Positions 1 to 64,000 of a stretch of 64,000 bases of DNA are shown here, piece by piece. The notes beneath the pieces are model-generated. The model did no database searches. It saw nothing but the letters and a program-made list of their open reading frames with translations, and was not told the DNA's origin. Positions within the stretch are counted from its first letter, which is position 1, and each line of letters starts with the position of its first letter. Position numbers and translations under genes: made by a program. Location of the stretch: the NCBI GenBank assembly GCA_002162095.1, contig CP021424.1, positions 1 through 64,000 on the forward strand, written 5' to 3'. The DNA is from Armatimonadetes bacterium Uphvl-Ar2. Lineage in GTDB: Bacteria; Armatimonadota; Fimbriimonadia; Fimbriimonadales; Fimbriimonadaceae.

Positions 1-303
1 CGGTGGCGGAGAGTTCCGCCCAAAGGCGTCGTACACCCGGGTCGCTGCAATCGCGCCCACCGAAGTGGTCTGCGCATCCGCGTTCTTGAGGCCGGAATGC
101 GACCAGGTGGAGACCCCGCCCGCCGCGCCTGCACGCTCGTCATGCGGCCTGCGGCATCGTAGCCAAAGGTGCGCGGGTCATTCCCGCCCGACACCGTCAG
201 CAGCTTATCGGCGCTGTCATAGGAGTAGCTTTCGCTCACTCCATTGACCGTCTTGCTCAGCCGGTTGCCGTTGGCGTCGTAGGCGTACTGCGCGGAGAAT
301 CCG
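1..303 (-). pseudogene. Rhs core fragment, cassette 5 (runs off left edge)
   Basis: On the minus strand this reads as degenerate YD-repeat Rhs core (YAYDANGNRLSKTVNG, then YSYDSADKLL), homologous to the core of the gene ending at 5666. After a Y-D-A-A-G-R motif near 165 the sequence jumps to the GGVSTWSHSGLKNADAQTT segment near 110, so several repeats present in the other cassettes are missing. It is more divergent than the other copies. It continues out of the window, so its tip cannot be seen. It is probably the core part of another displaced cassette. Confidence 0.75.
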
Positions 304-319
304 GCTAGAACCTCAGCGC

Positions 320-696
320 TCAGCCGAGAAAGGAACTTGACTTGAAGCTAAAATAGCCGGCTACTCCAAGAAAGTATGGAATCAGTAACAAAAGAGCCAT
401 ACGCTTTGGTGCCATTTTTTCTCCGGGATTGACTAGAACCCATGCACTCATGGGCGCGCAGATCAACAATACAATGGCTGAAAGAATTACCAGTGACCAG
501 TTAGTAATGCCCCGGGCACGGCATATGGCAGTGCAAGGACTGTCGCATAGACGATGCTTTCGCTGGATACCGGTTGATCCATTGAAATTCGGAAGATGAA
601 CCAAATGGGAACAATGAGCGGAAATAGCAGGCACGACGCTACTACTGATCCTAGCCACCCAGCTCCTGACGCCCAGAAAATTGCCGCTTGAACCAC
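320..696 (-). CDS. Small multi-pass membrane protein paired with Rhs tip 4 (candidate immunity protein)
   Basis: The gene starts 4 nt after the stop of Rhs tip 4. It begins MVQAAIFWASGAGWLG and has about four hydrophobic segments, among them SVVASCLLFPLIVPIWFIF, SLVILSAIVLLICAPM and MALLLLIPYFLGVAGYF. The frame breaks at a GGGG run near 505; one added G joins ALPYAVPG to GITNWSLVIL and gives about 125 residues. Base composition is clearly more AT-rich than the Rhs core. Position and coupling are those of an Rhs immunity gene, but no immunity family is recognisable, so function is inferred from context only. Confidence 0.5.
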
Positions 697-700
697 CCAA

Positions 701-1756
701 TTACTCCCATGCCCGACATGGTTCGGTCAAAGATTGCCGAGGTTGATATCCCTCAGGGAATCCAGTGCTGCTTGCCTCGGCTATCCAGGCAGACCAAACG
801 GGTAGCCACTTCCACCCTCCGACAGTTAGTGACGGAACTTGAGTTGGGTTCTTGCTGATTGTCCCGTCAGGATTAACATAGTAGCAAGTACGTTGTTCAA
901 AACCATCGTATGCCATTCCCTCACCCAATAAAAACACGAATCGCAAGCTACCATCGGGCTTCTTGATTCGAATCATGTCAACATCCATGTCAGGATGAGT
1001 AACCTGCCCCGGGCGCACTCTCGTATCGCGCCATCCTTCTCTTGGCATCCAAGGGAAGTCACCGTAAGCAATTACCTCTCCTTCAAATGCCGCACTGACC
1101 GTCACGGACACGGGATCGTGCCAACCTAAACCTAACGGATCTCTTCGCGAGAGTGGACTGCTCTCGCAATACACATACCAATTCCGGCCGTCCTTGATCG
1201 GATCCCGCGACAAGAACCGCCCCCGTCGTCGGGTCGTAGTAGCGGTGGCCGAGGAGCTTGAGGCCGCTCGAATCTTCTTGGTAACCAAAGCCACCCGCAT
1301 AGCCAAGGGCCCTTCCAGGTTCCGGTGGCGGAGAGTTCTGCGCCGAAGGCGTCGTACACCCCGTCGCCGCTATCGCCCCCACCGAAGTGGTCTGCGCGTC
1401 GGCGTTCTTGAGGCCGGAGTGAGACCAGGTGGAGACCCCGCCGCGCCGCTCCGAGACGCCCGGGGTGTAGGTGGCCTGGCCATCCCGCAGCACGGGGTCC
1501 GTAACATAGCTGCCATCCCGCACAAAGGTACGAGACACGCCCCTTGCACCGTCCCCACCCGCGTATCCAGGCCGTTATAGGTGTGGGTTTCGTTGATCCC
1601 CGGGCCAGTGATGGCGGTCACTCGGCTTTCGTAATCGTAGCTCAGGGTGGTGGTACCGCCAGGCGCATTGATGCCCACCGTCCGCCCGGCGGCATCGTAG
1701 GTGTAGCTCTTGGCCCCGGCCGTCAGCATCTTGTCCGCCAGGTCATAAGTATAGCT
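701..1756 (-). CDS. Displaced Rhs C-terminal cassette 4 (core fragment + tip)
   Basis: Core homology starts sharply near 1756 (TYDLADKMLTAG) and runs to the conserved RFLSRDPIKDGRNWYVY motif near 1165. A unique tip follows: CESSPLSRRDPLGLGWHDPVSV onward, about 150 residues, ending at 701. The core part is broken by several one-base differences from the other copies, all in C/G runs (near 1309, 1350 and 1535). It has no start or signal sequence of its own. It looks like a silent donor cassette or displaced tip that could replace the tip of the full-length gene by recombination in the core. The tip contains a Tyr/Trp-rich C-terminal half and no toxin motif I recognise. Confidence 0.7.
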
Positions 1757-1795
1757 TACTACCGGCGTCCGAATATTGGCATTCAGCCCCTATGA

Positions 1796-2094
1796 TCAGT
1801 TTGTAAGCTCAATTCGCATTCGCCAGAAGTAGTATGCTCCCCCTGCAAGCATAACCAAAAGCATTAACCACTTGTTGTGCAGGACGTCGATCATCTGGAA
1901 AATATGTAGGTTGACGCAAATCAGCATTACAAGCAAACCAACGCAATGTGATCTCATTCGTATGGAAAGCCTTACACTGTCTCGGTTGTTCAACCCATGA
2001 AATAATCAAGGCGACGTCCTGTGTACGCCCACCACAAAGAGCTAACAATCATTAGGCCAATGAAGTTGATGAAGATTGGCGCCCAAAGTGGCAT
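1796..2094 (-). CDS. Small membrane protein paired with Rhs tip 3 (candidate immunity protein)
   Basis: The ATG at 2094 lies 1 nt after the TAG of tip 3 (TAGGATG), implying coupled translation. The first part reads MPLWAPIFINFIGLMIVSSL; the frame breaks at GGG near 1986. With one added G it continues LNNRDSVRLSIRMRS, then two hydrophobic stretches (CVGLLVMLICVNLHIF and WLMLLVMLAGGAYYFW), giving about 98 residues and three membrane segments. AT-rich relative to the Rhs core. No family recognised; the immunity role is inferred from position. Confidence 0.5.
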
Positions 2095-2095
2095 C

Positions 2096-3270
2096 CTACT
2101 CTATCGCCCACACTCGATTGATTCTCGTAATGGGATTGAGGTACTCCTTGAAATTGCTAAGCCTATCCAGCATGTAGGAAAATTCCGATGCGATGAAGAC
2201 AGACCTTGCCTCGCTTGCCGCAGCAACGTGCTCACATTTAGTTCGGACTCGAATACCTGCCATCGCATTGCAATGCCCAGTACCGGTTTCGCTTCCTTTT
2301 CGAGATCCCAATCGGCATCAGAGTTGGAGCCAAAACTGCCGCCCCCACCCTCTACCGCATGACTAAATGAAAGTGGTCCTAGCGAGTAGTTCATGTCATC
2401 TGGCTTCATATCCCCCAACCCATCCGAATATCCACCCGACCTTTCATTTGCTGCAATCGTACCAGGCTTAACCGCAACAACGCCTCCGGGGCCACTCCCA
2501 ATTTGCGGACCGAAGGAAAAGCCCCCATCTTGGGCAATCGCGACATCCCAAGTCACTGTATCCACTCGTACCTTTAAGGTGTAGTCTAGACCGCCGATAA
2601 AGGTGCTGCTCCAAGAACCGCCGAGGTCAACAACGGCAAGTCCATCCGGATCAGCTTGAGTTGTCGGCTGATTCCCAGAATACACGTACCAATTCCGGCC
2701 ATCCTTGATCGGATCGCGTGACAAGAACCGCCCCGTAGTCGGGTCGTAGTAGCGGTGGCCGAGGAGCTTGAGGCCACTGGAATCCTCTTGGTAGCCGAAC
2801 CCACCGGCATAGCCGAAGGGGCCCTTCCAGGTTCCGGTGGCGGAGAGTTCCGCGCCAAAGGCGTCGTACACCCGCGTCGCCGCAATGGCGCCCACCGAGG
2901 TGGTTTGCGCGTCGGCGTTCTTGAGGCCGGAGTGCGACCAGGTGGAGACCCCGCCCCGCCGCTCCGACACCCCTGGCGTATAGGTGGCCTGGCCATCTCG
3001 CAGCACGGGGTCGGTGACATAGCTGCCATCCCGCACGAAAGTGCGCGAGACGCCGCCTTGCACCGTCCCCACCCGCGTGTCCAGGCCGTTATAGGTGTGG
3101 GTTTCATTGATCCCCGGGCCAGTGATGGCGGTCACCCGGCTTTCGTAATCGTAGGTGAGGGTGGTGGTGCCGCCGGGCGCATTGATGCCCACGGTCCGCC
3201 CTGCGGCATCGTAGGTGTAGCTCTTGGCCCCGGCCGTTAGCATCTTGTCCGCCAGGTCATGAGTATAGCT
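2096..3270 (-). CDS. Displaced Rhs C-terminal cassette 3 (core fragment + Gly/Ser-rich tip)
   Basis: The Rhs core begins abruptly at about 3270, the same core position as cassette 4, and runs uninterrupted through YDPTTGRFLSRDPIKDGRNWYVY to about 2680. The tip follows: ADPDGLAVVDLGGSW, STFIGGLDYTLKV, then a Gly/Ser-rich region with FSFGPQIG. The frame as sequenced ends at 2101. A one-base restoration near 2270 gives a more protein-like end (YMLDRLSNFKEYLNP) stopping at 2096, one nucleotide before the membrane partner. Upstream of the core no signal peptide is present, so the cassette is probably not secreted on its own. Confidence 0.7.
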
Positions 3271-3333
3271 GGCGGTAACGGGAACATATCCACGAAGGCA
3301 TTGGATTTTCTTCCGAGCCATAGTAGCCTTTGC

Positions 3334-3435
3334 CTATTCCCCATATTCTGAGTACCGATAAAACCGCCAGATTACATACATTGAGGCGGCACCGAGAAGT
3401 ATCCGAGTCACCAGAATCAAGTCTATTGGAGGCAT
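3334..3435 (-). CDS. Putative 33-residue single-pass membrane peptide
   Basis: An ATG at 3435 opens a 33-codon frame, MPPIDLILVTRILLGAASMY followed by VIWRFYRYSEYGE and a stop. It has one hydrophobic helix and a basic/aromatic tail. It lies at the end of the tip-2 partner gene. It is either a separate coupled micropeptide or the C-terminal membrane helix of that partner after another one-base error. The hydrophobic pattern supports translation of this frame; which option is right cannot be decided from sequence. Confidence 0.35.
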   Translation of the reverse strand: MPPIDLILVTRILLGAASMYVIWRFYRYSEYGE

Positions 3436-3945
3436 TACACAGTCTCGCGAGAGTCCAAACAAGTTGCTGTATCCTATATAAATCATCAAATCGACCAGCA
3501 GTTATCGTTGCTTTAAACGAAGTTACATTAGATCGAGCATAGATAAAGCCTTCAAATATCCACCGGTGTCCTTTATCAACAGTATGAGTAAAAATTGAAT
3601 TGCCTGACCTGTTTCTCTCCATAATGAGGCGCATCTTTTCATCAGTCAACCTTTTCCTTGCTAAGGCAACCTCGTCATTTGCGAGAAAGTCAAGTGTCAA
3701 CACTGATCCGTGCCGTGAAACAATTTCCACGGAATTAGCTCCTTGATTGCGAACTTCCATCCAGGAGGCACTTCAAGGTAGATGTTTCCAAAGTATAGCG
3801 GTGTCGGATACTGAGATTTGTAAAAGGGTAGCTGAGGAGTTCGCATCTTTTCACTCCCAAAAGAAAAGAGGCCCAAGAAAGCCCCCATAACAAAGCTAAC
3901 AATAGCTGTCACAACTAATGAGCCGACAGGCAGTCTTTCTTTCAT
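3334..3945 (-). CDS. Membrane-anchored protein paired with Rhs tip 2 (candidate immunity protein)
   Basis: The ATG at 3945 lies 10 nt after the stop of tip 2. The protein begins MKERLPVGSLVVTAIVSF, one N-terminal membrane anchor, then a soluble part (NIYLEVPPGWKF). The frame breaks near 3752; one added C joins it to NQGANSVEIVSRHGSVLTLDF and a charged helical region (DEVALARKRLTDEKMRLI). As sequenced, this second frame runs on to about 3257 and into the next core fragment, so the true C-terminus is uncertain. A further one-base restoration near 3450 would end it at a TAATG overlapping the small gene at 3435. Strongly AT-rich. No family recognised. Confidence 0.45.
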
Positions 3946-3955
3946 GGCTAAGCAA

Positions 3956-5320
3956 CTATTCAATAGCAGGAGGACTGGCGCCTGGGATGTACCGATCCGG
4001 GTCTGTGTATGCATCTGGGTTCTGCCAATTTGATTCCACTGTATCGAAGTTATCAGATTTCCCCTTATGGGACGCATCGTCCACTTCTGTTAGATATTCC
4101 TCCATTGCCCTCATCTCCTTCATACGTATACCCGTTCGCAACACTGCTGGAGCTCCTTCCATAGCAGCCCCAAGCTCGCCTGCCACAGCCGGTGCTGGTG
4201 TCCCTGCTGGCGACGGATTCTTCGACGGACCTTGTGTACTTTGATGAACAATGATTACCACGACGACGGCAACCACGACTATCAAGGCAGGAACTGCCCA
4301 GAGTCCGTTTGGATCCGAATTCGAGATCGCATTGCCTTGAGCGTAGACGTACCAGTTCCGGCCGTCCTTGATTGGATCCCGCGACAGGAACCGCCCGGTC
4401 GTCGGGTCGTAGTAGCGGTGGCCGAGGAGCTTGAGGCCACTGGAATCCTCTTGGTAGCCAAAGCCACCGGCATAGCCGAAGGGGCCCTTCCAGGTTCCGG
4501 TGGCGGAGAGTTCCGCCCCGAAAGCGTCGTACACCCTCGTCGCTTGGATAGCACCCGCCCCGGTGGTCTGCGCATCGGCGTTCTTGAGGCCGGAGTGAGA
4601 CCAAGTGGACACTCCGCCGCGCCGCTCTGACACCCCGGGGTGTAGGTGGCCTGGCCGTCCCGCAGCACCGGGTCCGTGACATAGCTACCATCCCGCACAA
4701 ACGTGCGCGAGACGCCCCCCTGCACCGTCCCCACCCGGGTATCCAGGCCGTTATAGGTATGGGTTTCGTTGATTCCCGGGCCAGTGATGGCGGCCACCCG
4801 GCTTTCGTAGTCGTAGCTCAGGGTGGTGGTGCCGCCAGGCGCATTGATCCCTACCGTCCGCCCCGCGGCATCGTAGGTGTAGCTCTTGGCCCGGCCGTCA
4901 GCATCTTGTCCGCCAGGTCATAAGTATAGCTTTCGGCGACCCCATTCACGGTCTTCGAGAGCCGGTTTCCGTTGGCATCGTAGGTGTAGGCCACGTTGTA
5001 GCCCGTGCGGACCTCGCTGGTCAGCTGACCGGCGAGGTCGTAGCCGTAGTTCGTCGTCACGCCGTTGATGGTCTGGCTCGTGATCTGGTCCGCATTGTCC
5101 CAGGCGTAGCCCGTGGTGCGCAGCACGGTGGCGCCTTGCTTTAGTTGCACCTGCGTCAGCCGCGAACGGGTGTCGTAAGCGTAGTGCTCCGAGGTGCCGT
5201 TGGCGAGGGATTTCTGCCCCACGCGGCCCAAAGTGTCATACACGAAGCTCGTCGTCTCGCTGAAGGGGTTCACCAGCGATGCCAACCGACCGGCGGTGTC
5301 GTAGCTATATGTGGTGGTGC
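3956..5320 (-). CDS. Displaced Rhs C-terminal cassette 2 (long core fragment + tip with membrane helix)
   Basis: Core homology runs from about 5320 (YDTAGRLASLVNPFSETTSF) to the RFLSRDPIKDGRNWYVY motif near 4345, about 970 bp and the longest displaced core piece. Two one-base breaks, near 4893 (CCC where other copies have CCCC) and 4636 (CCCC where CCCCC is expected), split the frame; both are in C runs. The tip reads AQGNAISNSDPNGLWAVP, then the strongly hydrophobic segment ALIVVVAVVVVIIV, a Pro/Ala linker and an acidic end (NPDAYTDPDRYIPG), stopping at 3956. No toxin domain is recognised; the helix suggests a membrane-associated tip. Confidence 0.7.
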
Positions 5321-5369
5321 ACCACCAATATACCGTCTAACATCCCTAGTGCAGCTTGGATTTCCAAAC

Positions 5370-5657
5370 TCAGGATCTGCCTTGATAAGGCCACACGTGT
5401 GTAGCAATTAGAACGTGTTGTACGACGGCATGAAGAAGCAGAAGTATTTTCACCTTCCAATGGATTGTCTCCACGTAATCCTTAGTGTTCCGAAGCCTAT
5501 AGACGAACTTTTCGGCATTTGAATATTTGGTTTGAATCTCAGCCCTTCGCCTGACAAACCAGATTAAGTACCACCTACTTGACACGATCAAACCTCCAAT
5601 GTAGAAGACTCCTGCAGCTGGGAAGGCAGACTTGAGGTCTTCAAGCAACTCCACCAT
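5370..5657 (-). CDS. Small membrane protein paired with Rhs tip 1 (candidate immunity protein)
   Basis: This 95-residue protein starts 8 nt after the stop of the full-length Rhs gene: MVELLEDLKSAFPAAGVFYI. It has two hydrophobic stretches (GVFYIGGLIVSSRWYLIWFV and VKILLLLHAVVQHVLIATHV) separated by a basic, helical linker (RRRAEIQTKYSNAEKF). The frame is intact. It is much more AT-rich than the Rhs core. Position directly behind the tip and before the next core fragment is that of a cognate immunity gene; no homology is recognised. Confidence 0.55.
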   Translation of the reverse strand: MVELLEDLKSAFPAAGVFYIGGLIVSSRWYLIWFVRRRAEIQTKYSNAEKFVYRLRNTKDYVETIHWKVKILLLLHAVVQHVLIATHVWPYQGRS

Positions 5658-5665
5658 AAGCTCTT

Positions 5666-8600
5666 TTATCCCCCAGTTGCAAGCAAGAAATTTGTCCCAA
5701 GTCTTTTTTCTCGGTAGACACCCCAGCCAGCTCCTGGACCAACGTTCAGGCCCCAGCCTTCTAGTGCTTTTTCAGGAGTGAACCATGCATGGTCGCCACT
5801 TGCATCATAAGTTTCAATTGAACCGGCAGGGGTTGAAAGTCCCGTCGCCCACCCTTTGTATGGCGCCGGATACTCGTCGCTGACATCTCCATTTGGGTCA
5901 TAACCAAATTCCACTCCGCCTCCTCCATATACTCCCAATGCAGGTCCAAACCCAAAGTTTACGCTCAATGCTGTGTTTCCGTGGTTAAGCTCATGTATTG
6001 CGTCAATATGCATTGAAAATGCAAAGACGCCGACAATCACCTGACTGCCTCCGCCAATAAAGACAGTTCCAGAATCATCGAAGGCCTCTTCGGCATGTTT
6101 CTTCATGATTGAGACGACCATCAAGCCGTCAGAATCAAAGCTAGCCAAAGGTGAGCTATCGCAATACGCGTACCAATTCTGCCCGTCTCGAATTGGATCC
6201 CGCGAAAGGAACCGCCCCGTCGTCGGGTCGTAGTAGCGGTGGCCGAGGAGCTTGAGGCCGCTGGAATCTTCTTGGTAGCCAAAGCCACCGGCATAGCCGA
6301 AGGGGCCCTTCCAGGTTCCGGTGGCGGAGAGTTCTGCGCCAAAGGCGTCATGCACCCGCGTCGCTGCAATCGCCCCCACGGAAGTGGTCTGCGCGTCGGC
6401 GTTCTTGAGGCCCGAGTGAGACCAGGTCGAGACCCCGCCGCGCCGCTCCGAAACCCCCGGCGTGTAGGTGGCCTGGCCATCCCGCAGCACGGGGTCCGTG
6501 ACGTAGCTGCCATCCCGCACAAACGTGCGCGACACGCCCCCTGCACCGTCCCCACCCGAGTATCCAGGCCGTTATAGGTGTGGGTTTCGTTGATCCCAGG
6601 GCCGGAAATCGCCGTCACCCGGCTTTCGTAGTCGTAGGTGAGCGTTGTAGTGCCGCCAGGCGCATTGATCCCCACCGTCCGCCCTGCGGCGTCGTAGGTG
6701 TAGCTCTTGGCCCCGGCCGTCAGCATCTTGTCCGCCAGGTCATAAGTATAGCTTTCCGCCACCCCGTTCACCGTCTTGCTTAAGCGGTTTCCGTTAGCAT
6801 CGTAGGTGTAGGCCACGTTGTAGCCGCTCCGGACCTCGCTGGTCAGCTGCCCGGCCAGGTCGTAGCCATAGCTCGTCGTCACGCCGTTGACGGTTTGGCT
6901 CGTGATCTGGTCCGCGTTGTCCCAGGCGTAGCCGGTGGTGCGGAGCACGGTGGCGCCCTGCTTCAGTTGCACCTGCGTCAGCCGCGAACGGGTGTCATAC
7001 GCGTAGTGCTCCGAGGTGCCGTTGGCGAGGGATTTCTGCCCCACCCGGCCCAAGGTGTCGTACACAAAGCTCGTCGTCTCGCTGAACGGATTCACCAGCG
7101 ATGCCAGCCGCCCGGCGGTGTCGTAGCTGTAGGTGGTGGTGCCGCTGCCCGCCTCGTTCATCGTCAGGCGCTGCCCGGCGGCGTTGTAGGTGTAGGTCGT
7201 GGTTCCCTGCGGCTGCGCCAGGCTGGTCAGCTCGCCCGCCGCGTTGTAAGTGTAGGTGGTGGTGCCGGTTGCGTCCACCATCTGGGTGTGGCGGCCGCTG
7301 GCATCATAGGCAAAGGTGGTGTCGGTGCCCGCGGGGTAGTCCACGGTGGTCATCTGCCCGGCATCATCGAACACGTAGCTGTTGGTGTAACCGAGCGGCG
7401 AGGTGTAGCCGCTCGTTTGGCCCGTGCCGAGGTAGCTCCACTGCTCCACCGCACCATCCGGCAGGGTGAGGCTCGTCACATCGCCGCGGGCGCTATGGGC
7501 GAAGTTGCGCGTGGCCCCGCGCCCATTGGTGATGGCCGTGACCCAGCTGTTGCTGTTGTACGTGTAGGTGTGGGTTTCGCCCTTGGGGTTGGTGGCCGTG
7601 ATGAGCCGCCCCGCGTTGTCATACGTGCGGCTGCTGGTCCGGCTGAGCTCATCCGTGAACGAGGTGACCAGGTTGCGGAAGTTGTAGACCAGCGAGACGG
7701 AAGTTCCGCCAGGCAGGGCTACGCCCGCGATGCGCCGCCAGTTATCCCGGGTGGCGGTAATGACGTTGCCCGACGGATCGGTGACCGTGGCCACGCGCCC
7801 GATGAGGTCATAGGTGGCGCTGGTTTGCAGGCCCGTGGGGTCCGTGCTGCTGGTGACATCGCCATAGCCGTTGTAGGCCATGCTGCTGGTCCGCCCGAGG
7901 CCATCCGCAACGGCGGTGAGGTCGCCAAACGCGTTGTACGTTGCGGTGGCAGTGGTGCGGCCCAGGGGGTCCACCACGGAGGTGACCCGCCCCTGCGCGT
8001 TGTAGTTCACGGTGGTCACGTGGCCCAGCGGCGTGGTGACCGTGAGCAGATCGTTGGTGGCGTTATAGGTGTAGGTGGTGGTTTGGTTGAGCGGGTTCTT
8101 GCTGGTGAGCGTGTTGCCCTTGGCGTCGTAGGTGTACGTCCACACCTTGCCCCGGGCATCGGTGACGGTGAGCGGGTTGCGCTCGGCATCGTAGTGTAGG
8201 CCGTGCTGAAGCCCGCCGCATCCACCTCGCTGGCCAGCAGGCCGCTGGAATAGTTGTGCACCACGGTTTGGCCGCCGGGCAGCGTGATGGTGGTGCTGCT
8301 GGTGGTGTAGGCATAGCCCGTGGTGTGGCCCAGGGGGCTGACGTGGCTGGTCATGCGTTCGCTGGAATCGTAAGTCCAGGTCCACACGTGGCCATCCAGG
8401 TCGGTTTCGGTGAGGATGTTGTGCTGGGCGTTGTAGGTGAACGTGCGCGTCTTGGTCACGCCGCTGAGGGCCGGGTAGCTGACACCGGTGGTGTCGCCGG
8501 CGCATTGTGGGTGAACGTCCACACGCGGGAGAGCGGATCGGTGACGCTGGTGATGCGGCCGCTGCCATCGTAGGCAAAGGTGAGCGCGCGGCCATCCGGC

Positions 8601-9523
8601 GAGGTCACCGTGGTGATCTTGTGGCTGGCGTTGCGGTTGACGGTGGTGGTATTGCCGACGCGGTCCTTCTTGGCCGTGAGCCAGCCCGCCGCGTTGAACT
8701 CCCACTTGCTTTGGTTGGTGAAGGTGAGGGTGAATGTGCCGTTGGCGTTTTTGACAAGGCCGTGCTGCCACCCGGAGGGCGGATCGAACGCGCCGCTGAC
8801 CTCGGCGTAGGGCACCAGGAGGCCATCCGGCATGCGCAAAATGGCCGACGAACCGGGCGTGTGGGTGACCTTGACGTCGTAGCTGTGGCTCCAGCCGTAG
8901 CCTAGGTCGCGCTGGTAATCGCCGATGCTGGAGTGGAAGAGCCGGAAGCTGACGCCGCTCTCGCCGACCGCGCCCCAACTGACGATGCCGAGGGTGCTGA
9001 GCTTGTTGCCGGTGTTGGTATTGGTTTCGCCGCCCAGGCCGCCGATTCCCGCACCACCGCCGCCGCCCCCGCTGGGGCCGCCGCCTTCTCCGGCTCCGCC
9101 GCCCGCGCCGCCGCCCGCACCCGAACCGCCGCCGGAGCCGCTGCCTTCACCGCCGCCGCCACCACCGGCCCCTGCGCCACCGCTCCCGCCGGCCTGCAAG
9201 AGGGCGGGGAGCATGGGCCGGAGGGCCGCGTAGACATCGCCGCGCTCGATCGCATCTTGCATCTCCAGGCGATCAAGATCGCGGCGGAGGGTGGGGTCCA
9301 CCAGTTGTTGCGCTGGGGGTCGCGGCGGGGTTGGTCCCCCGGTGGACGCGGGTGGGCCGCTCCGTGAAGGCCGGGGCGATGACCGGGACGAAGCGGCGGA
9401 ATCCTGCTCCGCTTTTTCCTTGCCGGCCTTGGCGCCGAGGGCAAGGACGGGCCAGGCGATGGCCGTGGCCTGGACGGTGATGGCCACCGCACCGAGAAGG
9501 AGTGTTACGCGCTTGAGAAACAT
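5666..9523 (-). CDS. Secreted RHS/YD-repeat protein with polymorphic C-terminal tip 1
   Basis: Starts MFLKRVTLLLGAVAITVQAT, a signal peptide. A Pro/Ser/Arg region and a long Gly-rich linker (about residues 130-185) follow, then an Rhs N-terminal region (VSFRLFHSSIGDYQRDLGYG WSHSYD) and many YD repeats, closing with YYDPTTGRFLSRDPI and DGQNWYAY before the tip. The repeats build the hollow Rhs shell known from the family; the tip (about 150 residues, GTVFIGGGSQVIVGVF, Gly-rich FGFGPALGVYGGGG) is the variable payload. Three one-base breaks, near 8495, 8195 and 6540, each restored by one added C/G, split the frame. About 1,285 residues if restored. An alternative is a genuinely decaying gene, but the pattern of breaks argues against that. 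Confidence 0.85.
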
Positions 9524-9831
9524 GGTCTGCCCCCGAAGATTGCCGGGCAGTTTGCACAGCACCCAGAAGGGCTTGTCAAGGTCTGTGTAATTTTATTCGA
9601 ATTTTATTGCCCGAACGAGGGGGTAGCTGCCCTTTACAGCGGGTTGAACTTGGGGAGTGGGAAGAGTTGCTATCTTGGAGAGCAGGGCTGAGTTCAAGGT
9701 GGATGGGCGACGCTTTCTATATCTTTCGCTACACAGGGTTGGCCGGGGCTTGACTACCTCGTCATTCGCTTAGAAAATCTCCACGGGGTATACGCCGAGA
9801 CGAACACGCTGCCTAGCGTTGAGGGTTTCAA
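9524..9831. other. Intergenic region upstream of the Rhs gene
   Basis: About 300 bp with no gene. Reading the minus strand toward the Rhs start there is a TTGACA at 9579-9574 followed 17 nt later by TGCAAA, a possible but weak promoter, preceded by an AT-rich tract near 9588-9611 (AATTTTATTCGAATTTTATT) that could act as an UP element. A GGGGG lies about 6 nt before the ATG. Nothing else is evident. Confidence 0.4.
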
Positions 9832-10680
9832 TCAGCGAGACCATAAGTTCCTTGGATAGATCGTCCTTCGGTCACAGATTTGGCTATTCTCCGAAAATGT
9901 ATGTACTTCTTCTGAGATATAGGTGATTCCCTCAGATAGCGAGCTCTGCAGAACGGTCGGGACGCCCATCAAATCACGAAGGTGAAACGGGGGTTTCTCT
10001 TCATTGTTCTCTCCTGGAACTCTCCCCGTAATCGTGGCACTGTGCGCCAGTGATATCGTGTGACGCGGCACGATAAGGGCGTAGTCTGTTAGTTTCCATA
10101 CCGGTTCATTCATCCCCCACGATACGAGATTTTGACAACGTTCATCGGCATCAGGATAGGCGTCGTAGATAGCCATATGATTTCGGCGCGACTGTGGAAA
10201 CGGCACCGCACAGAACGACGAAGAGGCGCTCTCAAGCCAAGCCTCTAAACCAGGCACACGGACGATTTGAAACGGAAGGTAGTAGGAGTCGGTAATGCCG
10301 AGACCCGGTGGCCGCTTGGCACCAATGGAAAAGGGCAGCGCCGTGATCCTCGGGGACTTTGACCATAACCCGTCAATGAACTCGAAACACAGCTCATGAC
10401 TGAATTCAAGCCATAGGTTGTCGGCCTCTACCATCACGTGCGAACAATCATGCCACGGCCAATCCTTGGGACGCAAAAAGAAGAAATGCAATAATGAGGT
10501 TCTCTTGGCATGAGATAGCAAGACCCATTCTCGATTCGTCTTGGTCAGCGGGAATCGCAAGTATATCCAAGATTGTGGCCCGCCAATACGACGAATCTCC
10601 ACTTGCTCTAACTCATCAATGAGGAACTTCACATACTCTTGTGCCTCCAATGAGTTGCCACGACACTCACAAATTTGCAT
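9832..10680 (-). CDS. Unknown protein, paralogue of the upstream gene (copy B)
   Basis: This 282-residue protein has no signal peptide or membrane segment and is not recognised. It is clearly paralogous to the 313-residue product of the gene ending 4 nt upstream: both begin with a C-E-C-R-G motif, share FLIDELEQV/FLERELEQV, and carry a near-identical central block (SASSSFCAVPFPQSRRN, AYPDAD, then VWKLTDYALIVPRH). Termini differ. It is last in a three-gene operon between the Rhs locus and the direct repeat. The context suggests an accessory, perhaps immunity-like or antagonism-related gene, but nothing in the sequence proves this. Confidence 0.7.
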   Translation of the reverse strand: MQICECRGNSLEAQEYVKFLIDELEQVEIRRIGGPQSWIYLRFPLTKTNREWVLLSHAKRTSLLHFFFLRPKDWPWHDCSHVMVEADNLWLEFSHELCFEFIDGLWSKSPRITALPFSIGAKRPPGLGITDSYYLPFQIVRVPGLEAWLESASSSFCAVPFPQSRRNHMAIYDAYPDADERCQNLVSWGMNEPVWKLTDYALIVPRHTISLAHSATITGRVPGENNEEKPPFHLRDLMGVPTVLQSSLSEGITYISEEVHTFSENSQICDRRTIYPRNLWSR

Positions 10681-10684
10681 AGGA

Positions 10685-11626
10685 CTAAATCAAATCACTC
10701 AACTCGCTAACCGGAAATGGCTGCAACTTCCCCTTCTGACGGCCGTTGAGTACTGCAAAAAGCGAGGCCACCAGTTCCGTGGGATAGATCGTCTCTCGAT
10801 CGCAGTTATCTCCACATGTCTCGCTTGCATCAACCTCCGCTGAGATATAGCTGACGCCTTCTTGTAGCGCACCCTCGGGAACCGTGACTGTGCCCATAAG
10901 ATCCCTGATGCGAAAAGGTGGCTTCCCTTCATTTCCACCACCTGGGACTCTGCCCTCGATGGTGGCGCTGTTCGCGAGCGAGACCGAATGGCGTGGCACA
11001 ATGAGAGCATAGTCTGTTAGTTTCCAAACCGCTTCATCCATCCGCCAGGAAATGAGCTCTCGGCAAAGTTGATCGGCATCAGGATAGGCGTTGTAGATGG
11101 CCTTTCGGTTTCGTCGCGATTGCGGGAACGGAACGGCGCAAAACGAGGAAGAAGCGCTCTCAAGCCACGACTCTAGCCCCGGCACATAGACAATTTGGTA
11201 CGGCAAGTAGTAGCAGTAGCTGATACCCTTCGCCGGGGGGCGACTGGCCCCGACGGAATAGGGCACGCCGATCAACTTCGGCTGAGTTGACCATATATCC
11301 TCCAAGAATTCTTGGCGGAGTTTGGGGTCGAACTCCAGCCAAAGGAACCAAGTACGCAACCGGACGTGCCGACTTCCCATCGATACCCAGGCCTTGGGCG
11401 CCTCGAAATAGAAATGTAAGCTCATCAATCGCTTCGATTGAGTTTCCAAAACCCAGGCTCGATTGTGATCCGTTAGCGGAAAACGCAGATAGTACATTCG
11501 GAATCCACCACCAAAGGGATGAGCCGTTACCTGCTCCAGTTCCCGTTCCAGAAACCGGACATACGAGAAGGCTTCATCTGAGGTCCCTCGACATTCGCAC
11601 CAGATATACCGGTCTTGTTCCTGCAT
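10685..11626 (-). CDS. Unknown protein, paralogue of the downstream gene (copy A)
   Basis: A 313-residue soluble protein beginning MQEQDRYIWCECRGTSDEAF, with many aromatic residues and a conserved central block shared with its tandem paralogue (WLESASSSFCAVPFPQSRRN, DYALIVPRH, SATIEGRVPG). It ends with a 25-residue extension (FAVLNGRQKGKLQPFPVSEL) lacking in copy B. Gaps of 23 nt upstream and 4 nt downstream indicate one operon with both neighbours. Cys-rich N-terminus (CEC) could bind metal, but this is only a suggestion. Family not recognised. Confidence 0.7.
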   Translation of the reverse strand: MQEQDRYIWCECRGTSDEAFSYVRFLERELEQVTAHPFGGGFRMYYLRFPLTDHNRAWVLETQSKRLMSLHFYFEAPKAWVSMGSRHVRLRTWFLWLEFDPKLRQEFLEDIWSTQPKLIGVPYSVGASRPPAKGISYCYYLPYQIVYVPGLESWLESASSSFCAVPFPQSRRNRKAIYNAYPDADQLCRELISWRMDEAVWKLTDYALIVPRHSVSLANSATIEGRVPGGGNEGKPPFRIRDLMGTVTVPEGALQEGVSYISAEVDASETCGDNCDRETIYPTELVASLFAVLNGRQKGKLQPFPVSELSDLI

Positions 11627-11649
11627 TCAATATCTCCAGCTATGCGTAC

Positions 11650-12231
11650 TCACTTGAGAAATTCATTAAAGTCCTCCCACTTCGACATATAGTCTTCAAG
11701 GCCAGGCTCGAATCTGACCTTGTAGCATGTCTGTGTAAAGACTGGCCCGCCTCGGTATCCCGCCAGCCGCGGGCAGATCTTGAGGATACGCCGACGCATC
11801 TCCCGGAAGACATCCGAAGTGCCCGCCTCCTCGGCACCGGGCACACGGAATGAATACATGTTGTTCGTAGCAATGGGCCATCCATCAGGTAGGTTCAGCA
11901 AAGGAAGGTACGCACCTCCCGCGTTGAGAAACTCGTGATATCCCCCGATCTCATCGTCACTCACCCTGCAGTCAAGATACGGCCGAAAATCCACGTACCG
12001 CTCCGCCGTTGTGCGGAGAATCAGGAATGCCGTGAAGCTGTCCATCATCAGCTCAAAATTCAAGTCCGCAAGTTCACAAAACCCTCGTAGGGATCTGTCC
12101 GGGTCGCGCTTCTCGGCCGCGTAGTTGATGTTGTAGAGGTAAAGAAACCGGGAGTCAGTACATTCCCGAATCACACGGAGCAGAGATTCCTGAGTGATGC
12201 ACACGTCCACGGAAATGGTTCGACTTCTCAT
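11650..12231 (-). CDS. Unknown protein, first gene of accessory operon
   Basis: I chose the ATG at 12231 (MRSRTISVDVCITQESLLRV). An upstream in-frame ATG at 12318 would have to read through the duplicated promoter DNA at 12243-12398, which belongs to another gene. The product is 193 residues, soluble, with a charged C-terminus (DYMSKWEDFNEFLK). It shares the phrase structure 'V-R-F-E-P-G-L-E-D' / 'R-V-P-G-L-E-x-W-L-E' with the two downstream paralogues, so it may be a distant relative. Not recognised. Confidence 0.6.
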   Translation of the reverse strand: MRSRTISVDVCITQESLLRVIRECTDSRFLYLYNINYAAEKRDPDRSLRGFCELADLNFELMMDSFTAFLILRTTAERYVDFRPYLDCRVSDDEIGGYHEFLNAGGAYLPLLNLPDGWPIATNNMYSFRVPGAEEAGTSDVFREMRRRILKICPRLAGYRGGPVFTQTCYKVRFEPGLEDYMSKWEDFNEFLK

Positions 12232-12242
12232 TCGATGGCGGA

Positions 12243-12398
12243 CCTCCCCGCACCATAGCCGAAGCCCGCTCCCCTTGTCAATCCGCGCATCCTCTCTTCT
12301 CCGCCCGGTACTCTGCACCGCATGCTCGTGGCTGCGCTCACCGGCTCCCTCCTCGCCCCGCAGTTCTTCTTCGAAGATGGCCAGGCCACCCTGCGCCG
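12243..12398 (+). repeat. Direct repeat copy A: truncated duplicate of promoter and 5' end of the gene at 13774
   Basis: About 156 bp matching 13694-13850 with only scattered mismatches. It includes the ATG (12322) and first codons MLVAALTGSLLAPQF. After GDGQATLRR-equivalent codons the match stops and the frame runs into unrelated sequence. The intact gene is at 13774, so this copy is a remnant. Confidence 0.85.
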
Positions 12399-12442
12399 GG
12401 CACGGATGGCTGCGTTGCTCAAAGGTACAAGACCTAACCTGG

Positions 12443-13648
12443 TCAACATAACTTCCCCGCGTGCAAGCCTAGTTCACGAGCCTGCATTGCATAGAATGGG
12501 CTCAATGAAAGCCTATCGGCATTTAATCGAATAATCTGCGTCATAAAGCGCGCCGCCCTTGCAAATGACGTCCTTTCATCATTGTTGATGTACTCAATTG
12601 CATGGCCATGCATGGGGTGAAGCGGCTTGACAGTGTCAATGTCATCTGCACACTCACCTTCAAAGTAAGTCCAATACGCCTGCTTTGCAACATAGTGGGT
12701 CAACGCATCCAGCACACCAGTGACGTTCTCCGAGTCAGTGTACAAAAACGGACTGGTCCCGCCAATAAGCCATGTCTTCCTCGATTTCCCAGACTGTGTG
12801 TCTACACGCGAGAACACGCCCACCCCGTGACAAAAGAACTCTGTTGCTGTATTCGATGAATCCAATCCTAGCTCTTTGCAGACATTTTCAACTCGCCTTC
12901 GGACTTCGGACTCATCAACTAGATCCTCGAATTTTGTGAAAGCGCATTCTGCAACAAAAAGTCCGTGAGTTTCTTTAACAGGACTGCCTTGGGTTCGAGA
13001 CTGCATGTTCAGCCCCGGCAGCTCAGGCAGATTCAGGTGCTTTAGAATAACTCCCTGGCTAGGGCAGATTCGACCGGCATACTTGAACCTCAATGCATCC
13101 AATTCAGATCTTGAATACTGTCTTAGATTTTCTTCCAAAGGTACTGCAAGGAACGACTCCAGGATGCTTTTCAAATCAGTAAAGGCATCTTGTGTGGCTT
13201 GATCCGCAAAGTGACCACCACGTACTCTGCAGTACTCTAGTAGATTCTCACCCAGGGCCCTCATCGGTAACTCAGCTTCACCCCTGAGATCAACATCTAC
13301 GAGGGCCTCTACCGTCTTCCGCTGCTCCCAGGCCTTAAGCACTGTTGCGGCCGAAGTCTTCGAGAGGGACTCCCTTATTGATTCTTCTGGCGGCCTGGAA
13401 GTTAACGTCCAGAACCTGATCCTCAAATGAAGTGTCCAGTTCTCGGCGCTAGATGTTTTCCTCACAGGTTCGTCTTCTCCGCTGGCAAAATGCCTTGCGA
13501 AGGTACGTAGGTGCCCCAAAAACCACTCGTATTGCAAGAGACACTTGCGATGAACAATGATTGGCGCAATACTCGACACCTTGAGTTCAATCGGAACTTG
13601 TTGCTTACTCACATTGCCCTGCCTTCGACTCAGTTCTTCTTCCATCAT
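12443..13648 (-). CDS. Unknown accessory protein inside the direct-repeat interval
   Basis: About 401 residues from the ATG at 13648 (MMEEELSRRQGNVSKQQVPI); a TTG at 13678 in the same frame is an alternative start. No signal peptide, membrane segment or family is recognised. The N-terminal half is helical and charged; the middle contains a Gly-rich stretch (HGLFVAECAFTKF, FFCHGVGVFSRV, WLIGGTSPFLY). It is AT-richer than the core genes to its right and lies between two copies of a 157-bp repeat, so it was probably acquired as cargo. The tone resembles TIGR04255-type hypothetical proteins found in mobile regions, but I cannot confirm that. Confidence 0.65.
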   Translation of the reverse strand: MMEEELSRRQGNVSKQQVPIELKVSSIAPIIVHRKCLLQYEWFLGHLRTFARHFASGEDEPVRKTSSAENWTLHLRIRFWTLTSRPPEESIRESLSKTSAATVLKAWEQRKTVEALVDVDLRGEAELPMRALGENLLEYCRVRGGHFADQATQDAFTDLKSILESFLAVPLEENLRQYSRSELDALRFKYAGRICPSQGVILKHLNLPELPGLNMQSRTQGSPVKETHGLFVAECAFTKFEDLVDESEVRRRVENVCKELGLDSSNTATEFFCHGVGVFSRVDTQSGKSRKTWLIGGTSPFLYTDSENVTGVLDALTHYVAKQAYWTYFEGECADDIDTVKPLHPMHGHAIEYINNDERTSFARAARFMTQIIRLNADRLSLSPFYAMQARELGLHAGKLC

Positions 13649-13693
13649 GACAGTTTCGAATACAGTCCGACTTTCCAAAGCTTGGTAGCGTTG

Positions 13694-13850
13694 CCTCCCC
13701 GCACCATAGCCGAAACCCGCGCCCCCTTGTCAATCCGCGCATCCTCTCTTCTCCGCCCGGTACTCTGCGCCGCATGCTCGTGGCTGCGCTCACCGGCTCG
13801 CTCCTCGCCCCGCAGTTCTCCTTCCAAGATGGCCAGGCCACCCTGCGCCG
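13694..13850 (+). repeat. Direct repeat copy B: intact promoter and start of the gene at 13774
   Basis: Partner of 12243-12398, spaced about 1.45 kb. The two copies share the sequence from the CCTCCCCGCACC block through the start codon to about the 26th codon. Copy B continues into the intact gene. It marks the border between the accessory zone and core chromosome. Confidence 0.85.
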
Positions 13851-14721
13851 AGGCGACCAGGTCGCCCTTTCCTCCCCCCAAGAAGGCCTCTGGAGCGTCG
13901 CCACGGCCTGGGAAGACGGCTGGCCCGCCCGCTGGCACCACGCCCAGCCCACTTCGCTCACCCAAAGCGGAGACTGGCAGATTGCCAAAGGCACCCTCAC
14001 CCTGCCCGAAGGCAAGCTGGAACTGAGCGATTCTTACCGCGTGGAGGGCAACCTGGTGCGGTGCGTGCGCCGGTGGGAATGGCATGGCCAAACCCCGCTC
14101 AACCACGTGACCCTCTCCGTGCGGTGGAACATGCACCAGGGCCAAGGCGCCAAGCCGTTTTTGCCGGGCATTTCCTACTTCGGCAACCCATCCGGCGCCA
14201 TGACCAAGAGCTGCGTCCCCATCCAGACTATGGCCCCCGGGGAAGAGTCGTTTTATGAGGAACACCGCTATGCCATGCCCTTCGCCTCACTCGAAAACGC
14301 CACCCACGGCGTGGCTCTGCACAGCATTCCCAGCATGCCCGCCGGCGCGCACAAGCAAGATCAATGGTGGACCCTGGGCCTGGACACCTTCCAACCGGCA
14401 TCCGTTGGCATTGGAGCTGGAAATGCCTCCGCAACAGAGCTGAAGCTAGGCGTAAAATGCGGGCCGATGTTCGAGCGTCAGGAGTTAGGCCTTACCGAAA
14501 ACGCCTACGGAGTCTTCATCGTGGTTCGGCAATACACCGATAGCGTGACCCCTGAACAGGCGAAGCAGATCGACGACGTAGTCGAGCGACATCCCGAATT
14601 CGGTTGGGACCTGGATCAACAGTGGAGTCTTCGGAACGAGTTGTATCGGCTGGTCCGACCATGGGTCGGATCGAAGATGGTTGAACTGGTCAACAAGATC
14701 ATGGGGCTGGTGCGATTGTGA
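13774..14721 (+). CDS. Unknown, probably secreted beta-sandwich-like protein
   Basis: A 315-residue protein whose first residues (MLVAALTGSLLAPQFSF) look like a short signal peptide. The body has alternating hydrophobic strands and many Trp/His residues (WSVATAWEDGWPARWHH, EWHGQTPLNHVTLSVRWNM), as in carbohydrate-active beta-sandwich proteins, but no catalytic motif is recognised. The last 60 residues (SVTPEQAKQIDDVVERHPEF, then a helical end) differ in style and may be a fusion. Its stop overlaps the GTG of the next gene (GTGA), so it heads a coupled three-gene operon. Confidence 0.6.
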   Translation: MLVAALTGSLLAPQFSFQDGQATLRRGDQVALSSPQEGLWSVATAWEDGWPARWHHAQPTSLTQSGDWQIAKGTLTLPEGKLELSDSYRVEGNLVRCVRRWEWHGQTPLNHVTLSVRWNMHQGQGAKPFLPGISYFGNPSGAMTKSCVPIQTMAPGEESFYEEHRYAMPFASLENATHGVALHSIPSMPAGAHKQDQWWTLGLDTFQPASVGIGAGNASATELKLGVKCGPMFERQELGLTENAYGVFIVVRQYTDSVTPEQAKQIDDVVERHPEFGWDLDQQWSLRNELYRLVRPWVGSKMVELVNKIMGLVRL

Positions 14722-14873
14722 TCTGGCTCGCTGTGGGCTGTCCTCTGGTGGTCGTGGTGGCAACCTACATTTACGTCATTGGTGTGGGCGCAGGAAAGAA
14801 GCGTCAGTCGGAAATCGACGAGTTGGAGTTTGATGAACGATTGGCAGAAGAGCGAAAGCGAGGGATTCGATGA
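14718..14873 (+). CDS. 51-residue single-pass membrane microprotein
   Basis: GTG start at 14718 overlaps the preceding stop by four bases, and its own stop overlaps the next ATG (ATGA at 14870). The product has one hydrophobic helix (VIWLAVGCPLVVVVATYIYV) and a charged cytoplasmic tail (DELEFDERLAEERKRG). Double overlap with both neighbours is strong evidence that it is translated. Function unknown; it may anchor or regulate the metalloprotease-like neighbour. Confidence 0.6.
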   Translation: MIWLAVGCPLVVVVATYIYVIGVGAGKKRQSEIDELEFDERLAEERKRGIR

Positions 14874-15277
14874 GAGACGGCTGGGTCAACGCCGAAGAGA
14901 TGCGGTGGACGGCCCGCCATTGGGCCACAACCATGGGGCTTGAACGGTCCGGTATTCGAATCATGCCACTCAAGAAGAAGTGGGGATCGATGAGCCTTCG
15001 AGGGTGGATGACCTTGAGTTCCGAGCTTCTTGATCTTCCGAAAGAGCTCGGAGAATACGTCATCGTTCATGAACTGGTCCACCAGCTCGCTCCAAACCAT
15101 GGTCGCGTGTTCAAAGCTTTCCTGAAGAGCTACATGCCGGACTGGGAAGAGCGGCATGCGTTGCTCCAGAAGCATGTGGTCATCGATGGGAAGTGGGTAG
15201 CCGAAAAACTGGTGTTGTCGGACCAAGATGAGCAAATGCTCGACCCCGTCGTGGAACAGACCGCAAAGAGCTGCTAA
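14870..15277 (+). CDS. YgjP-like/DUF45 metal-dependent hydrolase
   Basis: A 135-residue protein with the zincin-type motif VIVHELVHQLAPNHGRVF (HELVH about residue 68, with the third His in PNHGRVF), the signature of the DUF45/YgjP (SprT/WLM-like) group. The preceding LRGWMTLSSELLDLP segment is also family-typical. It is shorter than most family members (about 230), missing the N-terminal half. Substrate unknown; family members are predicted metalloproteases. It is the last gene of the 13774 operon, linked by an ATGA overlap. Confidence 0.75.
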   Translation: MRDGWVNAEEMRWTARHWATTMGLERSGIRIMPLKKKWGSMSLRGWMTLSSELLDLPKELGEYVIVHELVHQLAPNHGRVFKAFLKSYMPDWEERHALLQKHVVIDGKWVAEKLVLSDQDEQMLDPVVEQTAKSC

Positions 15278-15386
15278 CCGGGTCAATTTGCAGCGGTGGC
15301 GTGGCACCACGCCGTCCGTCCAAATGCGGGCAAGTTCGCGCTCTATGGTGTCAATAGTGGTGTCAAAACCGACGTTTGGGCAACAA

Positions 15387-15410
15387 AAAAGCCCCTAGCG
15401 AGGGGCTTTT
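15387..15410 (-). terminator. Intrinsic terminator downstream of tRNA-Lys
   Basis: A perfect 10-bp stem (AAAAGCCCCT / AGGGGCTTTT) with a 4-nt loop, followed on the minus strand by a run of T. It lies 12 bp beyond the 3' end of the tRNA and may also act on transcripts from the left. Confidence 0.8.
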
Positions 15411-15422
15411 GAACCTAAAAAG

Positions 15423-15498
<76 letters not shown>

Positions 15499-15562
15499 AG
15501 GAACCAAAACTATACTCGCACCCCGCTCCCAGATGCCAGCCCGTTCTAGGACCCCGAACGGG

Positions 15563-15568
15563 TAAACC
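15563..15568 (+). promoter_or_regulatory. -10-like hexamer TAAACC, 6 nt before ATG (possible leaderless start)
   Basis: TAAACC followed by exactly six bases and the ATG at 15575. It departs from TANNNT at the last base, so it is the weakest member of the set seen before leuA and other genes. Confidence 0.3.
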
Positions 15569-15574
15569 CCGCCC

Positions 15575-16309
15575 ATGACTCCCACTTTAGCTCCCAGCGG
15601 CGCCTGGCACTTCCCCTCCACCACCCTCCAGCCGCAAGACCACAGCCTCTTCCAACGCCAACCCGGAGTCCTCACCCTTACCGAAGGCCACCTCCCTGAC
15701 CCCGCAACCCTCACCACCTGGGCCGACGAAAACCAAATCCGGGCCATCTTCAATCCCGCACAGCAAACGACCACTTGGCTCACCCCCATCCGGATCCGCC
15801 CGTGCGAACCCGAAGACGCCCCCCAGGCCGCCGGCGTCGTTGAGCAAGTCTTCACCGATTACGGATTCACCTGGGATGACAGCGACTACTTTCAGGATCT
15901 CAGTGAACTCCCCGGTTCCTACCCCGATGGGTTCTGGGTCGCGGAGCAGGACGGCCGCATCGTAGGTGTGGGCGGGCTCGAGCTTCACCGCTCGCACTTC
16001 CCCGGCCCCGGCCAACTCATCCAAATGGATCAGGAAACCCGCATCGGCGGCACCCAAGGCGAGCTCGTCCGCCTGTACGTCCTCGCCTCCGCCCGCCGCC
16101 AAGGCATCGCCCGCCACCTGTGCGAGTGCATCATGAACGAAGCCCGTCACCGCCAGTGCCACGCGCTCGAAATCTGGAGCGATAAACTCTTCCAAGAAGC
16201 TCACCAACTTTACGAAAGGCTCGGCGCCCAGCGCATCGGGGAGCGCATCTGCCCGGACCCCGACCAGAGCCCCGAGTGGGGCTATTTACTCCCTCTTAAC
16301 CCGGCTTAG
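15575..16309 (+). CDS. GNAT-family N-acetyltransferase
   Basis: 244 residues. The C-terminal two thirds (from about residue 72, IRIRPCEPEDAPQAAGVVEQ) are a GNAT fold: WVAEQDGRIVGVGGLELH strand pair, ELVRLYVLASARRQGIARHL acetyl-CoA loop (R-R-Q-G-I-A) and LYERLGAQRIGE C-terminal helix. The N-terminal 70 residues are unrelated and perhaps a small additional domain. Acceptor substrate unknown. It is followed after 20 nt by the LpxH-like gene and may share a transcript with it. Confidence 0.8.
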   Translation: MTPTLAPSGAWHFPSTTLQPQDHSLFQRQPGVLTLTEGHLPDPATLTTWADENQIRAIFNPAQQTTTWLTPIRIRPCEPEDAPQAAGVVEQVFTDYGFTWDDSDYFQDLSELPGSYPDGFWVAEQDGRIVGVGGLELHRSHFPGPGQLIQMDQETRIGGTQGELVRLYVLASARRQGIARHLCECIMNEARHRQCHALEIWSDKLFQEAHQLYERLGAQRIGERICPDPDQSPEWGYLLPLNPA

Positions 16310-16329
16310 CGTAGAACCTCTTACAACCC

Positions 16330-17094
16330 ATGCTCTGGACCAAGCGGCGCGTACGCAGCATCTTCATCTCAGACTGCCACCTGGGCCTGGGCAAAACCCA
16401 CGCGAGCGAATTGGTCGAATTCCTCAAACGCACCGAGTGCGAGTGGCTCTATCTCGTCGGCGATATCGTCGACCCCGTGCACTGCGCAGACCCCGAAGCC
16501 TGGGAAACGGACGAAACCTACGCCTTCCGCGCCATCACCGCCCTCGCCGAAACCGACATCAAGATCCGCATCACGCCCGGCAATCACGACGAGCATCTGC
16601 AGAATGCAGTGGGCATCCACGAGGGCACCCTCGCCATTGATAAAGCGTTCGTTCACCAAGGGCTGGATGGCAAGAAGTACCTGGTCATTCATGGCGACCA
16701 GTTCGACGACGAACTGACTCACGCCGACCCTTTCTACGGGTGGAAGAGCCGGGTTTACACGGCCGCCTGCGAGATGGATCGCAAACAAGCTAGCTACCTC
16801 GCCGACCTCGGCGCCAAGGGCGAGAGTCTCATCAAGAAGATCAAGAATCTCTCGAGCGTGGTGAGGCGACGCAAAGAGGCTTTTATCGAGCAAGCGATCG
16901 AAACCGGCCGGTCCCTGGGCTGCGATGGGGTGATTTGCGGCCACATCCACGCCCCGGCGCTCGAAGTCGAAGAAGACGGGTTTGCTTATATGAACTGCGG
17001 CGATTGGCTGGAACACGCCTCCGCCATCATCGAGGACGAACACGGGCAATTTGAACTTGTCCACTGGAACCGCGTTTTCGCCGAGGACCTCTAA
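16330..17094 (+). CDS. UDP-2,3-diacylglucosamine pyrophosphatase-like metallophosphoesterase
   Basis: Calcineurin-type fold with all blocks in order: FISDCHLGLG, VGDIVDP, TPGNHDE, IHGDQFDD and ICGHIHAPAL, over 254 residues. This matches the LpxH/YbbF-like branch that acts in lipid A precursor hydrolysis at the inner membrane. The gene directly precedes a GT4 glycosyltransferase by 6 nt, a pairing known from glycolipid loci, so the substrate could be another lipid-linked nucleotide sugar. Kdo genes elsewhere in the window support an LPS context. Confidence 0.75.
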   Translation: MLWTKRRVRSIFISDCHLGLGKTHASELVEFLKRTECEWLYLVGDIVDPVHCADPEAWETDETYAFRAITALAETDIKIRITPGNHDEHLQNAVGIHEGTLAIDKAFVHQGLDGKKYLVIHGDQFDDELTHADPFYGWKSRVYTAACEMDRKQASYLADLGAKGESLIKKIKNLSSVVRRRKEAFIEQAIETGRSLGCDGVICGHIHAPALEVEEDGFAYMNCGDWLEHASAIIEDEHGQFELVHWNRVFAEDL

Positions 17095-17100
17095 AGAACC

Positions 17101-18204
17101 GTGCGGGTGGCGCTCTTCACCGATACGTACTTCGAAATCAACGGGGCCGCTCGCACGCTGCGGCAAGTGGCCAGCCGAGCTCACCAGTTTGGTGTGCAAT
17201 TGGATGTCTACACCTATGGTCAGGAGGCAAAGACCACCTCCGAAGGCGAAGCCACCGTCTTCCAGTTCAACAACCGCCTCGCGGTGCGCTATTACGAGGG
17301 GTTAAGGTTCGAAGTCATCCCCGACTTTCGCATCCGCCGCACGTTCACTGAACAGATGCGCCGCGCGCCTTATCAGCTCGTTCACCTGGCCACGCCGGGC
17401 AGCATCGGGCTGGTTGGGAGGGCGTTCGCCAAGCAGTTCCGCCTCCCGCAAATCGGCACCTACCACACGCACCTGGCGGATTACAGCGCCATGCGCAGCA
17501 TCCCAGGCTCGCGCCGCCTCATGCACCGCTTCTTTTGGTGGTACATGCGGTGGTTCTATCGCGATTGCCACGCGGTGCAGTGCCCCACGCAGGGGGTCGT
17601 GGATGATTTAAAGGCGCATGGCTTCCTCAATCGGCTAGGAATTTTTACTCGCGGGATTGATACGGAGCGGTTCCGGCCCTCCCGGCGCACCCGCACCTCT
17701 GCTGAAACGGTGGTGAGCTACATCGGGCGGATCGCGCGGGAGAAGAATGTGGGGTGGCTGCCAACCGTGCTTCGAGACCAAGCCGCCGAGGTGCAGATTG
17801 TAGGGGATGGACCCGACCGAGGATGGCTGGAGGGCCAACTCCCTGAGGCGCAGTTCGCAGGCTATCTGCATGGCGATGAACTCGCCGCCGCCTATGCCAA
17901 TAGCGACCTCCTCGTCTTTCCCAGCCAGACCGACACCTTCGGGAATGTGGTGCTCGAAGCCATGGCCAGTGGCGCGGTGCCCCTGGTGGCCACCGGCCCG
18001 GGGCCGAGCGAATTCGTTACGGCAGGCGTGAATGCCGAAGTGTGCGCCAGCGCCGAAGAGATGCACGCCAAGCTCGCCGCCTTGATCACCGACGAGCCCC
18101 GTCGGGCCGAAATGAGCCGGGTCGCGCGCCAGTTCGCCGAGTCGCGTAGTTGGGATTCTGCGATTGGTGAGCTGATGGAGGCGTACCGCGAGGCCGCCCA
18201 TTGA
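17101..18204 (+). CDS. GT4-family glycosyltransferase
   Basis: 367 residues from a GTG start. N-terminal Rossmann half: RVALFTDTYFEINGAARTLR; HLATPGSIGLVGRAF and YHTHLADYS typical of MgtA/GDP-mannose-type GT4 enzymes. C-terminal half: VVSYIGRIAREKNVGWL, VGDGPDR and the E-x7-E-like nucleotide site FPSQTDTFGNVVLEAMASG. Likely transfers a hexose to a lipid or glycan acceptor at the cytoplasmic face of the membrane. Co-transcribed with the upstream phosphoesterase and the downstream gene (TTGA overlap). Confidence 0.85.
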   Translation: MRVALFTDTYFEINGAARTLRQVASRAHQFGVQLDVYTYGQEAKTTSEGEATVFQFNNRLAVRYYEGLRFEVIPDFRIRRTFTEQMRRAPYQLVHLATPGSIGLVGRAFAKQFRLPQIGTYHTHLADYSAMRSIPGSRRLMHRFFWWYMRWFYRDCHAVQCPTQGVVDDLKAHGFLNRLGIFTRGIDTERFRPSRRTRTSAETVVSYIGRIAREKNVGWLPTVLRDQAAEVQIVGDGPDRGWLEGQLPEAQFAGYLHGDELAAAYANSDLLVFPSQTDTFGNVVLEAMASGAVPLVATGPGPSEFVTAGVNAEVCASAEEMHAKLAALITDEPRRAEMSRVARQFAESRSWDSAIGELMEAYREAAH

Positions 18205-19136
18205 TCCGACCATACCAGCCCGCCGACGAACCGGCGGTGCGGCGCATCTGTATCGAGACGGGCCTCAAAGGGCAACTGGACCAAATTTTTAGTGATGCCG
18301 AGGCCTTCGCGGACCTCTGGCTCAACCCCTTTTTGCGCGTGCCAAAGCCCGTGGCGTGGGTGGCGGAGCGGGATGGCGAGATCGTCGGCTACTTAGTCGG
18401 CCACTTCGGGCACATTTCGGTACTGGCCAAGCTGAGCCGAGTCTTGCCCACCCTCTTCAAAGTCACAGGGTGGGCCTTAGTTGGCAAGTACGCGCATCAT
18501 CCCCCTTCCCTGGCCTTTGTCCGCTGGTTGTGGTTCCGGGCGTGGCGAGAGGCCCCCGCCATGCCCAAGCGTTTGCCCACCTTCCACTTCAATCTTGCGA
18601 CCGAAGCCCGGGATGGTCGCCTCGGCGATGAACTGATGGCGGAATTCTTTGCCGCCGCGCGCGCCCAGGGGCACCAGGAGTTCTCAATCCAGGTTTTCGT
18701 CCGGCCGGGTATGCGCGATCTCAAGTTTTATGATCGCCTGGGCTGCCATTTGCTCGATGTGAAGGAGACCTCCGTTCTCAAAGAACCCGCCTGCTTTGCC
18801 TCCCTGGTGCGCCCTATCCCCGAGCAATTGGATTGGCAACGAGTGCGTGGGCGGCTCTCCTTACGCACGCGGTTGGTCTTGCCGCCCGGTGCCGCAAAGC
18901 CCGTCGGCCAAGTCTGGGCACCCGATGCCATCGTGTTTGCCGCACACCCCCCGAAACCACAGCCGGGCGAGGTCGTCATCCACGTCACTGCAAGTGAAGA
19001 ACTGCCGCTTGACTTGGTGGCGCGAGTGCATCAACAAATCCAAGCCATGGACCCGCCCCAGTCCACCGGAACCGGCGCCCTTGACACCGGCGTGATTCGC
19101 GTGACTTACGCCTGGGATTCCACCACCGGCACGTAG
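18201..19136 (+). CDS. GNAT-family acetyltransferase with C-terminal extension
   Basis: TTG start overlapping the previous stop. Residues 1-195 are a GNAT domain: MIRPYQPADEPAVRRICIET, VAERDGEIVGYLVGH, HFNLATEARDGRLGDELM, and FYDRLGCHLLDVKET. About 115 further residues of unknown role follow. It closes a three-gene operon with the phosphoesterase and GT4 transferase. Its 3' end overlaps the convergent MlaF-like gene by 31 bp. Confidence 0.7.
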   Translation: MIRPYQPADEPAVRRICIETGLKGQLDQIFSDAEAFADLWLNPFLRVPKPVAWVAERDGEIVGYLVGHFGHISVLAKLSRVLPTLFKVTGWALVGKYAHHPPSLAFVRWLWFRAWREAPAMPKRLPTFHFNLATEARDGRLGDELMAEFFAAARAQGHQEFSIQVFVRPGMRDLKFYDRLGCHLLDVKETSVLKEPACFASLVRPIPEQLDWQRVRGRLSLRTRLVLPPGAAKPVGQVWAPDAIVFAAHPPKPQPGEVVIHVTASEELPLDLVARVHQQIQAMDPPQSTGTGALDTGVIRVTYAWDSTTGT

Positions 19137-19900
19137 CGGCCCGGTTCCAAGAACGCCCGCACCTGAGGATCATCGCTGACCTGGAATTCGCTCGCCGAAC
19201 CCCAGAACGCCACCTCGCCCTGGGCAAAGAACAGCACCCGGTCGGCAAACCGCGCCACCGATCCCACATCGTGCGTCACCACCAGGCTGGTGGCCCCGGT
19301 GCGGTCGCGGGTCTCGGTGATCAACCGGTCGATGGTGTAGGCCGTCACGGGGTCCAGGCCGCTCGTGGGCTCGTCAAAAAGCAGCACCTGCGGCTCGATG
19401 GCCAGCGCCCGCGCCAGCCCCACCCGCTTGCGCATCCCGCCGCTCAACTCCGACGGCAGGCGGTGCAATACATCGTGCAATCCCACATCGGCCAGCAGTT
19501 GGGTGGCAAGCTCCTTCCCTTCCTTGTCCCGTAGCTTGCGCTGCCGGCGGATTCCAAACAGCACGTTCTCCTCCACCGTCATGCTGTCAAACAGCGCCGA
19601 ATACTGGAAGACGAACCCGGTGTGGCTACGCAGACGATCGGGGTTGCGACGGAGGGAATCGCCCATGATCGTGATGTCGCCTTCGGTGGGATTCAGCAGC
19701 CCACCCACGCAACGCAAGAAGGTGGTTTTGCCGCCGCCACTGCCGCCCAGCACGGTCACGATTTCGCCCGGGGCAATGTCGAGCGTGATCTCGCGCAGCA
19801 CCCACTTCTGGTCAAAGCGGTGCCCCAGGTCCGTGACCCGAATCGCGGGTTCAGCGACCGGCGACAGGTTGGGGGGATCGGGCAGCTCGGACACGCTCAA
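19106..19900 (-). CDS. MlaF-like ABC transporter ATP-binding protein
   Basis: 264 residues with Walker A GGSGGGKTTFLR, Q-loop FQYSALFDSMTVEENV, signature LSGGMRKRVGLARAL and Walker B QVLLFDEPTSGLDP followed by VVTHDVGSVARFADR. The FALFDSMTVxENV and GGMRKRVGLAR phrases are typical of the Mla/Ttg2/Mce ATPases that move phospholipids between the membranes of diderms. No MlaE/MlaD gene is in the window. It overlaps the AAR-like gene upstream by 50 bp. Confidence 0.8.
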   Translation of the reverse strand: MSVSELPDPPNLSPVAEPAIRVTDLGHRFDQKWVLREITLDIAPGEIVTVLGGSGGGKTTFLRCVGGLLNPTEGDITIMGDSLRRNPDRLRSHTGFVFQYSALFDSMTVEENVLFGIRRQRKLRDKEGKELATQLLADVGLHDVLHRLPSELSGGMRKRVGLARALAIEPQVLLFDEPTSGLDPVTAYTIDRLITETRDRTGATSLVVTHDVGSVARFADRVLFFAQGEVAFWGSASEFQVSDDPQVRAFLEPGRYVPVVESQA

Positions 19901-20924
19901 TGGTTTCCTGATTCACTTCTCGTTCAAAGCTGCGGTAGCCCGCCAGCTTGAATCCATGACGATCCGCCAGGCGTCGGGTTTCCTCGACTTGCGCCACCGA
20001 CACATCCTTGCCCAGCGTGAAGTTCTCGTATCGGCCCTCCAGCGCCAGCATGATGGTCTCGCTCATGCAGGCGTAAGCCGTCTTGGGCGGAAACCCAAAG
20101 TTAAACCCAAAATCGGCATTGGCGCCCGGAACCCCCACCACGCCACCTTCAATCACTAGCACGTCGGTGCGTTCCTTGGCCACGCGCACCGAGACATCGC
20201 GCGGGCGCGCCACATCGCACACCACCGAGCCCGGTTTGAGGTGCTTAGGCTCAATCACCGCCGCCTCACTGCTGGTCACGGTCACGATCACGTCGGCTTG
20301 GTTCAGCACGGTGTAATCGGTGCCGCCCACGGCGCGTGGAAGTTCGCGGGCCAGGGCTTCCGTTCTCTCTTGGTCGCGGCCAATCACCAGCGTCTTGGCG
20401 AACATCGGGGCCATCACGCGGGCGCAGGTTTGGCCGATGGAGCCCGTCGCCCCCACCACCGCCAAGGTGGCAGAATCTAAGTCGATCCCGACCCGGTGAG
20501 CAGCGTCCAGGGCACCCTCAATGGCCGTGGCCACGGTGTAGCTGTTGCCCGTCGTCACGGCGATAGGGCTGCGCTGCGCGACGGTGATGCCCCCATCCCC
20601 CACCACGCTGGTAAAGGCTCCCAGGCCGATAATCTTCGCGCCTTCTTGGTGGGCCAGTTCGGCGCACTGCACGATGCGGCCGTAGACCTCCTCCAGCGGC
20701 AAGTCCTTGGTCATCTGCTTCGGCGTGAGCGGCAGGGCGATGAAGATGCCGCTCGTTTCCGCCCCGGTAGGCGAGACAATGCCGGTGATCTCGCTCACCT
20801 TCTGCGGCGATTTGCGCCGGATGATCTCCTCCACCACCCGCTCGGGCAGGTAATTGGTGAACGGATACTTCCGCCCGATATCCCGAATGTGGATCGGGTG
20901 GATGACAAAGGCGAAGCGTTCCAA
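19851..20924 (-). CDS. AAR-like acyl-ACP reductase family protein
   Basis: 357 residues from a TTG start. The protein aligns along its length with cyanobacterial long-chain acyl-ACP reductase (AAR): IIGLGAFTSVVG, VTTGNSYTVATAIEG, Rossmann motif VVGATGSIGQTCARV, a G-G-V-V motif, and CMSETIMLALEGRYENFTLG. The Cys in this last block sits where AAR has its thioester-forming Cys (Cys294 in the S. elongatus enzyme). AAR reduces acyl-ACP to fatty aldehyde with NADPH. Substrate here is unproven. It follows the 'quinate 5-dehydrogenase'-family gene by 6 nt, so the two form a unit. Many relatives are mislabelled as shikimate dehydrogenase. Confidence 0.75.
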   Translation of the reverse strand: MERFAFVIHPIHIRDIGRKYPFTNYLPERVVEEIIRRKSPQKVSEITGIVSPTGAETSGIFIALPLTPKQMTKDLPLEEVYGRIVQCAELAHQEGAKIIGLGAFTSVVGDGGITVAQRSPIAVTTGNSYTVATAIEGALDAAHRVGIDLDSATLAVVGATGSIGQTCARVMAPMFAKTLVIGRDQERTEALARELPRAVGGTDYTVLNQADVIVTVTSSEAAVIEPKHLKPGSVVCDVARPRDVSVRVAKERTDVLVIEGGVVGVPGANADFGFNFGFPPKTAYACMSETIMLALEGRYENFTLGKDVSVAQVEETRRLADRHGFKLAGYRSFEREVNQETIERVRAARSPQPVAGR

Positions 20925-20930
20925 GCGACC

Positions 20931-21863
20931 TCAGTGTACCGAAGTCGCCCCGGCCACTCCGGAGATCAGGTCCACCACGGCGGGTGACCAATTGAGTTCT
21001 TGCAAAACGCGCATGTAATCCTCGGGAGTGATGGCTTCGGGCGACTTTTCCAGATACGCCACGATCACGCCTTCCATCACGTTGGTGGCAAAGGTCTCGC
21101 CCTCAATCACCGGGGTGGTGGTGATGGCGCGGCGCACCCCCGCCCCGCGCAGAAAGTCGTAATCCGCCTGCCGCAAGGTCTGGGTGAGAATCGTCTTCCC
21201 CGGCATCTGATCCGGCATGTAGCGCCGAATGTAGTGCCAGTCCCCGGCCACCACGTCGGCCTCGGCGAAAATCTTGGGGAACTTAGGATCGCGCGTCTCC
21301 TGCTTGCTACCAGTAGGATAGAACCACTGGATGGGCATGAGCGTGATGAGCGGCAAGATCGCGCTGGCAATGCGCTGCACCGCCCGGTAACTGCGCACCG
21401 GCAACGGCAAGCCCAGACCAAACAGCAAATCCCCGTAGATCACGCGCCCACCCTGGGCGTCCAGCGCCTGCGCCATGCCGTAGCGGTCCACGGCGCTCAC
21501 CAGCAATGTGCAAAGCGAACGGAAGTCCACCGTGCCGTCTTTCGCCAGCCGCTCAATCGTTTGGCGTTCCAGGGTGTGCTTCAGGCCACTACCATCCACC
21601 ACCGGGGTCTGCTTCACGCCCGCAATGAGGCTCTCCACATCCCGGAAGGCGTACCGCTTCGTGCCACTTACCACCCATCGGTCCGCCCCGCCAATGCCAA
21701 GGGCCGCCACCTGGCCATCCAGCTCTTGCATCTTCTGCCGGAAGGCCGCCCGGTCCCCGTCCGTCCCAATCCTCTCGATGCGGAACGGCTGGCCGAGCAA
21801 GGTGACCTCGGCCACCTTGTTCCGCTTGCTACTGCCCAGGCTAACGCTGACGACCCGTTTCAC
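20931..21863 (-). CDS. 'Quinate 5-dehydrogenase'-labelled family protein (true function unknown)
   Basis: 310 residues from a GTG start, MKRVVSVSLGSSKRNKVAEV. Family-typical phrases include GIGGADRWVVSGTKRYAFRD, TPVVDGSGLKHTLER, DLLFGLGLPLPVRS, FYPTGSKQETR and AGDWHYIRRYMPD. Relatives in Deinococcota and Firmicutes carry the database name quinate 5-dehydrogenase, but there is no obvious NAD(P)-binding GxGxxG here and no shikimate-pathway neighbour. It is directly upstream of the AAR-like gene (6-nt gap), which suggests a shared role in acyl or aldehyde metabolism. Confidence 0.65.
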   Translation of the reverse strand: MKRVVSVSLGSSKRNKVAEVTLLGQPFRIERIGTDGDRAAFRQKMQELDGQVAALGIGGADRWVVSGTKRYAFRDVESLIAGVKQTPVVDGSGLKHTLERQTIERLAKDGTVDFRSLCTLLVSAVDRYGMAQALDAQGGRVIYGDLLFGLGLPLPVRSYRAVQRIASAILPLITLMPIQWFYPTGSKQETRDPKFPKIFAEADVVAGDWHYIRRYMPDQMPGKTILTQTLRQADYDFLRGAGVRRAITTTPVIEGETFATNVMEGVIVAYLEKSPEAITPEDYMRVLQELNWSPAVVDLISGVAGATSVH

Positions 21864-21874
21864 GATTTACCGAA

Positions 21875-22258
21875 TCACGGGCGAACGGCGATGCATTCGA
21901 TTTCGACGTCGACACCCTTCGGCAGACCGGCCACGGCCACCGTGCTACGGGCCGGCGGAGGGCTGGCCATGTGCCGCCCGTAGACTTCATTCACGGTGCC
22001 GAAGTGGTCCATGCTGCTGAGGAAGATCGTGGTCTTCACGATGTTCTCCATGCCCAAGCCCATGGCGCCCAGCAGGGCCTTGATGTTTTGGCAAACTTGT
22101 TCGGTCTGGGCTTCAATGCTGTCCATCACCAGTTCCCCTTCCGGCGTAAGCGGGATCGAGCCGCTGAGGAAAACCATGGTGCCCGAGGCGACGATGGCCT
22201 GGCTGTAAGGGCCGATGGCGGCGGGGGCGGCGGTGGTCGCAAAAGCTTCGCGATGCAT
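21875..22258 (-). CDS. ridA: RidA family enamine/imine deaminase
   Basis: 127 residues from the ATG at 22258 (MHREAFATTAAPAAIGPYSQ); a longer in-frame start would overlap the previous gene. Family blocks: IGPYSQAI, VFLSGSIPLTPEG, QTEQVCQNIKALL, TTIFLSSMDHFGTVNEVY, and PPPARSTVAVAGLPKGVDVE with the substrate-binding Arg. Deaminates reactive 2-aminoacrylate-type intermediates in the cytoplasm. A TAACCT hexamer lies 7 nt before the ATG. Confidence 0.9.
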   Translation of the reverse strand: MHREAFATTAAPAAIGPYSQAIVASGTMVFLSGSIPLTPEGELVMDSIEAQTEQVCQNIKALLGAMGLGMENIVKTTIFLSSMDHFGTVNEVYGRHMASPPPARSTVAVAGLPKGVDVEIECIAVRP

Positions 22259-22265
22259 GCCCCGC

Positions 22266-22271
22266 AGGTTA
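22266..22271 (-). promoter_or_regulatory. -10-like hexamer TAACCT, 7 nt before ridA ATG
   Basis: On the minus strand TAACCT is followed by seven bases and ATG. It fits the TANNNT pattern seen elsewhere in the window with spacing 6, and would give a leaderless or near-leaderless transcript. Confidence 0.35.
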
Positions 22272-23108
22272 CCGAAGACCGAGCCCGTGCGAGAGGCTTC
22301 TTGGTGCCACATGCAGCGAGCTAATGCTGGCCACGCCGTGGTTGGCCGTCACAATCTGGCCGATCACGCGCTCCACGCCGCCACCCAGGCTCACGCTCAC
22401 CTGGCCACCCGGAGTGATGTTGTAGCCCTGCACGCCTTTGCCCGCCCGGCCATCCGCAAAGCGGAGTCGCACTTCAGAGTGCTCTTGGTCTTGCTCTCGC
22501 AGACTGGTGAAATCCACCGTCATGCCCAGCGCCGGGCGATCCACGTCTGCCCAGAGCAATCCGACCTTGCCCGAGTGCCCCCCGATCAACTCGCCGGTGT
22601 GGCCATCAAACACCCACTGCCCCTTGCCCCCCAGCACCTTGGGCGGGATGGGGTTTCGGTCGGCGGCAAAGAAGTACGACCACGTGCGCAGCTGCGAGTG
22701 CTCGACGATCATCAGCGCCAACGTGCTCACGGTGCCCTCATGATCAAAGACCCGAAAGACGTGCTCGAACATATGGAACCGCGTCGTGGCCAAAGTCCGA
22801 GTCGGCAAGCTGCCAAAGAACTCGATGTGAGTGGTGGCTTCTGCGCCAAACCGCCCCGTGGGTACGCGGAGTGGAGTTAAACGCTCGGGCGTCACGTCCG
22901 TACCCGCCTCGCCGTAGCAACCCAAAATCTGCGCCCCGCTCAGGAGGTCCATCAGAATGCCATCCGGGCCAACCCCCACCAATGCCTTGCGGAGCGGCAA
23001 AGCATGATCGTCCTTCATCCCCAGCAGCACACCCTGGGTCGGGGTGACTTCAAAGCGCAGCAAACCGAGCGCGCCTTGGGTGGTGAGAGCGAAATCGGGG
23101 ACGGACAC
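22269..23108 (-). CDS. Flagellar hook D2-domain-like protein lacking terminal helices
   Basis: 279 residues. Its middle part follows the layout of the FlgE D2 (FlaE) domain: FRVFDHEGTVSTLALMIVEH, WSYFFAADRN, GQWVFDGHTGELIGG, a short VDF strand, then YNITPGGQVSVSLGGGVERV, matching FlgE phrases such as YSVGTDGVITG and GLTRSLGQIA. It lacks the N-terminal NxxNxLAN and C-terminal polymerisation helices of rod/hook subunits and has no signal peptide. It lies 97 bp downstream of flgE. It may be a hook accessory, cap or chaperone-like protein; this is inference. Confidence 0.55.
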   Translation of the reverse strand: MSVPDFALTTQGALGLLRFEVTPTQGVLLGMKDDHALPLRKALVGVGPDGILMDLLSGAQILGCYGEAGTDVTPERLTPLRVPTGRFGAEATTHIEFFGSLPTRTLATTRFHMFEHVFRVFDHEGTVSTLALMIVEHSQLRTWSYFFAADRNPIPPKVLGGKGQWVFDGHTGELIGGHSGKVGLLWADVDRPALGMTVDFTSLREQDQEHSEVRLRFADGRAGKGVQGYNITPGGQVSVSLGGGVERVIGQIVTANHGVASISSLHVAPRSLSHGLGLR

Positions 23109-23205
23109 GCCCCTTTTCCTCGCAATTGATGTGCCAAAGCCCCGCGGAGTGCCCCAAGGACACCCCGCCGGGCAAAAGAACTCCCTATAAGCTCAAGGAG
23201 CGCGA

Positions 23206-24456
23206 TTAGCGCTTCATGCTGATGAGGTCTTGCAGCATTTCGTCCACCGTGGTGACGACCCGCGTATTGGCCTGGAAGCCACGCTGTGTCACGATCAGGT
23301 CGGTGAATTCCGTCCCGATGTCCACGTTGGATTGCTCCAAGAAGCCCGCGTTCAATTGGCCTCGGCCACCGCTACGCGGTGCACCGATGACCGGCACCCC
23401 GGAGTTATCCGTGTTGCGATACAGGTTACTGCCCTGTCGCTCCAGGCCACCCGGGTTGGAGAAGATCGCCATAGCTATCTGCCCCAGGGAGCGAGTGAGA
23501 CCGTTGGTGTAGATGCCAGTGATGACGCCGTCGGTACCCACGCTGTAGTTTTGCAGAGAACCCGGAGCGTAACCGTTCTGATTGGCGGCCTGGATTTGCA
23601 TATCGGTGGCCAACTGGCTAAATGCCGAGAAGTCCATGTCCACATCAAAGGCGGGCACACCCGAGGCCGGGGGCGGCGTAAACGTGGCCGTGCCGGTGGA
23701 ACCGGAAAGGATCGTGCCATCGGTCGGATCAAAGGTCAACGTGCCCGAACCCGTCGCGGTCAAGGTCGTGCCCGCCACGCTCCAGTTCCACGTGTTCGGC
23801 GTCGCGCCTTCGGTCAGCGTCACCGTCACGTCGTGCGCACCGCCCAGCGGGTCGTAAACACGCACCAGTGAAGACGTGGTGGCCGTACCGGCTCGGTTGA
23901 ACTCTCGAGAGTCCAGATTCCCAGCCCAGGTCACTTCAGTGGTCTGCTGCACAGCGGTGCGCTGCCCAATCGGAATCTGGAGGGCACTGGATTCGCCCAC
24001 CGGGGCGTTTGTGTCAATGGTGCCATCCACCGGATTCGCCGACCAACCCAGTAGGCGTTCGCCCGTCGAGCGGTGTACCAAGAAGCCATTGGCGTCCAAG
24101 TCAAACGTGCCGTCCCGAGTGTAGGCAATGCGGTCGCCATTGCTGACGGCAAAGAATCCGTTGCCCTGGATCGCAAAGTCGGTTTGGCGGTTCGTGGCGT
24201 TTAGGCTTCCCTGTTCCATATTGGCGTCGGTGCCGCTGGAGAGAACCCCGAGACCGTACTGGACGGGGTTGAGACCCCCGCGGCTTTCGGTCGGGCGCGT
24301 GGCCCCCCGCACCGTCTGGGCCATCATGTCGGTGAACGACACGCGGGTGCCCTTGTAGGCCGTCGTATTCACGTTGGCCAGGTTGTTCCCGATCACGTTC
24401 ATGCGCGTTTGTTGCGCTTTGATACTGGCAACGCCAGAAAGCATGGCTTGTAGCAT
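23206..24456 (-). CDS. flgE: Flagellar hook protein FlgE
   Basis: 416 residues. N-terminal MLQAMLSGVASIKAQQTRMN with VIGNNLANVNTTAYKG (rod/hook D0 signature); DFAIQGNGFFAVSNGDRIAY; D2 region with VRVYDPLGGAHDVTVTLTEG; C-terminal EQSNVDIGTEFTDLIVTQRG and ANTRVVTTVDEMLQDLISMK. Assembles the universal joint outside the cell after export by the flagellar type III system. It follows fliK, flgD and the TIGR02530-type gene, the usual hook-operon order. Confidence 0.95.
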   Translation of the reverse strand: MLQAMLSGVASIKAQQTRMNVIGNNLANVNTTAYKGTRVSFTDMMAQTVRGATRPTESRGGLNPVQYGLGVLSSGTDANMEQGSLNATNRQTDFAIQGNGFFAVSNGDRIAYTRDGTFDLDANGFLVHRSTGERLLGWSANPVDGTIDTNAPVGESSALQIPIGQRTAVQQTTEVTWAGNLDSREFNRAGTATTSSLVRVYDPLGGAHDVTVTLTEGATPNTWNWSVAGTTLTATGSGTLTFDPTDGTILSGSTGTATFTPPPASGVPAFDVDMDFSAFSQLATDMQIQAANQNGYAPGSLQNYSVGTDGVITGIYTNGLTRSLGQIAMAIFSNPGGLERQGSNLYRNTDNSGVPVIGAPRSGGRGQLNAGFLEQSNVDIGTEFTDLIVTQRGFQANTRVVTTVDEMLQDLISMKR

Positions 24457-24479
24457 AAGTTCCTTTGGTTTTTGATTGG

Positions 24480-24509
24480 TTGGGCTCCCTTCTCATCAAG
24501 AGAGCCCAA
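24480..24509 (-). other. Hairpin in the flgE 5' leader
   Basis: 8-bp inverted repeat TTGGGCTC/GAGCCCAA with a 14-nt loop, 24 nt upstream of the flgE ATG. No U-run follows on the minus strand, so it is not a standard terminator. It could protect a processed flgE mRNA or modulate its translation. Confidence 0.4.
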
Positions 24510-24616
24510 GGTCAGGGGTGGATTGCTGTGAGCATTCAGCTCGTTTGCCATGCGTCCCGGAGGGTCAATCCGAGTCCCGCGTGTTTTCCACCAGGAGTGT
24601 CGAGTTTTAGGGAAGG

Positions 24617-25000
24617 TCAAACAATGACGGCAGAGTCAATGTTTGTAAAAACGTTCTCTTTGAGGCTTTGTTGATCCACGGCCGTGATCACCGTTCGGTT
24701 CCGAACGCTCACCACCAGGGCCACATCGTCAATCATCACCAGGCTTTCCTTGGCGCCCTTTTCGGCGGCACGGTCGACTCCATTCAAAACCCGTTCCCAC
24801 TGCGCGCCATCCAGTTGGATGTCACGGCTTTGCATGCGGGTGGCGGCGTGGCCACTCACTTTCAGGCGATCCGAAAGCTGCGTGGCAAAGTCCGGTCCCG
24901 TTGTGGTGGCAGGAGCGGCGGCCGGAGCCGTGGGCCGCAGCGCGGTCGGCTGCGTTTGCACCAGCTGCTGGATCTTGGAGTTTTGAATGGGATTCGACAT
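24617..25000 (-). CDS. Flagellar operon protein, TIGR02530 type
   Basis: 127 residues with the family hallmarks: F-x-x-x-L...L-K-V-S-G-H-A, R-M-Q-S-R-D-I-Q-L, AAEKGAKESLVMIDDVALVV, NRTVITAVDQQ and the end ENVFTNIDSAVIV. Family members sit between flgD and flgE in many flagellated phyla; exact function is unclear. Five bases separate it from flgD. Confidence 0.85.
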   Translation of the reverse strand: MSNPIQNSKIQQLVQTQPTALRPTAPAAAPATTTGPDFATQLSDRLKVSGHAATRMQSRDIQLDGAQWERVLNGVDRAAEKGAKESLVMIDDVALVVSVRNRTVITAVDQQSLKENVFTNIDSAVIV

Positions 25001-25005
25001 GGCGC

Positions 25006-25416
25006 TTAGTTCTTCACTTGCTGGACGTGCTTCAGCTGGATTTCGACGCTGCCACCCTTGGCTTCTTCAACCACGAGGTAGGGGTCGCCATCGCGCACCA
25101 GGACCTTGGTGACCTTGCCTTCTAGCAGGTCCACCTTGTAGCTATCCTTGGTATCGGGGCGCACGGCCACCACGGTTTTGCCGAGGTAGGAGTTGGCCTG
25201 CTGCATGTCCACGCTGGTCTGCAGCTTGCCGAGGCCGTCCACCTGACCGAGTTGCGCGATCTGCGCAAACATCTCCGCATCCTTCATCGGGTCCAGCGGG
25301 TTTTGGGTGGACAGTTGCACGGTCAGGAGCCGAATGAAGGTTTCGGTGTTGAATTCACTTCGTCCTTTCTGGTTCGGGTTCCTGAATCCGTTCATTTGAG
25401 TGACGGGATCGATCAT
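25006..25416 (-). CDS. flgD: Flagellar hook assembly scaffold FlgD
   Basis: 136 residues from the ATG at 25416, 4 nt after the fliK stop; a longer frame would read back into fliK. The family signature is present: FIRLLTVQLSTQNPLDPMKD, AEMFAQIAQLGQVDGLGKLQ and SYLGKTVVAV. The protein is short and ends after a small beta region (KVTKVLVRDGDPYLVVEE), lacking the Tudor/Fn3 domains of enterobacterial FlgD, as in many Gram-positive and deep-branching forms. Caps the growing hook. Confidence 0.9.
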   Translation of the reverse strand: MIDPVTQMNGFRNPNQKGRSEFNTETFIRLLTVQLSTQNPLDPMKDAEMFAQIAQLGQVDGLGKLQTSVDMQQANSYLGKTVVAVRPDTKDSYKVDLLEGKVTKVLVRDGDPYLVVEEAKGGSVEIQLKHVQQVKN

Positions 25417-25420
25417 GTTC

Positions 25421-26740
25421 TTAGAGGCGGGTATCCAACCCGAGGGTCGAGGCCGTAGCGGGGCTCGGCGTAGATTCGTAGGTGTCTCCCAGGCGGCTTG
25501 CATCGCCAAGGTAAGAGCTGGGGCCAGAATCCGAGAATCTTTGGCCACCAAACGATGGGTTCTGTTGGCTGGCTCCGTCTTGGCCCACATTGAAGTCCAT
25601 GAGCGAGAAGCCCTTGCTTTCAATGCGCTGGGCCAGTTCCGGGCGCTGTTGCATCAGGGCCGCTGCCAGGCGCTGATCGTTGGTTTGGATATCAGTTTTC
25701 ACCTGATTCCCTTCCACATTCAGCAGGATATTGACATCACCAAAAGCTTCGGTCGCCAATCGAATCGTGATCGTGCCGGCATGGCGAGCGGTGAGAGCAT
25801 TCTCCAGTCGTTCGGCCACCTGACGGATGACTTGGTGCCGATCATTTGAATTTTGAAGGTCAATCGATGCTGTTTGTTCGGTTTCCGATGCATTCGCGGT
25901 TGCCTTCACCATCGTGGCATCGCCGATCATCGGTGTAGCCAGGTCAGGGTCATCACCCGACTCACCCGGATTGCCGGCTCCGAACTCCATGCCACCACTA
26001 GCATCAGCGTTGGCGGCTAGAGCTCCGGCCACGGCTTGATTCGCGATCGGGGTACCGGTGTTGTTCCCACCTTGCGTTGCGGGCTTCAGTGCTTCCGGCG
26101 TCACCTCCGTGACGGGCTTATCCGCATAGGTAACTTGCAGAACGGAAACGCCCTGCGGAGACTTGAGGTTTACGGCGGACGGATCCGCATCTGCGTTCGG
26201 GGTCGGTTGGGCCGGGGAGCCCGTGAGGACTTCGCCAACCTCAACCTCCGTCAGAGCTTCCGCACTGGCATTGGCCGCAATGTTGGCTTGAGGCACCGCA
26301 ACCGGAGCAACATCCGGTGCCACCATTTGCGAAACGACGGCAGAAGAAATCGGAAGGGCTGCCGTGGTCAACGGCGCGACAGTAGACGTCGTGGTACTCG
26401 TCCACACCGCCAGGTCAGCCGTCGAAGGCATGCGCGGGTCTTGGCCGCCCCATGGCAACGGGACCAGACCAAGCGGGTCCAACAACGGATGCGCGACGCC
26501 CCCCTCTCCGGGTTCTTCACTAGCCAGGGTCTCCGCCGATGGCGTCTCGCCTTCCGGACTCTGGGCCAGCTTGCTATCGGGGTCAACTTCAGGACCCTGA
26601 TTCGCTTCCAGAGCGTGTCGGACCGATTTCTCATCCAGGACTTGTTCAAAGTCCGGCTTCGAGCTCGTATCTCGACTTTCCGGGAGGGGACTTACCTCGG
26701 CCTTGACCCCCAAAATCGGGTTCAAAGCAACGCTCGTCAT
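25421..26740 (-). CDS. fliK: Flagellar hook-length control protein FliK
   Basis: 439 residues. A long, low-complexity Ala/Thr/Pro/Val-rich N-terminal ruler region is followed by a FliK C-terminal domain (about residues 305-385): VAERLENALTARHAGTITIR, EAFGDVNILLNVEGNQVKTD and RPELAQRIESKGFSL. The tail is Ser/Gly-rich. First gene of the hook operon; an AGGAGG-like GGAGG lies 16 nt before the ATG. Confidence 0.85.
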   Translation of the reverse strand: MTSVALNPILGVKAEVSPLPESRDTSSKPDFEQVLDEKSVRHALEANQGPEVDPDSKLAQSPEGETPSAETLASEEPGEGGVAHPLLDPLGLVPLPWGGQDPRMPSTADLAVWTSTTTSTVAPLTTAALPISSAVVSQMVAPDVAPVAVPQANIAANASAEALTEVEVGEVLTGSPAQPTPNADADPSAVNLKSPQGVSVLQVTYADKPVTEVTPEALKPATQGGNNTGTPIANQAVAGALAANADASGGMEFGAGNPGESGDDPDLATPMIGDATMVKATANASETEQTASIDLQNSNDRHQVIRQVAERLENALTARHAGTITIRLATEAFGDVNILLNVEGNQVKTDIQTNDQRLAAALMQQRPELAQRIESKGFSLMDFNVGQDGASQQNPSFGGQRFSDSGPSSYLGDASRLGDTYESTPSPATASTLGLDTRL

Positions 26741-26885
26741 GTGACGATGAGAGTTTCCTCCACGATGTGTATCGGACCAAGGGGCCGCGCTCTTTAGGGC
26801 AACCTCAAAAATAAGCTAAACTGGGCGGGTCAGAAGAGCTTGGTTTGAAGGGGCATGACCTCCCTTCCTGAGCCAGCTTCGGACA

Positions 26886-29800
26886 ATGCGCAAGGCGACA
26901 CAAATGGCCCGGAAAACAAAGCAGGACGCGACCCCCACGAATTTATCGACCCCCACTGACCCGACACCAAACCCCGAAGAGTCAACCGAAACGAAACCCG
27001 CCCGGCGCACGCGCCGCCCACCCAGCGATGAAATCACCATCGAGCCGGTGGCTAAGCCGCGTCGAGGGCGAACCCCTAAAGCGAAGGCCGAGCCCGAAGC
27101 CGTGGCTGAGGCCGCTCCGGTAGCCGCCGCCCCGGCCAAATCTCGCCGGGCGAGCGCCAAGAGTGCGACCAAGCCCGAACCGGAAGTGACCGAAAGCGCC
27201 CCGGCCGCCAAGCCGACCCGCGGACGCGCCAAGGCGCCCGCCCCGGAAACGAAGGAAGTAGAAACCACCGCCAAGGCGGCCAAGGCCACCATGGCTCCCG
27301 CGCGTCGCACGGCAAAGACGGCGAAAGCGCCGACCAGCGAACCCTCCGCATTTCTGGAATCGCTCGGCTTTGCCGGTCTTTCCTGGCGACCCAAGTCGGC
27401 TGGCCCCGTGCCCACCGACGCGGACGAATCCACGACCGAAGCTCTGGCTGAGGGCGATACCGAGACGGAAAGCAAGCCCAGTGCGCGCAACGAGCGCCAG
27501 CGGGGACGCAACCGCCGGAGCCGACGCAACGATGCGCCTTCGGAAGAAGTGACGCAGGACGCAGCGCCGACCGACGAGGACACCTCCGAGGAGGCTAAGC
27601 CCGCCGCCCGAACCGACAACCGCGAGGACAAGGAACGACGCGGCCGCCGCAACCGACGCCAAGAAGAACCCAAGGACACCGATACCGACGCCCCCGAAGC
27701 CAGCGACGAAGAAGCGCCGGCCCGCCCGAGGGCCCGGTTCCGCGAACGCCCGGCCCCAAGGCCGCCGTGGTGGCTCCGCCCGAACCGGTGGTACCGGTCC
27801 GCGAACCCATCGCCATCCCGCTGGATGCCCCGCAAGTCGTGGTCCGCGATGGCGTGCCCATCCTCACTAAGAATCAAAAGGCCCTCGCGCCGCACTTCTT
27901 CTTCGCCGCCGCCCTCGAGCCCAAGCGACTCGAAACGGTGAAGGAAGAGATCAAACTGGCCGCCGAACACGGCACCCACCTGATCTCGCTGCTGGTGGAG
28001 CTCGAAGTCAGCGAAGCCATGGTGGACGATGCCGTCTCGATGGCCGCCTACCTACTCAAGCAAGTCACCGAGGTCAACCCGCAGGCGCTAGTGCAGTTCC
28101 GTGTGGCCTTTGTGGCGCCCAAAGACTGGGAGAAGACGTACAAGAACGCCCGGTTTATTGGCGAAGACGGCATGTTGGCCGACCCGAGTGTCAGCGACGA
28201 CGCCTTCTGGAACGACGCCGAGGACTGCCTCGCTCGCTTCATCCGCAAGCTCCGCAAGATGCCATTTGCCGACCATGTGCTGGGCATCCACCTGGAGCGC
28301 GGCGAGTGGTTCTTCCCCACCGACGGCGGCTATGACAACTCCATCTCCTCCACCGAGAAGTTCCGCCAGTGGCTGCGCGCCCGCTACCGCAACGATGTGG
28401 TGACCCTGCGCGCCTCGTGGTTCGATGGCAGTGCCGATTTCGACACAGTTCAGATCCCGCCGATGACCGAGCGGCGCAGCCTAGAAGAAACCTTCGTTCG
28501 CACCGACCGCAAGTCGCGGCGCTGGGTGGATTACCACCTGTTCCTCAGCGACACCACGCACGAGCGGATTACCAACTTGGCCTACTGCGTCAAGAAGGAA
28601 TCCGAAGGCACCTACCTAGTCGGCGTTAGCTACGGCTACACCTTCGAGTGGTCGCACCCCTACAGTGGCCACCTGTCCCTCGGCAAGCTTCTCCGCTGTG
28701 CCGATGTGGACTACATCGCCGGCCCGCCGAGCCACGAAAGTCGGCTTCCGGGCGCCCTGGCGGCCTTCCCCGGCCCGATGGACAGCTTCGCCCTCAATGG
28801 CAAGCTCGCCCTCTCGGAAGAGGATTACAAGACGCCGATCAGCGGCCGCGAAGAGCCAGACTCCTACAACCCGGTCATCAAGACGCCGCAGGCGCTTGAG
28901 AACGTCCACTGGCGCGGTGCCGGCCTCACGCTGGCCCACGGTGGCGGCAACGTTTGGATGGACACCTGGGGCAACGGCTGGCTCAACAGCCCGGGCATCT
29001 GGGCGCGGGCGGAGAAGATTCAGGCCGCGCAGCGCATGCGCATGCAGGCTCCGATGACGGCCCCGGATGTCGCGTTGCTCATTGACGAGCGTTCACTCGC
29101 TTACCTTGCCGACCGCGAAGCTTTTGACGACCTGGTGAAGCAAGTGCGCGAGTCCTTGCTCCGCTCGGGCCTCAGCGTGGGTTGCTACCTCATCAGTGAC
29201 CTCGCCCACCGCGAAAACTTCCCCGAAAGTCGCCTCTACGTCTTCGTGAATGCGTGGGATGTGCGGCCCGAAGTCCGCAGTGCCATCAAGTCGCGCCTGC
29301 AGCGCGACAACAAGGTCCTTTTCTGGCTCTACGCGGCTGGCCTCTTCGAAGCCGGACGCGAAAGCCTGGAACGAGCGCGCGAAATCACCGGCATCGCCAT
29401 TCGCCCGCAGCCGTTCGCCAGCCGCAGCGGCACCACGCTCCTCAACACCCGTGAACCCCTGTGCCAAGCCCTGGACGAGCGCAAGCTTGCCGAAGGCGGC
29501 ACGCTATCGCCGAGTTACTTCGCCATCCCCGAGGTTGGTGTGTTGCTGGGTGAATACAGTTCCACGGGTCTCCCCAGCTTTGTGGTCAGCCCGTTCGATG
29601 AGGACCCGGACCGCAGCAAGCACTGGCTGTCCGTCTTCCTTGGCGAACCGATCGTTAGCCCGGCTCTGTTCCGCGAACTCGGTACCATCGCCGGCGCCCA
29701 CGTTTGGTCCTTCGATGACGACGTGATTTGGGCTCGCCCGCCATTCCTCACCATCCACGCCAAGGGCACCGGCCCGCGCACCATTGCGCTGCCGGACCAG

Positions 29801-30298
29801 TGGTCGGCTTACAACCTGGTCAGCAACGAATGGGTGACCGTGGAGAACCACGCCGTGCGCTTCCATGCGCTCGATGGCCACACCTACTCGTTCCTGGTCG
29901 GCATGCGCGGCGATATCGAAGCCTTGCTGAAGGGTGCTAACGATGGAGACGACGCCGTGGACGTGCAAACGCTGCGCGCCAACCAACCGGGTCACGCCAA
30001 TGCCATGGACCTCGACGTGCCGATCATGCAACTCGGCGAATGGGTGGAGGAAACCTGGAGCGAAGACCTGGCCGATGACTTCCTGCTGAAACCGTCGTTC
30101 CTGGAAATTGACCGACGCCAGGAAGAAGCCATCGCCATCCAAGATGAGATGGACCCCGACCGCCGGCGACGCAACAACCGTCGCAACCGACGCAACCGGG
30201 GCGGCCAAGAAGAAGGCACTCGACGTGGACGAGAGGGCGCGGATCGTCAAGAGGCCGAACCGGATTCGATCAACGTGTTCTTCCGCAAGCGAGACTAA
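26886..30298 (+). CDS. GH42-like protein with RNase E-like basic/acidic low-complexity tails
   Basis: About 1,137 residues once a one-base break near 27745 is restored (one C added makes RERPGPKAAVVAPPEPVVPV continuous). Residues 1-290 are a K/R/A/P/E-rich disordered region (TKSARRTRRPPSDE-like, QRGRNRRSRRND, RRGRRNRRQEE). The core has a TIM-barrel glycosidase style of family 42/5: HFFFAAALEPKRLETVKEEI, GIHLERGEWFF, EKFRQWLRARYRNDVVTLRA, SYGYTFEWSHPYSGHLS, and a Rossmann-like C-terminal half (DVALLIDERSLAYL, LYVFVNAWDV). A second R/N/G-rich tail (DRRRRNNRRNRRNRGG) ends it. No signal peptide. The gene ends 3 nt before era. Confidence 0.6.
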
Positions 30299-30301
30299 GG
30301 C

Positions 30302-31216
30302 ATGGCAGCGTATCGAAGTGGTTTTGTCGCCGTAGTCGGTCGCCCGAACGTGGGCAAGAGCACAATGGTGAACGCCCTGGTGGGCGAAAAAATCAGCATC
30401 GTCTCCGACAAGGTGCAAACCACTCGGCGGCGCGCCCTCGGCGTGTTGACCACCGGCGAATACCAAATTGCGTTCATCGATACGCCGGGCATCCACGCCC
30501 CGCACCACCGGCTGGGCCGCGCCCTCAATGAGACGGCCAAAACCTCGTTGGTCGATGCGGACGTGGTGCTGGTGGTCGTGAATGGCGGCCAAGACCCCAC
30601 CGCCGAAGACCGGCAGATCGCCGAGCTCATGCGCCAATCCAACCTGATTGGCGAAAAGCGCGCCCATCCCGTCATCTTGTGCATCAACAAAATGGACTTG
30701 CTGAAGCCGCACTACGTGGAGCCCCGCTGGGCTGCCTTCCACGAGCTGTTCGAACCTGATGACGCGATCATGACGTGCATGACCAAGGAGCACAACCTCA
30801 AGGAATTGGTGGCGCTCTTGGTCAGCAAGCTGCCGGAGGCCGCGCCCATGTACGACGAGGACACCTACACGGACCAGTCCATGCGCACCCTCTCCGCCGA
30901 GATCGTGCGGGAGAAAGCCATCCGTCAACTCCGCCAAGAGGTTCCCCACGCGCTTGCGACCTACGTGGAAGAGTGGGAAGAGGAAGAACGCCGCACCGTT
31001 ATAAGTTGCGTACTGCTCTGTGAGACCGAAGGGCAAAAAGCCATCTTGATTGGCAAACGCGGCAAGATGCTACGAACCATTGGCACCGAGGCCCGCCTGG
31101 AGATTGAAAAGTTGATTGAACGCCCCGTGTTCCTGGAATTGTTTGTGAAGGTGCGCACAGATTGGCGGCAAAGTGAGCGCCACCTGCGTGAACTCGACTA
31201 TCTGAATGGGGGATAA
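30302..31216 (+). CDS. era: GTPase Era
   Basis: 304 residues: G1 VVGRPNVGKSTMVNAL, G2 DKVQTTRRRALG, G3 IDTPGIH, G4 INKMD, then the KH domain with AILIGKRGKMLRTIGTEARL. Binds the 3' end of 16S rRNA during 30S maturation. Starts 3 nt after the glycosidase-like gene and overlaps the next gene by 11 bp, so all three are likely co-transcribed. Confidence 0.95.
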   Translation: MAAYRSGFVAVVGRPNVGKSTMVNALVGEKISIVSDKVQTTRRRALGVLTTGEYQIAFIDTPGIHAPHHRLGRALNETAKTSLVDADVVLVVVNGGQDPTAEDRQIAELMRQSNLIGEKRAHPVILCINKMDLLKPHYVEPRWAAFHELFEPDDAIMTCMTKEHNLKELVALLVSKLPEAAPMYDEDTYTDQSMRTLSAEIVREKAIRQLRQEVPHALATYVEEWEEEERRTVISCVLLCETEGQKAILIGKRGKMLRTIGTEARLEIEKLIERPVFLELFVKVRTDWRQSERHLRELDYLNGG

Positions 31217-32615
31217 TCGCGGCGTGCGCGTGGTGATGCTTTCCTGGGAATACCCGCCCCGCATCGTTGGGGGCATCAGCCCGCACGTTTACGAACTCTC
31301 CCCCGAACTGGTGAAGCGCGGGATCGAAGTCCACGTCGTCACCAAATCCACCCCCAAGGCCCCCAACGAAGAGATTGAGGCCAGCGGCGTCCACGTGCAC
31401 CGAGTGGACCTCGCCCGCGAGCCCGTCAACTTCGTCGACGAAATCCAGCTGCTCAACAAGGCCACCGACCTCCGTTGCCGCCAACTGCTGGAAGATTGGC
31501 GCGAAGAAGGCCGCCCCACGCTGTTCCACGCCCACGACTGGCTGAGCTTAGACAGCGCCCGCGAGCTGAAGTACGAATACCAACTGCCGATGGTGGCGAC
31601 GGTGCACGCCACCGAGCAAGGTCGCCACGGCGGCATCCACAACGATCTCAGCCGATACATCCACGAACAGGAGTACTGGCTGACCTACGAAGCCTGGCGT
31701 GTCATTGTCTGCTCGCAGTTCATGCGGCAAGAGGCGCACCGGCTCTTTGCCTGCCCCTACGACAAGATTGATGTCGTCTTCAATGGCGTCAACGCTGAGA
31801 AGTTCCAGTTCGAAGCCACCGACGCCGAAATCGCCGAGTGGCGCGGCCGCCTGGCCCGCCCGGACGAGAAGATCGTCATGTACGTCGGTCGGTTTGTACG
31901 GGAGAAAGGCATTCATGTCTTGCTCAACGCCGCATCGGTGGTGCTGGCCGAGGAACCCAACACGAAGTTCGTGATCGTGGGCGGCGGCGACCGCACCAAC
32001 CTGGAGCGGTTTGTGCGCTGGTACGGCCTGCAGGATAAGGTGCTGTTCACCGGTTTTATGGCGAATCGCTCCCTGCACCAGCTGTATCGCGTGGCGGATG
32101 TGGCCGTCTTCCCTTCGCTTTACGAGCCCTTCGGCATTGTGGCGCTGGAAGGCATGGCCGCCGGATGCGCGGTGGTGGCCAGCGATGCGGGCGGACTGAA
32201 AGAAGTGGTGCTGCACGACGTGAGTGGCACCAGCACTTACGCCGGCGATGCGGGCAGCCTGGCCTGGGGCATCTTGCGCGTCATCCGCGACCCGGCGCGC
32301 GCGCAGAGGCTAAAGGAAAACGCAGAAAAGCGCCTGCAGACCGATTTCCACTGGCGCAACCTGGCCGAGCAAACCCACAATGTCTACGACCGCGTGTGGA
32401 GAGAATTCCTGGAAAGCCCGTGGGCGGAGCGCACGCTTTGGCCGATCCACCCCAACGCCGACGAAATGGCAGCCCGCCTGCGGGTGAAGGAGAAGGCCAA
32501 GACCGGCGCTTTCGTGCCGAATCCGGCCCCCATCGTTCCGGCCCCCGAGGTCAAGCTTGACCCTGATGCGGCGCTCGCCGCCGGAAAGCCGGAAGCCCTC
32601 GAAGAAGAATCGTAG
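31206..32615 (+). CDS. Glycogen-synthase-like GT4/GT5 glycosyltransferase
   Basis: 469 residues from ATG 31206; a GTG at 31224 is an alternative, since a GATAAT lies exactly 6 nt before it and the family usually starts near VRVVMLSWEYPPRIVGGISP. Conserved sites: DWLSLDSA..., ATEQGRHGGIHND, YVGRFVREKGIHVLL, VGGGDR, and SLYEPFGIVALEGMAAG. The C-terminal 55 residues are a Pro/Ala/Glu tail. Probably builds alpha-glucan or a related glycan in the cytoplasm. Overlaps era by 11 bp. Confidence 0.85.
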   Translation: MGDNRGVRVVMLSWEYPPRIVGGISPHVYELSPELVKRGIEVHVVTKSTPKAPNEEIEASGVHVHRVDLAREPVNFVDEIQLLNKATDLRCRQLLEDWREEGRPTLFHAHDWLSLDSARELKYEYQLPMVATVHATEQGRHGGIHNDLSRYIHEQEYWLTYEAWRVIVCSQFMRQEAHRLFACPYDKIDVVFNGVNAEKFQFEATDAEIAEWRGRLARPDEKIVMYVGRFVREKGIHVLLNAASVVLAEEPNTKFVIVGGGDRTNLERFVRWYGLQDKVLFTGFMANRSLHQLYRVADVAVFPSLYEPFGIVALEGMAAGCAVVASDAGGLKEVVLHDVSGTSTYAGDAGSLAWGILRVIRDPARAQRLKENAEKRLQTDFHWRNLAEQTHNVYDRVWREFLESPWAERTLWPIHPNADEMAARLRVKEKAKTGAFVPNPAPIVPAPEVKLDPDAALAAGKPEALEEES

Positions 32616-32660
32616 TCCTCTCCATCCTTCCCGAGGGCTTGAGCGATTTCCTGGGCGGGG

Positions 32661-34094
32661 TCAGCTCCCCGACGACCAGGTTTTCGCAGCGTTCCAGGCT
32701 GTGTTTTGGGCGATCTGGGCGTTCATCGAGTACTCGCTGTCACCACCGCCGCCACCGCCGGATTCAAATCCGGACTGGGCACCGATGCCCCATTCGTTCA
32801 AGGCTTGGTCGAACTGCGCGGCCAGCATCATCCGTTGCTCCGCCGAGGCCCCCATCCACTGCTGTCGCAGTCCTGCGTAGAGCTTGGGCGCATTGGCAAT
32901 GAGCAATTGAGCTTGGGCATCCATGGTGGGGAACTCTTGCAGAATCCCCATCCGTACCTGGTTGATGTCGTCCATCGTTACGCCTTCGGTCGGGCGTCCC
33001 GCGGCGTTCCACATGAACCACAGCATCTCCATGAGGGCGTCAATGTCGCCTTCGCTAATGTCCTGATCCCACTCTTCCTTGGTCGGCTGGGCGGCCACGC
33101 GCTGCACCGAAGCCCGGCGTCGGGTAATCGCATCCCACATCACTTGGGCGTAGCCAATGCCCATTTCGGCCCCGCGCGAGAACGCTTGCTCGAACACGGC
33201 GCGGCCTTCGTTTCGGCTTTGCTCACGCTTGGCTTCGGTGCCCGTGGTCAGGGTTTTCAGTAGTTCCGCACCCTGCAGGGCCAGCACTTGCTTGCCTTCG
33301 GCATCGGCGGCGTCGTAATACTCGATGAACCGGGCGCGGGTGGCTTCAAATTCGGCTTCCGTCATCTGGATGTCGAAGAGGATCTCAATGACCGTGACAA
33401 AGTTCGCCACCGAGCCGTAGGTGAGCGGCGGCTGCCCCGCCACGATCACCTTGCTGGCGGATTCGCGCTGGAAGTTGCCATCCACGCGCTGCTCCACGGT
33501 GCGCATCGCGCCTTGATTTAGGAATCCTCCTTGGCGACCTCCGCCCGAGGTTGCTGCGCCACCGGCGCCACGCGCCAAGGGCGTGCGGCCCTCTACCGAT
33601 ACCGTCTGGGCGGCCTCGTCCATGGCTTTGAATCCGGCCGAATCACTGGCCTTGGCGTAAGGCATGATGACCAGCGCATGGTTCTGCCCGCACACGGCTA
33701 GAGCGTAGCCTTTCCAGGCCTGCCCGTCTTCGTCCTTAAACTCCAGCGTGAGCTTGGTGGCCTTGCGCCCTTGGTAGGTGGTTTCGGCGCGACTCTGCTT
33801 TGTCACCGTGGCCTCGGCAGAGACGAGTTGAATCGTCACGTCCAGCAGGGCCTTGTTCACTGTGGGGTGCTGGCTGGCATCAAACGGCTCAGGAGACTTA
33901 TACGAGAGGATGTCCACATGGGGACTTTCCTCGTTCTGAGGATTCGTGATCTCGGTGAGGAAAGCCCCGTCGCCAAGGTCGTAACGTTCCACCTTGTAGC
34001 CACTCGGGACATCAATCGCAAACGCGCCGCCCGGATCCGAGTAGCCCGCCGCCGAGCTGACGACCGCCGCTAACAGAAATGCACGCAAGAGCAT
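32661..34094 (-). CDS. Secreted protein of unknown function
   Basis: 477 residues with a clear signal peptide (MLLRAFLLAAVVSSAAGYSD). An N-terminal beta domain (GGAFAIDVPSGYKVERYDLG; LTLEFKDEDGQAWKGYALAV; ALVIMPYAKA) resembles PsbP/DUF1795-like lipoprotein folds. A Gly-rich hinge near residue 190 leads to a helical domain with repeated Met/Gln/Glu helices, ending GGGGGGDSEYSMNAQIAQNT. Its 3' end converges on the GT gene with a 45-bp gap. No enzyme motif recognised. Confidence 0.65.
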   Translation of the reverse strand: MLLRAFLLAAVVSSAAGYSDPGGAFAIDVPSGYKVERYDLGDGAFLTEITNPQNEESPHVDILSYKSPEPFDASQHPTVNKALLDVTIQLVSAEATVTKQSRAETTYQGRKATKLTLEFKDEDGQAWKGYALAVCGQNHALVIMPYAKASDSAGFKAMDEAAQTVSVEGRTPLARGAGGAATSGGGRQGGFLNQGAMRTVEQRVDGNFQRESASKVIVAGQPPLTYGSVANFVTVIEILFDIQMTEAEFEATRARFIEYYDAADAEGKQVLALQGAELLKTLTTGTEAKREQSRNEGRAVFEQAFSRGAEMGIGYAQVMWDAITRRRASVQRVAAQPTKEEWDQDISEGDIDALMEMLWFMWNAAGRPTEGVTMDDINQVRMGILQEFPTMDAQAQLLIANAPKLYAGLRQQWMGASAEQRMMLAAQFDQALNEWGIGAQSGFESGGGGGGDSEYSMNAQIAQNTAWNAAKTWSSGS

Positions 34095-34139
34095 GCCTGA
34101 GAGTGTATTGGCCCGATGATCAAGATGTCACGAACTGGT

Positions 34140-34283
34140 CTATTTCTGTCGCTTCTCAACCATTGATGGCGAACCATGACAAGTTTCGCACCCTTCCTTG
34201 CCTCCCCATCGGCTCACTATGAGTCTTCGGACCACATAGACGAACGCCGCCAAGATCGCGGTTCCGACTACAAATGCGTCCAT
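34140..34283 (-). CDS. FeoB-associated Cys-rich membrane protein
   Basis: 47 residues starting at the ATG that overlaps the feoB stop (ATGA). One N-terminal membrane helix (MDAFVVGTAILAAFVYVVRR) and a short tail with C-E-T-C, the layout of the small FeoB-associated family. It completes a feoA-feoB-small protein operon and probably assists FeoB at the membrane. Confidence 0.75.
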   Translation of the reverse strand: MDAFVVGTAILAAFVYVVRRLIVSRWGGKEGCETCHGSPSMVEKRQK

Positions 34284-36385
34284 CAGGCCACGCCTCGGAA
34301 CAGCTGATACGTCACGATGGCGAAAAGATACGCCAGCACCGTCATGTAGCCAAACGCGAACCAAGCCCACTTGGCGCTCTTCGTTTCCGCCTGGATCGTC
34401 GCGACCGTGGTGAGGCACTGACAGCACAGAGCAAAGAACACCATCATGCTCAGGGCATTACCCAAGTTCATCAGGGGCGTGCCGTCCGGGCGCGTAGCCG
34501 TGGCCAGCGCCGTGCGCAACTCCTTCGAGTCCTCCCCTTCGCCCATCCCAAAGATGACGCTCATCGCCCCCACCACCACTTCTCGCGCCGGGAAGGCCGC
34601 GACCAACGAGGTCGTCAGGCGCCAGTCAAAGCCCGCAGGTTCAAAGGCCGGCGCCACCGCGCGACCGAAGCGACCCAAGAACGACTGCTCCAGCTGATAC
34701 TGCGCTTCAAAAGTCTCCAGCGAGGTCACTTCTTGCTGCTGAGTGCTCAACCGGCTGAAGGCGGCTTGGGCATCGCTGGAAGAACTTTGCGGGAAGTAAA
34801 GCGCGGCCCAAATCAAGATCGTCATCGCCAAAATGACCGTCCCGGCCGTCGTCACAAAGGTCTTGGCCTTGTTGCCCATCGTGGCCAGCACATCGCGCCA
34901 GCGTGGCCATTGGTAGCGCGGAAACTCCAGCAAAAACGGCAACCGCGGCCCCTTCAGCACGCCCCGGTTGAGAATCCAGGCCACCGGCACCGCCACCGCC
35001 AAGCCCAGCAAGTGCATGATAAAAAGCGTGAGGCCCGCGACGGCCGTGCCGTACTTGGGCTCAATGAACACTCCAATCAGCAGAACATAAACGGGCAGAC
35101 GTGCACTGCAGCTCATGAGCGGAGCCACCAGAATCGTCGCCAAACGCGCCTTGGGGTCGGGCATCACGCGGGCCGCCATCACCCCCGGAATCGCGCAGGC
35201 GTAACTCGAGAGAAGCGGGATAAAGGCGCGTCCATTGAGGCCGCACCAACCCAGAAGGCGGTCCATAAGGAAGGCCGCCCGGGCCAAGTACCCCGTTCCT
35301 TCCAGCACTGCGATGAAGAAGAACAGGATCATGATTTGGGGCAGGAAGACGAGCACGCCGCCCACGCCCCCGATCACACCATCAATCACCAAGTCGTGCA
35401 CCAACGGCGATCCGGCCAAGAGCGGAGAAACCCCGTCGCTCAGCGCCCCCATGGCCGTCTCGATGCCATCCATCAGCGGCGTGGCCAACGTGTAGATGCT
35501 TTGGAACACCAAGTACATCAGCGCTGCAAAGATCAGGAGCCCCCACACCCGGTGCGTCAGGATGCGGTCAATCCGGTCCGTGCGGCTTTGCATCGGAGAG
35601 GTGGTCGCCGGCTCCACCTGCTTGCGCACCGAGGCCGCCCAGGCGTAGCGGGTCTGCGAGTCCAGCACTTTCCCACTCAGATTTGCCCCCAAGAGGTCCT
35701 CACGCAGTTCTGTGAGGGCCGCTCGGAAATCGTCGGAGATGTGGCGCGGCGGTTCTTCCTCGCGCAATAACCACAGCCGAAGCGTGTGGATGTTTGGCGC
35801 TTGTTTGAACTCCACCAAACGCTGGATGGCCAAGCGAACCCGCTCCGGAAAACCCAACTCAATGTCCGGCACGACCGGCGATTCCAGCGTTCGCTCAATC
35901 GTGTCTTGGAGTTCTTTGAGACCCTCGTTCTTGTGGGCCACTACGGGGACCACCGGCACCCCCAGGCGGGCCGCCAGAGCCTCCAAATCCAGGTTCGGGG
36001 CCACGTCCGTCATAGTCAGGGCCACGATGATCGGCTTGCCCAGTTCCGCGACCTGGCTATATAAAAACAGGCAGCGCTCCATGCTGCCTGCATCCATCAC
36101 GATCACGTAAAGATCAACCGGTTCGTCGCCGCCCTGCAGGACGCGGAGCGCGACCGACTCATCCTCGCTCATGGCTCGCAGTGAGTACAGCCCGGGGACG
36201 TCAATGCACTCCACCACCCGGCCTTGCACGCAGTAGCTACCCTTGGCGATCTCAACCGTCACGCCCGGGTAGTTGCCGATCTTCTGATTGCTCCCGGTGA
36301 GCGCATTAAAGAGGGTGGACTTGCCGACATTCGGCTTCCCCACCAAGGCGATACGGGCCGTCTTCTGGCCAATCGTCGTGCTCAT
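34283..36385 (-). CDS. feoB: Ferrous iron transporter FeoB
   Basis: 700 residues from the ATG at 36385, which overlaps the feoA stop by ATGA. N-terminal G domain: ALVGKPNVGKSTLFNALTGS, NYPGVTVE, DVPGLYSL, a variant T-M-T-D G4; then a helical linker and the Gate-type transmembrane region with conserved Cys (SSYACAIPGVMAAR, APLMSCSARLPVYVLL). C-terminal AAFPAREVVVGAMSVIFGMG and FFALCCQCLTTVATIQAETK are FeoB-typical. GTP-gated Fe2+ uptake through the inner membrane. Confidence 0.95.
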   Translation of the reverse strand: MSTTIGQKTARIALVGKPNVGKSTLFNALTGSNQKIGNYPGVTVEIAKGSYCVQGRVVECIDVPGLYSLRAMSEDESVALRVLQGGDEPVDLYVIVMDAGSMERCLFLYSQVAELGKPIIVALTMTDVAPNLDLEALAARLGVPVVPVVAHKNEGLKELQDTIERTLESPVVPDIELGFPERVRLAIQRLVEFKQAPNIHTLRLWLLREEEPPRHISDDFRAALTELREDLLGANLSGKVLDSQTRYAWAASVRKQVEPATTSPMQSRTDRIDRILTHRVWGLLIFAALMYLVFQSIYTLATPLMDGIETAMGALSDGVSPLLAGSPLVHDLVIDGVIGGVGGVLVFLPQIMILFFFIAVLEGTGYLARAAFLMDRLLGWCGLNGRAFIPLLSSYACAIPGVMAARVMPDPKARLATILVAPLMSCSARLPVYVLLIGVFIEPKYGTAVAGLTLFIMHLLGLAVAVPVAWILNRGVLKGPRLPFLLEFPRYQWPRWRDVLATMGNKAKTFVTTAGTVILAMTILIWAALYFPQSSSSDAQAAFSRLSTQQQEVTSLETFEAQYQLEQSFLGRFGRAVAPAFEPAGFDWRLTTSLVAAFPAREVVVGAMSVIFGMGEGEDSKELRTALATATRPDGTPLMNLGNALSMMVFFALCCQCLTTVATIQAETKSAKWAWFAFGYMTVLAYLFAIVTYQLFRGVA

Positions 36386-36606
36386 TCCACCAGGGACACC
36401 CGGATCCCGCTGGCTTCGCTGCGGCGAAGACACAACCGAGCCCCGCGTACCTCGATTTCCACTGGATCCCCAAACGGAGCCACGCGCACCAAACGAATGA
36501 TGGTGCCCGGGGTCAAACCCAGTTCGTGCAAGCGGTCGCTGGCATTCCCGAGTTCATTAATCCGCGCATCCCGGCCTACGGGAAGATCCTGGAAAGACAG
36601 AGGCAT
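36382..36606 (-). CDS. feoA: Ferrous iron transport protein FeoA
   Basis: 74 residues forming one SH3-like FeoA domain: HELGLTPGTIIRLVRVAPFG and DPVEIEVRGARLCLRRSEAS. It interacts with the FeoB cytosolic domain. Overlaps feoB by four bases. Confidence 0.9.
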   Translation of the reverse strand: MPLSFQDLPVGRDARINELGNASDRLHELGLTPGTIIRLVRVAPFGDPVEIEVRGARLCLRRSEASGIRVSLVE

Positions 36607-36647
36607 AGTCGTCTCGATGAACTCAATCTACCCAAAAAGGTAAGGAT

Positions 36648-37379
36648 TCACTGAGTCGAAGGAAGTCGAAAGGCGGAGTCCGGCGGGGACACGCCCAGCT
36701 TCACGTCCACATCCCATGTCCAGCGGAGCCGCGCCACGCCCTCAGGGGTCGTGACTTGCTCGTCCAGCACGAACTGGATGAGATCTCCGGCCTCCGAGAT
36801 CACCATACGGTAAAGGCCGCGCGGCGGCGCCTCGGCGTAGGAGCGGTAGGTGCCGGTCACGACCAGACCCTCGCGTTCACCGACTTGCGCCTTGCCATCA
36901 AATTGGTAGTTGACGAGTTGCCCGATGATCGCTTCCATGTCCGTCTTGCGGGCAAACACCACATCCTGCGGCAGCGAGCGGTCTATCATCACGCCCACGG
37001 CAATCCCGTAGAGGTCCTGCACGGTTTTCGTCGCATCACCGACGGTCACGGGCTCCGAGAGCGGCGCTTGGCGCTGGTCGAGCAAGCCTTCGGGGCGGGA
37101 ATAGGTGACAATGCGCCCGTCGCTCACGCAAAACATGGACGCCTTTTGCCCATCCACCTTCGCCTGCCGGACAAACATCTTGCTCCCTTCGGTAAAGCCC
37201 AGGGACGTTTCCACGCGAACCTTGCCCCGGCCGTCATCAATCGTCAGCAGAATATTGCCCGTCATCGACTTCGCGCCGTGGTAGCGGGCGAACATTTTGG
37301 AAATCAGCTGGCCTGGCGTCAGGTTCTGAGGCGCGGTCACCGGCTGAGCCGCGGCGAGAAGCAGGAGAGGGGTCATCAT
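36648..37379 (-). CDS. Secreted LolA-like/DUF2092 protein
   Basis: 243 residues with a short signal peptide (MMTPLLLLAAAQPVTA). The body has the half-barrel strand pattern of outer-membrane lipoprotein carrier-like proteins: MFARYHGAKSMTGNILLTID, SLGFTEGSKMFVRQ, FDGKAQVGEREGLVVTGTYR and YRMVISEAGDLIQFVLDEQ. A role in lipid or lipoprotein binding in the periplasm is plausible. Its start overlaps the stop of the adenosyltransferase gene. Confidence 0.65.
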   Translation of the reverse strand: MMTPLLLLAAAQPVTAPQNLTPGQLISKMFARYHGAKSMTGNILLTIDDGRGKVRVETSLGFTEGSKMFVRQAKVDGQKASMFCVSDGRIVTYSRPEGLLDQRQAPLSEPVTVGDATKTVQDLYGIAVGVMIDRSLPQDVVFARKTDMEAIIGQLVNYQFDGKAQVGEREGLVVTGTYRSYAEAPPRGLYRMVISEAGDLIQFVLDEQVTTPEGVARLRWTWDVDVKLGVSPPDSAFRLPSTQ

Positions 37380-37954
37380 AGGGGTTCAGAAGGGTCTACG
37401 GGAACAGACGGCTGAGCACGTGTCCACGGCACATCGTCAATCCCTTGGTCGTGATTGGCGTACCGCGCCGCCATGAAGAGGTAATCCGAAAGACGATTGA
37501 GGTACCGCACAATGATGCCGCGAACCTCTTGATCTTGGGAAAGTGAAACCATCGCCCGTTCGGCCCGGCGTGCCACGGTGCGGGCGTGGTGCAGGTGCGC
37601 CGAACTCAGGGCTCCGCCCGGCAGGATGAAGTTCTTTAGCGGCTGCAGAGAAGCCTCCAGCGCATCCATTTGCTGTTCAAAGAGCTCAACGGTGCCGTCA
37701 AGGTCGGCTTCCTGATGGTAGCGGTGCCCAACCGGTGCCGCAATCTCCGCCCCGATGTCAAAAAGGCGACTTTGCACCGCATTGAGCACCTGCGCCACGG
37801 GGGCCGGTAGCCCCGCCGCCAGGGCCACACCCAGGCAGGCGTTCAGTTCATCCAATTCGCCGACCACGTGAATCACGTGGGCATCCTTGCGGACGCGCTC
37901 GCCCCCAATCAGGCCAGTTTCGCCGGCGTCGCCGGTCCGGGTGTAAATTCTCAT
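37376..37954 (-). CDS. Cob(I)yrinic acid a,c-diamide adenosyltransferase, PduO type
   Basis: 192 residues from the ATG at 37954 (MRIYTRTGDAGETGLIGGER), which overlaps the upstream stop by ATGA. N-terminal phosphate-binding TRTGDAGETGL, VGELDELNACLG, FILPGGALSSAHLHHARTVA and RRAERAMVSL define the family. Transfers adenosine from ATP to cob(I)alamin, so the cell uses B12. Grouped with a WecG-type transferase and a LolA-like gene. Confidence 0.9.
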   Translation of the reverse strand: MRIYTRTGDAGETGLIGGERVRKDAHVIHVVGELDELNACLGVALAAGLPAPVAQVLNAVQSRLFDIGAEIAAPVGHRYHQEADLDGTVELFEQQMDALEASLQPLKNFILPGGALSSAHLHHARTVARRAERAMVSLSQDQEVRGIIVRYLNRLSDYLFMAARYANHDQGIDDVPWTRAQPSVPVDPSEPL

Positions 37955-38724
37955 CGGGATCGTTCTCGCAGGACGCACATCGCAAATTTCGGCAATGTCG
38001 CGACCTTACTGATCTTCTTCGGGTTGAGAACCACTCGCCACAGCCACTCCATCCGTAAGGCCTGTACCACCCGGGGGGCTCGCTTCACTTGGCCCGAGAG
38101 CACGTCCAACGAGCCGCCAATCCCCATGCCAATCCGGTAGCCGATCTGTTCTTGGTACTTCGCCAAGAACTTCTCCTGCCGAGGGATGCCCATGGCCACC
38201 AGCAAGATGTCCGGCCGGGTGGCGGCGACATCCTTCACCACTTCCTCTTCTTCGTGGTTCGCGTAGTAACCATCGCGAGCTCCGGCAATCCGCAAACCGA
38301 CAAACTGCGATTGCAAGGCTTTGGCGGCCAGTTCGGCCACGCCCGGAGAGCTGCCCAGCAGGTACACGCTCTTGCCTTCTTGCGCCGCCACTTCACAAAG
38401 CCCGCTCACCAGGTCCACGCCGGTGACTCGGTCTTCCAAGTGAATGCCCTGGCGGCGCAACGCCCACACCACGCCATAACTATCGGGAGTGTTGAGGGCG
38501 GCCCGCTGATAGATGGCTTTGAGTTCCGCATCGGTCTGGGCAAGATAGATACCCTGAGAATCCGAGGTCAGGAGGAGGCGGGATTGGTCCTCGTGAAGCC
38601 AAGTCCGGGCCAAATCAAGGGTCTCGGCCATGGTGACGATGCCCACGGGCACCCCCAGCACATCCCGAGTCTGGGGAGCACTTGCGGGCATAGCGACCGG
38701 CTCCATAACCTTCCCTTCACCCAT
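37951..38724 (-). CDS. WecG/TagA/CpsF family (GT26) glycosyltransferase
   Basis: 257 residues: GVPVGIVTMAETLDLARTWL, TSDSQGIYLAQTD, PDSYGVVWALR, TGVDLVSGLCEVA, VYLLGSSPGVAELAAKAL, GIPRQEKFLAKYQ, GIGGSLDVLSGQVKRAP and a basic C-terminal helix for membrane attachment. Adds an N-acetylhexosamine-type sugar (often ManNAc) to a polyprenyl-linked precursor of a surface glycan. Confidence 0.9.
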   Translation of the reverse strand: MGEGKVMEPVAMPASAPQTRDVLGVPVGIVTMAETLDLARTWLHEDQSRLLLTSDSQGIYLAQTDAELKAIYQRAALNTPDSYGVVWALRRQGIHLEDRVTGVDLVSGLCEVAAQEGKSVYLLGSSPGVAELAAKALQSQFVGLRIAGARDGYYANHEEEEVVKDVAATRPDILLVAMGIPRQEKFLAKYQEQIGYRIGMGIGGSLDVLSGQVKRAPRVVQALRMEWLWRVVLNPKKISKVATLPKFAMCVLRERSR

Positions 38725-38815
38725 TATGCGGAGGAATCCCCCATTCCTCGTCCATTGTGCCTCAATTCATGGCCCTATTCAGCCGATGGTAGGTAAGGAA
38801 ACGCGTAGAATAGGG

Positions 38816-39592
38816 ATGAACATGGCTAAGGTGATTCGGCTCAAAATCCAGCGGCAAAAAGATCGATCGTCCGCTCCGCACTGGGAGTCGTTCGAGATTC
38901 CCTACGTGGAGAACATGAACGTGATCTCGAGCCTGATGGAACTGCGCAAGAACCCCGTGACGGTCGACGGCAAATCCGTAGAGCCGCCCGCCTGGGAAGC
39001 CGCGTGCCTCGAAGAAGTCTGCGGCACCTGCACCATGATCGTCAATGGCATGATCCGCCAAGCGTGTTCGGCCCAGATTGATGAAGTGGCCAACAAGGTC
39101 GGCGACGCCTACGAAGTCGAACTCAAACCGATGTCCAAATTCCCGCTGATCCGGGACCTCATCGTGGACCGCTCCAAGATGTTCGAGAATCTCATCAAGG
39201 TCAAGGCTTGGGTGCCGATTGATGGCAGCTACGACCTTGGGATGGCCCAGCCGCAAGACGACAATGTCCGCAAGCTGCGCTACAAGCTCAGCCAGTGTAT
39301 GACGTGCGGATGCTGCATGGAAGCCTGCCCGCAGGTGAACGAACGCACCGAGTTCATTGGCCCCGCTGCCATTGGCCAGGCGCTGCTGTTCAACCTCCAC
39401 CCGGTGGGCCAGGCGCTCGCCTCGGAACGACTAGAAGTCATGACGAGCGCTGAAGGCATCACCAACTGCGGCAATGCCCAAAACTGCGTGAAGGTGTGCC
39501 CCAAGGGCGTGCCGCTCACCCAAGCGATTGCCGAAATCAACCGCGCCACCACGGTCTACACCGTGAAGAAATGGCTGGGCCTCGCAGGATAG
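38816..39592 (+). CDS. sdhB: Succinate dehydrogenase/fumarate reductase iron-sulfur subunit
   Basis: 258 residues from ATG 38816; the next codon but one (38822, MAKVIRLKIQRQ) is equally possible. [2Fe-2S] ligands in EEVCGTCTMIVNG and QAC; [4Fe-4S]/[3Fe-4S] ligands in CMTCGCCMEACPQ and CGNAQNCVKVCPKGVP. The Bacillus-like QCMTCGCC form suggests a menaquinone-type enzyme. No sdhA or sdhC is adjacent; a strong terminator follows. A TAGAAT lies at 38806-38811 just before the start. Confidence 0.9.
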   Translation: MNMAKVIRLKIQRQKDRSSAPHWESFEIPYVENMNVISSLMELRKNPVTVDGKSVEPPAWEAACLEEVCGTCTMIVNGMIRQACSAQIDEVANKVGDAYEVELKPMSKFPLIRDLIVDRSKMFENLIKVKAWVPIDGSYDLGMAQPQDDNVRKLRYKLSQCMTCGCCMEACPQVNERTEFIGPAAIGQALLFNLHPVGQALASERLEVMTSAEGITNCGNAQNCVKVCPKGVPLTQAIAEINRATTVYTVKKWLGLAG

Positions 39593-39624
39593 TCTCGATT
39601 CAGGCCGCAAGGCCCGCTGCCGAT

Positions 39625-39655
39625 GCAGGTGGGGAGCATTCCGCTCCCCACCTGC
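39625..39655 (+). terminator. Intrinsic terminator after sdhB
   Basis: Perfect 13-bp stem GCAGGTGGGGAGC/GCTCCCCACCTGC with a 5-nt loop, followed by GTTGTTT. It lies 33 bp past the sdhB stop. Confidence 0.8.
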
Positions 39656-39719
39656 GTTGTTTAGTAAACTAGCTCCGTTCGCAACGCCCTGCGAATGGCC
39701 GCAATTGGCCCCCATCGTT

Positions 39720-42163
39720 ATGCGCATTCTCACCCGATCCTTAGCCTTTGTCCTGCTGGTCATCACGAATGTGTTGGCCTGGGCGCAGCCCGAGACGGGG
39801 CACGCCCAGTTTAAGGTGCGCTTAGTGCCGGCCGATGCCCGCCCGGGTGAGCACGCGCTGCTGATGGTGGACACCCAGGTGGATGCGGGGTGGCACGTCT
39901 ACGCCCACGAGAACAACGACCAGGTCATCAACCTGCGGGGCGAACCGAAAGGAACCGGGTTCTCGACGGCCGGCGAGTTGATGGAATCGAAGTTCTCCGT
40001 CCACTTCGACAAGATTCTTAACACGGAGATCAACTGGTTTGAAGGGCCGTTCCACTTCGGCGTTCCCGTCAAGATTGAAGCGGGCGCCAAAGAAGTCAAG
40101 GGCAACTACGTCATTAACTTTCAGGCCTGCACCCGCAACACCTGCGACATCCCGATGGATGTCGAGATTCCGTTCTCCTTCCCCGTCGGAACGGGCGCCG
40201 CACGGCCTGAATACGCCGAACCGGCCAAGTCCCTCGCCCCTGTCGACCCGACCTTTTACGGCGTAGTGCAGTCCGAGACCGACGACGCGCTGGGCAAGGT
40301 GAAATGGTACGCCCGCGTGGAGCCCGCCAATGCCCGACCAGGCGAATGGGTGCGTGTGGTGGCGACCGGCATCCTAGAGGACGGCTGGAACTATTACGCC
40401 TCCAAGAACCCGGAAGGAACGTTCCCGTTCGATTTCCAAATCGAAACCCCTGAAGGCTGGACCCTGGGCGAACTGAAAGAGCCGACGGGCGTCTTTAAGG
40501 AAGACCCGACGCTTGGCCAGATGGTGCAAGTGTTCCAAGGTGCCGTGGCAGTCAGCCGCAGCGTGCAAATTCCGGCCAACGCCACGCCCGCTGATCTCAA
40601 TCTCGCGGTCAAGCTGACTTACCAAGCCTGTGACAAGTCCGTGTGCGACATGCCCAAGGACGCTAGCTTCAGCCTCCCGCTCACGGTAGCGGCGGGGGAT
40701 GCGCGCGATGAGATTGCGGCCGAGCAGGGGCTTCCTTCTCAACCCATTGGCTACGTCGAGAAGCCCAAGGAGGGGGATGCCAAAGCCGCCGGCGAAGGCG
40801 GGGACAAGCAGGCCGCTGGCACCACCGGTGGCACCTTGCCGACGGGTTGGGTCCCCTTCTTGCTCGCCGCTTTCGGTGCAGGTCTTCTCGTGCTGGGCAC
40901 GCCCTGCGTCTTCCCGATGATCCCTATTACGGTGAGCTACTTCTCCAAGAACAAGGGCAAGGACGGCAAGCCGAATGTGGCCGGGGCGACGGCTTTCGGG
41001 CTTGGCATCATGGGCACCTTCACCATCATTGGGGTGGCCGTAGCCTTGGTGGCTGGCCCCGCGCAGATTCAGGTTTTCGCCGCGCATCCGGTGTTCAATC
41101 TCGCCCTTGGCGTGGTCTTCCTCATCTTCGCCCTCAACCTGCTTGGGTTGTACGAGATTCAGCTCCCCAGTGCTTGGGCCAACAAGGCCCAGCAAACGGG
41201 CTCCAAAAAGGGCGGCTTCATTGCCCCGGTGCTGATGGGCGCGGCCTTTGCCATCACGTCCTTCACTTGCACGGCTCCGTTTGTGGGCACGGTGCTGGTG
41301 GCGGCCACGCAGGGCGAATTCGTGCGCCCCATCATCGGCATGCTCGCCTTTAGTGCGGCCTTCGCCATTCCGTTTATGTTGCTGGCGGCCTTTCCTGCGG
41401 CCCTCGAGAAGATGCCCAAGTCCGGTGTCTGGATGGTGGACTTCAAGAAGTATCTCGGCTTCATCGAAATCGCGGCGGCCATTCACTACATCAGCAAGGC
41501 CGACTTCATCAGCCAGTGGTTCGTGTTCACGCGGCCCATCTTTGTGGCCACCTGGGCGACGATCTTCACGATTGCCGGCTTCTGGCTGCTGGGCGTACTG
41601 AAGCTGTGGAACGACTACGAAGCCAAGCCCGGTTGGTTCCGACGCGGATTTGGCCTCGCCAACCTATTCTTCGGCCTTTACTGGTTCGGCGCGCTCAACG
41701 GCGCGAGCACGGGCTGGATGGAGGGCTTCCTGCCCCCGCCAGCTACGTAGCCAACGGTAGCACCTCTGGGAAGGAAACCAACAAGATCCCGTGGATCATG
41801 ACGATGGAAGAGGGGAATGCCGCCGCCAAGGAATCGGGCAAACCGATCTTTGTCAACTTCACCGGCTACAACTGTGTGAACTGCCGCTACATGGAAGGCA
41901 GCGTGTTCCCGCACGCCGACATCCGCCCGCTCTTTGACAAAGTCGTGCCGGTGGAACTCTACACCGACCGGGACGACGAGGAGAACCGCCGCAACGCCAA
42001 GCTCCGCGAAGAGCTGACCAAGCAGGCCACCAACCCGGTTTACGTGATGATGACGGCCGACGGCGAGGTGGTGGATATCTTGAGCGGTAGCACTCCCGGA
42101 GAGGGACCTTTCAAGGAGTGGTTTGACAAAGCGTATCAAACTGCATCTGAGGCCAAGAGTTGA
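39720..42163 (+). CDS. dsbD: Thiol:disulfide interchange protein DsbD with two N-terminal alpha domains
   Basis: About 814 residues once a one-base break near 41735 is restored (CCCCC should be CCCCCC, joining GFLPP to ASYVANGS). Signal peptide MRILTRSLAFVLLVITNVLA. Two tandem DsbD-alpha-like domains follow, each with a Cys pair (ACTRNTCDIP; ACDKSVCDMP). The transmembrane beta domain carries the paired redox Cys in LGTPCVFPMIP and SFTCTAPFVG. The C-terminal thioredoxin domain has CVNC in FVNFTGYNCVNCRYME. Moves electrons from cytoplasmic thioredoxin to the periplasm. As sequenced it would stop at 41750, before the thioredoxin domain. The kdsA TTG overlaps its stop. Confidence 0.85.
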
Positions 42164-42987
42164 ACTCCTTCCCCATCCGTAAATTCGAAATCGGCGGCGA
42201 TCGCCTGACGATCATCGCCGGGCCGTGCCTGGCCGAATCCTTGGACCTCTGCCAAGAGGTGGCGGGCACGGTGAAGGCGCTCTGCCATGAGTTCGAATTC
42301 AACTACATCTTCAAGGCTTCGTTCGATAAGGCCAACCGCACCAGCGCGAACAGCGTGCGCGGGGCGGGCATGGCCGAGGGCTTGCGCATCTTGCAAACCG
42401 TAGGCGCCACGCACGATCTGCCCGTCACCACCGACGTTCACCTGCCGGATCAGTGCGCGGAAGTCGCTACCATCGCCGACATCCTGCAGATTCCGGCCTT
42501 CCTCTGCCGCCAGAGCGACCTGCTGGAAGCCGCCGCCGCCACCCATCGCCCGGTCAACGTAAAGAAGGGGCAATTCTTGGCCCCGCACGACACCAAAAAC
42601 ATCGTGGACAAGGTGCGGCAATTCGGTGCCAGCGGCGTGATGCTCACCGAGCGTGGCACCACCTTTGGCTACAACGCTCTGATCGTGGACATGGCGGGCC
42701 TGGAAACCATGCGCAGCTACGATGTGCCCGTGTGCTTTGATGCCACCCACAGCGCCCAGCGCCCGGGTGGAGCGGGGACGGCCACCGGGGGCGTACGCGA
42801 GAGCATCCCGGCGATGACCCGCGCGGCCCTGGCCGTGGGCATCGATGCGCTCTTCCTGGAAATCCACCCGAACCCCTACCAAGCCCTGAGCGACGCCGCC
42901 ACGCAGTGGCCCCTGGCCCGCGCGCGGGAGCTCTTTGAGCAGGTTAAGGTGCTGGACGCCGCCCGCCGCTCACTTGAGCGCGCGTAG
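42160..42987 (+). CDS. kdsA: 3-deoxy-8-phosphooctulonate synthase
   Basis: 275 residues from a TTG that overlaps the dsbD stop. Family blocks: TIIAGPCLAES, FKASFDKANRTSANSVRGAG, PVTTDVHLPDQC, IPAFLCRQSDLLEAAA, PVNVKKGQFLAP, MLTERGTTFGYNALIVDMAG, DATHSAQRPGGAGTATGG and FLEIHPNP. Condenses PEP with arabinose 5-phosphate to Kdo-8-P. With kdsB at 62.6 kb this shows Kdo-containing LPS. Its 3' end overlaps the convergent esterase gene by 18 bp. Confidence 0.95.
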   Translation: MNSFPIRKFEIGGDRLTIIAGPCLAESLDLCQEVAGTVKALCHEFEFNYIFKASFDKANRTSANSVRGAGMAEGLRILQTVGATHDLPVTTDVHLPDQCAEVATIADILQIPAFLCRQSDLLEAAAATHRPVNVKKGQFLAPHDTKNIVDKVRQFGASGVMLTERGTTFGYNALIVDMAGLETMRSYDVPVCFDATHSAQRPGGAGTATGGVRESIPAMTRAALAVGIDALFLEIHPNPYQALSDAATQWPLARARELFEQVKVLDAARRSLERA

Positions 42988-43866
42988 CATCCAGTTGTGG
43001 TTGCGCTCGATCATCGTGGGGTGCCAGTCGTGCCCCCAGTCGAGCTCGACCAGTTCCTTCTTTTCGGCCGCTAAGGCCTGGAATATCGCCCGCACCTGCT
43101 CCGGCCGCACCGCCGGGTCCTTCAAGCCTGCGGTGAGCAAGGTCGGCACGGCGCAGCGCGTGGCCTGGTTCATCGTGTCAAAGTAGCTAAGCGTCATCAG
43201 GGCGCGTTCGCGGCCTAAGGGCGTTTGCTCGATGGCGTCGGCCAGCTCTTTCAGCGGGTAGCGGCGGATCGGCTGATCGAACACCCACGGCATGCCGCCC
43301 AAAAACGGCATATCTCCGGCCACGGCCTTGATGCGTTGACACCAGGCGCCGAGCCAAATGCTGATGCCGGCCCCTTGGCTCATTCCCGAACTGGCGATGC
43401 GATTTTCGTCCACTTCAATCTGAGCTTCTAGCACCCGGGTGGCAATCACTGCGTCTTGGAACATCCGGCGGAACACCCACGTTTCCGGTTCAAACAGCCC
43501 GTCCGCGAAGTAGCCCCGGGCAGGGGTGTACGTCTCTTGGTGGAAGGCACTCTCGCCAAAGAAATTGAAGCTAAGCGAGCACATGCCGGGCCGCGTGCCG
43601 TATTGATTCGGCATCATCGACCAGCGGCTATACGGCGGCACCCAGAGGAACGCCGGACTCGGGCCATCATCCGGGTAGGCAAACCACCCGTGCAGGGTGT
43701 CGCCCGTGATCGATCGGAACGTCAGCAGGTCAACGGAGCCGCTGGCCCCCGCCACATCGCTTTGGGGGTGTCGCCGGTAATCCAGCGGGGCGCGCTCGGC
43801 TTCGGCCACCGCCTCCGTCCAGAACGCATCGAAATCGTCCGGGACGTACGGCTCAAGCGGGTTCAT
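42970..43866 (-). CDS. Acetyl xylan esterase (AXE1)-like alpha/beta hydrolase
   Basis: 298 residues from ATG 43866 (MNPLEPYVPDDFDAFW). Blocks: VDLLTFRSITGDTLHGWFAY, the nucleophile elbow SSGMSQGAGISIWLGAW, and VPTLLTAGLKDPAVRPEQVR with a C-terminal DWGHDWHP for the catalytic His. No signal peptide, so it acts in the cytoplasm, perhaps deacetylating imported sugars or cephalosporin-C-like esters. Its ATG overlaps the stop of the NIL-domain gene. Confidence 0.8.
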   Translation of the reverse strand: MNPLEPYVPDDFDAFWTEAVAEAERAPLDYRRHPQSDVAGASGSVDLLTFRSITGDTLHGWFAYPDDGPSPAFLWVPPYSRWSMMPNQYGTRPGMCSLSFNFFGESAFHQETYTPARGYFADGLFEPETWVFRRMFQDAVIATRVLEAQIEVDENRIASSGMSQGAGISIWLGAWCQRIKAVAGDMPFLGGMPWVFDQPIRRYPLKELADAIEQTPLGRERALMTLSYFDTMNQATRCAVPTLLTAGLKDPAVRPEQVRAIFQALAAEKKELVELDWGHDWHPTMIERNHNWMLRALK

Positions 43867-44111
43867 GCGCCGACAGAACGCTGGACGGCATCCACGTGCA
43901 TGCCGGTGGTCATCAGCCACGCCGTAGCGCGCTGAATCTCTTCCACCGCGCCGCGCAACCGGAGTTGGATCACCCCGAAATCAGCATCCACGTTCGCACG
44001 CACAATGCTCACTTCGACTTCGAACTCGCGGCACAGGCGCCAAACCCAAGGAAAAGTCACTTGTTCGCCCCGCGCCGTAATGTTCACATCCACTTCGGTC
44101 ATATCTGCCAT
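43863..44111 (-). CDS. Stand-alone NIL-domain protein
   Basis: 82 residues from ATG 44111 (MADMTEVDVNITARGEQVTF); an in-frame ATG at 44144 is possible. The ferredoxin-like NIL domain pattern is clear: FPWVWRLCREFEVEVSIVRA, NVDADFGVIQLRLRGAVEEI and ATAWLMTTGMHVDAV. NIL domains normally sit at the C-terminus of methionine ABC transporter ATPases or on ferredoxins and sense or bind ligands. Divergent from leuA across a 66-bp spacer and coupled to the esterase gene (ATGA). Confidence 0.7.
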   Translation of the reverse strand: MADMTEVDVNITARGEQVTFPWVWRLCREFEVEVSIVRANVDADFGVIQLRLRGAVEEIQRATAWLMTTGMHVDAVQRSVGA

Positions 44112-44165
44112 CCGAATCCGGATGTTACCGAATCCCCTTGGCATGGTGATCCGCCCGCAGGGCCG

Positions 44166-44171
44166 TATAAT
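44166..44171 (+). promoter_or_regulatory. TATAAT -10 box, 6 nt before leuA ATG (leaderless promoter)
   Basis: A consensus TATAAT followed by GCAGGC and then the ATG at 44178. With normal -10 to +1 spacing the transcript starts at or next to the A of the ATG. There is no separate Shine-Dalgarno position available downstream of the predicted start site. Confidence 0.65.
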
Positions 44172-44177
44172 GCAGGC

Positions 44178-45323
44178 ATGGCCTCGAATCACGTGGATGT
44201 GTTCGACACCACTTTGCGCGATGGTGAGCAAAGTCCGGGTGTCCGCTTGAGCATGGAGCAAAAGCTCAAGATCGGCCACCAGTTGGTCAGCCTCGGCGTG
44301 AACATCATCGAAGCGGGATTTCCCATCAGCTCGCCGGGCGACTTTGAGAGCGTGAACACGCTGGCCCGTGAACTGAAAGGCGTGACGATTTGTGGCCTGA
44401 CCCGCGCCCGCGACAAGGACATTGATGTCGCCGCCGAAGCCCTGGCCCCCGCCGAGCGCCGCCGCATTCACACCGGCCTGGGCGTTAGTGAAAATCACCT
44501 GCAACACAAGCTCCGGATGAGCGAAGACCAGGCTCTGGAGACCGGGGTGGCCGCCGTGCGCCGCGCCCGCCAGTACACGGACGACGTGGAGTACTTCATG
44601 GAAGACTCCGGCCGCGCCAAGCCCGAGTATGTCTACCGCGTGGTGGAGGCCGTGATCGCCGCTGGCGCGACTGTGGTGAACGTGCCCGACACCACGGGCT
44701 ACACCTTCCCCACTGAATACCGCGACCTCATCGCCGGCATCATCAACAACGTGCCGAACAGCGACAAGGCCGTGTTCTCTTGCCACTGCCACAACGACCT
44801 CGGGATGGCGACGGCGAACACCCTGGGCGGGGTGCTGGGCGGGGCGCGTCAAGTCGAAGTCACCGTGAACGGCATCGGCGAGCGCGCGGGCAACACCTCG
44901 CTGGAAGAAGTGGTGATTGCCCTTCACATCCGGCGCGACATCTTTGGGCTCGACACCACCATCCAGCACGCCAAGCTGCTAGAGACCAGCCGCATGGTGA
45001 GCGAACTCACCGGCATGCTGGTGCAGCGCAACAAGGCCGTGGTGGGCGCCAACGCCTATGCCCACAGCAGCGGGATCCACCAAGACGGTGTCCTGAAGGA
45101 GCGCTCCACCTACGAAATCATCGACCCGACCCTAGTGGGCGCGGAGCGAAGCGAGATCATCCTGACGGCCCGCAGTGGCCGCCACGGGCTCAAGCACCGC
45201 CTCAACCAGTTGGGCTTCGACTTCCCCACCGATCGCTTCGAAGAGGTCTACACCAAGTTCCTCGAAGTGGCCGACACCAAGACCGAGGTCCGCGACGAAG
45301 ACCTCTACGAGCTGGTCCGCTAG
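44178..45323 (+). CDS. leuA: 2-isopropylmalate synthase without C-terminal regulatory domain
   Basis: 381 residues. DRE-TIM catalytic domain: VFDTTLRDGEQSPGVRLSM, IIEAGFPISSPGDF, FSCHCHNDLGMATANTLGGV, VNGIGERAGNTSLEEVV; linker subdomain with HSSGIHQDGVLKERSTYEII and LTARSGRHGLKHRL. It ends at about residue 381, where full-length LeuA (about 510-520) would continue into the leucine-binding allosteric domain. A terminator 17 bp after the stop rules out a lost continuation. Condenses acetyl-CoA with 2-oxoisovalerate. Citramalate or homocitrate synthase is a less likely reading. Confidence 0.8.
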   Translation: MASNHVDVFDTTLRDGEQSPGVRLSMEQKLKIGHQLVSLGVNIIEAGFPISSPGDFESVNTLARELKGVTICGLTRARDKDIDVAAEALAPAERRRIHTGLGVSENHLQHKLRMSEDQALETGVAAVRRARQYTDDVEYFMEDSGRAKPEYVYRVVEAVIAAGATVVNVPDTTGYTFPTEYRDLIAGIINNVPNSDKAVFSCHCHNDLGMATANTLGGVLGGARQVEVTVNGIGERAGNTSLEEVVIALHIRRDIFGLDTTIQHAKLLETSRMVSELTGMLVQRNKAVVGANAYAHSSGIHQDGVLKERSTYEIIDPTLVGAERSEIILTARSGRHGLKHRLNQLGFDFPTDRFEEVYTKFLEVADTKTEVRDEDLYELVR

Positions 45324-45340
45324 TCCGAGCCTGGAAACAA

Positions 45341-45372
45341 AAAAGCCTCCTGAACTCAATCAGGAGGCTTTT
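45341..45372 (+). terminator. Intrinsic terminator after leuA (bidirectional)
   Basis: 12-bp stem AAAAGCCTCCTG/CAGGAGGCTTTT with an 8-nt loop. It sits between leuA and the convergent E2 gene; A- and T-runs on both sides suit termination in both directions. Confidence 0.85.
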
Positions 45373-45388
45373 CTCGTTGGCGCAGGCC

Positions 45389-46687
45389 TTACTTGAAGAA
45401 GGCGAACGCTTCGATCTTCTGCTTAAACGCCTGCAAGAAGCGCCCGGCCATCAGGCCGTCCACCAGGCGGTGGTCGTAGGTCAGCACTACGTTCATCATC
45501 GAGCGGATGGCAATCATGCCGTCAATGATCACGGGCCGCTGCACAATGCCGTAGGTGCCCAGGATGCCGCTCTGCGGCGCACTGATCATCGGCGTGCCCA
45601 GGGTGGCCCCGTAGGAGCCCGGGTTGGTCAGCGTAAAGGTTCCACCCTTCACATCTTCTACGCCCAGCTTGTTGCCGCGCGCCTTGGCCGCAATCTCTTC
45701 CAGGTCCTTGGCGATGGCCACCAGGTCCTTCTTGTGCGTGTCGCGGATGACCGGAACGATCAGGCCGCCTTCGCCCTTCTCGCCCAGCGAAACGGCGACG
45801 CCCAGCTGGACGCCCTTGTTCACCACGATCTGATTGTCCGGCATGAGGGCCGAATTCAGGAACGGGAAGTCTTGCAGGCACTCAGTGAGCGCCTTAATGA
45901 GGAACGGAGTGTAAGTGAGCTTGACGCCGTACTGCTGTTGGAACGCGTCCTTGTTGCGCGAGCGGAACTCGACCATGTTGGTCACGTCCACTTCAATCAG
46001 CGTACTGACCGTCGGCACGGCGTGGCTGCGCACCATCGCCTCGGCGATCATCTTGCGCATGCCCGTCAGCGCGATGAGCTCTTGGCCATCGCCTGCCGTG
46101 GTGGGCTCGACCGGCTTCACTTGCGGCATGCTCGGGGCGGCCGTCGGCGCGGCGCTGGGCTTGGATCCCCGATTCTTCAGGTAGCCCTCAACATCCTTCT
46201 TATTGACCCGGCCACCGGCGCCCGATCCGGCAATGGATCGCAGCTCGCCTTCGCTCAGGCCGTGTTCTTTGGCCATGGCCCGCACCAACGGGCTAAACCA
46301 CATGCGTTCGCCATTGTCCGCCGAAGCCGCCGGGGCTTCTTCCTTGGCGGCAGGAGTCTCGGCCGGAGCCGGAGTGCCGTTACTGGCCGCCGGCGCGGCC
46401 GGGGCCTCGGCGCTCACTTCGCCGGCCAGCATTTGCTTGGCTAGTTCGGCGTCTTCCTCAATGACGCCCATGGTGGCGAACACCGCAACGTCGCCGCCTT
46501 CCGGGATCAAAATCTTCACCAAAGTGCCACTCGCGGGAGCTCCCAATTCCGTGTTCACCTTGTCGGTCATGATCTCCACAACCGGTTCGTCTTCCTTGAC
46601 AAAGTCGCCGACTTGCTTGAGCCAGCGACTGACCGTGCCCTCGTGGACAGATTCCCCGAGTTCGGGCATGAGGATTTCCGTGGCCAT
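45389..46687 (-). CDS. Dihydrolipoamide acyltransferase (E2) of a 2-oxo acid dehydrogenase complex
   Basis: 432 residues: one lipoyl domain (MPELGESVHEGTVSRW, lipoyl Lys in MTDKVNTE), an Ala/Pro hinge, a peripheral-subunit-binding domain (FSPLVRAMAKEHGLSEGELR, GAGGRVNKKDVEGYL) and the catalytic domain ending in VVLTYDHRLVDGLMAGRFL. The active-site motif is DHRLVDG. Either oxoglutarate or branched-chain complexes fit; MTDKVNTE and the single lipoyl domain lean to the branched-chain/oxoglutarate group. No E1 or E3 adjacent. A TACAAT lies 8 nt before the ATG. Confidence 0.9.
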   Translation of the reverse strand: MATEILMPELGESVHEGTVSRWLKQVGDFVKEDEPVVEIMTDKVNTELGAPASGTLVKILIPEGGDVAVFATMGVIEEDAELAKQMLAGEVSAEAPAAPAASNGTPAPAETPAAKEEAPAASADNGERMWFSPLVRAMAKEHGLSEGELRSIAGSGAGGRVNKKDVEGYLKNRGSKPSAAPTAAPSMPQVKPVEPTTAGDGQELIALTGMRKMIAEAMVRSHAVPTVSTLIEVDVTNMVEFRSRNKDAFQQQYGVKLTYTPFLIKALTECLQDFPFLNSALMPDNQIVVNKGVQLGVAVSLGEKGEGGLIVPVIRDTHKKDLVAIAKDLEEIAAKARGNKLGVEDVKGGTFTLTNPGSYGATLGTPMISAPQSGILGTYGIVQRPVIIDGMIAIRSMMNVVLTYDHRLVDGLMAGRFLQAFKQKIEAFAFFK

Positions 46688-46755
46688 TACCTATCATTGT
46701 AGCCCGATGCCCTGGCAGTCTCAGGGCTGTCCCAGTAGTTTTTTGGGGGCCGTTC

Positions 46756-47343
46756 CTAGTTTGCGGCGTGCGTCGCGCCAATCCGTTGCTCAAGCTGCTC
46801 CCGCACGCTCGGCCACTCGCTCGCAATCACGCTAAACATCGCCGTATCTCGACTCTCGCCGGTGCAGGCGTAGTGGTGGCAACGCAGGGTGCCCTCGTAG
46901 GTCGCGCCGATCCCCAAAATGGCCCGCCGCGAACGCTCATTGCGGGCATCGCACTTCAAAGTCACGCGCTGTAAGCCGTGATCGAATGCATCTTGCAGCA
47001 TGAGGAGCTTACAGGTCGGGTTCACCACGGTGCCTCGCGCCTCGGGGGCGTACCAAGTCATCCCGATCTCCACCGTGCCAGCAGCGCGGTTGTGATCCAT
47101 AAAGCACGACTGCCCCACGGGTCGCCCTTGCCACTCGATCAGGTACGGCTGGTGCCCCACGGCCTGCATCTGCGCCCAGTAGTGGGAGTAGTCGGCTTCG
47201 GTTGGCCCCTTCGCGTACATCGTGCAATAGTAGCGAAACGTGTCTTCCGTCACCAGCCCCGCCAGGGCCGCCCCGGCTTCATCAGGGGTGGATGATCGCA
47301 GCACTACTTCACCCCGGTGCAAATGAGCTGACGGAAACGCCAT
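46756..47343 (-). CDS. GNAT-family acetyltransferase (RimJ/RimL-like)
   Basis: 195 residues. EYTLIEWQGRPVGQSCFMDH-like strands (PYLIEWQGRPVGQSC), EIGMTWYAPEARGTVVNPTC for acetyl-CoA, and LKCDARNERSRRAILGIGAT, all typical of the RimJ/RimL-like branch. Substrate unknown. It starts 4 nt after the phhA stop but has its own TAGGAT hexamer 6 nt before its ATG. Confidence 0.85.
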   Translation of the reverse strand: MAFPSAHLHRGEVVLRSSTPDEAGAALAGLVTEDTFRYYCTMYAKGPTEADYSHYWAQMQAVGHQPYLIEWQGRPVGQSCFMDHNRAAGTVEIGMTWYAPEARGTVVNPTCKLLMLQDAFDHGLQRVTLKCDARNERSRRAILGIGATYEGTLRCHHYACTGESRDTAMFSVIASEWPSVREQLEQRIGATHAAN

Positions 47344-47347
47344 CGCC

Positions 47348-48271
47348 TTATCCTAGTTGGGCGTCCAGGAAACTGCGCAGGTCCGCTTCGGCGACCAGCG
47401 GCTCGCCCGGGGCAACGTTGTTCAACCGGCCGTCCTTCATCCACTTCTCCAGTTCATCCACTAAGGAGAACACGTGGTCGAAGGAATCCGCCACAAACAA
47501 AAGCGGCTGGTAGTGGTCAATCTCAAAGTACTGGTTGATCACCCATTCCAACTGGAGCGGGTAGCGCTGGCAATTGGGCGAATCGATACTGTAGGCAATC
47601 TCACCGGCGCTGCTCAAAAGGCCGCTGCCGTAGACGCTCAGCCCCTTGCCGTTCGGGCGGCGCATCAGCCCGAACTCAATCGTGAACCAGAAGAACCGCG
47701 CCATCGCCTTGATGATCGAGTCCACCACCCGCAACTGCTCGTCCGGGTCCTTGATGCTCTGCGCGTACTCGGCAGCCGTATGGGCGCAGTCGCCAAAGCG
47801 CACGAGCGTGTCCGCAAAGGCTCGGTCCGTGTGCATCGGCACATGGCCGGCGATGTCGTGGAAGATGTCCGGTTCGGGCAGGTAGTCCAGCTTGTCCAGC
47901 CGGCGCACCGTGATGGTCGTCGGGAAATCCCGCTCCCGTAAGGAATCAAAGAATCGGAACGCGGGCACATAGCCAGCCACCGCCTTCGCCTTGAACCCCG
48001 TCAGCTTGCTCAGAAACTTGTTGACATCGGCTAGCCGGGGCACTCGCTGCGGGTCGAGACAAAGGTTGTCGATCCCCTGCATGAAGTGGTCGTTGGCATA
48101 TCGCTCCCACAGCGGCAACATTTGCGCATACAGGCGTCGCCAAGCCTCGTGGTTGTCGTCGGAGTACAGATCGTACGGCTGTTCGATATAGATTTCGCCG
48201 TTGGCTTTCGCGGCCTCGATAAACGGAGCTTCGGTCGTGGTCAGGCCACTGCCCGGGGCAAAGTTTGTCAT
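47348..48271 (-). CDS. phhA: Phenylalanine 4-monooxygenase
   Basis: 307 residues. Catalytic domain with the 2-His-1-carboxylate iron site: FHDIAGHVPMHTD (both His) and FWFTIEFGLM (Glu). Upstream QGIDNLCLDPQRVPRLADVN and GFKAKAVAGYVPAFRFFDSL and downstream VYGSGLLSSAGEIAYSIDS are family-typical. Hydroxylates phenylalanine to tyrosine with a pterin cofactor. A GGAAGGAG ribosome-binding site lies about 8 nt before the ATG and a perfect inverted repeat lies further upstream. Confidence 0.95.
   Translation of the reverse strand: MTNFAPGSGLTTTEAPFIEAAKANGEIYIEQPYDLYSDDNHEAWRRLYAQMLPLWERYANDHFMQGIDNLCLDPQRVPRLADVNKFLSKLTGFKAKAVAGYVPAFRFFDSLRERDFPTTITVRRLDKLDYLPEPDIFHDIAGHVPMHTDRAFADTLVRFGDCAHTAAEYAQSIKDPDEQLRVVDSIIKAMARFFWFTIEFGLMRRPNGKGLSVYGSGLLSSAGEIAYSIDSPNCQRYPLQLEWVINQYFEIDHYQPLLFVADSFDHVFSLVDELEKWMKDGRLNNVAPGEPLVAEADLRSFLDAQLG
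47350..47355 (-). promoter_or_regulatory. TAGGAT hexamer, 6 nt before the GNAT-gene ATG
   Basis: On the minus strand TAGGAT is followed by six bases and ATG (47343). It lies inside the last codons of phhA, so it would be an internal leaderless promoter. Confidence 0.4.
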
Positions 48272-48291
48272 CCTGTTTCTCCTTCCTTTCT

Positions 48292-48315
48292 CCTGATATC
48301 TACGCTGATATCAGG
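48292..48315 (-). promoter_or_regulatory. Perfect inverted repeat upstream of phhA (candidate operator)
   Basis: CCTGATATC, six bases, GATATCAGG: a 9-bp perfect palindrome whose arms each contain the self-complementary GATATC. It ends 21 nt before the phhA start and upstream of its ribosome-binding site. The size and symmetry fit a dimeric repressor site; no T-run follows, so it is not a terminator. Confidence 0.5.
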
Positions 48316-48359
48316 TTCTAAGGTGGAAGGTACCCGAGCCGAGCGGCCCGGGATGCGCC

Positions 48360-48722
48360 TTACATATCCGAGGCTTCGCGGCGGTCGTGGATGACGCCCC
48401 ACAGGGCCAGACCGACGCACAGCACCAGCGGGCCGGCGAACGCGACCCAGTGCAGGCGCTGCATGCCGTCCCCGATGTTGCCGAACGTGCTGTACAGGGG
48501 GTCGTTCAGGCGACTGACGTGGCGCACGTATACAAAGATCGAAGTGAAGACCAGCACCGGGAGCGCGATCCACTTCATGTAGCGCGGGGTGCCGTGCACC
48601 TGGCGTTGCAGCATCATGCCAAACCAGCCCAGGCATAAAAGCGGCGGCACCACGCCCAATCCGAGGAGCGTGGTGCGCAAGCTACCTTGCGTGATCTCAG
48701 CGAGAGGCATCAAATCGAACAT
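48360..48722 (-). CDS. Small membrane protein, three or four predicted helices
   Basis: 120 residues. Hydrophobic segments LRTTLLGLGVVPPLLCLGWF, WIALPVLVFTSIFVYV and WVAFAGPLVLCVGLALWGVI; short charged ends. His residues (VRHVSR, LHWVAF) could bind haem or metal, but this is speculative. It lies 88 bp upstream of phhA. Family not recognised. Confidence 0.6.
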   Translation of the reverse strand: MFDLMPLAEITQGSLRTTLLGLGVVPPLLCLGWFGMMLQRQVHGTPRYMKWIALPVLVFTSIFVYVRHVSRLNDPLYSTFGNIGDGMQRLHWVAFAGPLVLCVGLALWGVIHDRREASDM

Positions 48723-48772
48723 TGCTAGAGGGAGTTCCGCAAGTCTCGGGCCAATCGGCAGAGGGTCACGCC

Positions 48773-49177
48773 TTAGAGTTCGAAGCGGCCGTCGGAGGCG
48801 TTGCCGCCACCCTGAGCGATGCGCTTGACGAAGCTGATGAGTTCGGCCGGGTTAAACGGCTTGGTCAGATACATGTCCGCGCCGTAGTGATAGCCCTCGA
48901 ACACGTCCTTGTCCTGCGCCTTCGCCGTGAGCATGATGACCGGGAGGTCCATGGTGGCGGCATCCTTGCGGAGCGCCTTGAGGACTTCAAAACCGTCCAT
49001 GTACGGCATCATTACGTCAAGCACGCACAGGTCCGGCTTCTCGGCTCGGATCTTCTCCAAGCCTTCCTTACCGTCGTAAGCGGTCACTACTTGGTAGCCC
49101 TGGCGCTCCAGGTTAACCTGGATCAGGCGCACAATGTGGCGCTCGTCATCGCAAACAAGAATCTTCAGCGGCGGCAT
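48773..49177 (-). CDS. Single-domain response regulator
   Basis: 134 residues, one receiver domain: acidic pocket VCDDERHIV, phospho-Asp in LCVLDVMMPYMDG, Thr in VIMLTAKAQDK, Lys in MYLTKPFNP. No output domain; a short Gly/Asn tail follows. It resembles CheY-like/PilH-type regulators. A histidine kinase lies about 2 kb away but in another operon. Confidence 0.9.
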   Translation of the reverse strand: MPPLKILVCDDERHIVRLIQVNLERQGYQVVTAYDGKEGLEKIRAEKPDLCVLDVMMPYMDGFEVLKALRKDAATMDLPVIMLTAKAQDKDVFEGYHYGADMYLTKPFNPAELISFVKRIAQGGGNASDGRFEL

Positions 49178-49268
49178 ATGCGTAACCCGTCGAGGACGTC
49201 GTTGTCACTCTACCCGACAGATGGGGCTAGGTCAAGCCATTCCGGGGGCCGGAGGTACCCTTCCCACC

Positions 49269-50036
49269 GTGAAGTTGTGCCGTTTCGTACTCCATGCCGA
49301 ACCCCAAACTCCCCGATCCGGCCTGTATTACGAAGGAAGGTTCTACGAAACCGACGGCGAAAAAGCCATCGGGATTCACGACACCGAATCCGCCGCTTTG
49401 CTGGCGCCGATCATTTTGGCCCCCAGTGTCCGGGTCCTTGAGACTCAGCCAAGCGGCGAAGGCGGCGTAAATTGGGGCTACCACTTCAATAACCCCACCC
49501 GCATGGTGGGCAGCAATAGTGAAGTTGAGCTCCCCGAGGAAATGGGCGCGCTGGACGTGGAGGCACGCATCGCCCTGGTCATCAGTGGGCGTGGGCAGTA
49601 TGTGCGGCCCGAGGAAGCCCATGAGTTCATCCTGGGTTACGCCCCCACTTTGTTCTTCCGCTTGCCCGATGAAGCCGAGTCGGCCTCCGCGCACGGCTTG
49701 CCGCCCTCGGCGGCGAACGACGTGTTCTGGGCGCTTGGTCCGGTGCTCACCACTCCTGACGAATTGATTGAAAACCTGGGCGAGTCCCTCACCGACTACT
49801 CCTGGCAATATCGCCTCCGCATCAACGGCGAAACACTCTCCGAAGCCGAAACCCTCCAAGGACCCTACGGCGAAGCCCTGGCCTTGGCTTCACGGTTCGG
49901 CCCGCTGATGCCAGGCGAGGTCTTTGCCGGACCAACCCTGGCCCATGCGCGCGGCGGCGGCCAATCCGTTCGCGCCGGTGACACCATCGAGCTTGAAGTG
50001 CAGAAGCTTGGCCGTTTGGTCGTTCGCTTAGTCTAG
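49269..50036 (+). CDS. Fumarylacetoacetate hydrolase family protein
   Basis: 255 residues from GTG 49269 (MKLCRFVLHAEPQTPRSGLY). N-terminal cap and C-terminal FAH beta-roll: YHFNNPTRMVGSNSEVELPE, LDVEARIALVISGRG with the metal-binding acidic residues, GPYGEALALASRFGPLMPGE and AGDTIELEVQKLGRLVVRL. Catalyses C-C hydrolysis, decarboxylation or isomerisation of dioxo acids; closeness to phhA hints at tyrosine breakdown, but no other pathway gene is present. Sequence is divergent for the family. Confidence 0.7.
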   Translation: MKLCRFVLHAEPQTPRSGLYYEGRFYETDGEKAIGIHDTESAALLAPIILAPSVRVLETQPSGEGGVNWGYHFNNPTRMVGSNSEVELPEEMGALDVEARIALVISGRGQYVRPEEAHEFILGYAPTLFFRLPDEAESASAHGLPPSAANDVFWALGPVLTTPDELIENLGESLTDYSWQYRLRINGETLSEAETLQGPYGEALALASRFGPLMPGEVFAGPTLAHARGGGQSVRAGDTIELEVQKLGRLVVRLV

Positions 50037-50058
50037 TTTTCGTCAAACTGAAGGGGAC

Positions 50059-51288
50059 ATGGCGGTAACCAAAGTCACCCTTTCCAACGGGGTTCGGATC
50101 CTCGTGGAGCCCATGGACCAACTGGCCAGCGTGGCCATTGGCCTGTGGTGCCACACCGGCAGCATCGATGAGACGCCCACTGAGGCGGGCATCACCCACT
50201 TCATCGAGCACATGCTGTTCAAGGGGACGAAGACCCGCACCTCGCCGCAAATCGCCCAGGCGATTGAAGGGCGCGGCGGCATGCTCAATGCCTTTACCGA
50301 CAAGGAGCGCACTTGCTACTACTGCCGCCTGCTGAGCGACGACCTGGAAACCGGCATTGATGTGCTGTGCGACATGGTTAACAACAGCCTGCTGGACTCC
50401 GAAGAGATCGAGCGCGAAAAGAAGGTGGTGCAAGAAGAAATCCGCCGCAGCGAGGATGAACCGGGCGACCACGTGCACGAGCTTCACCTGGAACAGCTGT
50501 GGCCCTCCAGCCCCTACGGTCTGCCCGTGATTGGTACCCACGAGAGCGTGGCCAGCTACAGCCGCGATGACATCGTGGGCTACATGACGCGCCGCTACCA
50601 CGGGGGCAACCTGCTCCTCTCCATTGCGGGCCGCGTGGATGTGGATGAAGTAGTGCGGCTGGCCGAAGCCCGCCTTGGTCATCACGCGGCCGGGACGCCT
50701 TCGGTGCCGCTAGAGCGCCCCGCCCACCAGGCCGGCGAACGGATTGTGAGCAAGGAAGTGGAGCAAGTTCACTTCTGCATCGGCGCCGCTGGCTGCGCGT
50801 ACACGGATTCCGATTACCCCACCCAGTGGGTCGCCGACTCGGTGATGGGTTCGGGCATGGGCAGCCGCCTCTTCCAAGAAGTCCGCGAGCGCCGCGGCCT
50901 GGCATATGCCATTGGCAGCTACGGTCTGTCTTATCGCTCCGGCGGTGCCTACACGGTTTACGGCGGCACCAGCCTGGCCACTTGGGCCGAAACCCAAGAG
51001 GTCGTGCACCAAGAACTCGACAAGCTGATCAACGAACCGGTCCCAGCGGAGGAACTCGAGCGCGTGAAGGTGCAACTGGCGGGCAATATGATTCTGGGCC
51101 TAGAAGCTGCCAGCCCCCGCATGATGCGCATGGCGCGCAACGAGCTCAATTACGGGCGCGAGGTGCCCATCGAAGAGGTGCGCGGGATGATCAACGACGT
51201 CACACCCGCGCACATCCAAGAATGGGCGGGCCGGTGCTTGGCCCGTGACAAGCGGCGGGTCACCGCCATTGTTCCGAATGGTGCCTAA
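50059..51288 (+). CDS. M16 zinc peptidase
   Basis: 409 residues. Inverted zinc motif HFIEHMLFKGT with the downstream Glu in EREKKVVQEEIRRSEDEP; second half with the R/Y substrate residues (GMGSRLFQEVRERRGLAYAI). Domain order and size match processing-protease-like M16B enzymes (YmxG/PqqL type). An AAGGGG site precedes the ATG. The histidine kinase start overlaps its stop by 11 bp. Confidence 0.9.
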   Translation: MAVTKVTLSNGVRILVEPMDQLASVAIGLWCHTGSIDETPTEAGITHFIEHMLFKGTKTRTSPQIAQAIEGRGGMLNAFTDKERTCYYCRLLSDDLETGIDVLCDMVNNSLLDSEEIEREKKVVQEEIRRSEDEPGDHVHELHLEQLWPSSPYGLPVIGTHESVASYSRDDIVGYMTRRYHGGNLLLSIAGRVDVDEVVRLAEARLGHHAAGTPSVPLERPAHQAGERIVSKEVEQVHFCIGAAGCAYTDSDYPTQWVADSVMGSGMGSRLFQEVRERRGLAYAIGSYGLSYRSGGAYTVYGGTSLATWAETQEVVHQELDKLINEPVPAEELERVKVQLAGNMILGLEAASPRMMRMARNELNYGREVPIEEVRGMINDVTPAHIQEWAGRCLARDKRRVTAIVPNGA

Positions 51289-52849
51289 CCCACACGAGAT
51301 CCTGAAGCTCGCCCTGCGCGACGCCCAGGGTGCGGACGGGCTCGGGCCGATCGCCCGCGCCGCCATGCAAGCCTGGGAAGCCGACACGGTGGACTGGCTG
51401 GTGGACCAACCCGACGCGTTGGAATGGCTCTACAGCCACGACCACGGCGACCTGGTGGGGCGGATGCGCATGGCCAAGGGGGCCGGGCTTGCGGGCCAAG
51501 CGATGCGCACCCAAGCCCCGGTATGGGTACTGGATGCCCTTGAGGATCACGAAGAAGACGCCAAGTTGCCCTTCTCCGCCGAGCGGCCCTACCAGGCCTC
51601 GTTGGCTTTTCCGCTTGAAGGCGACCAATCCGCTTCGGTTCTCGTATTGCGCTTCTTGCAACCGCTGGTGCAGCAAGACGAGGCGGCGGAGCGATGGCGA
51701 GAAGCCTTGGAGAGCTTCTGGATGGGATTCACCACCGCCCGGCGACACCAAATTGAGCCCGACCCTGAAGGCGTGCTCACCGAAGTCTCCGAGACCCTCT
51801 TGGGGAGCCAATACCCCGAGGAAATCCTCCAGCACTTGGTCCAGTTCACGGCGCGGCGCTTTAGCTACAAGGTCGTGACCGTTCGTTTGTTGGACGAGAA
51901 GACGCAATCACTCGTGCTTCGCGCCACCCAGAGCGGTAACCGGGCCTATCGCCGCAAAGCCGCCCTTCCCTTCGGGACCAGCATTGCGGGCCAGGCCATG
52001 CGCGAGAAGCGCACGGTCACGGTGCTCGACGTACAAGAGGACGAAACCTACGTAGGGCACGACCTTGCCGAAGAGCAAGGCCTGCGCTCCATGGTGTGCG
52101 TGCCACTGACCGTGTTTGAACGCACGATCGGGGTGATGTCGTGCTATACGGCCGAACGACGTCAGTTCACCACCGAGGAAGTCCGCGCTCTCGAAGCCCT
52201 AGCCCGCCAGGCCGCCGTGAGCATCGAGCACGCCCGCCTGCAGGTGCGCACCACCCTGATGCAAGAGATGCACCACCGAGTGAAAAACAACTTGCAGCAA
52301 GTGGCTTCCCTTTTGCGCCTGCAGATGAACCAGAGCCAAGACCACCACGTGGACGAAGCCTTGGGCGACTCGCTGGGGCGCATCCTCGCTATTGCCTCGG
52401 TGCACGATCTTCTCAGCCGCGACGACTTAGATCACGTGGGCCTCCGCTCGCTGGCCGAGAACCTTATTCAACACACCTCCCAGAGCATCCTGCGCGGGTC
52501 GGGGATTCGGTTCCAAGTGCAAGGTGACGACACGTCGCTCAGCACCAGCCAGGCCACCCAGGTCGCATTGATTCTCAACGAGCTCATCCTCAACGCGGTG
52601 GAGCACGGATTCGGGATGGACCAGAGTGGCGATATCCACGTGACTGTAGAGGTGGATGAAACCCAGGTGGACGTCTGGGTGAGCAACAATGGCAGCCAGC
52701 TTCCGGAGAACTTCAACGAGCAAGAGTTGGGGCTGGGCCTACAGATCGTCAACAGCCTCGCCCGGGCGTTGCGCGGGACCTTCACGATAAAGAATGAACT
52801 TGGCTGGACGGTCGCCCATCTTAGTTTTACAAGAACTTCGGGCGAGTAG
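51278..52849 (+). CDS. GAF-domain sensor histidine kinase (HisKA_2 type)
   Basis: 523 residues from ATG 51278. Two GAF-like domains (about residues 20-150 and 170-325; the second has GTSIAGQAMREKRTVTVLDV), then HisKA_2 with the phospho-His in MQEMHHRVKNNLQQVASLLR and an HWE-like HATPase with NELILNAVEHGF and LGLGLQIVNSLARAL. No membrane segment; a soluble sensor. Partner unknown. Confidence 0.9.
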   Translation: MVPNPHEILKLALRDAQGADGLGPIARAAMQAWEADTVDWLVDQPDALEWLYSHDHGDLVGRMRMAKGAGLAGQAMRTQAPVWVLDALEDHEEDAKLPFSAERPYQASLAFPLEGDQSASVLVLRFLQPLVQQDEAAERWREALESFWMGFTTARRHQIEPDPEGVLTEVSETLLGSQYPEEILQHLVQFTARRFSYKVVTVRLLDEKTQSLVLRATQSGNRAYRRKAALPFGTSIAGQAMREKRTVTVLDVQEDETYVGHDLAEEQGLRSMVCVPLTVFERTIGVMSCYTAERRQFTTEEVRALEALARQAAVSIEHARLQVRTTLMQEMHHRVKNNLQQVASLLRLQMNQSQDHHVDEALGDSLGRILAIASVHDLLSRDDLDHVGLRSLAENLIQHTSQSILRGSGIRFQVQGDDTSLSTSQATQVALILNELILNAVEHGFGMDQSGDIHVTVEVDETQVDVWVSNNGSQLPENFNEQELGLGLQIVNSLARALRGTFTIKNELGWTVAHLSFTRTSGE

Positions 52850-52886
52850 TAACGCTCGGCCTCATTCTTGCGTTTGACACTTAGAG

Positions 52887-53891
52887 ATGCTCAGTTTAGC
52901 CCTTGCCCTGGTTGCTCAAACCACGCCTTCGCTACCGCCGGTGCCGGTGGTGACGGGGACGGGAGTGGCGTATATCGCCACCTCCGGGCGTACGGCCACG
53001 CCCCGACTTTACGATTGGGGTCGTCCGTTCCGCGAGGATCGCGCGGCTGTGGGCATCGAGCAGCGGGCGCAATACATATCCCCCACCGGGCAGGTCTTGC
53101 TCTCTTTGGCATTCCCCGAAGCGGGCAACTTCCGCCAGGGCCTGGCCGCCGTCGGCCACGCCGCGAAGCTCGGCTACATCAATCCCACGGGCGAGTGGGC
53201 GATCCCGATGAACTTCGATGTCTTCCCCGGAGCTTACGACGGCAAGGCCGAGTTCCGAGAGGGACTGGCCTTGGCCAAGCGCAACGGCCAATTCGGTTAC
53301 ATCCGCCCCGATGGCGCCTGGGCCATCCAGCCACGCTTCCGCAACGCCGAGCCGTTTCGTAACGGCTATGCCCGCGCCCAAACCGCCGACGAGCAGGGCC
53401 TGATTGACACCGACGGTCAGTTCGTTTTCACCGAAGGTGAAGTGGTGGGCGATGTGTCCGAGGGTCTCTTCCCCGTCCGCACCGAGGGTCGCATTGGCTA
53501 CGCCGACACGGAAGGCATCCTGCGCATTCCCGCTAAGTTCACGCAGGCCGGTACTTTTTCTGATGGTCTGGCCTGGGCCGTAGAAGGGGGCAAGTTGGGT
53601 TACATCAACCCCAAGGGCGAATGGGTGATCCGCCCGACGTTCCGACCCGACCCCGTGGTGGGCGGCGGCAACTTCACCAATGGCTTTGCCTGGGTGATTC
53701 GGGCGCGGGGAGAAGAGCTCGAGACCGTGTTCATTGCCCGGAACGGCAAGGTGCAGTTCGATCGCGTCTTTGATTTCGCCGACGATTTTGAAAATGGCCT
53801 CGCCTACTTTGAAGTGGGCGAGACCATGGGGCTCATCAGTTCGACCGGTCAGGTCGTGTGGTCAGCGCCCTTTGCGGGCACCGCCTACTAA
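52887..53891 (+). CDS. Secreted WG-repeat protein
   Basis: 334 residues with an N-terminal signal (MLSLALALVAQTTPS). At least six WG-type repeats follow, e.g. GKLGYINPTGEWAIP-like units (KLGYINPTGEWAI, QFGYIRPDGAWAI, RIGYADTEGILRI, KLGYINPKGEWVI). WG repeats form extracytoplasmic beta structures of unknown binding role. Confidence 0.85.
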   Translation: MLSLALALVAQTTPSLPPVPVVTGTGVAYIATSGRTATPRLYDWGRPFREDRAAVGIEQRAQYISPTGQVLLSLAFPEAGNFRQGLAAVGHAAKLGYINPTGEWAIPMNFDVFPGAYDGKAEFREGLALAKRNGQFGYIRPDGAWAIQPRFRNAEPFRNGYARAQTADEQGLIDTDGQFVFTEGEVVGDVSEGLFPVRTEGRIGYADTEGILRIPAKFTQAGTFSDGLAWAVEGGKLGYINPKGEWVIRPTFRPDPVVGGGNFTNGFAWVIRARGEELETVFIARNGKVQFDRVFDFADDFENGLAYFEVGETMGLISSTGQVVWSAPFAGTAY

Positions 53892-53900
53892 GTTGTTCCC

Positions 53901-54950
53901 TTACGGGAAGCGGATGTCGTAGTACACCGGCAGGTGGTCGCTGGCGCGATCGCCCTTCTCGACGTACTCTACCGGACCGGAATCCGGTACGTTCACACGG
54001 CCGCCCCGGCCACGTAGCGCATCGGCACCGGCGTAAACCGTCGCGGTCGGCGGGCTAACGCGGAAGAGCGGCGGGCTCACTAGGATGTTGTCAAAGAATG
54101 ACTCGCGGACCTTCACGTCGCGCGGAAACTCGTAGTCCTTACCACGCAGACGGTCGTTGTCCGCCTTGGCCCCTCGGCTGATCGGCGTGAGTGCCTGGCC
54201 GCGGAAGTAGAAACTCATCCCGATGGTCACGTAATCCTGTTCGTTCAGGCGATCGCACACGTTCACCATCAACTTCGGCGTCACGCGGCCGGCGGGAGCC
54301 TTGGGGTCACCGGTCTCAAGGATGTTGACGCTGCGGTCATCCGGGGCGTCGTTCATGTCGCCTCCAATCGCTACGTGCGGCTCGTTCTTCTCCTTGATGA
54401 AGGCCGCCAGCAGGCTGGCGTGTTGCTCGCGCTGCGGATCGGTGGTCGCTCGGCCTCCGCGTCTGCTCTTCATGTGAGTCGAATAAACCGTGAGCTTGTC
54501 GCCCTGCGGATTGACGACCACGGCGCGCATGACGTCACGCTTGCCCGGGAAAGCGAAATCGAGCTGCGGGTCAGTGAAAACCAGGCCGCTGGATTCGATC
54601 TTCCAGGGCTTCTTCACAACGATTCCCACTTCTTGCGCCTCCTTCGGGTCATCCAGCAAGGCGATCTCGTAGTTCTGATCGAAAACTTGGCGCAAAGCCT
54701 TCAGGCTCGAAATCTCTTGCACCGCAATGATGTCCGGCTTGATGTTGCCGATGACCGACTTGAGATTCTTAATGCGGTCCGGGTTCTCGTTTTCGGCCAA
54801 CCACTGAATGTTGTAGGTCATGAACCGGGCACCGCGCTTCTCCACTGGCGCGGTTTGACCGTTCTGGCCCACTTGGGCCCGAACTACCGGCACCGAGGCC
54901 AAGATCAGGGCTCCCACGATGGGAATCAACCACGAACGCCGAAGACGCAT
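53901..54950 (-). CDS. Secreted endonuclease/exonuclease/phosphatase-family protein
   Basis: 349 residues from ATG 54950 with a signal peptide (MRLRRSWLIPIVGALILASV). EEP fold motifs: MTYNIQWL, IAVQEISS, YSTHMKSRRGG, IGGDMNDAPDD and a final SDHLPVYYD. Substrate may be extracellular DNA, phospholipid or phosphorylated nutrients. TATCTT lies 7 nt before the ATG. Divergent from the nuclease gene at 54993 across 42 bp. Confidence 0.85.
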   Translation of the reverse strand: MRLRRSWLIPIVGALILASVPVVRAQVGQNGQTAPVEKRGARFMTYNIQWLAENENPDRIKNLKSVIGNIKPDIIAVQEISSLKALRQVFDQNYEIALLDDPKEAQEVGIVVKKPWKIESSGLVFTDPQLDFAFPGKRDVMRAVVVNPQGDKLTVYSTHMKSRRGGRATTDPQREQHASLLAAFIKEKNEPHVAIGGDMNDAPDDRSVNILETGDPKAPAGRVTPKLMVNVCDRLNEQDYVTIGMSFYFRGQALTPISRGAKADNDRLRGKDYEFPRDVKVRESFFDNILVSPPLFRVSPPTATVYAGADALRGRGGRVNVPDSGPVEYVEKGDRASDHLPVYYDIRFP

Positions 54951-54980
54951 AGAGGTGAAGATACCAGGGGACCGGGGCGG

Positions 54981-54986
54981 TACTCT
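54981..54986 (+). promoter_or_regulatory. TACTCT hexamer, 6 nt before ATG 54993
   Basis: TACTCT, six bases, ATG. It fits the window's TANNNT-N6-start pattern for leaderless transcription. Confidence 0.45.
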
Positions 54987-54992
54987 GGCAAC

Positions 54993-55790
54993 ATGGCACG
55001 GAAGCCCACGCTGAGTCCCAGCCGCATCACCACGTTCCTGGCCTGCCCGGTCAAATACAAATGGACGTACGTGGACCGGCGGGGTCGTTGGTACCTCCGC
55101 TCCAAGGCGCACTACTCGTTCGGAACGTCGCTTCATAACGTTTTACAGAGGTTTTACGATTCAAAGGACGGCGGCGTAACAACGACGGAAGAAGCCGTGG
55201 CCGCCCTGGAGGAAGCCTGGATTGATGCGGGCTACGAGAGTCAATCCGACATGATGGAGGCCCTCGCCGAGGGCAAGGACATCCTTACCAACTATCTGGA
55301 GGAGGTGGCGGCTCCCGTCACCGCGAACACCCTGTTTGTCGAGAAGACGCTACGACACGATCTCGGCCCGTTCGTGTTGCTCGGGCGGATTGACCGGCTG
55401 GACGAGCACGAAGACGGCACGCTTGACGTGGTGGACTACAAGAGTGGGCGCGGTCATGTGACCTCCGAGGAAGTCCACGCTGACCTCGCGATGGGCGTGT
55501 ACCAGGTCCTCGTGCGGGCCAACTACCCGGATCGAAACGTGAAGGCGACCATCGTAGCCTTGCGGGCGGGGGCTTCGGCCTCGGCGCAGCTCAATGAAGC
55601 CGAACGCGAAGAGTTCATCAACGACCTCGTGGAGATCGGCGAGCGCATTCTCCATGCCGACTACGAGAGCATGGAACCCACCCCCAAGGCGCTCTGCCCC
55701 CGGTGCGATTTCCTGCCGCTCTGCCAGAAGCACCCAGATTTTGCCGAGGGGGTGAAGCCGTGGCTGGCGCAGGCCAGCCCGGCTCCTTAG
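54993..55790 (+). CDS. RecB/Cas4-like PD-(D/E)XK nuclease with Fe-S cluster motif
   Basis: 265 residues. LSPSRITTFLACPVKYKWTY (first Cys and Tyr), LLGRIDRLDEHEDGT and LDVVDYKSG give the D...D-x-K catalytic core, a Q-motif region lies at MGVYQVLVRA, and the C-terminus has three Cys in ALCPRCDFLPLC. One plus three Cys is the [4Fe-4S] arrangement of AddB/Cas4. No CRISPR or helicase genes adjoin it, so it is a stand-alone DNA-repair or processing nuclease. Confidence 0.85.
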   Translation: MARKPTLSPSRITTFLACPVKYKWTYVDRRGRWYLRSKAHYSFGTSLHNVLQRFYDSKDGGVTTTEEAVAALEEAWIDAGYESQSDMMEALAEGKDILTNYLEEVAAPVTANTLFVEKTLRHDLGPFVLLGRIDRLDEHEDGTLDVVDYKSGRGHVTSEEVHADLAMGVYQVLVRANYPDRNVKATIVALRAGASASAQLNEAEREEFINDLVEIGERILHADYESMEPTPKALCPRCDFLPLCQKHPDFAEGVKPWLAQASPAP

Positions 55791-56998
55791 CGTTTGGCTT
55801 CCAGACCGGGATAAACGCCCGAAGAACTCGCGTCGATTATCTCGCGCGCGGTCTCCTTCAGGATTTCCAGGTCCACCTTCAGGCTGTCGCTGGCGAACTG
55901 CTCGGGGTCAATCACCTTGCCTGCCATCGAACCGTGAACGGCAAAGGCCGCCCGGTCTTCCAGAGATTCACCCAAGCGCCAGTCCGGCCCAATCCAGAAC
56001 GGATCCATCGGCAGGCCCGTATCCAGGCTGCCCAGCACCAACATCCGCGCGCGGTCCAGCGTCACCTTGTCCCAGGTGTCAATGTCGGCGCGCATGGCTT
56101 CCCAACTGGCGTTCAGCTCGGCGGCGGCGTCCTGGCTTCCTGCCCGCTGCGCCACAAACCGCGGCAACCAGCCATCACGCTGCGGCCACAGCACCAGTTG
56201 CTGGCGGTAGGTGTAGCCCAGTTTTTCCCGCAGCACGCGGGTCATCGCGCCATCCTTGCCCACGCCTAGAGCATAAAGCGCCAGGATGCGCGGGGCAAAA
56301 TCGGGAGCTCCGGGCTTCAGCAGCGGAGCTTGCCACTCCCAGAAATCCACGCGCCCCGGCACGCCCTTGATGGGGCGGGCATTCACGTCCCTCGGCATGC
56401 TCGGCGGATCGGTGATGCGATCCCGGAAGTACTTCACCACCTCTCGCTCACCTTCGCCGGCTGCGACATCGCCCATCACCACCACGTGCATCCGCTCCAC
56501 GCGGAACGCCGCTTGGTACACCCGCTTGATGTAGGCGTTATCCACCCGCGTCATCTCGGGTTCCTGCGCGTCACCCCACAGCACCCAGGGGTTGCCTTCG
56601 GTCTTGCGTCGTTGGACGGCCTTTTCTACATCAAGCGTGGATAGCCGAGCGTCGGTCGCCATACCCGCGGCAATCTGAGCGGCGATATCCGTGCCTCCTT
56701 TGGGCGCGCTCACCTGGATGAGAATCCAATCCGAGAACACCTGCACGCGCGGGGCCACGCCCGCTTGGCTGCCGTAGGCAAAGATCACCCGGCGGCTGTA
56801 GGCACCACTGCCTTCCATCAAGGTCTCCCCAATCAAGCGCCAAGCGGTGCGGTTACGGCCGCCCATGTCTTCAGGGGCGGGCACGGCCACGCACACCGTC
56901 ACGCGCCCGGAATCGGGCACCATCATCTCGGTGATTTGCGGCATAGTCCGGGTTTGCCCCAGGGCCGCGGCCAAAACGAGGCTGGCAAGGGTGCTCAT
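55787..56998 (-). CDS. M16-like subunit lacking the zinc motif
   Basis: 403 residues with an apparent signal (MSTLASLVLAAALGQT). It has the M16 second-half features (DGAMTRVLREKLGYTYRQQL) but no HxxEH, so it is probably the non-catalytic partner of the upstream M16 protein, whose stop overlaps its start (4 bp). Such active/inactive pairs are common in periplasmic M16B proteases. Confidence 0.7.
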   Translation of the reverse strand: MSTLASLVLAAALGQTRTMPQITEMMVPDSGRVTVCVAVPAPEDMGGRNRTAWRLIGETLMEGSGAYSRRVIFAYGSQAGVAPRVQVFSDWILIQVSAPKGGTDIAAQIAAGMATDARLSTLDVEKAVQRRKTEGNPWVLWGDAQEPEMTRVDNAYIKRVYQAAFRVERMHVVVMGDVAAGEGEREVVKYFRDRITDPPSMPRDVNARPIKGVPGRVDFWEWQAPLLKPGAPDFAPRILALYALGVGKDGAMTRVLREKLGYTYRQQLVLWPQRDGWLPRFVAQRAGSQDAAAELNASWEAMRADIDTWDKVTLDRARMLVLGSLDTGLPMDPFWIGPDWRLGESLEDRAAFAVHGSMAGKVIDPEQFASDSLKVDLEILKETAREIIDASSSGVYPGLEAKR

Positions 56999-58170
56999 TG
57001 CCCACCTCCCACTTCGACAATCACCGCCCGGTCGGCCCGGAACCTCGCCAGACCCGCGGCAAACTGTTCCGGCGTCATCGTCGCTGCTTGGTTTTCCATG
57101 TCATCGAGCGTAAAGTTCGGTCGCTGGAGGAGCAAGACCCCCATGATCGCGCCGAAGGCCAAGGGATCCGAGCGCTGGGCGCGGATCCAGCCAAGCAGAT
57201 AACCCTGCCCCACCGGGAACGACAGGGCCGGCTGCACCATCTCGATGGACTTCAGCGTGGCCGAATCCACCGCCCGCAGGGTGATGAGCCCGGGGCGCGT
57301 GCTGGGCGTGTAAACCGGTGAGATGTCCGGGAATTCCGCCCGGATGGCCAGGGCCGCCGCCAGGGTGGCCAAAGTAGCCGGGTCACCCAGACCAGGCACC
57401 ACCGCCGCCCGGGCCGCTCCCGCTGGGGTGAAGCCTTTCTCCACACTGATCGGCTCTTCCTCGTTATCGGGGAAGCGTTCCGGGCCACTGGGCAAGTCGC
57501 CAATCACGGCACGCATCGGGCCCATCCAAGCGTTGGGGTCACTGGCCGAGACCATCACCAGGGCCATCCCGTTGCCCACTATCTGCCGGCGGTGCAGGTC
57601 GCGCAAGTCTTCGGCGGTCAGGCCGGCCATGGCCTCCAAGGAACCAAACGGGTTCCGCCCTTCGGGGCCAAACGCGGCCAACCACGCCGCATCACTGATG
57701 GCATCGAAATCGGTCCGCAGAGCCGCTTCTTGCGCCATGATCGCCACTTCCTTCTTCAGCGCTTCCTCGCTCACTTGGAGCGGAGCCGTCATCTCGCGAA
57801 TGATGTCGAGCGCCAGTTCTTCGGCCCCCACCGGGCCTTGAATCTGGAATAACGTGACATCCCGTTGGGTCACGGCCGTGAGGTAGCACCCCATCCGCTC
57901 CAGTCGCCGGTCAATGGTGCCGTCCCCCCGGACCACAAAGTGCTCCCACACATGGCGGAGTCCGTGTCGGGCGTCAGTGTCCCGGACGTTGTCGGCACTG
58001 ATGGCGAGGGTCACGCTGAACGTGGTGCGTTGCGGGTCGAACTGAGCAAAGGTGATGGCACCGTTTTCCAGAAACTCCCGGCGGCGCATCTCCTCGGGGG
58101 CCGTGGGCGGGGCCCCAAATGCCAAAGTGCAGCCGCCCACCAGGGCGACCAAAAGAGTGCGGGCGAGCAC
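56995..58170 (-). CDS. M16 zinc peptidase, probable lipoprotein
   Basis: 391 residues from GTG 58170, chosen because TACACT lies exactly 6 nt before it and because it yields a compact signal (LARTLLVALVGGC) ending at Cys. The lipobox is imperfect. Zinc motif in LRHVWEHFVVRG and the downstream Glu in EVAIMAQEAALRTDF. An ATG 24 nt upstream (58194) would place TACACT inside the gene. Forms an operon with the inactive partner at 55787. Confidence 0.75.
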   Translation of the reverse strand: MLARTLLVALVGGCTLAFGAPPTAPEEMRRREFLENGAITFAQFDPQRTTFSVTLAISADNVRDTDARHGLRHVWEHFVVRGDGTIDRRLERMGCYLTAVTQRDVTLFQIQGPVGAEELALDIIREMTAPLQVSEEALKKEVAIMAQEAALRTDFDAISDAAWLAAFGPEGRNPFGSLEAMAGLTAEDLRDLHRRQIVGNGMALVMVSASDPNAWMGPMRAVIGDLPSGPERFPDNEEEPISVEKGFTPAGAARAAVVPGLGDPATLATLAAALAIRAEFPDISPVYTPSTRPGLITLRAVDSATLKSIEMVQPALSFPVGQGYLLGWIRAQRSDPLAFGAIMGVLLLQRPNFTLDDMENQAATMTPEQFAAGLARFRADRAVIVEVGGGQ

Positions 58171-58176
58171 GCGGCT

Positions 58177-58182
58177 AGTGTA
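58177..58182 (-). promoter_or_regulatory. TACACT hexamer, 6 nt before GTG 58170
   Basis: On the minus strand TACACT, then AGCCGC, then GTG. It supports the downstream start for the M16 lipoprotein gene. Confidence 0.4.
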
Positions 58183-58190
58183 CCGGAGGC

Positions 58191-58934
58191 TCATCGCAGG
58201 TAACTCGCGCCATTGATGTCAATCACGATGCCGCTCATGTATTCCGTCTCATCGCGCAGCAAAAAGGCGATGGCGGCGGCGCAGTCCTCCGGGCTGGCCA
58301 TGCGCCCGAGCGGGATATCGGCCAGAATCTGCGGCAGGCGGGTTTCCATGCCCTCCCGGGCCATGGCGGTTTCCACCCAGCCGGGGGCGATGGCCATATG
58401 CCGAATGTTGAGCTTGGCGTGTTCCACCGCCAGGGCTCGGGTGAGGTTAAGCAGTGCCGCCTTGCTGACGCTATAGGCGCTGGCGTTCGCTTCGCCCCGG
58501 TGCCCCACCCGGCTGGCCACGTTGACAATCCGCCCGCCGCCTTGCTTGGCAAAGTGAGCCACCGCCTCGTGAATCATCGCCAGGGGCGAGTAGAAATTCA
58601 CCCGCATGGTCGTTTCGTAAACTTCTTGCAAGATGGCCGCATCCGCTTCCAGCAAGTTCAACTTGGTATAGATGCCCGCGTTGTTCACCAGCGCCCTCAA
58701 CGGGAGTTCGGCCAGCACCTGCTGCATCATGGCGCGCGCCGCCGCTGGGTCATCCAAGTCACAGGCGTAGGAACCTGCCCAGCTATCCCCCAGGGCTTGT
58801 TTCACCTCTTCCGCCGCCGCGTGGTTCGTGCCGTAATGAATCGCCACTCGCCAGCCGTCGTCTTTGAGGCGCAAAGCCGCCGCTCGGCCAATGCCGCGCG
58901 AGCCTCCGGTGACAAAAACAACCTCTTCTGACAT
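58191..58934 (-). CDS. Short-chain dehydrogenase/reductase (FabG-like)
   Basis: 247 residues from ATG 58934 (MSEEVVFVTGGSRGIGRAAA). Cofactor motif TGGSRGIG, NNAG at ALVNNAGIY, catalytic Ser in NVASRVGHRG, YSVSK, and the C-terminal MSGIVIDINGASYLR. Redox of a beta-oxoacyl or polyol substrate with NAD(P)H. Ends near the M16 start and is divergent from the monooxygenase fusion gene. Confidence 0.9.
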   Translation of the reverse strand: MSEEVVFVTGGSRGIGRAAALRLKDDGWRVAIHYGTNHAAAEEVKQALGDSWAGSYACDLDDPAAARAMMQQVLAELPLRALVNNAGIYTKLNLLEADAAILQEVYETTMRVNFYSPLAMIHEAVAHFAKQGGGRIVNVASRVGHRGEANASAYSVSKAALLNLTRALAVEHAKLNIRHMAIAPGWVETAMAREGMETRLPQILADIPLGRMASPEDCAAAIAFLLRDETEYMSGIVIDINGASYLR

Positions 58935-58965
58935 TTCGCGCAACCTTGGCACCCGTTTGGACGTT

Positions 58966-58971
58966 TATACT
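58966..58971 (+). promoter_or_regulatory. TATACT hexamer, 6 nt before ATG 58978
   Basis: TATACT, CGTAAG, ATG. One of the clearest TANNNT-N6-start sites in the window. Confidence 0.55.
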
Positions 58972-58977
58972 CGTAAG

Positions 58978-60714
58978 ATGAGCATAAAGCGGGCTCCCGG
59001 ACGTACCGAACTAGGGTTTTTGCGAGTGTGGGCACTCGCCGGAGTGGGTTTCGCCACCATCGGATTGGGGTGGACCTTCGTCGCCGACTCCAGGGCCACC
59101 GACGCCGCCAACAAGGTCACCGTCTCGGTCTACATGAGCACCGACTGCCCCGTGGCCATGCGCACGGCCCCGCGCCTGGCGAAGCTGGAAACGGAATGGG
59201 AAGCCAAGGGCGTCGAGTTCACCGCGTACTTCCCCAATGAAGGCGAAACCCAGCGCCGCGTGGCCGACTACATGCGCGACCGCAAACTCGACTTCCCCTT
59301 CCGCCTCGATGTTGGCGGCAGCAAGGCGAAGTCATCCGGCGTGGAGATTGTGCCGACCGTGGTCGTCCGCCGGGGCGATGAATTGCTCTACCGCGGCCCG
59401 ATGGATGACGCCAAGGTGACCGAGGAAGTGAAAACCCACTACCTCAAGGACGCCCTCACGGCGGCCCTGGATGGCAAAGAACCCAAGATCAAGGAAGCCG
59501 AAGCCTTTGGCTGCTACCTGATGGCCGGTGACCCGATTCCGACGATGGAGGAAGTGAACTACGCCGAGCACACCGCCGCCATCATCAACGACAACTGTTT
59601 GGTGTGCCACCGCCCGGGTGAGGTCGCGCCATTCTCTCTGGAAGGCTACGACAACGCCCGCAAGTGGAGCCGCATGATTGCCAAGGTTTCCAGCGAGCGC
59701 CGCATGCCGCCGTGGCTAGCCGTGGAGGGCGTGGGCGAATTCAGCCACGAAATGCGCCTGACCGAGCGAGAGATCGCTACGCTGGCGCAATGGGCGGAAG
59801 CCGGTGCCCCCAGCGGCGACCTGAGCAAAGCCCCGAAGGCCCCCGAGTTTCCGGTCGGTTGGCGTCTCGGCGAACCCGACATGCTGATCTCGATGCCCAA
59901 GCCGTTTAAGCTGGGCGATGATGGCCGCGACGAGATCTGGAACTTCGTCATCAAGCCGGACATCACTGAGCCGGTCTACGTGCAGGCCATGGACGTCAAG
60001 CCCGGCAATAAATCTGTGGTGCACCATGTCGCTGCCTTCATTGATGAAAAGGGCGCAAGCGAACGACTTCTGGAGGGTGGGCGCGACGGCGGCTACCAAA
60101 CCTTTGGTGGACCTGGCTTTGCGCCAGATAACATGTTGGGCGCTTGGCTTCCTGGCTTACAGCCGGTTAGGATGCCTGAAGGTACAGGATTCTTGCTCAA
60201 GCCGGGAGCACGGATTGTAATGCAAGTGCACTACAGCAAAACAGGCCGCGAAGAAGTGGACCAATCAAAGATGGCCCTCTATTTTTCTAAGGAACCCGTA
60301 ACTAAACCCACGCAAATGTCGTGGTTTGTTAATCCTGGAATCGTAATCCCACCGGGTGATCCGAGGGTCGAGTTCAAGCGAGTTCACACAATGCCTAAGG
60401 ACGTCACACTTTACAGCCTGATGGCTCACATGCACCTGCTGGGCAAGGAAATGCACGCCACGCTTATCCACCCGGATGGCACCCGCGAGCGCCTGCTCTC
60501 GATTGATAAGTGGGACTTCAACTGGCAATTGAACTACATGCTAAAGGAGCCCAAGCTGATCAAGCGCGGCAGCAAGATCGAGATCGTGGCGGTGTTCGAT
60601 AACAGCGAGGACAACCCTTCGAACCCGAGTTCCCCGCCGCGCGAAGTGCGCTGGGGCGAGGAGACCACCGACGAGATGATGGTGCTTCTCTTAGGACTAC
60701 ATATGCACCCATAG
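58978..60714 (+). CDS. Thioredoxin-fold / cytochrome c / PHM-like copper monooxygenase fusion, copy 1
   Basis: 578 residues. N-terminal membrane anchor (about residues 12-35), a redoxin domain with one Cys (STDCPVAMRTAPRL), a haem c site NCLVCHRPGEVAPF near residue 205, then a type II copper, ascorbate-dependent monooxygenase-like domain: His pair in SVVHHVAAF, QVHYSKTG, HMHLLGKEMHA and the late Met in TTDEMM. Likely extracytoplasmic oxidation chemistry fed by a cytochrome. The middle (60005-60425) is visibly more AT-rich and differs from copy 2; both flanks are almost identical to it. The C-terminus is shorter than in copy 2. Confidence 0.75.
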   Translation: MSIKRAPGRTELGFLRVWALAGVGFATIGLGWTFVADSRATDAANKVTVSVYMSTDCPVAMRTAPRLAKLETEWEAKGVEFTAYFPNEGETQRRVADYMRDRKLDFPFRLDVGGSKAKSSGVEIVPTVVVRRGDELLYRGPMDDAKVTEEVKTHYLKDALTAALDGKEPKIKEAEAFGCYLMAGDPIPTMEEVNYAEHTAAIINDNCLVCHRPGEVAPFSLEGYDNARKWSRMIAKVSSERRMPPWLAVEGVGEFSHEMRLTEREIATLAQWAEAGAPSGDLSKAPKAPEFPVGWRLGEPDMLISMPKPFKLGDDGRDEIWNFVIKPDITEPVYVQAMDVKPGNKSVVHHVAAFIDEKGASERLLEGGRDGGYQTFGGPGFAPDNMLGAWLPGLQPVRMPEGTGFLLKPGARIVMQVHYSKTGREEVDQSKMALYFSKEPVTKPTQMSWFVNPGIVIPPGDPRVEFKRVHTMPKDVTLYSLMAHMHLLGKEMHATLIHPDGTRERLLSIDKWDFNWQLNYMLKEPKLIKRGSKIEIVAVFDNSEDNPSNPSSPPREVRWGEETTDEMMVLLLGLHMHP

Positions 60715-60736
60715 GGTATCCCTCGCACGCAGTAAA

Positions 60737-60782
60737 GAGCTTGCAAAGCAGTGCCTAGGCTCGCTATGCAAGCTCCTTTTTT
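60737..60782 (+). terminator. Intrinsic terminator between the monooxygenase copies
   Basis: Stem GAGCTTGCA/TGCAAGCTC with a structured 21-nt loop, followed by CTTTTTTC. It separates the two copies into two transcripts. Confidence 0.8.
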
Positions 60783-60816
60783 CAACAGGAACTCTGATTC
60801 TTTTGGAATCAAATGG

Positions 60817-60822
60817 TAGCCT
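60817..60822 (+). promoter_or_regulatory. TAGCCT hexamer, 6 nt before ATG 60829
   Basis: TAGCCT, TGAGGC, ATG. The upstream DNA differs from that of copy 1, yet the same hexamer spacing is kept, which supports its function. Confidence 0.5.
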
Positions 60823-60828
60823 TGAGGC

Positions 60829-62594
60829 ATGAGCACAAATCGGGCTCCCGGACGTACCGAACTAGGGTTTTTGCGAGTGTGGGCACTCGCCGGAGTGGGT
60901 TTCGCCACCATCGGATTGGGGTGGACCTTCGTCGCCGACTCCAAGGCCGCTGACGCCGCCAACAAGGTCACCGTCTCGGTCTACATGAGCACCGACTGCC
61001 CGGTGGCCATGCGCACGGCCCCGCGCCTGGCGAAGCTGGAAACGGAATGGGAAGCCAAGGGCGTCGAGTTCACCGCGTACTTCCCCAATGAAGGCGAAAC
61101 CCAGCGCCGCGTGGCCGACTACATGCGCGACCGCAAACTCGACTTCCCCTTCCGCCTCGATGTTGGCGGCAGCAAGGCGAAGTCATCCGGCGTGGAGATT
61201 GTGCCGACCGTGGTCGTCCGCCGGGGCGATGAATTGCTCTACCGCGGCCCGATGGATGACGCCAAGGTGACCGAGGAAGTGAAAACCCACTACCTCAAGG
61301 ACGCCCTCACGGCGGCCCTGGATGGCAAAGAACCCAAGATCAAGGAAGCCGAAGCCTTTGGCTGCTACCTGATGGCCGGTGACCCGATTCCGACGATGGA
61401 GGAAGTGAACTACGCCGAGCACACCGCCGCCATCATCAACGACAACTGTTTGGTGTGCCACCGCCCGGGTGAGGTCGCGCCATTCTCTCTGGAAGGCTAC
61501 GACAACGCCCGCAAGTGGAGCCGCATGATTGCCAAGGTTTCCAGCGAGCGCCGTATGCCGCCGTGGCTGGCCGTGGAGGGCGTGGGCGAATTCAGCCACG
61601 AAATGCGCCTGACCGAGCGAGAGATCGCTACGCTGGCGCAATGGGCGGAAGCCGGTGCCCCCAGCGGCGACCTGAGCAAAGCCCCGAAGGCCCCGAGTTT
61701 CCGGTCGGTTGGCGTCTCGGCGAACCCGACATGCTGATCTCGATGCCCAAGCCGTTTAAGCTGGGCGATGATGGCCGCGACGAGTACTGGAACTTCGTCA
61801 TCAAGCCGGACATCACTGAGCCGGTCTACGTGCAGGCGATGGATGTCAAGCCTGGCAACAAGGCCGTGGTGCACCACGTCATTGCCTTCATCGATGAGAA
61901 AGGCGTGAGCGACAAACTGCTAGAAGGCGGGCGCGATGGCGGCTACCAAACCTTTGGCGGACCGGGCTTCATTCCCGATAACGCCCTGGGCGGCTGGGCG
62001 CCGGGACTGCAACCGGAACGCTTACCCAAGGGGGCGGGCTTCCTGCTCAAGCCAGGCGCGCGCATCGTGATGCAAGTGCACTACAGCAAGTCCGGGCGTG
62101 AGGAAGTGGACCAAACCAAAATGGCCCTCTACTTTGCCAAGGAGCCGGTGACCATGCCGACGGAGATTGCCTGGCTGGCCAACCCCGCCATCCGCATCCC
62201 GGCGGGCAACGCCAAGGTCGAATTCAAGCAGACCATCCCACTGCCGGTGGACGTCACGCTTTACAGCCTGATGCCGCACATGCACCTGCTGGGCAAGGAA
62301 ATGCACGCCACGCTGATCCACCCGGACGGCACCCGCGAGCGCCTGATTTCGATCGACAAGTGGGACTTCAACTGGCAACTCAACTACATGCTGAAGGAAC
62401 CCAAGCTGATCAAGCGCCGGAGCCGCATCGAAATCGTGGCGGTGTTCGATAACAGCGAGGACAACCCTTCGAACCCGAGTTCCCCGCCGCGCGAAGTGCG
62501 CTGGGGCGAGGAGACCACCGACGAGATGATGTTGCTGGTCGCCGGGGTACACATTCACTTGCCGGGCGGGGCGCGCAGAGCGGGCTCCCTCTAG
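60829..62594 (+). CDS. Thioredoxin-fold / cytochrome c / PHM-like copper monooxygenase fusion, copy 2
   Basis: Same domain order as copy 1: membrane anchor, redoxin domain (DCPVAM), CLVCH haem site, copper-monooxygenase domain (HHVIAFIDEKG, QVHYSKSG, HMHLLGKEMHA, TTDEMM) and a longer tail (VAGVHIHLPGG). The frame breaks near 61692, where copy 1 has CCCCC and this copy CCCC; with that C restored it is about 588 residues. Without it the protein would lose the whole copper domain. Its central block has the GC-rich composition of the surrounding chromosome, unlike copy 1. kdsB starts 5 nt downstream. Confidence 0.75.
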
Positions 62595-62599
62595 GCCGA

Positions 62600-63346
62600 G
62601 TGAGTGAAACCTTGAGCGTAGTCGTTGTGATTCCGGCCCGAATGGGCGCAACTCGTTTCCCGGGCAAGCCGTTGGTGGATTTGCTCGGGAAACCGATGGT
62701 CCAGTGGGTGTGGGAAGCCTGTACCAAGTCCGGGATTTCGTCAGAAATCTACATCGCCACGCCGGATGAGGAGATTCAGGCCGCCGCCGAGGGCTTTGGC
62801 GCACGCGTCATCATGACTCGCCACGACCACGTGAGCGGTACCGACCGCATCGCCGAAGTTGCCACCAAGGTGCCGGGCGATATTTTCCTCAACGTGCAGG
62901 GCGATGAGCCCTTGGTGCAAGCCGGCAGCATTGCCGCCGCCGCCCATCCCCTGGTGGCCGATTCCAGCCTGCAAATGGGCAGCGTATGGACGGAGTGCCC
63001 TGAGGATGAATACGACAACCCGGCCGTGGTGAAGGTGGTGACCGACCTCGCCGGCGATGCCCTTTACTTCTCCCGCCACTGCATCCCCTTCCCGCGCAAC
63101 CCGCGCGTCGGCATCGTGAAGAAGCACCTCGGCATCTACGCCTACCGACGCGAGCCGCTCCTGGCCTTCAACACCTGGGGCGCCAGCGAACTGGAGCGCA
63201 CCGAGCAACTGGAGCAACTGCGCTTTATGGAGCACGGGGTGCGCATCCGCATGAGCCAAGGCGCGGGCAGCGAACTGGCCGTGGATACGCCGGAGCAAGC
63301 CGATCAAGTCCGCGAAATGATGGCCGCGCGGGGCTACGGCGCGTAG
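62600..63346 (+). CDS. kdsB: 3-deoxy-manno-octulosonate cytidylyltransferase
   Basis: 248 residues from GTG 62600. VVIPARMGATRFPGKPLVDL, HDHVSGTDRIAEVA, NVQGDEPLV, HLGIYAYRREPLLAF and VDTPEQADQVREMM are family-typical. Activates Kdo as CMP-Kdo for lipid A glycosylation. Together with kdsA it shows LPS of Kdo type. Confidence 0.95.
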   Translation: MSETLSVVVVIPARMGATRFPGKPLVDLLGKPMVQWVWEACTKSGISSEIYIATPDEEIQAAAEGFGARVIMTRHDHVSGTDRIAEVATKVPGDIFLNVQGDEPLVQAGSIAAAAHPLVADSSLQMGSVWTECPEDEYDNPAVVKVVTDLAGDALYFSRHCIPFPRNPRVGIVKKHLGIYAYRREPLLAFNTWGASELERTEQLEQLRFMEHGVRIRMSQGAGSELAVDTPEQADQVREMMAARGYGA

Positions 63347-63418
63347 CCGTCCGCCCCCTCCTTGCGAGTACAATAAACGTTCGGAGCTCAAGGGCGAGCA
63401 ACGACCTTTTGATGCGCC

Positions 63419-64000
63419 ATGGAGGCACCCTCGGCCTACAACGATGCGCGAGTGGTTGCCGCTCGCGAGAAGCTTGCAAGCAAGTTCCGGGAGCTACGCC
63501 CGGACCACGAGGACACGCGCATTATGGCGGCCATGGACTTGGCCGCGACCGCCCACGATGGCCAATTCCGCCGCAGTGGCGAACCCTACGTCACCCACCC
63601 CGTTGAAGTCGCGCTGATCTGCCTCGAACTTCGGCTCGATAACGATGGCATCATCGCCGCCCTCCTCCACGATGTCATCGAGGACACCGAGGTCACCAAT
63701 GCGGAGGTGCGCGCCCAGTTTGGGGAGGACGTGGTGCAACTGGTGGAGGGCGTCACCAAGCTCGAAAAGGGCGTGCGGCTCGACGGTACTGCTAACCAGG
63801 CCGCCCGGGCCGAAACCCTGCGCGCCGCCGAGAGCCTGCGCAAGATGCTGATCGCGATGTCGCTCGACATCCGCGTGATGATCATCAAGTTGGCCGACCG
63901 GCTGCACAACATGCGCACGCTGGACAGCATGCCGTCCGATCGGCGCATCCGCATCGCGCAGGAGACTATGGATGTCTATGCTCCCTTGGCCGCGCGGCTC
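63419..64000 (+). CDS. RelA/SpoT (p)ppGpp synthetase/hydrolase, N-terminal part
   Basis: 194 residues before the window edge. HD hydrolase domain: AATAHDGQFRRSGEPYVTHP, IIAALLHDVIEDTEV, MSLDIRVMIIKLADRLHNMR and RRIRIAQETMDVYAPLA, matching bifunctional Rel enzymes. HD residues for hydrolysis (H..HD..D) are intact, so at least the hydrolase is active. Start ATG 63419 is preceded by GGAGC/AAGGGCGAGC. 3' end not in window. Confidence 0.9.
   Translation, partial: MEAPSAYNDARVVAAREKLASKFRELRPDHEDTRIMAAMDLAATAHDGQFRRSGEPYVTHPVEVALICLELRLDNDGIIAALLHDVIEDTEVTNAEVRAQFGEDVVQLVEGVTKLEKGVRLDGTANQAARAETLRAAESLRKMLIAMSLDIRVMIIKLADRLHNMRTLDSMPSDRRIRIAQETMDVYAPLAARL

Follow-up and report, generated by a model that had tools for sequence, protein, structure and literature searches.

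The closest described relative of the protein studied here, which we call X, is the flagellar hook protein FlgE (Pfam domains PF00460, PF22692, PF07559 and PF06429): the two genes are adjacent and the proteins are homologous in D1 and D2 over FlgE residues 98-332, but X lacks FlgE residues 1-97 and 333-416 as well as the docking motif, and differs in composition and in its pattern of conservation. FlgE31, a core fragment of Salmonella FlgE with a crystal structure (PDB 1wlg), has a similar extent, with X residues 17-261 aligning to 1wlg 71-346; it is, however, a laboratory fragment, whereas X is a separate natural gene whose product is about 20-30% identical to FlgE. FlgE2 of Helicobacter pylori (PDB 5npy) is, like X, a second FlgE-like protein and a structural match to the X model, but its chain is longer (472 residues in the structure) and X aligns to it over 220 residues. 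X represents a lineage-specific form of a protein already known. Second hook-type proteins, H. pylori FlgE2 among them, are known as well. The initial annotation could name no flagellar component of this form; we also found none, and no description of a core-only, truncated or second-FlgE counterpart of X, in the part of the open-access literature that was covered. The late-substrate flagellar chaperones FlgN, FliS and FliT are compared with X by a proposed analogy only, as cytosolic partners of exported axial proteins, and no sequence relation is claimed. Rod and hook subunits are unchaperoned, and their export requires an N-terminal hydrophobic signal and a gate recognition motif that lies at least 30 residues in (PMC8983047).

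The window, the whole stretch of 64,000 nucleotides of Armatimonadetes bacterium Uphvl-Ar2 that was analysed, carries on its minus strand and in this order fliK, flgD, a PF12611 gene, flgE, X and ridA. The genes for hook length control (fliK, 25421-26740), the hook cap (flgD, 25006-25416) and a putative flagellar protein (PF12611, 24617-25000) were assigned by Pfam, and flgE (23206-24456) encodes a complete hook protein of 416 amino acids that matches all four Pfam FlgE domains. X (22269-23108, minus strand) encodes 279 amino acids, has a GTG start and a TAA stop at 22271-22269, and is a paralogue of the FlgE D1-D2 core that lacks the terminal helices. It starts 97 nucleotides past the flgE stop, and this spacer (23109-23205, minus strand) carries GAGGAAAAGGGG, which resembles a ribosome-binding site, ahead of the GTG; a hairpin-like site in the interval is weak and within what chance would give. 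X ends 10 nucleotides ahead of the probable start of ridA (21875-22258, minus strand), its downstream neighbour in all three genomes that carry X. An opposite-strand open reading frame (22215-22880) was dropped as a gene, as homologues and selection were found only for the minus-strand frame.

Elsewhere in the window, a large plus-strand gene (26886-30298) that is one frame of 1130 amino acids in a sister genome (L054) is present as two overlapping frames; the change of frame, near 27749-27761, reflects either a genuine frameshift or an error in the sequencing. There is also a direct repeat of 157 bp (12243-12398 and 13694-13850, 95.5% identical), the upstream unit of which copies the start of the open reading frame at 13774 (MLVAALTGSLLAPQF...) beside an unrelated one and looks like a partial duplication.

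BLASTP aligns X to the neighbouring FlgE with 21% identity over 229 columns (E 1e-9), and a profile of the three X orthologues matches FlgE of sister genera with a best E of 2.6e-24. With hhalign, the three orthologues match 13 FlgEs of the family with a probability of 99.1 (E 4.4e-19), X residues 24-256 corresponding to FlgE residues 98-332, that is, to the first half of D1, D2 and the start of the second half of D1. Judged from these alignments, the relation of X to FlgE is beyond chance. Residues 24-82 (22863-23039, minus strand) are assigned to the first half of a D1-like beta domain by the profile alignment and a low-confidence model, residues 83-219 (22452-22862, minus strand) to a D2-like domain by the profile alignment and by a match of the low-confidence model to D2 of T. 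denticola FlgE (Z 6.7), and residues 220-256 (22341-22451, minus strand) to the second half of the D1-like domain by the profile alignment. The initial annotation had called X a D2-domain protein without polymerisation termini. D2 is indeed kept, but not D2 alone, as the profile alignment and the low-confidence model place both beta halves of D1 in X too; the absence of both terminal regions was borne out. In hhalign no X residues align to FlgE 1-97 and 333-416, which hold the helices of PF00460 and PF06429, and a Pfam scan of X returned zero matches, including none to Flg_bb_rod and Flg_bbr_C (both matched by FlgE), to PF07559 or to the FlgD N-terminal domain PF03963. The NCBIfam FlgE model does find X with an E of 6e-7, yet at 29 bits against a cut-off of 400 bits, and a PDB sequence search with X as sole query gave no credible match. 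The initial annotation was right in that X, encoded next to flgE, derives from FlgE and is unable to assemble like a hook subunit. As both the assembly ends and the recognised export signal are missing, the wall of the hook is hardly a place for X.

Structure prediction adds little to this. The model built from orthologues alone has a pLDDT of 36 and no significant Foldseek match (the best is FlgE 5ay6, E 0.35); with FlgE rows added, pLDDT rises only to 49 and the matches are FlgE and FlgG (E 2e-6, best Z 7.2). The best structural neighbours of this second model are solely FlgE and FlgG chains, D1 being matched by X 13-261 (Z 7.2) and D2 by X 89-219 (Z 6.7), but its input is partly circular and a Z below 8 is not decisive, and homology was therefore rested on the sequence profiles. 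A pLDDT of 36-49 is too low for the superposition that had been suggested to be reliable, and the models are consistent with a FlgE core and do not prove it. No fold unrelated to the hook protein was indicated: both the profiles and the structural matches of the model relate X to FlgE.

One genus carries X in each of its three genomes, always flanked by flgE and ridA, and profile searches of 85 family and 291 phylum genomes did not detect it in the other 82 and 288, respectively; the remaining matches were longer frames (FlgE where inspected) or frames truncated by an assembly gap or the end of a contig. A scan of named genomes came up with 'Chthonomonas sp. UBA2785' and 'Fimbriimonadaceae bacterium isolate ACE_ARM5', and these two records place X in the Fimbriimonadaceae, Armatimonadota. 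The survey of related genomes thus restricts X to a single genus, always in the order flgE-X-ridA, and every homologue found is in a genome with flgE. A PF07559 survey of the 291 phylum genomes gave no second core-only frame among the matches listed. One candidate for a core-only analogue, a short FlgE of genome G201 (L056, 2071-2913, a frame of 280 amino acids), was rejected: an assembly gap truncates the frame, which keeps its C-terminus. Across the Fimbriimonadaceae (L027-L052), the genes that occupy the position downstream of flgE, or that between flgE and ridA, differ between genera and are unrelated, so that the position looks like a variable insertion point.

The X orthologues of the two other genomes of the genus, at the same place and with open frames, are 94% and 39% identical to X, and this identity is unevenly spread. 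The most conserved segment, residues 156-202 (22503-22643, minus strand; PK.L.GKG..VFD..TG.L..GHSG[KR]VGLLWAD..RPA.G...DFTS), is 66% identical between the orthologues that share 39% overall, while FlgE reaches 55% there, and it includes an invariant motif, GHSG[KR]VGLLWAD, that is absent from FlgE. The first half of D1, in contrast, is only 24% identical in X between the divergent genomes (G000 and G002) and 66% in FlgE, which over the same pair is about equally conserved in this half and in D2 (65%). The comparison shown here points to a shift of constraint in X from D1 to one segment of D2. A role in the hook wall or as decoration would be expected to keep D1; a soluble binding role through D2 fits better.

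We tentatively favour the reading that X is a cytosolic, non-polymerising paralogue of the hook core, the D2 of which may bind a partner at the hook stage. An old copy of flgE, most simply a tandem duplicate, would have been stripped of the DNA for the two terminal (D0) regions, with the D1-D2 core retained. Encoded at the far end of the hook gene cluster, its product would remain cytoplasmic, since the signals for docking to the flagellar export gate and for opening it belong to the N-terminus that was lost. It would thus be a soluble look-alike of the hook subunit with a conserved D2 surface that contacts FlgE itself, FliK or FlgD, and this contact would tune the supply or the export of hook subunits. 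We infer that flgE was duplicated in place, that X is cytoplasmic, that it has such a partner and that it acts in a regulatory or chaperone-like way; perhaps X is a partner of hook-type export cargo. The wider idea, that a cytosolic mimic of the hook subunit (a flgE duplicate without the ends for assembly and export) serves the building of the hook as its dedicated partner or as an antagonist, is doubtful.

The main rival is that X was repurposed outside flagella, for example for ligand or protein binding via the conserved D2 segment, so that only its address is flagellar. This is unlikely, even if several features agree with it: in the tree X is nested among the family's FlgEs, with an unreliable branching point, on a very long stem of 2.3 substitutions per site; the invariant motif described above is new; and X is spaced more tightly to ridA than to flgE. 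Linkage to flgE is, however, kept in all three genomes, and no copy of X was found away from a flgE locus in the 85 family and 291 phylum genomes.

It is rather improbable that the flagellar apparatus exports X and that the protein is then located at the hook surface or within the hook, where it would serve as decoration, assist the cap or partner in length sensing. X keeps both D1 halves and D2, which are the outward parts of hook subunits, and is placed after fliK, flgD and flgE, but its first D1 half, the would-be contact to the hook lattice, is the poorly conserved part described above. The general form of the gate recognition (docking) motif is FxxxPhi, and non-canonical export signals exist. 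The four proteins of the hook cluster that were compared all have the motif, FlgE at residue 41 (FTDMM), FlgD at 27 (FIRLL), FliK at 31 (FEQVL) and the PF12611 protein at 38 (FATQL), whereas none of the three X orthologues has it within the first 80 residues, an absence that could be due to chance, since X has just two phenylalanines there. Composition differs as well: the core of X has an amino-acid synthesis cost of 22.8-23.6, against a mean of 20.84 for the same region of 30 FlgEs (sd 0.22, maximum 21.45), with FlgD, an exported protein, intermediate at 22.0. Lysine, arginine and histidine make up 12-14% of X cores and 3-6% of four FlgE cores (about two to four times as much in X), histidines number 7-9 in X and 1-3 in FlgE, and each X has one cysteine, while 29 of 30 full FlgE proteins have none. 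By these measures the composition of X is cytosol-like, resembling the cytosolic proteins of the window and outside the narrow range of the 30 FlgEs; expression level shapes composition too, so that this evidence for location is indirect. The missing motif, the cytosol-like composition and the move of conservation from D1 to the D2 segment together point to the inside of the cell and disfavour the roles outside it (cap, decoration, length sensor) considered in the initial annotation.

A decaying flgE duplicate of little function is a quite improbable alternative. X does diverge faster than FlgE, which is 96% and 72% identical over the species pairs for which X shares 94% and 39%, and in the close pair the dN/dS of X is three times that of flgE (0.133 and 0.044). 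A value of 0.133 is, however, well under 1, the frame is intact in all three species across a distance at which synonymous sites are saturated, and the D2 segment is better conserved in X than in FlgE. GC at the third codon position is like that of the neighbouring genes. X is a real gene under purifying selection, given its orthologues at the same place with open frames and its dN/dS.

In three relatives without X (G034, G026 and G061) only 91-103 nucleotides separate flgE from ridA, and therefore X was probably inserted between the two. Most simply, X would be a tandem duplicate of flgE that lost both ends. An origin without duplication in place, in which another Fimbriimonadaceae lineage donated an FlgE-like gene, already truncated, that integrated behind flgE, is very improbable: X scores 47 bits against FlgE of other genera and 29.5 bits against its own FlgE, and in the tree it groups with the FlgE of another genus (support 73), but the long stem makes this placement unreliable (long-branch attraction), adjacency to flgE is the expected product of tandem duplication, and no donor locus was found in the profile searches of 85 family and 291 phylum genomes.

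The restriction to one genus limits the reach of the finding. Within it, X is a natural case of an axial flagellar protein that is without its polymerising and export ends, yet under selection. If X is, as we tentatively favour, a cytosolic partner in hook assembly, it would be a regulator built from a structural subunit, and hook construction would gain a level of control at a stage that rod and hook subunits are believed to pass unaided.
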